DNA of 26,240 bases, taken from the IMG/VR virus record IMGVR_UViG_3300030389_001639, positions 1 through 26,240 of that record. One strand, given 5' to 3'. The position numbers and the translations under genes were made by a program. A model generated the notes under the pieces. That model did no database searches and was not told the DNA's origin. It was given only the letters and a program-made list of their open reading frames with translations. Position 1 is the first letter of the stretch. Each line of letters opens with the position of its first letter. This document shows positions 1 to 26,240 of the stretch, one piece after another. This DNA comes from a virus.

Positions 1-17
1 CCAGGCAGAAAGGAAGT

Positions 18-410
18 ATGACAAGCATAGATCAAATACATGACTTATTTTTAGAAGCTGCTGAAACTGATAGAAAGCTACCACTAGTTATTAGAAAGCA
101 AAAAATGTCTTTTTGGATGGATTACGTTAATGAGTGGGGTAGTTATGGTTGGGATGGTAAAAGTGAGATGAAGTTGTCAGCGACAGCTGCTGAGATCACC
201 AGGTATGATAAAATTGCAGACTACCTGGCATTGATGGATGTACCTGATAGAAAGCTTGTTTGGGCAGTTGCACATTCAGCTGCTTATCGAGATAGAGGGA
301 TACAATGGACTAAGATAGCCAGGATATTGCGGTTAAATGATCATCGTATAGTTAGAAGAAGGTATCGAGAAGCGTTAATTAAGTTGTATTATAAGATTAA
401 TAAAAGATGA
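18..410 (+). CDS. DUF6362-like phage protein with C-terminal helix-turn-helix-like segment
   Basis: The 130-aa protein is not assigned a function. Its pattern of a Trp-rich N-terminal part, then TAAEITRYDKIADYL, VWAVAHSAAYRDRGIQW and a C-terminal basic helix (residues about 95-125, WTKIARILRLNDHRIVRRRY) resembles the DUF6362 family, often found beside phage terminase genes. The segment after the invariant-looking Trp looks like a helix-turn-helix, so DNA binding is plausible. The start is supported by an AGGAAGT ribosome site 1 base upstream of ATG spacing range (bases 11-17). It lies first in a same-strand series leading to the terminase genes. A role in transcription control or packaging is inference only. 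Confidence 0.65.
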   Translation: MTSIDQIHDLFLEAAETDRKLPLVIRKQKMSFWMDYVNEWGSYGWDGKSEMKLSATAAEITRYDKIADYLALMDVPDRKLVWAVAHSAAYRDRGIQWTKIARILRLNDHRIVRRRYREALIKLYYKINKR

Positions 411-421
411 CGAATGACATG

Positions 422-436
422 AAATATGGCATATTT
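422..436. promoter_or_regulatory. 15-bp perfect dyad in the gap between the first two genes
   Basis: AAATATG-G-CATATTT is a perfect inverted repeat with a single central base, in the 54-base gap after the DUF6362-like gene. It could be an operator for a small DNA-binding protein, or a chance dyad in AT-rich sequence. No clear -35/-10 pair accompanies it. Confidence 0.25.
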
Positions 437-464
437 ATATTAAAATGGCACTAGATATTGTGTC

Positions 465-650
465 ATGACAGAAAAAGACAATCAGACATTATTGCTTTGT
501 GAACGATGTAAAACCGCTTTAGTTGGTAAATGGCACATGGATAACTATGGAAGATTGTTCGAGTTTGTTTGTATAATGTGCAACGTATCTATTGGTGAAA
601 AGTTATATGGCAAAGATAGTGAACAAAATAGTGATGACAAACATAGCTAA
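465..650 (+). CDS. small zinc-ribbon protein
   Basis: This 61-aa protein has two CxxC knuckles, CERC at residues 12-15 and CIMC at 36-39, separated by about 20 residues, which is the layout of a zinc ribbon. The rest is polar, with a charged C-terminal tail. No recognisable ribosome site precedes the ATG at 465 (upstream bases read TATTGTGTC). The end overlaps the small terminase gene by 44 bases if that gene starts at 607. Small zinc-ribbon proteins are common phage accessory genes; binding of nucleic acid or a host protein is possible but not shown. Confidence 0.6.
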   Translation: MTEKDNQTLLLCERCKTALVGKWHMDNYGRLFEFVCIMCNVSIGEKLYGKDSEQNSDDKHS

Positions 651-1020
651 TCGTTTAGCTTGTGGTGAAAGCCTGGTTACTATTTGTAAAACAAAAGGTA
701 TGCCAAGCTATAGATCTGTGACCAGGGCAGTTCAGGATGATGACGAGTTGTGGGAGATCTATCGTAAAGGTAGAGTATTACAAGCTGAGTATTATTCAGA
801 TTATATCAATGATCTAGCTGTGCAGCCTTTACCTGAAAGTTTAGACAATAGATTGCTGAATGCTGAGGTACAGCGTAGAAGGTTAGAGATTGATACGTTG
901 AAGTGGACACTTGCCAGGATACAGCCTTATGGTCTTAGAGATAAGAAGGATGAACCAAGCGTTGCTGTTGATAACAGTATAACTTTAAGCTGGGATAATG
1001 GTGAAGTTAAAGTAGGGTGA
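607..1020 (+). CDS. terS: terminase small subunit, Sf6-type
   Basis: The 137-aa product carries the hallmark N-terminal helix-turn-helix of Sf6-like small terminases: NIANRLACGESLVTICKTKGMPSYRSVTRAV, followed by an 'LWEIYRKGRVLQAEYYSDYI' helix typical of the family. The small subunit recognises phage DNA and hands it to the large subunit for headful packaging. A start at 607 is preferred because GGTGAAAAG sits 4 bases before that ATG; ATG 634 is the alternative and TTG 592 is less likely. The large-subunit gene follows after a 254-base gap, which is unusual spacing for terS-terL and holds structured sequence. Confidence 0.8.
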   Translation: MAKIVNKIVMTNIANRLACGESLVTICKTKGMPSYRSVTRAVQDDDELWEIYRKGRVLQAEYYSDYINDLAVQPLPESLDNRLLNAEVQRRRLEIDTLKWTLARIQPYGLRDKKDEPSVAVDNSITLSWDNGEVKVG

Positions 1021-1200
1021 ATGTATATATACAACATCCTCTGCCTGACCCAGCTACACGCACGAGGGATAACCCAGCTTGAACGACTTTGAAAGTCGAT
1101 GCCCTGGAAAACTGTAACGAAGGGTGGCAGTAATATTTTTACAGAAGGAACTATTTATGTTTGCAGAATGTTTGCAAAAAAAAATGCAAATTTCCTACAG

Positions 1201-1218
1201 ATATACCCTATATACCCC
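1201..1218 (+). repeat. tandem 9-bp repeat upstream of terL
   Basis: ATATACCCT (1201-1209) is followed directly by ATATACCCC (1210-1218), two copies with one mismatch. It sits about 60 bases before the terL start, where a promoter or activator site could lie. The function is unknown. Confidence 0.4.
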
Positions 1219-1235
1219 AGGACAAGGCGCAGAGT

Positions 1236-1254
1236 TCTGTAGCGTAAATACAGA
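1236..1254. repeat. 6-bp inverted repeat upstream of terL
   Basis: TCTGTA (1236-1241) and TACAGA (1249-1254) form a perfect inverted repeat with a 7-base spacer, 20 bases before the terL ATG. It could be a hairpin near the ribosome entry site or a protein-binding dyad. TACAGA also occurs at about 1196 in direct orientation. Confidence 0.35.
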
Positions 1255-1274
1255 TTAGAGAGTGTCTGACGTTC

Positions 1275-2558
1275 ATGCAGATTGTAATACCTTATAAACC
1301 AAGACAACTTCAGGCTAAGTTACATCAAAACCTGGAGCAATATAGATGGGGCGTTATTGTATGTCATCGAAGGATGGGTAAAACAGTAATGGCTATCAAT
1401 CATTTATTAAGGGCAGCTGTATTATGTCCTAAGAAGGCGCCTAGATATGCTTACTTAGCACCTACTTACAGACAAGCTAAGGCTGTTGCCTGGGATTATT
1501 TGAAACAGTTTGCTGGTGGAATACCCAGTATTAAGTTTCATGAAACAGAATTACGTTGTGATTTACCTAATGGTGGGCGTATAAGCTTACTGGGAGCAGA
1601 AAACCCTGATAGCCTTCGTGGAATATACCTAGATGGATGTTTTATGGATGAGGTGGCGGATATGCCTGAAAAGGTATTTCCTGAGATAATTAGACCAGCG
1701 CTATCTGATCGTGAAGGGTTTTGTTATTTTGTAGGAACACCAAAAGGTCAGAATGCTTTTTTTGAAATGTATGAACACGCTGTAAATAATGATGATTGGT
1801 TTACAGCAATTCATAAGGCAAGTGACACAGCAATATTAAATGCAACTGAATTGCGTAGCGCTAGGGAAGCAATGACCGCAGATCAGTTTGCCCAGGAATA
1901 TGAATGTAGTTGGGTTGCAAATGTACCAGGCAGTATTTTTGGTAAAGAACTTGAAGCTGCTATGGAAGATCAAAGAATTTCAAAAGTTCCTTATGATCCT
2001 ACAATTAAGGTTGATACGTTTTGGGATCTAGGAATTGGTGATAGTACAGCTATTTGGTTTACGCAGTCTATTGGTCGTGCTATTCATGTTATAGATTGTT
2101 ACGAAAATCGTGGTGAGGGTTTACCGCACTATGTGAAGGTTTTATCAGGAAGAAATTATTTATATGGCAATCACTATGCACCCCATGATATTGAGGTGCG
2201 TGAACTTGGTTCAGGAAAATCAAGAAGAGAAATTGCTTGGGATTTAGGTTTAAATTTTAGGGTAGTTCCAAAGCTGCCATTGGAAGATGGAATACACGCA
2301 GCGCAGATGTTATTACCCAGGTGTTGGTTTGATGCAGAAAAATGTAAATCAGGTTTGGATGCGCTAAGGCAGTATCATCGTGGATACAATGAAAGAGCCA
2401 GGACATTTAGAACAACGCCAGTACATGATTGGTCATCTCATTACGCTGATGCATTTAGATATTTAGCGTGTGGGATAAAAGAAACAAACAAAAATATAAG
2501 ACCACCTCAGATTCACGCTGAGATGGAATATAACCCTTTTAAAACAGTAGGAGCATAA
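1275..2558 (+). CDS. terL: terminase large subunit (packaging ATPase/nuclease)
   Basis: The 427-aa protein is the DNA-packaging motor. The N-terminal ATPase shows a Walker A-type P-loop, CHRRMGKT (residues about 30-37), then a Walker B with catalytic Glu in GCFMDEVAD (about 121-129), and a coupling-like motif FVGTPKG. The C-terminal RNase H-fold nuclease is marked by Asp residues in DTFWDLGIGDSTAIW, by APHDIEV and by HYADAFRY near the end. The length is typical of compact podovirus TerL. The start at 1275 has only a weak upstream purine stretch (GAGAGTGTC), which suits control by the structured gap before it. The stop is 1 base from the next ATG. Confidence 0.95.
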   Translation: MQIVIPYKPRQLQAKLHQNLEQYRWGVIVCHRRMGKTVMAINHLLRAAVLCPKKAPRYAYLAPTYRQAKAVAWDYLKQFAGGIPSIKFHETELRCDLPNGGRISLLGAENPDSLRGIYLDGCFMDEVADMPEKVFPEIIRPALSDREGFCYFVGTPKGQNAFFEMYEHAVNNDDWFTAIHKASDTAILNATELRSAREAMTADQFAQEYECSWVANVPGSIFGKELEAAMEDQRISKVPYDPTIKVDTFWDLGIGDSTAIWFTQSIGRAIHVIDCYENRGEGLPHYVKVLSGRNYLYGNHYAPHDIEVRELGSGKSRREIAWDLGLNFRVVPKLPLEDGIHAAQMLLPRCWFDAEKCKSGLDALRQYHRGYNERARTFRTTPVHDWSSHYADAFRYLACGIKETNKNIRPPQIHAEMEYNPFKTVGA

Positions 2559-2559
2559 T

Positions 2560-2802
2560 ATGGGATTTTTAAGATCACCTTCACCACCACCACCGCCACC
2601 ACCACCACCACCTCCTCCTCCAATCAAGCCTACAGTTACACCTCAAGGTTCTAAAGAGCAGCAGCGTGTAAAAACAACTCAGGCTAGGAAGAAAGGTCAG
2701 ATGGCTGCTAGGGTTACTGGTGGGCAAGGGTTGCTTGAAGAAGCACCAACAGAAAAACCTAGTTTGTTGGGTCAGAATAAAAGACCTGGAATGTATGGTT
2801 GA
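2560..2802 (+). CDS. proline-rich small protein between terminase and portal
   Basis: The 80-aa protein starts MGFLRSPS, has an uninterrupted run of 13 prolines (residues 9-21), then a Lys/Gln-rich middle and the C-terminal phrases RVTGGQGLLEE and PSLLGQ. Small proteins of this layout (polyproline followed by a TGxxGLL...LLG tail) are a recurring feature next to the portal gene in T7/BPP-1-like podoviruses; their job is unknown to me. It lies 1 base after terL and ends just before the portal gene, so it is expected to be co-translated with both. The proline run would need EF-P to be translated efficiently. Confidence 0.75.
   Translation: MGFLRSPSPPPPPPPPPPPPPIKPTVTPQGSKEQQRVKTTQARKKGQMAARVTGGQGLLEEAPTEKPSLLGQNKRPGMYG
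2584..2622 (+). repeat. (CCN)13 proline-codon run
   Basis: Thirteen consecutive proline codons, mostly CCA with one CCG and three CCT in a row, form a GC-rich trinucleotide tract in an AT-rich genome. Mixed codons reduce but do not remove the chance of slippage, so length may differ between relatives. Confidence 0.9.
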
Positions 2803-2804
2803 TA

Positions 2805-4469
2805 ATGGCTGAAGTAGATAAAAGAGCAGCTGTATTGATGAAAAGGTTTGGCGCCTTGAAGCAATACAGAAGTAACTGGGAAAGTCATTGGCAAGAAATT
2901 GGGGATTTTGTTGTTCCTAATAAAGGCAATGTGACCAGGAAAAGAACGCCAGGTGATAAAAATACTGAACGTATATTTGATGGCACAGCTGGTTTTGCTG
3001 CTGAACTTATGGCGTCTAGTATGCATGGTATGCTGACGAACTCAGGTACACCTTGGTTTAGTTTGAGATATACTGACGATCAGTTTGAATCTGATGACAT
3101 AGCGAAGGAATGGCTGGAAAGAGCAACTGACGTTATGTATGTCGAGATAGGTCGTTCTAATTTTCATGAAGCTATCCATGAATTATATTCTGACCTGGTG
3201 ACTTTTGGCACAGCTGTTATGTTTGTTGATACTGATGATGAAGGTCAGCTGAGATTTTCAACCAGGCACATATCAGAATGTTATGTTTCAGAAGATGAAT
3301 TTGGTAGAGTTGATACTGTATTTAGAGAGTTCAAGCTACCAGCCAGGGCAGCGATTAATCAGTTTGGCGAAGAGAATGTAAGCAGTAAGATTAAGAAAAA
3401 AGGTTACGATGAACCTTACGATATGGTCGAACTGCTTCATATTGTGATGCCCAGGTATGAAAGAGATGAAGTAAAGATTGACGCAAAAAATAAACCTATA
3501 GCGTCTATTTACATGGATCCTGACGAAAAGAAGATTTTATCTGAAAGTGGATTTGATGAGTTCCCTTACATGGTTCCAAGATTCAGAAAAGCTTCTTACG
3601 AAAATGGATATGGCAGATCACCAGCTATGACAAGTTTACCTGATATTAAGATGGTAAATGAAATGTCAAAAGCTGTTATCCAGGCGGCTCAATTGCAGAT
3701 ACATCCTCCCCTTCTTGTTCCTGACGATGGTTTTATTCTACCAGTACGAACAGTACCTGGTGGACTAAACTTTTATAGATCAGGCACGAGGGATCGCATT
3801 GAGCCGCTCAACATAGGCGCTAATAATCCTATAGGTGAAAACCAACTAGAGCAAAGAAGAACAGCTATAAGAGCAGCTTTTTATGTTGACCAGCTGGTTA
3901 TGGGAAATGCGCCAGGCATGACAGCTACAGAGATTATTCAAAGATCAACTGAAAAAATGAGATTGTTAGCACCGCTTACTGGTCGTTTACAATCAGAATT
4001 ACTAAGACCTTTGATCGATAGAATATTTAATTTGATAGCTAGGAAAAAAGGTTTTGAAGCAGCGCCTGAAGGCATGACGAATAGTGAAATAGATATTGAA
4101 TATGTATCACCACTAGCCAAGGCACAAAGACAAGGTGATATACAAGCTTCACTTGAATTGTTTCAATTTCTTACACCGCTTACACAAATTGATCCTAATG
4201 TTACAGATTACCTGGACATCGATGGACTTGCGAAACATATTATCAAAACTACTGGTGTACCAGCTAGTGTTGTTCGTGGGGAATCTGAGGTGGCTGGTAT
4301 ACGAGAACAAAAGGCAAAAGCACAAGAACAAATGGCTGCGGCACAACAACAAGCTATGCTTGCTAAAGCAGCTGGGGAAGCTGCGCCAGGTCTAAGAGCG
4401 GTTGACGATGTATCAGAAGAAACTCAGGCAGATTTACTGCAAGCTATAGGCGGTGGTGATGGATCCTGA
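2805..4469 (+). CDS. portal protein (T7-type head-tail connector)
   Basis: The 554-aa protein matches the podovirus head-tail connector family. Recognisable phrases are RFGALKQYRSNWESHWQEIGDF near the N-terminus, SMHGMLTNSGTPWFSL, and the later PGGLNFYR and MTATEIIQR. The length suits the T7 gp8 family (about 530-560 aa). Twelve copies would form the ring at the capsid vertex through which TerL pumps DNA. ATG 2805 is chosen over the in-frame TTG at 2799, as it starts just after the previous stop (TGATAATG). The C-terminal tail (residues about 495-530) is Gln/Ala-rich and probably helical. The end overlaps the next gene by 11 bases. Confidence 0.92.
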   Translation: MAEVDKRAAVLMKRFGALKQYRSNWESHWQEIGDFVVPNKGNVTRKRTPGDKNTERIFDGTAGFAAELMASSMHGMLTNSGTPWFSLRYTDDQFESDDIAKEWLERATDVMYVEIGRSNFHEAIHELYSDLVTFGTAVMFVDTDDEGQLRFSTRHISECYVSEDEFGRVDTVFREFKLPARAAINQFGEENVSSKIKKKGYDEPYDMVELLHIVMPRYERDEVKIDAKNKPIASIYMDPDEKKILSESGFDEFPYMVPRFRKASYENGYGRSPAMTSLPDIKMVNEMSKAVIQAAQLQIHPPLLVPDDGFILPVRTVPGGLNFYRSGTRDRIEPLNIGANNPIGENQLEQRRTAIRAAFYVDQLVMGNAPGMTATEIIQRSTEKMRLLAPLTGRLQSELLRPLIDRIFNLIARKKGFEAAPEGMTNSEIDIEYVSPLAKAQRQGDIQASLELFQFLTPLTQIDPNVTDYLDIDGLAKHIIKTTGVPASVVRGESEVAGIREQKAKAQEQMAAAQQQAMLAKAAGEAAPGLRAVDDVSEETQADLLQAIGGGDGS

Positions 4470-4677
4470 GCAGCTTAAAATTTTATACAAAAATTTGTTT
4501 TCAACTGATGATGGCAAGAAAGTTTTAGAAGATTTAGAAAAAAGATTTCACTTTCAAAACTCAACTTACATTCCAAACTCAGATGAAACAATATACAAAG
4601 AAGGTCAACGATCTGTCGTTGTCTTTATCAAAAATCAACTTAACCAAACTAACATAAAGGAGTTACTAAATGTCTGA
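4459..4677 (+). CDS. Bbp19-like small phage protein
   Basis: The 72-aa protein has the order LYKNLFSTDDGKKVLEDLEKRF, a short spacer, then YKEGQRSVVVFIKNQL. This matches my recollection of the Bbp19-like phage domain ('F.T.DGK.VL.DL...F' then 'EGQRSVV..I'), a small family encoded between portal and scaffold or capsid genes in BPP-1-like podoviruses. The function is not known. ATG 4459 is favoured over the in-frame GTG codons at 4453 and 4456. The gene overlaps the portal end by 11 bases and the scaffold start by 8, which points to translational coupling and to a role in head assembly. Confidence 0.7.
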   Translation: MDPEQLKILYKNLFSTDDGKKVLEDLEKRFHFQNSTYIPNSDETIYKEGQRSVVVFIKNQLNQTNIKELLNV

Positions 4678-5506
4678 AGAAAATCAGGTAGCGGATGCCC
4701 CAGTAGAAACTGGACAAGCAGCGTCTGAAGCAACAGAATTTAATTTTAGAGATCACATTGACGAAACAATAAGAGATGATCCAAGTCTTGCCACATACAA
4801 AGATATCAATGGCATGGCTAAATCATTGATAAACGCACAAAAAATGGTAGGCGCAGATAAAGTAGCTATACCTGGAAAGTATACTACGCCTGAAGAAATG
4901 GATGCGTTTTATGCAAAAATAGGTAGACCTGAAGCGCCTGATGGTTATGAGTTAAAAGTTAATGATACAATTGGTGAAGATGGACTAAATTTTTTCAAGC
5001 AAATGGCACATAAACATGGCTTGACCCAACAACAAGCTGTAGGCATTTTTGATGAGTATGGGGAATATATTGGGTCAGTTACAAATCAAACAGAAGAGCA
5101 AATTGACCAGGTAAGAAATGAAATTGATACCCAGCTAAAAGCAGAATGGGGAAATGAATATCAAAGAAAGTTTGATCTTGCTAATAATGTCCTGGACACT
5201 TTTGCGCCTGAAGATAGTGCCATAAGTGAAATAAAATTATCAGATGGAACTTTGATTGGTGACAACCCAGTTATCGTTGAATTTATGTCAAATGTTGGGC
5301 AGTTCTTGGCAGAAAAAATTGGTGAAGATAGTTTTTCAGGAAGAGATAATGTACCAGGCATGGCGCTTGATGATGTACAAAAAGAACTAAACGATTTGAT
5401 GGCTCCTTCCAATACAGCCTACTGGGATAAAAATCATCCTGATCATGGTAGGTCAGTATCAAGAGCCTTACAGCTTCGAGAGATGTTAAGTCCTCCAGCT
5501 GCATAA
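4670..5506 (+). CDS. capsid scaffolding / assembly protein
   Basis: The 278-aa protein is acidic and hydrophilic. It has a disordered-looking start (MSEENQVADAPVETGQAAS), the phrase MAKSLINAQKMVGADKVAIPGK (about residues 48-69), the phrase FYAKIGRPEAPDGYEL, helical segments through the middle, and a C-terminal AYWDKNHPDHGRSV. This order is characteristic of podovirus scaffold proteins located directly before the capsid gene. Scaffold guides capsid protein into a procapsid and then leaves. The start has a good AAGGAG site (upstream bases ATAAAGGAGTTACTAA) inside the preceding gene. After its stop come 153 bases of structured leader before the capsid gene. Confidence 0.82.
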   Translation: MSEENQVADAPVETGQAASEATEFNFRDHIDETIRDDPSLATYKDINGMAKSLINAQKMVGADKVAIPGKYTTPEEMDAFYAKIGRPEAPDGYELKVNDTIGEDGLNFFKQMAHKHGLTQQQAVGIFDEYGEYIGSVTNQTEEQIDQVRNEIDTQLKAEWGNEYQRKFDLANNVLDTFAPEDSAISEIKLSDGTLIGDNPVIVEFMSNVGQFLAEKIGEDSFSGRDNVPGMALDDVQKELNDLMAPSNTAYWDKNHPDHGRSVSRALQLREMLSPPAA

Positions 5507-5659
5507 AGAACACCCAGGAATGGGTTAATCTGTGGATAAGCTTATGCCCCACAGCGCAAACCTTTGAGTAAGGTGGAGTAATTACCCTTAGTAATAGATG
5601 GTCTGCTATGCAGATAGCCTTCGTAGAAAAATTTAACCTTAATTGAATGGAGAAAAGTT
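5507..5659 (+). promoter_or_regulatory. hairpin-rich leader of the major capsid gene
   Basis: The gap contains five small perfect stems in order. They are ACCCA-GGAA-TGGGT (5512-5525, a GNRA-type loop), CTGTGG...CCACAG (5530-5535 with 5549-5554) around the palindrome ATAAGCTTAT, ACCTT-TGAGT-AAGGT (5560-5574), ATTAC-CCTTA-GTAAT (5581-5595), and TCTGC-TAT-GCAGA (5602-5614). None is followed by a T-run, so these are not ordinary terminators. The capsid ribosome site GGAG (5649-5652) lies after the last stem in unpaired AT-rich sequence. RNA processing, transcript protection, or regulation of the most abundant virion protein are reasonable inferences. Confidence 0.55.
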
Positions 5660-6523
5660 ATGTCTGCGAATCAGATAACTACCGCATTCGTGAATCAATT
5701 TTCAGCGAATGTTCAGCTTCTCTCACAGCAAATGGGATCACTTCTACGAAATACAGTAGATATTGAAACTGTTAATGGTGAGAAAGCTTTCTTCGATCAG
5801 GTGGGATCAACTGCCGCTGTGGAAAAAACTACAAGAAACAGCGACACCCCTTTGATTGAAACACCTCACTCAAGACGCATGGTCACAATGTCAGATTATG
5901 AGTATGCGACTTTGATTGATGACCAGGATAAAATCAGATTATTGATTGATCCTACATCAACTTATGCCAGGGCAGCTGCTGCTGCTATGGGCAGAAAGAT
6001 GGATGATGTTATTATTGCAGCGATGCATGGTGACGCAAAAACTGGTAAGGATGGAGCAACCACAACATCTTTCCCAGCTGGTAATCAAATAGCTGCTGGT
6101 TCAGCTGGACTTACAATTGCTAAGTTAGTTGAAGCAAAACAGAAGCTAGATGAGAACTCAGTAGATCCATCTATTCAAAGGTACATCGTTGTATCTCCAA
6201 AACAGATCAGCGATTTATTAAATTCAACAACTGTGACTAGTGCAGACTTCAATACTGTTAGAGCGTTAGCAACTGGAACAATTTCTAGTTTTGTAGGTTT
6301 TACCTTTATTGTTTCTAACAGATTACCAGTAGATGGTTCATCTGATAGAAGAGTTTTTGCATGGGCGCAAGATGGGATGAAGGTCGCACTTGGGAAAGAA
6401 CCAAATGCTCAGATCGACACTCGTGCTGACAAGTCATACGCAACACAAGTCTATTACTGCATGACCATGGGGGCAACTCGTATGGAAGAAGAAAAAGTAA
6501 TAGAAATTAAGTGTTCAGAGTAA
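5660..6523 (+). CDS. major capsid protein
   Basis: The 287-aa protein sits where the capsid gene is expected, after scaffold, and reads like the podovirus Phage_capsid_2-type major capsid protein. Marker phrases are MSANQITTAFVNQFSANVQ, the conserved-looking FDQVG, MSDYEYATLIDDQDKIRLLIDP, ARAAAAAMGRKMDDVIIAAM, and the C-terminal MGATRMEEEKVIEI. The fold should be HK97-like, forming the icosahedral shell. A GGAG site 7 bases before the ATG supports the start. Its first codons contain more C-ending triplets than neighbouring genes, as expected for heavy expression. A second strongly expressed structural gene follows 11 bases later. Confidence 0.88.
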   Translation: MSANQITTAFVNQFSANVQLLSQQMGSLLRNTVDIETVNGEKAFFDQVGSTAAVEKTTRNSDTPLIETPHSRRMVTMSDYEYATLIDDQDKIRLLIDPTSTYARAAAAAMGRKMDDVIIAAMHGDAKTGKDGATTTSFPAGNQIAAGSAGLTIAKLVEAKQKLDENSVDPSIQRYIVVSPKQISDLLNSTTVTSADFNTVRALATGTISSFVGFTFIVSNRLPVDGSSDRRVFAWAQDGMKVALGKEPNAQIDTRADKSYATQVYYCMTMGATRMEEEKVIEIKCSE

Positions 6524-6534
6524 GGGAGGTTTAA

Positions 6535-6996
6535 ATGGCAACAGTATTTTCTACTCAAAGAACCAATGCTAGAGCAGTACCTTCTACAAAGAACAAAGCC
6601 AACGAATTAGGTGGCAGAGTTCGTATTGCTCATGGCGTTTATGAAGCATCATCGCTTTCAGCTGGTGATGTTATCGAAATGTTTGTTTTACCTGATGGTG
6701 CAAGAATAATAAGTGGTTCGCTTGCACATGACGCATTAGGTTCAAGCACAACTTTAGCTGTAGGACATGGAGCCTACAACAATGCTGCTGGAACAGCAGT
6801 TGCTTTAGATGCAGACGAATTTAAAGCAGCAGCTTCTTCTGCTTCAGCTGGTAAAGCTGATATTGCAGCAACATTAGCATTAGGCTCAGGAATTGAGATT
6901 GATGCTGATCAAGATGGTTATCCAGTAACTGTCACCTTAGCTGGTGCAAGTGCTACTGGTACTATCGAATTAACTATGCTTTACGCATTAGATTAA
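6535..6996 (+). CDS. probable capsid decoration / stabilising protein
   Basis: The 153-aa protein is Ala/Gly/Ser/Thr-rich with few charges and many short beta-type segments (for example VIEMFVLPDGARIISGSLA and VTVTLAGASATGTIELTMLY). I do not recognise a named family. Its place directly after the capsid gene, a very strong ribosome site (GGGAGGT, 6524-6530) and the terminator right behind it suggest an abundant virion protein, most simply a shell decoration or cement protein. Alternatives are a head fibre or tail component. The capsid and this gene would form the last part of one transcript. Confidence 0.6.
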   Translation: MATVFSTQRTNARAVPSTKNKANELGGRVRIAHGVYEASSLSAGDVIEMFVLPDGARIISGSLAHDALGSSTTLAVGHGAYNNAAGTAVALDADEFKAAASSASAGKADIAATLALGSGIEIDADQDGYPVTVTLAGASATGTIELTMLYALD

Positions 6997-7008
6997 TCCT
7001 CTCCTCCA

Positions 7009-7038
7009 GGGGCAGCCTAAAAACTGCCCCATTTTTTT
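7009..7038 (+). terminator. Rho-independent terminator after the capsid/decoration genes
   Basis: GGGGCAG (7009-7015), loop CCTAAAAA, and CTGCCCC (7024-7030) form a 7-bp GC-rich stem, followed after one A by seven Ts (7032-7038). This is a textbook intrinsic terminator. It would end or attenuate the head-gene transcript before the tail genes. Confidence 0.92.
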
Positions 7039-7050
7039 AAAAGGTTTATT

Positions 7051-7641
7051 ATGGCAAGTGTTGTTGATATATGTAATTCAGCTTTAAATTTAATTGGAGC
7101 ATCAAATATTTTATCTTTAACTGAGGATAGCAAGTCAGCTAGAATTTGTAATCAAAGATACATAAATGTCAGAGATGCAACTTTTAGATCTCATCCCTGG
7201 AATTGTTTGCTAAGAAGAGCAACTCTTGCGTCAGATACTGAAACACCCAACTTTGATTTTTCTAATCAGTTCACCCTTCCCACAGATCCATTTTGTCTTA
7301 GAGTTTTACAGCTGCAAGATCAAGATTTAGTTTACAAAGTTGAAGGCAGAAAAATTTTAGCTAATACAACTGAAATAAAATTACTTTATGTGGCAAGAGT
7401 TGAAGATCCTAATGAATATGATCAGCTTCTTGTTGAAGCTTTAGCTGCTAGACTTGCAGCTGATATTGCTTATGCCTTGGTTAACAGCGCATCATTAATG
7501 GTGCAGCTTAATCAGATGTATAAAGCAAAACTTGTTGAAGCTAGATTTGTCGATGCTAACGAAGGAACACCAGCAACAATCAACAACGAATCAAGTCTTA
7601 CAGTTGCAGAAAGTAATGTCTTTCTAGCATCGAGGTTGTAA
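7051..7641 (+). CDS. tail tubular protein A-like adaptor (gp11-like)
   Basis: The 196-aa protein matches the head-tail adaptor family of short-tailed phages (T7 gp11-like). It opens SVVDICNSALNLIGASNI, then ICNQRYINVRDATFRSHPWNCLLRRATL (about residues 34-60), then PTDPFCLRVLQL, and a helical C-terminal part with ALAARLAADIAYAL. The length is the usual one for this family (about 190-200 aa). Twelve copies are expected below the portal. The start follows an AAAAGG site shortly after the terminator, so this gene either needs read-through or its own promoter; I see no clear promoter in the 12-base gap. Confidence 0.85.
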   Translation: MASVVDICNSALNLIGASNILSLTEDSKSARICNQRYINVRDATFRSHPWNCLLRRATLASDTETPNFDFSNQFTLPTDPFCLRVLQLQDQDLVYKVEGRKILANTTEIKLLYVARVEDPNEYDQLLVEALAARLAADIAYALVNSASLMVQLNQMYKAKLVEARFVDANEGTPATINNESSLTVAESNVFLASRL

Positions 7642-7642
7642 T

Positions 7643-9910
7643 ATGGCTAAAGTCACAACAGCCAAGCAGAATTTTACAGCTGGTGAATTATCGCCAAGAC
7701 TAACTGGTCGTACTGATTTAGGTCGTTATGATAATGGCGCACAACTTATTGAAAATTTTTTAGTGCAACCTCATGGCGGACTAACCAGGCGCCCTGGCAC
7801 AGAATTTATTAGAGAGGTCAAAACAAGTTCAGCTAAAACAAGACTTATACCTTTTCAATTTAATGTTGAACAAGCTTATATCTTAGAATTTGGCAATCAG
7901 TATTTTAGAGTTTATAAGGATGGAGGTATTGTTGTTTCAGGTGGTAACCCAGTTGAATTTGCAACACCTTATACAACAGCGCAGCTTGATGACATTAAGT
8001 TTGCTCAGACAGCTGACGTTATGTACATAGCGCATCCTGATCATGCACCAAGAAAAATAACCAGGACAGCGCATACTGCCTGGACAGTTAGTGAAGTTAA
8101 TCTTCAGCGTGGTGCAATGTTAGATACAAATCTAACTACTACAACTTTAACTGCAAATGCTAGAACTGGTTCTGTAACAATTACAGCAAGTGCAAATACT
8201 TTTGTGTCTACTGACGTAGGGCGTCTTGTAAAGTTGCATAAAGGTTTTGCTAAAATAACTGCATTTGGTAGCGCTACATCTGTTACAGCAACTGTTCAAG
8301 AGTTAGAAGATGGTAGAGCAGAATTGATGCCTTCGTATACTGCAAGCACAATATCTTTTCATGAAGGAGATCCTGACAGTACTGGTTTAGAACATAATGA
8401 TAGAATAGAAGATAGCGCTGGTAACTTTATTACCCAGGGTTTTGAAAATGGCATGAAGATTACCATTAGTAGTTCTTCAAGTAATAATGGGTCAGGTAAA
8501 TTAATTGTAGATGTTACAGATACTGTTCTTACTCTTGCGCCAGGTATTGATTTAGCAAACGAAAGTGCTGGAAGTAATAAAACACTAGAAGGTGAATTGA
8601 TAGCAGATAGTAATTTTTCGCTTGGTGCTTTTTCTAATACAACTGGATTTCCAGCAGCTGTTGCTTTTTATGAACAGCGTTTAGTATTTGGTGGAACAAG
8701 TCATCAACCACAAACAATATTCTTTTCTCAAAGTGGTGACTTTGAAAACTTTGAGCGTGGCACAAATGCTGATGATGGTTTGGTTTACACAATTGGTTCG
8801 AATGAAGTTAATGTTATTAGATACCTGGCGTCAGGGCGGCAGCTTATTGTTGGCACAAGCGGTGGTGAATTTATTGTTAGAGCATCAGGTTTTGACGAGC
8901 CATTGAAGCCTGATAACACACAGATTAAACAACAAACGACATATGGATCTGCAAATATCCAGCCTTTGCAAGTAGGCAATGCAACATTGTTTTTACAAAG
9001 AGCAAAAAGAAAATTAAGAGAATTAATTTTTAGTAATGAATCTGATAGTTATGTAGCGCCTGACATGACCATACTTGCAGAACATATTACTGAAGGCGGT
9101 ATCAATGGTTTTGCTTATCAGCAAGAGCCTGATAGTATTGCTTGGACAGTAAGAAATGATGGCGTGTTAGCTTGCATGACATATAGAAGAGAAGAACAAG
9201 TTGTTGCCTGGCATAGACATATTATTGGTGGCGCTTTTGGATCAGGTAATGCTGTTGTCGAAAGTGTTGCAACTATACCAGGTGACCTTGACGAAGATGA
9301 AGTTTACATCATTGTAAAAAGGACAATAGGTGGCGCTACTAAAAGATATGTAGAACGCATGAGAAACTTTGATTTTGGGACAAGTGTTAGTGATGCTTTT
9401 TTTGTTGATAGCGGACTTACTTACTCAGGATCAGCTGCAACTACAATAAGTGGTTTAGATCACCTGGAAGGACAAACAGTTTCAGTACTGGCTGATGGCT
9501 CTATTCATCCTGACGTTACAGTTAGTTCAGGTGCAATTGCTTTGCAAAGATCTGTCACTAAAGCGCATATTGGTTTACCTTTTACAAGTAAAGTTGAAAC
9601 ACTAAGAATTGATTCAGGTTCTGCTTTAGGAAGCGCTCAGGGCAAGGTAAAAAGAATATCAGAAGTAACAGTAAGATTATTTAGATCTGTTGGTTTGAAA
9701 GTAGGTACATCAACAAGTGAATTAGATGTTGTGCCTTTTAGAGATTCAGGCGATGATATGGATACAGCTATTCCATTGTTTACTGGGGATAAAACTGTTG
9801 AATTTAGAGGTGGATACGATGAGGATGCAACAATTGTGATACAACAAGATCAGCCATTGCCAATGACAATCCTGGCAATATTCCCAACAGTATCTGTATT
9901 TGATAAATGA
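7643..9910 (+). CDS. tail nozzle / tubular protein B-like (gp12-like)
   Basis: The 755-aa protein has the typical opening for podovirus nozzle or stabilisation proteins: NFTAGELSPRLTGRTDLGRY, NGAQLIENFLVQPHGGLTRR and PGTEFI. Further on are LIPFQFNVEQAYILEFGN and the diagnostic FYEQRLVFGGTSHQPQ...IFFSQSGDFENF (about residues 343-371). Six copies should form the distal tail tube. The gene starts 2 bases after the gp11-like stop, with GAGG (7631-7634) as probable ribosome site. The last bases overlap the next gene start (ATGA). The length is within the range known for marine podoviruses. Confidence 0.88.
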   Translation: MAKVTTAKQNFTAGELSPRLTGRTDLGRYDNGAQLIENFLVQPHGGLTRRPGTEFIREVKTSSAKTRLIPFQFNVEQAYILEFGNQYFRVYKDGGIVVSGGNPVEFATPYTTAQLDDIKFAQTADVMYIAHPDHAPRKITRTAHTAWTVSEVNLQRGAMLDTNLTTTTLTANARTGSVTITASANTFVSTDVGRLVKLHKGFAKITAFGSATSVTATVQELEDGRAELMPSYTASTISFHEGDPDSTGLEHNDRIEDSAGNFITQGFENGMKITISSSSSNNGSGKLIVDVTDTVLTLAPGIDLANESAGSNKTLEGELIADSNFSLGAFSNTTGFPAAVAFYEQRLVFGGTSHQPQTIFFSQSGDFENFERGTNADDGLVYTIGSNEVNVIRYLASGRQLIVGTSGGEFIVRASGFDEPLKPDNTQIKQQTTYGSANIQPLQVGNATLFLQRAKRKLRELIFSNESDSYVAPDMTILAEHITEGGINGFAYQQEPDSIAWTVRNDGVLACMTYRREEQVVAWHRHIIGGAFGSGNAVVESVATIPGDLDEDEVYIIVKRTIGGATKRYVERMRNFDFGTSVSDAFFVDSGLTYSGSAATTISGLDHLEGQTVSVLADGSIHPDVTVSSGAIALQRSVTKAHIGLPFTSKVETLRIDSGSALGSAQGKVKRISEVTVRLFRSVGLKVGTSTSELDVVPFRDSGDDMDTAIPLFTGDKTVEFRGGYDEDATIVIQQDQPLPMTILAIFPTVSVFDK

Positions 9911-10347
9911 TTATTATTGATTTTCAAGGTGATCATGCCAGGACACTTTACGATGGTAATTTAAATAGTGAAAACAATAGACCAGCTATAGAAATATCAC
10001 AGTTTATGGATGAAGTTATAGTGCAAGATCTTTGTTTTACTGGTATCATAAATGAAGAAATAGTTGCTTGTGGAGGTATATATCCTATGTGGGATGGTGT
10101 TGGTGAAGCTTGGTTTATTGGATCTAAGCTGGTGTATAAACATCCAATTTTAATAACAAAAACAATAAGACAATATTTAAATAAATTAATGAACATCAAA
10201 AATTTTCATCGAGTACAAGCCTATGTCAAACAAGATTGGGATCAAGCTAAACGATGGATTGAACTTGTAGGAATGCAAGAAGAAGGAATGGTCAGGAAAT
10301 TTTGTCCTGATGCAAGAAATCATATTTTATACGCAAAGGTGAATTGA
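9907..10347 (+). CDS. GNAT-fold virion-associated protein, T7 gp13-like
   Basis: The 146-aa protein looks like a GNAT-type acetyltransferase fold. It has a beta strand with VACGGIYPMWDGVGEAWFIGS (about residues 55-75), a helix with ITKTIRQYLNKLMN, and the end AYVKQDWDQAKRWIELVGMQEEGMVRKF, a common GNAT 'A..W...LGF..EG' pattern. In T7-like phages a protein of this fold (gp13) follows the nozzle gene and is needed for virion assembly, without proven acetyltransferase activity. The start overlaps the nozzle stop by 4 bases, with no separate ribosome site, so translation is coupled. Confidence 0.75.
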   Translation: MIIIDFQGDHARTLYDGNLNSENNRPAIEISQFMDEVIVQDLCFTGIINEEIVACGGIYPMWDGVGEAWFIGSKLVYKHPILITKTIRQYLNKLMNIKNFHRVQAYVKQDWDQAKRWIELVGMQEEGMVRKFCPDARNHILYAKVN

Positions 10348-10820
10348 TGAGCGCTACAGTATTAACTGCAATAGGAACTGGTGTATCGACCTATGGACAA
10401 TTTCAAGCTGCTAAAGGTGTAAAAAGAGCAGCCAGGTACAATCAACAAGTTGCTGAAAGAAATGCTAAGGTAGCAGAACAGAAAGCTGAAATTGCTTTAT
10501 TTGATGCTACAAGAAACGCAGTAAAATTTAGAAAAGATTTTAGAGGACTAAACGATGCTTCTGCAATGGCAATGAGAAAAAATAATGTTGCTATTACTGG
10601 TTCAGCTTTAGATGTTTTATTGGATAACGCTTTGAACTTTGAAATCGATACCCAAAACAGTATACGCCAGGCAGCGTTTACTGCTAGTGATTTTAGAGAA
10701 TCAGCTGTTAATGAAAGGCTAAGAGGTCGAATTGCAATGTATGAAGCAAGAGTAACTGCAAGAGCAATGAAAACAGCAGCTGTTGGAAAAGCTTTTTCAA
10801 CTATGGCAAGTGTATCATAA
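10347..10820 (+). CDS. internal virion protein, T7 gp14-like
   Basis: The 157-aa protein starts with a short hydrophobic segment (LTAIGTGVSTYGQFQAA) and continues as long Ala/Arg/Lys-rich helices, including YNQQVAERNAKVAEQKAEIAL, AMRKNNVAITGSALDVLLDNA and the C-terminal helix RIAMYEARVTARAMKTAA. This is the layout of gp14-type internal core proteins, which are ejected and thought to sit in the outer membrane during infection. ATG 10347 is chosen (AAAGGTGA upstream); TTG 10344 would add one residue. The start shares one base with the previous stop. Confidence 0.75.
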   Translation: MSATVLTAIGTGVSTYGQFQAAKGVKRAARYNQQVAERNAKVAEQKAEIALFDATRNAVKFRKDFRGLNDASAMAMRKNNVAITGSALDVLLDNALNFEIDTQNSIRQAAFTASDFRESAVNERLRGRIAMYEARVTARAMKTAAVGKAFSTMASVS

Positions 10821-12479
10821 ATGAGAGTTCCAACATACAAACAAAAAACATCCTTCACAACTAAAGGTGGTGGCGGTCGTTTTTTAACTGCACAAATCAA
10901 TCCATCTGTAATGGCAAAACAAGGTCAAGTCATATCAGAAATTGGAGATGATATAACACGCATAGGTCTTAGGAAACTTGAAGTTGAAACAGAAACAGAC
11001 GTAAATGTTGCTAAAAGAGCAATGAATACTGAATTGTATTCAATTAGAGAAAAATATTTAAAAAGTCAAAATCCAGTAAAAGCTGAATTAAAAGCTAAAG
11101 CTGAAATGCAAACTCTTTTAAAACAATATGTGAATGGAACAAAAATTAATCCAGTTACAAATGAGCCATATATATCAACAAATAAATCTAAAGCTAGATT
11201 TTTAAGTGTTGGTCAAGATTTACTTAGTAGTAATATTCTTGAATATGTGAAAGAAAATAACAAACTAATTAGTGAAATTAACAAGGCAAACATTTCAGAT
11301 ACTACAAATGAACTTGTAAAAAGTGCTATTGATTCTGATAATTTTGGTGAGTTTAATGAGCGCTATCAACAAATATTCTCTGTTAATGATAAAAATCCTG
11401 GCGTACTTAGATTAGCGCTAACAAATGGTGATTATGATCAAAATGAATATGCAGCTGCTTTTGACAAAACAGCTGAAATTTTAGTTGATGGATTGATACT
11501 AAAAAAATTAAAATCAAGTCCTAGCGCTTTAGCAGCTGCTATAGAAATATTTGACGATCCAAGTGCAAATGTAGCAATTACTAATGCTTTAGGTTTGCTA
11601 GACAACAAAGCTGATAAAAGGGCAAAAGTTATAAAACTAGCAAAACAAATTGATGATGAAAGAGTACAAGAAATTGAAAGAGAAGAAAAAGATCAAATTG
11701 AAAAAAATGATAAGCTTTACGCTAAAATTATAAATGCTGATTTAGATAATACAGAAGAATTAAAGAAAGCTATTGCAAATCATAAAATATTAAAAACTCA
11801 AAATTATTATGAAAGCACAAGCAAATTAAATGAAACTGAAAAACTTCTTGGCATTCAAGAAAATAAAACAAATAGTGATACAAAAAAATCAGATAGAGCA
11901 ACTATAGCGCTTCTTGATAAACTTGATAGAAATAATGTTTTAACTGTTCAAGCTTTAGAAAAGGTAGCAGAAAAGTTATCTGATTCTGATTACAAAAATT
12001 ATTTAAAAAGAATACAAACAGAAATAAATGATGGTTTTAAAGAAGCGCACACTATGTTTAGAAATGAACTTAACTATAGTGAAAATTTAGATACTACTTC
12101 TGCTGCTGGTAAATCAATACAGCTTCTTTATAATCAAGCATTACAGAAGTTACAATCTTGGAAAAGATCAGAAAACAAAGCTGGTAAAGAAATTACTTTT
12201 AATAGTACCCTTGATAAAGCAGATGATATTATCGATGCAAACAAACTTGCGTATAGAAAAATTATGAAAGAATCACTTATAACTTATCTTGGCAATGTTA
12301 AATCACAACTTGAAAGAAAAATTCCAGGATTTACTTTTGATTTAAATAAACCTTACCAATCAACAATTGACGCAATATCTACGCTTGGTAATCCAAACTT
12401 ATCAAATGATTTAATTATTAAAGGCGTATATCAAAATTTGCTTGGTTATAAAAAATATAATGTGGATGCTGTACAATGA
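10821..12479 (+). CDS. internal virion protein, T7 gp15-like position
   Basis: The 552-aa protein begins MRVPTYKQKTSF, a phrase typical of the second internal virion protein in marine podoviruses, followed by a Gly run and INPSVMAKQGQVISEIGDDI. The rest is almost entirely charged helical sequence (Lys/Glu-rich, for example residues about 275-300 with ERVQEIEREEKDQIEKN). No enzyme motif is visible. By position after the gp14-like gene it should be a core or ejection-tunnel component. The gene starts directly after the previous stop and overlaps the next start by 4 bases. Base composition is clearly more A-rich than in genes before 10 kb. Confidence 0.68.
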   Translation: MRVPTYKQKTSFTTKGGGGRFLTAQINPSVMAKQGQVISEIGDDITRIGLRKLEVETETDVNVAKRAMNTELYSIREKYLKSQNPVKAELKAKAEMQTLLKQYVNGTKINPVTNEPYISTNKSKARFLSVGQDLLSSNILEYVKENNKLISEINKANISDTTNELVKSAIDSDNFGEFNERYQQIFSVNDKNPGVLRLALTNGDYDQNEYAAAFDKTAEILVDGLILKKLKSSPSALAAAIEIFDDPSANVAITNALGLLDNKADKRAKVIKLAKQIDDERVQEIEREEKDQIEKNDKLYAKIINADLDNTEELKKAIANHKILKTQNYYESTSKLNETEKLLGIQENKTNSDTKKSDRATIALLDKLDRNNVLTVQALEKVAEKLSDSDYKNYLKRIQTEINDGFKEAHTMFRNELNYSENLDTTSAAGKSIQLLYNQALQKLQSWKRSENKAGKEITFNSTLDKADDIIDANKLAYRKIMKESLITYLGNVKSQLERKIPGFTFDLNKPYQSTIDAISTLGNPNLSNDLIIKGVYQNLLGYKKYNVDAVQ

Positions 12480-15310
12480 CAAGTTATTTAGATGAGCAAC
12501 TCAACGAATATGAAAATGCAGAGGTAGCTAGTTTTTTTAATTTTGGCGCTGTAAAGAAAAAAGAACCAACAGAAACAAAAGAAAAAACAAACGACCAAGA
12601 CAAAGAAACATATTTAGATACAATAAGTCGTGCAGTACCAGTTGGTTTTGCAAAAGGTGCAACAGAGTTACCAAAAAATCTTGCTACTATTGCTGGACTA
12701 CCAGTTGATATTGCAACTGCACTTTTAAATAAATTAGGTATGAATATTGAAAAGCCATTTATGGGCGGTGAATTTTTAAGAGAAGCAGTTCAAGATATAT
12801 CAAATATTGGCAACACACTTATACCTGATTCTTTAAATAATACATATAAAGAATTTATTACAAGACCTTATGATAATGAAACAACTGGCAATATAGTAGA
12901 AGTTATTTCACAATTTGGAACATCAGCTGTACCAGCTGCAAGTTTTATCAAACTTATATCAAATGCAAATGCTCTTACAAGATCTTTTGCTTGGGGTGCA
13001 ATTGCAGATGCAACAGCATTCAACTCAAATGATCAAAATCTAGTTGGAACTTTATTAAAAAATTTTGACGATGTATCTGAAGAAGAAAAAGGCACTATTC
13101 GTGAAATGGTTGAGGGTTTATTTGTAAAATATGAGGATGACCCTGAAGCTTTAAAATTAGCAAAAAATGCATTAGAAGGCGCTGGAATATCAGGAATATT
13201 TGAATTACTTTTTAAAATTAGCAGAAAAATTCCTTGGAAAAAAGTTTTGGCTGGTGGAACTGTAGCAGTAGGCTCAACAGCAGCAAGCGATGCAGAAGCT
13301 GGTAAAGGCGATGTAATTGGTAATTTAATTACAAGATTATCGAGAGCAGAAACATCAAAGCTAAAAGCAGACGCCAAAAATACAAAAGAATATAATTTAG
13401 TTAGAGATGAAGCTTTAAGAATTAAAAATGAATATCCTGAAGGAAATGGATGGTTGCCAATAAATATTGCTGCTGATAGTAAAAACCCATCATTTAAAAT
13501 AGATAATAAAGGTAATATAGATATAAGATGGCAGCAGCCAAGTTATGCTTTTCATACACCTGGCGATAAAAAAATACAAAGTTATTCAAAAGAAGCTATT
13601 TCACAGCATAAGAATAATTTAGTAAATAAAATGGTATCTGATGTTAATGGTGTTCTTGAAAGAGCAAAAAATGGTGACCAAGACGCTATAGATATTATTA
13701 ATCAAGCCAATTGGTATAGGTCTATGAGATCTAGACTTAGAAGAGAATTTGGCGGTTTATCTGATGTTTTTGCTGATATTATAGGTGCAACATCTGCAAT
13801 GACAAACGTACAGCAAAATTATGAAAATGCTGTTGAAGTCCTTCGAGGTTTTGTTCGAGGTGATTTTGATAAACAAATTGAAATGTATAAAAAAATTTCT
13901 GATGAAGGTGGTAATTTAAATTCTGCACAACTAACGCAAATGGCAAAAGATAAAAATGTTGATTTTGATTTAATTAGAAATGCAGCTGGTAAAATGTTTG
14001 GTAATAATAGTCCAGCAGCAACAACAGCATTATTAGATATGTTTCGTCAAATAAAACCTGGCAAGGCTCCTAAAACAGTTAATTTTACTGGTAATTTAAT
14101 TGGATTTGGTAATGAAGCAACTATTGATGTATGGGCAGCTAGATATCTTAGAGATGCAGCTGGTAAACCAAGAATACCACCGCCAGTAGAAAAAGCTGTA
14201 GCTGGTAAACATTTAACACAAAGCACATTTGAAAATCCACAAATAGGATCTGAATTTGGATTTGGGCAAGAAGTGTTTTCTGATGCTGCAAATATTTTAA
14301 ATTCAGAAGGCGGCATAAAAGCATTTAATCCAAATATTGGTGATATGGGTGCTGACGATTTGCAAGCTGTTGTATGGTTTTTAGAAAAAGAAAAGTGGAC
14401 TAAAAATGGATGGACTTCAAAAGCTGGTGAAGGAGGTTCATTAGATTTTGAAAGTGTCTATGGTGGGTCAGCAAATCCTGAAAGAGTAAAAGAACTTAGA
14501 TCAATTATTAATAGTGTAAATACAAGCGAAGCTGATCGTATAGCAGCTGGTAAAGAACTTGAAACGCTTGAAGGTTCACCGCAAAGGACTATAGCTGGTA
14601 TATCAAGAGAAAGACCTGGTAACGTACCATCTAACATTGACCAAGCTGAATTAAGTAAAGAACTTGTTGAGCCACTAAAAAAAGATAATACTGTTATGGC
14701 GTTCCAGGCAAATAACACTTATGGTGAATTTATGGGTGAACTTGAAAAATCCATGAATTTTGAAGTTGTTACCAGGACTAATTTCAACCCAAAAAGAATG
14801 ACAGATACGATTGTAAACTTAGGTAAAAAATATAATCAAGATGCTGTATTCGTATCAAAAGTTGTTGATGATGGAACAGAAGGGGCAAGACCAGGCGCAG
14901 AAATTTATTTTCAAAATAGACAAGGCGTTGATTTTGCACAGCTTATAACAAACACATTAAGGGCAAGAGGTATAGATGGATTTACATTTATAACTGATGC
15001 AAGGTATAAAGATAGACCTGACATAATGAAATTAAGCAACCAGCCTACTGCTGGACTTACTGGCGTTAGATTTCAATATATACCTGAGTTTGATGAAGCT
15101 TTTGATGCATCTAGGGCAAATCAAATATTTAAAGAAAAAGAAAAAGAATTTAAAAACGTACTTAGAGAAATTTCAAAAATAGATGGAATAAGTTTTGCAG
15201 ATGTAGTAAGCTATCAAACTGTGGTTTATAAAAACCCTGACGCAACTTGGATAAAAGGTGGAGTTACTTATGACGAGTACTTTGGAAGAACAGCTTCAGG
15301 AGGAACTTGA
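12476..15310 (+). CDS. giant internal virion protein with DUF7178-like region
   Basis: The 944-aa protein starts MTSYLDEQLNEYENAE. It has an amphipathic segment with VPVGFAKGATELPKNLATIA (about 52-71), a short hydrophobic stretch VLAGGTVAVGSTAAS (about 255-269), and a central region (about 425-610) with FADIIGATSAMTNVQQNYENA, NLIGFGNEATIDVWAARYLRD and FGFGQEVFSDAANIL. That region recalls a phage-wide DUF7178-type module with a 'N..G....T.D.W.AR' pattern slightly like helix-hairpin-helix glycosylases. Residues about 770-815 (KYNQDAVFVSKVV, GARPGAEIYF) resemble modules in large polyvalent phage proteins. It probably belongs to the ejected internal core. No lytic transglycosylase motif is seen. 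Confidence 0.6.
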   Translation: MTSYLDEQLNEYENAEVASFFNFGAVKKKEPTETKEKTNDQDKETYLDTISRAVPVGFAKGATELPKNLATIAGLPVDIATALLNKLGMNIEKPFMGGEFLREAVQDISNIGNTLIPDSLNNTYKEFITRPYDNETTGNIVEVISQFGTSAVPAASFIKLISNANALTRSFAWGAIADATAFNSNDQNLVGTLLKNFDDVSEEEKGTIREMVEGLFVKYEDDPEALKLAKNALEGAGISGIFELLFKISRKIPWKKVLAGGTVAVGSTAASDAEAGKGDVIGNLITRLSRAETSKLKADAKNTKEYNLVRDEALRIKNEYPEGNGWLPINIAADSKNPSFKIDNKGNIDIRWQQPSYAFHTPGDKKIQSYSKEAISQHKNNLVNKMVSDVNGVLERAKNGDQDAIDIINQANWYRSMRSRLRREFGGLSDVFADIIGATSAMTNVQQNYENAVEVLRGFVRGDFDKQIEMYKKISDEGGNLNSAQLTQMAKDKNVDFDLIRNAAGKMFGNNSPAATTALLDMFRQIKPGKAPKTVNFTGNLIGFGNEATIDVWAARYLRDAAGKPRIPPPVEKAVAGKHLTQSTFENPQIGSEFGFGQEVFSDAANILNSEGGIKAFNPNIGDMGADDLQAVVWFLEKEKWTKNGWTSKAGEGGSLDFESVYGGSANPERVKELRSIINSVNTSEADRIAAGKELETLEGSPQRTIAGISRERPGNVPSNIDQAELSKELVEPLKKDNTVMAFQANNTYGEFMGELEKSMNFEVVTRTNFNPKRMTDTIVNLGKKYNQDAVFVSKVVDDGTEGARPGAEIYFQNRQGVDFAQLITNTLRARGIDGFTFITDARYKDRPDIMKLSNQPTAGLTGVRFQYIPEFDEAFDASRANQIFKEKEKEFKNVLREISKIDGISFADVVSYQTVVYKNPDATWIKGGVTYDEYFGRTASGGT

Positions 15311-15455
15311 TGCTGGTTTTGATGAAAATGATTTTGTTGTCAAAAATTTAAGAAGGCAAATTGAAGCAAAAAAGTCAGGCAAAGGATTTGCTGAATTATA
15401 TATAACTGGATCTGCTAATAAAGGTACAGACGAAAAAAATTCACAAATGTCCTAA
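15270..15455 (+). CDS. small unrecognised protein with N-terminus like the preceding giant protein
   Basis: The 61-aa product starts MTSTLEEQLQEELDAGFDEN, echoing MTSYLDEQLNEYENAE of the 944-aa protein whose end it overlaps by 41 bases. The middle is basic (NLRRQIEAKKSGKG) and the tail polar. An AAGGTGGAG site 6 bases before ATG 15270 supports this start over GTG 15258. It is the last gene before an intrinsic terminator. It may be a virion-packaged peptide sharing a targeting signal with its large neighbour; this is inference. Confidence 0.65.
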   Translation: MTSTLEEQLQEELDAGFDENDFVVKNLRRQIEAKKSGKGFAELYITGSANKGTDEKNSQMS

Positions 15456-15468
15456 AATTTGGTATAAG

Positions 15469-15480
15469 ACTATATATAGT
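15469..15480. promoter_or_regulatory. 12-bp perfect AT palindrome next to the terminator
   Basis: ACTATATATAGT is self-complementary and lies 2 bases before the terminator stem. It may extend the terminator structure, act as a protein-binding dyad, or be part of a phage promoter for the downstream giant gene. None of these can be decided from the sequence. Confidence 0.3.
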
Positions 15481-15482
15481 TG

Positions 15483-15507
15483 GGGTGTTGTGAAGCACCC
15501 TTTTTTT
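15483..15507 (+). terminator. Rho-independent terminator before the 1082-aa gene
   Basis: GGGTG (15483-15487), loop TTGTGAAG and CACCC (15496-15500) form a 5-bp stem, followed immediately by seven Ts (15501-15507). The stem is short, so termination may be partial, letting some transcription into the giant virion gene and fibre cassette. Confidence 0.85.
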
Positions 15508-15518
15508 ATGGGAATTTC

Positions 15519-18500
15519 ATGGCAATACCTGACGAACAAATTCAAGACGCTTTAAATACCAATGAAGCTAAAATTGCGAGTACAAGACCTGATGTTAGTG
15601 AAAATATCCAGGTAGCTGGTAAAGGAAAAGCACTTTTACCAATTATAGATTCATTGAGTAAAATTCTTAAAAGAGAAGAAAAAGGCGGTGTAAGTGGATC
15701 TGTGTCAGGAAGTGACACAACACAAAGAGTTCCTGAGCCTGGTACAGAAACTTTATTAAAAGAGGGTGAATCTTACGAGGATGTACAAAAAAAATTAACA
15801 CCTGGAGTGTTAACTGAAGAAGGTGCAGAAAGATTTTCAAAAGCTGGATTTAGTGCAAAGGCTGTTAACCCTGAAGAAGATGTAATTGGTATAGCAAAAG
15901 AAGCAGCTGAAACAGAAGCTACACTAAAAGCAAAAGCTGCTCATAGAACTAATTTTAGACAAGGATTAGCTGACGAAGGTAACGTCAAAGATTATCTTGA
16001 AATAAAAGATAAGAACTTAATATCAGGTGATACTGGTTTAGATTTTAATTTTAACAATTTTGATAGTGGTGCAGATGTCACGAAAGCAATTAACTCTATT
16101 AGCGAAATTTTCGCAGATACTCAACAAGTTGAAAAAAGGGGTATCAAAACAAACAAAGAAACTATTGACGAAGCTTCGAGCCTTCTTGCGGATGAAATAG
16201 GATTTACAAAAAAACTTTTAAATAAAAAAGTTGGTCAGCTGTTAAATGCAGAACAAATGACAGCTGCTCGATATTTATTACAAAAATCAGCTGCTCGATT
16301 AGAAGAACTTGCAAAAAAAATTGAAAGTGGAAATGCAAGTCCAAATGACATGGTTGCTTTTAGAAGGCAAATGTCAATTCATGCTGGTATACAAATGAAG
16401 GTAAAAGGGGCGCAAACTGAAATTGCCAGGGCATTGCAATCTTTTAAAATTCAAACTGGTACAAATCAGCCATTAGTCCAGGCACAAGTTATTCTTGATG
16501 AAACTGGCGGAACAGATCTTGTTCAAAAAATGGCAAAAGGTTATTTAGATGCTGTTAAAGAAGGTGGACAAGCTAATGGTAATAAATATGTTGCTGGTGC
16601 ATGGTATCAAAAATTAGGTGATGTATGGCAAGAGGTATACATAAATGGGTTACTAAGCTGGGCGCCTACACATTTAAAAAACGCTTTGGCTACGCCTTTA
16701 TTTATGATTTACAATTCAATGGCAGATATTCTTGCAGCTGGTATTGGAACAACTGTTAGACTAGGGCAAAAAACACTTGGCAAACAAGTAAACCCTGAAG
16801 GTGTTTTTTTTGAAGATATATTTGCTAGATATTATGGTTATCATAAATCTTTGAGAGATGCGTACATTGTGATGGCTAAAACATTTAAAACTGGCGTACC
16901 AGCAGATGTTTTAAATAAAATTGAAAATAGTAATTACAAAGCAATAGATGCTGAAACATTAAATTTATCAGGTGACCTTGGTAAAGCTGTTGATTTATTA
17001 GGTAAAATCATTAGATACCCAGGAACTGCTTTACAAGCTGCTGACGATTTTTGGAGAGTAATTTCAAGTCGTGGTGAATTGTATGAACAAGCTGTAAGGC
17101 AAGTTAGAAAGTCAAAAGCTTTAGGTAAATCCAATGATGATTCAGTAGATGATGCATTAATGGTTTTATTAGATCCTAAATTTAAATCTGATGAATTAGA
17201 TAATGCAGCTAGATATGTTACAATGACAAGTGATTTAGGTGATGGATTACTTGGTGGATTAACTAAAAATATTAGAAGAGGATTTATTGGTAAATTGTTA
17301 ATGCCTTTTGCCAAGGCGCCAACAAACAGTATGCTTAGAGTTGCAGAAGGTCATCCTTTAATAAATGCAGCTTTATTACTTACACCAAGCCGCAGCCAGG
17401 TAAGAGATAATATACTTGGTAAAAATGGTGCAAGAATACAACAAAGAACAATGGGCAAAATGTCTTTGGGTGCAATGACATTATCAATGTTCCATGAGTA
17501 TGCATTAAATGGACAACTAACTGGATCTTATCCAAGAGATAAACAAGCACAAAAAATGTTACCTCCTGGGTGGCAGCCTTACAGTATTGTATTTAGAGCA
17601 GAAGGTTTTCCAACTGATGAAGATGGTGACGTTTTGCCAATGTACAATAGGGAAACTGGATTACCAAATGGTAAACTTGTTTATGTTAGCTATCAAGGTT
17701 TAGAACCAGTAAGTGCATTTTTAGGTATTGCCGCAAGTACCGCTCAATATCAAACTATGTTTTATGATCCTGAAGATCGTATGAATTTAATATCTGCTAG
17801 TGTTTTGGCAACATATGATTATTTTAGAGATCTTCCTTTTTTACAAGGTCTAGGATCTATAGCTAGAGCAATCGAATATGGTGACCCTGGATTAATAGTA
17901 GATAGTCCTCTTGGTAGTATGGTAGGTGCATTGCCCTTGCCTTATTCAAGTGCAGTAAGAAATATATCTAAACTTACAAAAGAAGAAGAGGGCGTGGATG
18001 GTCAAGGAACTATAATACCAAGAAAAACCCCAGCTGTTCCTGGACAATATTACAGCATAGCTGATGTTGAAAAGTTATTTGAAGATAGTAAAAAAACAGA
18101 TAACCCATTCGCTGAAACACCTTATGGATTGGTTGGAACTTTAAAAAATATTGATGGTGATAGTGCCGCACAATTTTTTTACGACAACATGGCATATGGT
18201 TGGAATCAACAAGTAATGACATTGCCATATGTTAAAGGTGTAGAAGAAAAGTTTGCATACAAATATGATATGCTTGGATTTAAAAAAGAGCGTGGTGTTC
18301 CATTTAGTGTGAATCCAATACTTGCTATGTGGAATAGTATTACGCCTTTTAGAATGTCTTATGGTGTAGAAGAAATAGAGCCTTATCATGCAGAACTTAT
18401 TAGATTGGGCGCACCTCTGACAGAAGAAAAAAAACGAATGAGAGGTATATCTCTTGATGACATTAGAAGAGGACAACTTACTGAAATAGCTAAAAACCAG

Positions 18501-18767
18501 GTTATGTTACCTTTAAGAATAAAAGGTTCACTAAAAGGTCAAGGCGGTTATACATTTAGAGATTATTTAAAAATATTAATGATCAACCCTGAATATGTAA
18601 AAGCAAACGATGATGAAAAAATACAAATGATTAAAAATGCAGAAAGATTTTTTTATGAAGCTGCTTTACCAATTCTTTTAGCTTCACCAGGCAATGAAGA
18701 TTTGGCAGATGCATTTAGAGATGAAAGCACAGTTGATCAATCAAGAAAAATTTTAAGAGGACAATAA
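15519..18767 (+). CDS. giant virion protein with LPD38-like region
   Basis: The 1082-aa protein has a polar N-terminal third (Gly/Ser-rich around residues 52-65) with helices. It then carries INGLLSWAPTHLKNALATPL plus a hydrophobic stretch (about 375-410), DFWRVISSRGELYEQAVRQV (about 510-529), and a long region from about 585 with IGKLLMPFAKAPTNSMLRVA, GWQPYSIVF and YVSYQGLEPVSAFLGIAAS. The latter recalls the large polyvalent protein associated domain 38 found in giant phage proteins. ATG 15519 is chosen because it follows the terminator, with GGGAA 5 bases upstream. I infer a gp16-like internal core or ejection role. No transglycosylase motif is evident. Confidence 0.62.
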   Translation: MAIPDEQIQDALNTNEAKIASTRPDVSENIQVAGKGKALLPIIDSLSKILKREEKGGVSGSVSGSDTTQRVPEPGTETLLKEGESYEDVQKKLTPGVLTEEGAERFSKAGFSAKAVNPEEDVIGIAKEAAETEATLKAKAAHRTNFRQGLADEGNVKDYLEIKDKNLISGDTGLDFNFNNFDSGADVTKAINSISEIFADTQQVEKRGIKTNKETIDEASSLLADEIGFTKKLLNKKVGQLLNAEQMTAARYLLQKSAARLEELAKKIESGNASPNDMVAFRRQMSIHAGIQMKVKGAQTEIARALQSFKIQTGTNQPLVQAQVILDETGGTDLVQKMAKGYLDAVKEGGQANGNKYVAGAWYQKLGDVWQEVYINGLLSWAPTHLKNALATPLFMIYNSMADILAAGIGTTVRLGQKTLGKQVNPEGVFFEDIFARYYGYHKSLRDAYIVMAKTFKTGVPADVLNKIENSNYKAIDAETLNLSGDLGKAVDLLGKIIRYPGTALQAADDFWRVISSRGELYEQAVRQVRKSKALGKSNDDSVDDALMVLLDPKFKSDELDNAARYVTMTSDLGDGLLGGLTKNIRRGFIGKLLMPFAKAPTNSMLRVAEGHPLINAALLLTPSRSQVRDNILGKNGARIQQRTMGKMSLGAMTLSMFHEYALNGQLTGSYPRDKQAQKMLPPGWQPYSIVFRAEGFPTDEDGDVLPMYNRETGLPNGKLVYVSYQGLEPVSAFLGIAASTAQYQTMFYDPEDRMNLISASVLATYDYFRDLPFLQGLGSIARAIEYGDPGLIVDSPLGSMVGALPLPYSSAVRNISKLTKEEEGVDGQGTIIPRKTPAVPGQYYSIADVEKLFEDSKKTDNPFAETPYGLVGTLKNIDGDSAAQFFYDNMAYGWNQQVMTLPYVKGVEEKFAYKYDMLGFKKERGVPFSVNPILAMWNSITPFRMSYGVEEIEPYHAELIRLGAPLTEEKKRMRGISLDDIRRGQLTEIAKNQVMLPLRIKGSLKGQGGYTFRDYLKILMINPEYVKANDDEKIQMIKNAERFFYEAALPILLASPGNEDLADAFRDESTVDQSRKILRGQ

Positions 18768-18768
18768 T

Positions 18769-20166
18769 ATGGCAATATCCAGTACTACTACAAAAAATAG
18801 TGCTAGTGCAAATGGAACCCAACATTCTTTTCCATATAGTTTTAAAATATTTGCTGATGGTGATTTAACTGTAATTGTTCGATCAGCAAATGGTACAGAA
18901 ACAGTTAAATCTTTAAATACAGATTACATAGTTACAAATGCTGGTAATGCAAATGGTGGTAATGTTTTATTTAAATTTAATACTGGTAATTCAAATGATG
19001 CTCACTTTTCGTCATCTGACAAAAGACCGCAAAGTGGAGAAACAGTTTTAATTAGAAGAAATTTAACACTTACCCAGGGAACTGATTATGTAGAAAATGA
19101 TCCATTCCCAGCTGAAAGTCATGAAAACGCTCTTGATAGAATTACTATGATTGCTCAACAGCTACAAGAAGCTATTGATCGATCACTAAAAATATCAAGA
19201 ACAAATACAATGACTAGCACAGAATTTACTGTTGGTGCTACTGATCGTGCTAATAAAATACTGTCTTTTGATAGTACTGGTGAACTTACCATTACTACTG
19301 CGATTGGAACGTCACGAGGTAACTGGGCAGCTAGTACAGCTTATGCTGAAAGAGATATTGTAAAAGACACAAGCACTAATAATATATTTATTGTTAATAC
19401 TGCTCATACATCAAGCGGATCACAACCGCTTACAACAAATGCTAATAGTGCAAAATACACTTTATTAGTTGATGCGGCTACTGCAACAACAGCTTCAGCG
19501 GATGCCCAAAAATTAGCAATAAATGCTGAAGATTCCCAGTTCACTCTTTCAGGTGGTACTCAAGGTTTTTCAGCTTTACACTATGCAGCTAAAGCAGCCG
19601 CTAGTGCAACGTCAGCTGCTACTGCAACAGTAAACGTACAGCTTGCAGAAGATTTTGCAACAAAGACAACTGGTGAAGTTGTAGCTGGTACTGGTAAGTT
19701 TAGTTCTGAAGCACACGCTTTGGGTGGTACTGGAGTTACCAATCAGGTTGGTGCGTCAAAAGAATGGGCAATAAATCCTGGTGCTGTTGATAGTTCAGGT
19801 GAGTTTAGTTCAAAAGCCTATGCAGTAAGTGGATCAACAATCAATGCTGGGTCTGCAAAAAACTGGGCATTAGGTGGTGGTAATAGTTTTGCTACAAATA
19901 CAACAATAGGAAATACTGGATTATATTCTGCAAAATATTATGCAGAACAAGCAGCTGCATCCCAGGATGCTTTTGATGATGTTTATTTAGGATCTAAATC
20001 CTCAGATCCCTCTGTTGATAATGACGGAAATGCTCTTCAAACTGGAGCTTTGTATTATTCGAGTAGTGAGGGAAAATTAAAATTTTATAACGGATCCGCA
20101 TGGGTTGCTGTCGAGGGCGGCGGTGCTTCAGCTGGGTTCTCTATAGCAATGTCTGTTGCATTATAG
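18769..20166 (+). CDS. tail fibre protein with T7 gp17-like N-terminal domain
   Basis: The 465-aa protein starts with the tail-attachment domain known from T7-like fibres: NGTQHSFPYSFKIF, LNTDYIVT, GETVLIRRNLTLTQGTDYVEND and ESHENALDRITMIAQQLQEAIDRSLKIS (residues about 20-145). After a linker (NWAASTAYAERDIV, about 184) come Ala-rich helical repeats (YAAKAAASATSAATATV, about 271) and related units SKEWAIN, AKNWALG and SAKYYAEQAAAS. The end carries ALYYSSSEGKLKFYNGSAWVAV. It should be a trimer attached to the tail and serve as anchor for smaller fibres. AGAGGA lies 8 bases before the ATG. Confidence 0.85.
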   Translation: MAISSTTTKNSASANGTQHSFPYSFKIFADGDLTVIVRSANGTETVKSLNTDYIVTNAGNANGGNVLFKFNTGNSNDAHFSSSDKRPQSGETVLIRRNLTLTQGTDYVENDPFPAESHENALDRITMIAQQLQEAIDRSLKISRTNTMTSTEFTVGATDRANKILSFDSTGELTITTAIGTSRGNWAASTAYAERDIVKDTSTNNIFIVNTAHTSSGSQPLTTNANSAKYTLLVDAATATTASADAQKLAINAEDSQFTLSGGTQGFSALHYAAKAAASATSAATATVNVQLAEDFATKTTGEVVAGTGKFSSEAHALGGTGVTNQVGASKEWAINPGAVDSSGEFSSKAYAVSGSTINAGSAKNWALGGGNSFATNTTIGNTGLYSAKYYAEQAAASQDAFDDVYLGSKSSDPSVDNDGNALQTGALYYSSSEGKLKFYNGSAWVAVEGGGASAGFSIAMSVAL

Positions 20167-20175
20167 GAGTAAAAA

Positions 20176-20826
20176 ATGGCACAAGATTTTGAAAGAAACT
20201 TTATAACCAATATTGGCACAATTGCCCAGGACATACCTAATGGATCTGACTTTGGCAGCGACAATACAATCATTGGTATTCATATGGCAAACAAAACAGA
20301 CAATGCCATAACAGCTTCTTGTTTTATGACATCAAGTGCATTTACTGGTAATACTGGTGATCCTTTTGCAATTACAGTTACAGTAGTATCAAGTCAATAT
20401 TTACTTGATGGTGTAGTCAGACCTCATATTACATTGTTAAAAGGTTTTACATACGTTTTTAGTTATCCGTCAGCACATCCATTTTCATTGTCAACAACTT
20501 CTGATGGTACTCATAATAGTGGTTCTGAATACACAACTGGTGTTACAAGAGATACAAATGCAAATACTTTAACTGTAGTTGTGTCCTCTTCTACTCCGTC
20601 TACCTTATATTATTATTGTGGCAATCATGCAAATCATGGAGGTCAGATCACAGTTACGGATGTTCATTATTTAATTAAAGATGCACCAATACCAGCTAAT
20701 AGTGCATTACAAGTTTTAGATGGTGGTGCAAAACTTGTTGTTCAAAGTGGTGATAGAATGTTTTTTCAATCGAGTACAGTAACAAGCCTAGATGTTTGGG
20801 TTTCAAGAGTGGATGCAATAAGCTAA
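20176..20826 (+). CDS. fibre-associated protein with cupredoxin-like insert
   Basis: The 216-aa protein has N-terminal and C-terminal parts (NFITNIGTIAQDIPNG and IPANSALQVLDGGAKLVVQSGDRMFF) resembling small virion stabilising modules. Between them, about residues 75-160, lies a plastocyanin-like segment: GFTYVFSYPSAHPFSLSTTS and YYYCGNHANHGGQITV. The copper-ligand layout is His101 (HPF), Cys148, His151, and His154 where type 1 sites usually have Met (CxxHxxM). Similar segments ending YYYCxNHxxMGG are known to me from marine phage structural proteins. An AGGAG site overlaps the previous stop. Whether copper is bound is unknown; the fold may be only a beta-sandwich adhesin. Confidence 0.7.
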   Translation: MAQDFERNFITNIGTIAQDIPNGSDFGSDNTIIGIHMANKTDNAITASCFMTSSAFTGNTGDPFAITVTVVSSQYLLDGVVRPHITLLKGFTYVFSYPSAHPFSLSTTSDGTHNSGSEYTTGVTRDTNANTLTVVVSSSTPSTLYYYCGNHANHGGQITVTDVHYLIKDAPIPANSALQVLDGGAKLVVQSGDRMFFQSSTVTSLDVWVSRVDAIS

Positions 20827-21752
20827 TGGCATATATAGGAAATCCAGTAGACACAGCATTTACAAGTTTAGAAAAGCAAGACTTTTCTAATCCTAGTGGT
20901 ACAAGTCTTACACTTGCTCATGCAGTAGCTAATGCTAATGACATTGCATTGTATATTAACAATGTTAGACAAGAACCTACAGAAGCCTACTCTGTCAATG
21001 GCACAACAGTTACGCTTACTGGTAGTGTATCTAACTCAGATGATATCTATGTTATTTATTTAGCAAGAGCAGTACAAACAACTGTTCCACCAGATAGTAG
21101 TGTAAGTACTACAAAGATAGCTGATGATGCTATAACAACTGCTAAGATAGCTGATAATGCAGTTACTTCTGCACAGATAGCAAGCGGTGCAGTAGATATA
21201 CCAGGATATAAATTCATTGCAAAACAATCAATAGACATTGGGGGAACTGCTGCTTTTTCTTTGCTTTTTAATAATACAGTAGTTACTTCTGCGTTTAATA
21301 ATTATAGACTTGTTTTTAACAATATACGCCCAACAAATAATGGCAGTCAATTATACCTCAGATGTAGTATAGACAATGGTAATTCAGGATTGTCAAATGC
21401 TCAAGGTCAAAAAACTTACTTCAGACTGGATGATGGTGCAACTGGTAGTGAGGATGATGACAACATGAATACACATGAAATTGCTACGAATGTAGGTAGC
21501 GATCAATATGATGGTGTTACTGGAATAGTAGACATTTTTGGTACTGGTAATAATGCAATAAATTTACAAAGAACGATGGTTATACAATCAAGGGCAACTG
21601 GTCGTGAAGATAGTAACTGGTATAAGTGGGATGGTGCAGCTTATGTTACCGCTGGAACAAGATCCTCAATGGTAAATTGCATATTTTTATTGTTTAATGC
21701 TGGTAACATTGCAGATGGTAGTGTTTGTTTATATGGAATGAATGAGGGTTAA
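20826..21752 (+). CDS. short tail fibre / adhesin with KIADxAI repeat
   Basis: The 308-aa protein has an N-terminal beta module (TSLTLAHAVANANDIALYIN, then EAYSVNGTTVTLTGSVSNSD and IYVIYLARA, residues about 25-90). A repeat region follows, TTKIADDAITTAKIADNAV plus TSAQIASGAV (about 96-125), a pattern that forms trimeric fibre shafts. The C-terminal part (about 130-308) is a beta-rich receptor-binding-type domain. ATG 20826 shares one base with the previous stop; no separate ribosome site is seen, so re-initiation is likely. The N-terminal module recurs in the gene at 22693. The receptor cannot be inferred. Confidence 0.72.
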   Translation: MAYIGNPVDTAFTSLEKQDFSNPSGTSLTLAHAVANANDIALYINNVRQEPTEAYSVNGTTVTLTGSVSNSDDIYVIYLARAVQTTVPPDSSVSTTKIADDAITTAKIADNAVTSAQIASGAVDIPGYKFIAKQSIDIGGTAAFSLLFNNTVVTSAFNNYRLVFNNIRPTNNGSQLYLRCSIDNGNSGLSNAQGQKTYFRLDDGATGSEDDDNMNTHEIATNVGSDQYDGVTGIVDIFGTGNNAINLQRTMVIQSRATGREDSNWYKWDGAAYVTAGTRSSMVNCIFLLFNAGNIADGSVCLYGMNEG

Positions 21753-21754
21753 TT

Positions 21755-22399
21755 ATGGCATTAAGTAAGATACAAGCAGAATCAATGAACTTAGCAGATA
21801 CTTTTGCTTTTACTGGTACTGTGAGTGGTGCTAGTGATTTAGAACTATTAAATACAACTACATCTACAGATGGCGTTAATACTATTGAATTAAATGATAT
21901 ATTTAGCACCACTTATAGATATTACAAAATTGTTTGTACTGACCTTGCTTTAAAAGAAGGTACTGGTAATGAACATGATGGAGATGCAAAATTATATTCC
22001 AGAATTAAATTAAGTGGTCAAAGCAGTTATGATAGTGGTTCATCTAATTATACAAGAAGATCAGTAACATTTAGTAACGCTAATAATAATTATAGTGGCA
22101 ATAGTAGTGGTGGTGCTAGTGATTGGTTAATAACTCCATCTGGTGCAGTAGAAGACGGACAATATAATTCTTATCCAATGAATATTAAATTTGATGTTTA
22201 TAACCCATCAAGTACTAATACATCACAAGCTGTATATATGAGATTTGAATTAAGTTATTATAGCTATCATCCTTATAGAATTGGTAATTGGGGGCATTTA
22301 TTTCATGCAAATAATAATTGGACTGGTTTAAGTTTATTTTGGGGTGGTAGTGGGCAGTTTCATGCTGGTGCAGTTTTTAAAGTATACGGATTCAAATAA
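21755..22399 (+). CDS. short tail fibre / adhesin, Asn/Ser/Tyr-rich
   Basis: The 214-aa protein opens MALSKIQAESMNLADTFAFTGTVSGASD, an adaptor phrase common in marine phage fibre proteins. It continues as a beta-rich domain with many Asn, Ser and Tyr residues (around 85-125), aromatic patches (RIGNWGHLFHANNNW, SLFWGGSGQFH) and a closing strand VFKVYGFK. The layout suggests a jelly-roll receptor-binding head with a short trimerising start. A GAGGG site 7 bases upstream supports the start. The stop shares one base with the chaperone start (TAATG). Confidence 0.7.
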   Translation: MALSKIQAESMNLADTFAFTGTVSGASDLELLNTTTSTDGVNTIELNDIFSTTYRYYKIVCTDLALKEGTGNEHDGDAKLYSRIKLSGQSSYDSGSSNYTRRSVTFSNANNNYSGNSSGGASDWLITPSGAVEDGQYNSYPMNIKFDVYNPSSTNTSQAVYMRFELSYYSYHPYRIGNWGHLFHANNNWTGLSLFWGGSGQFHAGAVFKVYGFK

Positions 22400-22689
22400 T
22401 GACTAGATATAAACAAATTAATGATAAAAAAGTAGCATTTACAGCAAAAGAAGAAAAAGAAAGAGATGCTGAAGAAAAAGCATGGAATGATGGAAAAGCT
22501 GATAGAGAGTTAGCTGAACTAAGACATGAAAGAACTTCGTTATTAGCTGAAACAGATTATATGGGCAACTCAGATGTTACCATGCCAACTAAATGGAAAA
22601 CATATAGACAAGAATTAAGAGATATAACTAAGAAATTTAAAAGCATGAATGATAAAGATTTTAAGTTTCCAGAGAAACCAAAGGATTAA
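22399..22689 (+). CDS. tail assembly chaperone-like protein
   Basis: The 96-aa protein is highly charged, with coiled helices (residues about 13-45) and a C-terminal motif ERTSLLAETDYMGNSDVTMP followed by WKTYRQELRDI. The pattern 'R..LL..TD......MP..W..YRQ.LRDI' is the signature of the phage tail assembly chaperone family (Phage_tail_APC), small proteins that help fold or attach tail fibres. It is coupled to the preceding adhesin gene by a one-base overlap and lies in the middle of the fibre cassette, so its clients are probably neighbouring fibre proteins. Confidence 0.75.
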   Translation: MTRYKQINDKKVAFTAKEEKERDAEEKAWNDGKADRELAELRHERTSLLAETDYMGNSDVTMPTKWKTYRQELRDITKKFKSMNDKDFKFPEKPKD

Positions 22690-22692
22690 ATT

Positions 22693-23157
22693 ATGCCCTA
22701 TGTTGGACGAGAAAATGTAACTGGCGAGTTCATAAAATTAGATGCTATACCACAAGCAGCTAGTAATACATTTAACTTACAAAGAAGTGGTGCAGCTTTC
22801 GCACCTGGAACAACTGAACAATGTATTGTATCCGTCAATGGTGTGACACAAGCGCCAGGAGATGCTTATAATATATCGGGATCACAGATTGTTTTTACAG
22901 CAACATTATCAGCAAATGATGTTATTGATTACATACTTGTTATGGGTAGTGCTTTATCTAGTGGTGTACCATCAACTGGATCAGTACAAGGCACACATCT
23001 ATCGACTACATTGTTTCGTGATCCTCTAAGAATAAATGATGCAACTATATCAGATAACATAACAATAGGTACATCTGAAAGAGCAATGGTTGCTGGGGAT
23101 ATCACTATTGATAGTGGTAAAACCTTAACAGTAAATGGAGTGTTAACAATTGTCTAA
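22693..23157 (+). CDS. short fibre protein with beta module and beta-helix-like end
   Basis: The 154-aa protein starts MPYVGRENVTGEFIKLDAIP. It carries an N-terminal beta module (CIVSVNGVTQAPGDAYNISG, then IVFTATLSANDVIDYILVMG, residues about 41-82) like that of the gene at 20826, and ends with repeating strands ITIGTSERAMVAGDITIDSG and KTLTVNGVLTIV, which look like the start of a beta-helix. No large receptor domain follows, so it may be an adaptor or shaft stub. AAAGGA lies 9 bases upstream. Its end overlaps the next gene, which starts with TTG, by 8 bases. Confidence 0.68.
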   Translation: MPYVGRENVTGEFIKLDAIPQAASNTFNLQRSGAAFAPGTTEQCIVSVNGVTQAPGDAYNISGSQIVFTATLSANDVIDYILVMGSALSSGVPSTGSVQGTHLSTTLFRDPLRINDATISDNITIGTSERAMVAGDITIDSGKTLTVNGVLTIV

Positions 23158-23635
23158 AATATTTGTAGATACAATAGAGCCAAAGACAAGTGGTGGTGCA
23201 GTACAGATGCCTAGTAAACCATCTTTTTTTGCTCATATGACTGGTGGTAGTTGGGTTGATAATGTTGCTGATGATACTGTTTTACCTTTTAATACAACTT
23301 TGCATAATATAGGTAATCATTATAATACAAGCACTTATAAATTTACTGTACCATTTAATGGAGTTTATTTTTTTTCATTTCAATTATATTTGTCAAATGG
23401 TGGTGGTAGCCAATATGCAGGTATTGGAAAAAATGGTTCACTTTTAACTACTGGAAACGGAGATAATTATCCTTTAATTGGTATATTTCAAAATACTGGT
23501 GCTTCAGATTATACAAAAACAGCAAATGGTACTTTAAATTTAAGTGTAGGTGATACGATAGATGTAAGAGCAATAAGTACAACAACAGACTATTTTACGG
23601 CTGTATGTAATTTTCATGGATTTTTTATAGGATAA
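23150..23635 (+). CDS. C1q-like fibre head protein, TTG start
   Basis: The 161-aa protein starts MSKIFVDTIEPKTSGGAVQMP, a short trimerising adaptor. A C1q/TNF-like domain follows (residues about 25-160): FFAHMTGGSWV, LPFNTTLHNIGNHYNTSTYKF, VPFNGVYFFSFQLY and LNLSVGDTIDVRA, with final FHGFFIG. That strand order, with 'G.YN..T..FT.P..G.Y.F' and 'L..GD...V', is characteristic of C1q-like heads, which are trimers. The start codon is TTG at 23150, since no ATG precedes the adaptor and the phrase is conserved in similar proteins. TGGAG lies about 12 bases upstream. Confidence 0.75.
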   Translation: MSKIFVDTIEPKTSGGAVQMPSKPSFFAHMTGGSWVDNVADDTVLPFNTTLHNIGNHYNTSTYKFTVPFNGVYFFSFQLYLSNGGGSQYAGIGKNGSLLTTGNGDNYPLIGIFQNTGASDYTKTANGTLNLSVGDTIDVRAISTTTDYFTAVCNFHGFFIG

Positions 23636-23642
23636 GTATATG
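23627..23642 (+). promoter_or_regulatory. stop/ribosome-site junction, fibre gene pair 1
   Basis: ATAGGATAAGTATATG holds the last codons of the upstream C1q-like gene (ATA GGA TAA), a ribosome site AGGAT formed by those same bases, and the next ATG. Two near-identical junctions follow at 24189 and 24681. Confidence 0.7.
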
Positions 23643-24197
23643 AGTGGAATTATAAATGCAACAAACTTAGAAGTCGCTAATATAAAAGATAGTACTGGTA
23701 CTAATACTGCTATGACAGTCAATAACAATGGTACAATGACCCCATCAAAGATGTGTTATTCACAATTTGGTATTACTGGATTGCGTGATGCAACATCTTC
23801 TAATGCTGCAATCACTAATTGGACACTTCTTGATACAGCACCATACACAACATTAGGTTCAGCAATAACACATAGTAGTGGTGTATTTACTTTTCCTCAT
23901 ACTGGTAAATTTATCATTACATTAAATTATGAGGGTTATGCAGATGGTGGTGCAAGAATTTATGCTGGTGGGTCAATACAACATTCTTCAGATAGTGGTG
24001 CTAATTATACAATTAAAGCAAGAGGTATTAGTGGGTGTTATACAAATGGTGCTTATTTACATATAACTTGTAAAGTTTTACTTGCTATTACTGACGTATC
24101 AACACATAGAGTTCGTTTTAATGATTATCAAACTGGAAACTTTAAAGTGACAAATTATAGCAATGGAACAATGTGTACATTTGAACAAGTAGGATAA
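23640..24197 (+). CDS. short fibre protein, C1q-like or related beta head
   Basis: The 185-aa protein begins MSGIINATNLEVANIKDSTG followed by TNTAMTVNNNGTMTP, the adaptor phrase seen across marine phage fibre proteins. The head (residues about 40-185) has beta strands FPHTGKFIITLNYEGYA, RIYAGGSIQHSSDSG and THRVRFNDYQTGNF, resembling a C1q-like or related jelly-roll fold but with weaker match than its neighbours. Four Cys residues are present (including two in GCYTNGAYLHITCK). The ribosome site AGGATAA overlaps the previous stop. Confidence 0.65.
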   Translation: MSGIINATNLEVANIKDSTGTNTAMTVNNNGTMTPSKMCYSQFGITGLRDATSSNAAITNWTLLDTAPYTTLGSAITHSSGVFTFPHTGKFIITLNYEGYADGGARIYAGGSIQHSSDSGANYTIKARGISGCYTNGAYLHITCKVLLAITDVSTHRVRFNDYQTGNFKVTNYSNGTMCTFEQVG

Positions 24198-24203
24198 ACT
24201 ATG
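24189..24203 (+). promoter_or_regulatory. stop/ribosome-site junction, fibre gene pair 2
   Basis: GTAGGATAAACTATG: the upstream gene ends GTA GGA TAA and the same bases supply AGGA 8 bases before the next ATG. It is nearly identical to the junctions at 23627 and 24681. Confidence 0.7.
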
Positions 24204-24689
24204 ACAAGTATAATTAAAGTAAACAATATTCAGAACAGTAGTGGTACTTCAGCTATGACAATTGATAGTAGTGGTAGAGTTACACAACCACAGTTAATTG
24301 CTTTTACTGCATATGCCAATAATAATAATTCTGTTTCTGTGTCAGTTGGTAGTAAAGTTCCTTATGATGCTGTTGCTCTAAATAAAGGCAATGCTTACAA
24401 TGTATCAACTTATGTTTTTACTGCACCAGTAGCTGGTGTATATTGGTTTTCTTATTCTGTTTGGAATGGATCAGCAACTACAGGAAGAACTGGAATTTAT
24501 GTAAATGGCACTCCTTATGGAAGAAGTGATTATCCAATAGGAACAAGAAATCATTCTAATCTTTACCAAAATGATAGTGCTAGTTCTGCTATTGAATTAG
24601 CAGTAAACGATACAGTAGACATAAGACCTTATGCTGCTGGTATAGATGTATTTGGAACTAATTATTTTAGTGGATATTTAATAGGATAG
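24201..24689 (+). CDS. C1q-like fibre head protein
   Basis: The 162-aa protein begins MTSIIKVNNIQNSSGTSAMT followed by IDSSGRVTQP, an adaptor matching those of the two genes before. The C1q-like domain (residues about 32-162) shows LIAFTAYANNNNSV, KVPYDAVALNKGNAYNVSTY, FTAPVAGVYWFSYSVW, IELAVNDTVDIRPYAAG and the end NYFSGYLIG. This is a clear C1q head pattern, so a trimer is expected. It is the second certain C1q-like head in the cassette, divergent from the first in surface loops, which suggests a different ligand or copy-number diversification. Confidence 0.78.
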   Translation: MTSIIKVNNIQNSSGTSAMTIDSSGRVTQPQLIAFTAYANNNNSVSVSVGSKVPYDAVALNKGNAYNVSTYVFTAPVAGVYWFSYSVWNGSATTGRTGIYVNGTPYGRSDYPIGTRNHSNLYQNDSASSAIELAVNDTVDIRPYAAGIDVFGTNYFSGYLIG

Positions 24690-24695
24690 ATTATG
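24681..24695 (+). promoter_or_regulatory. stop/ribosome-site junction, fibre gene pair 3
   Basis: ATAGGATAGATTATG: the upstream gene ends ATA GGA TAG and the same bases supply AGGA before the next ATG. It differs from the other two junctions mainly in the stop codon and spacer. Confidence 0.7.
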
Positions 24696-25226
24696 GCATT
24701 AACAAAATTAAATTTTAGTGGAAGTGGTTTAAGTTCTTTACCTAATGGTAGTGTCGTACAAACAGTTACATCAACAAAAACAGATTCTTTTACTGATAAT
24801 AATCAAACCAACTTTGTAGATATACCTAACTTAGCTGTAACTATTACACCATCAAGTACTGCTAATGAAGTTTTGATTATGTATAGAGTTGCAGTAGGTA
24901 TTGTTAATGGTGGATATGTTGCTTACATTCGTCTTTTAAGAGGAAGCACAATTATTGGACAAGGTACTGGAACTGGATCAAATAGTATATCATCTACAAC
25001 TGGTTCACTTTCAGGTGCTACAAATAGTCAATATCCAATTTATTATCAATCAATGGATTTTATAGATGCACCATTAACAACTTCAGCAACAACTTATAAA
25101 TTACAAGCAAGAGGTTTAAACTCATCTGCTGCATATTACTATATAAATCAATCTGCATCTTATAATGATTCAGCTAATCATGCAAAAGTTATATCTACAA
25201 TTACTGCTATGGAAATTAAGAGATAG
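24693..25226 (+). CDS. short fibre protein with beta-sandwich head
   Basis: The 177-aa protein begins MALTKLNFSGSGLSSLPNGSV and continues VQTVTSTKTDSFTDNNQTNF and LAVTITPSSTANEVLIMYRV, a pattern I recognise from many marine phage fibre proteins ('GSVLQ....T..T.......D..L..TITP.S....VL'). It is followed by beta strands YIRLLRGSTIIGQGTG and a C-terminal TTYKLQARGL...ISTITAMEIKR. A beta-sandwich receptor-binding head is likely, distinct from C1q. It is the last gene of the fibre cassette; the next genes encode membrane proteins. Confidence 0.68.
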   Translation: MALTKLNFSGSGLSSLPNGSVVQTVTSTKTDSFTDNNQTNFVDIPNLAVTITPSSTANEVLIMYRVAVGIVNGGYVAYIRLLRGSTIIGQGTGTGSNSISSTTGSLSGATNSQYPIYYQSMDFIDAPLTTSATTYKLQARGLNSSAAYYYINQSASYNDSANHAKVISTITAMEIKR

Positions 25227-25249
25227 TGTGGGGTGTAATATTAGAGTAT

Positions 25250-25417
25250 ATGCCTAGACCATCAGTAACAGAAGTTAAGTCACAGATAGATACACATGAA
25301 GCTGTGTGTGCAGAAAGATGGAAAGAAACCATCCTTCGTATAAAACGAATAGAAGCAATAATGATAGGCACAGCTGGTACAACAATTCTCTTGTTGTTAT
25401 CAATAGTTATTAAATAG
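25250..25417 (+). CDS. small membrane protein, holin-like (XhlA-like layout)
   Basis: The 55-aa protein has a charged helical N-terminal part (SQIDTHEAVCAERWKETILR) and a single C-terminal membrane segment (IEAIMIGTAGTTILLLLSIV, residues about 34-53). This is the layout of XhlA-type haemolysin or holin-associated proteins of phages. ATG 25250 is chosen with AGAG 5 bases upstream; GTG 25226 would add eight residues and overlap the fibre gene stop. The position after the fibre genes fits a lysis function, but no endolysin is in the window, so the call is tentative. Confidence 0.55.
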   Translation: MPRPSVTEVKSQIDTHEAVCAERWKETILRIKRIEAIMIGTAGTTILLLLSIVIK

Positions 25418-25427
25418 GAAAAATTTA

Positions 25428-25907
25428 ATGGATCCAGCATCAATTGGACTTGCCATTACAGCAGCTTCCAAAGCTTTTGGTGCAATTCGTGCTGGTTTTA
25501 TGGCTGGTCGAGAAATAGAATCAATGGGCAAAGACCTATCACGCTGGATGGGTGCGATGAGTGACATTGATAATGCAGAGAAATCTGCGAAGAATGCTTC
25601 ACCACTTCGTAAATTATTTAAAGGTAAAGAGATAGAAGCAAGTGCTATCGAAGCATTTACCGCAAAAAAAAAGTTAGAAGCACAGCGCCAGGAACTCAAG
25701 TCATTTTTGAATTTTCACTACGGAGCCAATTCATGGAACCAAATTTTGGAAATGGAAAAAGAGATTAGGCTCCAGCGAAAAAAAGAGATTTATGAAAGAC
25801 AAGAAATGATACGCAAAATATGGGAAGTTATAGGCTGGGTAGTATTATTTCTTACAGTTGTTGGATTTATTTTTATGCTTGCCTGGTTATACAAGGAAAG
25901 TAGATGA
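25428..25907 (+). CDS. conserved-type phage membrane protein
   Basis: The 159-aa protein starts MDPASIGLAITAASKAFGAI (weakly hydrophobic), has RAGFMAGREIESMGKDLSRWMGAM, a charged coiled middle (about 85-130, Lys/Glu/Gln-rich) and a strong C-terminal membrane segment VIGWVVLFLTVVGFIFMLAW (about 134-153). I know this combination from marine phages, where it is annotated only as hypothetical. Virion or envelope-associated roles are both possible. AGGAAAA lies 7 bases before the ATG. Its stop overlaps the next start (ATGA). Confidence 0.65.
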   Translation: MDPASIGLAITAASKAFGAIRAGFMAGREIESMGKDLSRWMGAMSDIDNAEKSAKNASPLRKLFKGKEIEASAIEAFTAKKKLEAQRQELKSFLNFHYGANSWNQILEMEKEIRLQRKKEIYERQEMIRKIWEVIGWVVLFLTVVGFIFMLAWLYKESR

Positions 25908-26104
25908 AAGCTGCATTTATATTAATGTGTTTTATGACAGATCCTTTACAGTATAGTGGGGATCTAAAGTTTTCAAACGTAAACAATTGTAATTATTTTA
26001 AAAACAGATTGCATGGTCAGGTTATGCAACTTGGGGATCAGGTGCGTAAATATGAATGTATGTGCAAAGCCACTTTAGTAAACAAAGGTACGAGGTTATT
26101 TTAA
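25904..26104 (+). CDS. small secreted-type cysteine protein
   Basis: The 66-aa protein begins MKAAFILMCFMTDPLQYSGD, a short hydrophobic start that could be a signal peptide or lipoprotein-like leader, then KFSNVNNCNYFKNRLHGQV and YECMCKATLVNKG. Cys residues are at about 9, 29, 52 and 54; the last three would suit a disulfide-stabilised periplasmic fold. It overlaps the upstream membrane protein gene by 4 bases and the downstream EF-hand gene by 1, so the four genes are translated together. The function is unknown. Confidence 0.6.
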   Translation: MKAAFILMCFMTDPLQYSGDLKFSNVNNCNYFKNRLHGQVMQLGDQVRKYECMCKATLVNKGTRLF

Positions 26105-26240
26105 TGGCACAAAAGAAATTACAAAAAGGATCTATGATCGATTCATACGATCTTGATGGTGACAACGAAATTACAAATGAAGAACTGAAACAAGCTAAAG
26201 AGATAAAAGAAAACGAAAGTCGATTAAGAAAAAATTTAGC
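26104..26240 (+). CDS. EF-hand protein, 5' part (cut by window edge)
   Basis: The visible 45 codons read MAQKKLQKGSMIDSYDLDGD and onward NEITNEELKQAKEIKENESR. Residues 16-27 form a canonical EF-hand calcium loop: Asp at positions 1, 3 and 5 with Gly at 4, Glu at 7, Ile at 8, Thr at 9 and Glu at 12 (D16, D18, D20, E22, I23, T24, E27). A charged helix follows, as expected for the exiting helix. The start shares a base with the previous stop. In similar marine phage proteins I recall a membrane segment after this helix; that part is outside the window. Confidence 0.7.
   Translation, partial: MAQKKLQKGSMIDSYDLDGDNEITNEELKQAKEIKENESRLRKNL

Follow-up and report, generated by a model that had tools for sequence, protein, structure and literature searches.

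The window, that is, the whole stretch of DNA analysed here, is the 26,240-base virus record IMGVR_UViG_3300030389_001639. The TerL that it encodes shares 57% identity, across 98% of the protein, with those of the pelagiphages HTVC010P and Greip, and a tail-fibre region lies behind late genes for a head-tail connector, a major capsid protein, and tail tubular and nozzle-type proteins. Judged by genes only, the related terminase and late gene set place the window among the HTVC010P-type pelagiphages, and they identify the phage as a pelagiphage-type podovirus that is kin to SAR11 phages. In the tail-fibre region, a tail fibre or tail protein gene at 18769-20166 (phrog_1640 tail protein, 2.6e-35) is directly followed by the gene under study at 20176-20826, and the first in-frame start (20796) of the next, tail-fibre-like open reading frame (20796-21752; phrog_18673 tail fiber protein, 1.8e-10) overlaps the latter gene; all three lie on the plus strand. 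The 20176-20826 open reading frame translates into a predicted virion structural protein of 216 aa with a single match in its own record, and in HTVC203P the same place is taken by gp43, a "putative virion structural protein". The protein encoded at 20796-21752 and a further one at 22693-23157 both resemble phrog_18673 (tail fiber) in its N-terminal part, which suggests that one cluster of the window holds several fibre-like adaptors.

Comparison with HTVC203P gp43, which is 108 aa long, divides the protein into three parts. Residues ~1-55 (20176-20340) align to gp43 residues 1-53, and residues 164-216 (20665-20823) form a C-terminal part that is 75% identical to gp43 over residues 165-216, while residues ~62-163 (20359-20664) are missing from gp43. 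The domain-free form of this scaffold is common. A search with the gp43 form as query confirmed 585 loci, and among the 80 of these that were listed, 80/80 match without the insert. It also occurs far beyond pelagiphages, in cyanophages and in phages of Rhizobium, Delftia and Yersinia, and homologues carry the annotation virion structural protein (annotation only) in HTVC010P, HTVC019P and others. Because both ends match gp43 without the middle and because the domain-free form is common, we interpret residues ~62-163 as an insertion into one hairpin of a scaffold of ~110 aa. The homologous ends and the position after the tail fibre gene make the protein a member of the pelagiphage small virion structural protein family; it had been described as a "fibre-cassette protein", which holds for its location in the tail-fibre gene region and not for its backbone, which is no fibre. 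All large inserts at this hairpin among scaffold relatives are cupredoxin-like, with axial Met or His, and a few other relatives have only short acidic loops at the site, such as DYNDDNDDDPS in L315 and L319.

Structure prediction yielded a confident middle domain in the whole-protein model, and a domain-only AlphaFold2 model, with 114 relatives in the input, reached a pLDDT of 95.5 and a pTM of 0.87. The predicted model is a Greek-key beta-sandwich, as in the cupredoxin fold. A Foldseek search of the PDB with this model returned mostly plastocyanin, amicyanin, Cu nitrite reductase, pseudoazurin and rusticyanin at a probability of 0.99-1.00, with moderate TM-scores to solved cupredoxins (~0.5); the best single match by E-value was SO1698, which is a beta protein but no cupredoxin. 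We then aligned profiles by hhalign to amicyanin and two plastocyanin sequences (the amicyanin and spinach plastocyanin sequences were confirmed against the PDB), and His101, Cys148, His151 and His154 fell on amicyanin H53, C92, H95 and M98, respectively, with P = 1.8e-4 and a probability of only 48%. The profile of a second alignment of relatives, A2, placed the first His on H39 of plastocyanin 3bqv and its YYC..H on the ligand loop, and retrieved plastocyanins among solved proteins at weak E-values of ~0.14-0.2. With the window protein and the 49-sequence alignment A1 as queries, the search for a solved relative by sequence gave only weak antibody and other unrelated matches. Nor did the window protein match any cupredoxin model in Pfam and NCBIfam, the PF00127 gathering cut-off included. 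PF00127 (Copper-bind) is the Pfam family matched by most relatives (21/114, sub-threshold, best E 0.0012), and NCBIfam plastocyanin and amicyanin models also match relatives with weak E-values. A possible relative from eukaryotes is the plant At5g54830-like domain PF25489, which ten relatives in A2 match (best E 5.4e-6). Taken together, the model, the Foldseek matches and the amicyanin ligand alignment bear out the proposal, made beforehand from the sequence, that the domain is cupredoxin-like.

The predicted metal ligands lie in two motifs, HPF at His101 and YYYC-GNHANHGG with Cys148, His151 and His154. Their codons are CAT at 20476-20478 for His101, the predicted first ligand, TGT at 20617-20619 for Cys148, the predicted thiolate, CAT at 20626-20628 for His151, the predicted second His ligand, and CAT at 20635-20637 for His154, which occupies the axial slot that holds Met in relatives; all are on the plus strand. 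Translation thus confirms the residues that had been assigned a blue-copper spacing, and the C-x2-H-x2-X spacing of the window is that of amicyanin (C92-x2-H95-x2-M98). His101, Cys148 and His151 are invariant in A1. Since some A1 members were perhaps found with a ligand-containing peptide, we drew a census of 114 domains fetched by a motif without any of the ligands; A2 was set aside as evidence of ligand conservation, its members having been chosen with the ligand pattern, which makes the argument circular.

In the census, 108 of the 114 domains have His-Cys-His-Met, so that the three equatorial ligands occupy homologous places in these relatives as well as in the hhalign mapping. In five of the others, both His residues and the Cys of the core are gone at once; four of these are of one kind and the fifth stands apart. 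One more keeps Cys-His-Met with its first half replaced, so that Cys148 and His151 are each found in 109/114 and His101 in 108/114. Such a nearly all-or-none pattern would be expected of residues that share a metal site. The preliminary description had named free variation of Cys148 and His101 in homologues as an outcome that would count against the site; instead, a lost core mostly goes as a block. Our findings point to a retained metal site rather than to relaxed decay, and a chance motif is ruled out by the fold, the alignment and the census. Copies with no core at all (L382, L387, L393, L405 and L419, e.g. LPLRFS...YYYAEGT) appear from sequence to be natural metal-free versions, and L217, L165 and L176 keep the Cys-His-Met half with an unrelated or replaced first half.

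None of the 114 census domains has an axial His. Axial residues were also counted by scanning the viral collection with loop patterns of the YYC-x2-H-x2-X-GG type. The YYC-x2-H-x2-H-GG pattern gave 18 stretches, 11 of which are this domain, and the Met pattern gave at least 120 matches. The Leu/Phe pattern gave 10 stretches, nine of which are genuine copies (8 with Leu, 1 with Phe); six have Asp at position 101. An axial Tyr occurs in L081, and the only pattern match with an axial Gln lies in an unrelated protein. The Leu-axial copies are L444-L449, L452 and L453, and in 6/8 of them Asp replaces the first His (SGDPFRFS or SGDPLRFS). Pattern counts and census together show Met to be dominant and His, Leu, Phe and Tyr to be rare in the axial slot. 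The Met form that the preliminary description gave for marine phages is hence by far the commonest, and the alignment of homologues at residue 154 supports the view of His as a rare residue where Met is usual. Known cupredoxins vary in their axial residue, with Gln, Leu and Phe occurring naturally beside Met, so the axial His of the window bars the assignment as a classical blue copper site and not the assignment of the fold.

Axial-His copies were found on 11 fetched contigs in addition to the window. Ten have the window scaffold and belong to one pelagiphage clade, and one, L095, has the domain in another protein. A sequencing error at His154 was rejected because the same residue recurs in contigs from many samples. 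All members of the His clade have His154, whereas positions 152 and 153 differ among them; comparison of the window with L003, L004 and L007 gives a dS of ~0.5-0.9 and a dN/dS of ~0.13-0.16 for the domain, with His154 kept. The change from Met (ATG) to His (CAT) takes three base changes. By these sequence comparisons, the axial His is a genuine feature that is rare and has been maintained. In L095 (3033-4373), the axial-His domain is fused to the C-terminus of a T4-like tail sheath stabiliser (phrog_227, 2e-77); a homologue encoded on the minus strand of L181, which shares 56% identity with it along nearly the whole protein, has an axial Met. Two origins of the axial His are likely on this comparison. 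A proven double origin was dropped as a claim, given that the domain tree alone lends it no support and does not reject a single origin (p-AU 0.44).

The domain behaves as an exchangeable cassette. Within the gene, the DNA flanking the insert on either side is 80-97% identical between the window and L011, whereas the insert itself is only 45-70% identical, and the L011 insert has a Met-type ligand loop in place of the His-type loop of the window. His-type and Met-type cassettes of this scaffold form separate supported clades in the domain tree. It is the combination of near-identical flanks, a divergent insert and separate clades from which we deduce exchange.

A redox or metal-binding part on a virion surface had been called unusual biology, but the domain is no singular case: many marine pelagiphages, cyanophages and methylophages carry it in their tail fibres and virion proteins, and it is present in many viral contigs. 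Most domain matches in prokaryotic assemblies look like phage genes. Cellular relatives exist nevertheless, as a SAR86 bacterial lipoprotein (L375:2842-3366) carries the domain with His-Cys-His-Met near fatty-acid metabolism genes. On L350-L354, L360 and L371, the domain forms the end of small phage-like proteins whose N-terminal part is conserved and, in some of them, contains CDRCG and is zinc-ribbon-like. A literature search, with most subscription journals outside its reach, found no report linking cupredoxins with phage virions or tail fibres.

Sequence comparison and structure prediction support the fold, its insertion, the exchange of cassettes, the His101-Cys148-His151 core and the axial His, and on this basis we consider it probable that the window encodes an exchangeable cupredoxin-fold domain in a pelagiphage-type virion protein, in which four residues bind one metal and make the domain a metal-locked surface module. 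His101, Cys148, His151 and His154 would jointly hold one ion, the likeliest metal being copper taken up as Cu(I)/Cu(II). An axial nitrogen ligand would be expected to make the site more tetragonal (type 1.5 or green-like) and to raise its affinity for Cu(II) or Zn(II) above that of a Met site. More speculatively, the metal might serve mainly to lock the displayed loop, so that the tail gains a rigid module for surface binding, and tail contacts might change when cassettes are swapped. Such a role would need no electron transfer. A change of copper type through the axial His is plausible by analogy with engineered axial-His cupredoxins. We put forward more tentatively, as a possibility, that ocean phages use the natural axial-His cupredoxin as a copper (or copper/zinc) site carried on the virion, and that exchange of His and Met cassettes within one virion protein tunes metal chemistry or target contact at the tail.

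Three other explanations of the same residues were weighed. Three His and one Cys are a suitable tetrahedral ligand set for Zn(II). On this general chemistry, and with no recognisable redox partner gene within the window, the site could be a structural one for zinc or another divalent metal, the axial His having been selected for the switch; zinc is a serious rival for such a ligand set, but we think this explanation unlikely, since other relatives keep Met or the hydrophobic Leu and Phe axially, which are cupredoxin-like choices and poor ones for zinc. The domain could instead be a metal-free adhesin or spacer, in which His154 begins the loss of copper and the Cys-His-His core is kept for packing only. 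The existence of the core-less copies and of the six Leu-axial copies with Asp at position 101 shows that the fold is viable without the full site, and in bilirubin oxidase a Met-to-His substitution led to loss of copper (PMC4323517). However, the clear ligand-free copies lose the core as a block, not residue by residue. The His clade, moreover, keeps three ligands invariant and adds as the fourth a strong ligand that stays constant while its neighbours vary, and that needs three base changes from Met. Loss of copper binding by the window protein, which the preliminary description had offered as one outcome of the axial His, is thereby disfavoured, and we judge the metal-free explanation to be quite improbable.

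The remaining explanation assigns the virion a redox-active copper or a metal lure, directed at a host metal receptor or at surface electron transfer by analogy with the Ferrojan, or Trojan Horse, iron idea. It draws on the domain being very common in marine phage tail proteins and on the T4 long tail fibre (gp37), in which iron is bound by HxH motifs, together with the role proposed for such iron in marine phages (PMC11705849). Yet the analysis identified neither a receptor nor a redox partner, and the domain is also found on proteins unlikely to touch a receptor, e.g. the tail sheath stabiliser, so that we regard this explanation as very unlikely. The metal-locked surface module thus remains our preferred reading. 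If the site does bind metal, the particles of abundant ocean phages are equipped with cupredoxin-type metal centres, and many marine phages may carry metal sites in this way. Phages would then gain a measurable stake in marine trace-metal chemistry along with a new type of tail module, and the axial-His form would be the natural counterpart of a site known only from mutagenesis in the cited literature. Near-identical proteins that differ in having a His or a Met cassette provide a ready natural comparison.

Among known systems, the HTVC203P gp43 and HTVC010P virion structural protein family has the same backbone ends and post-tail-fibre region as the window protein but lacks the inserted domain. 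The Met-type domains of the HTVC028P tail fibre and an S-TIM5 virion protein are ~40-60% identical to that of the window and have the same His-Cys-His core, but differ in their axial Met and in their carrier proteins. With the amicyanin/plastocyanin cupredoxins (PF00127, type 1 copper), the window domain has in common the predicted beta-sandwich, the His...Cys-x2-His-x2-X loop and the aligned ligand residues. It differs from them in having no Pfam match and an axial His for Met, and in sitting, with a predicted site, inside a virion protein, whereas they are free electron carriers with copper. The T4 gp37 and marine-fibre HxH iron sites resemble the window domain in that a phage tail protein holds the metal, as we propose here, but they are octahedral, His-only iron sites in trimeric fibres of an unrelated fold. 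The ligand set of the window (two His, Cys and axial His) is that of engineered axial-His azurin M121H, M. thermophila laccase (Leu-to-His) and lacTT M460H, which are products of mutagenesis with outcomes that range from type-1.5 or green sites to copper loss (PMC4059628, PMC4323517, PMC6487685). Azurin M121H is reported as a type-1.5 site in a title that PMC4059628 cites; the axial Leu-to-His laccase of M. thermophila is green, with its potential lowered by 30 mV (PMC4323517), and lacTT M460H has a potential of 371 mV compared with 357 mV for the wild type (PMC6487685).
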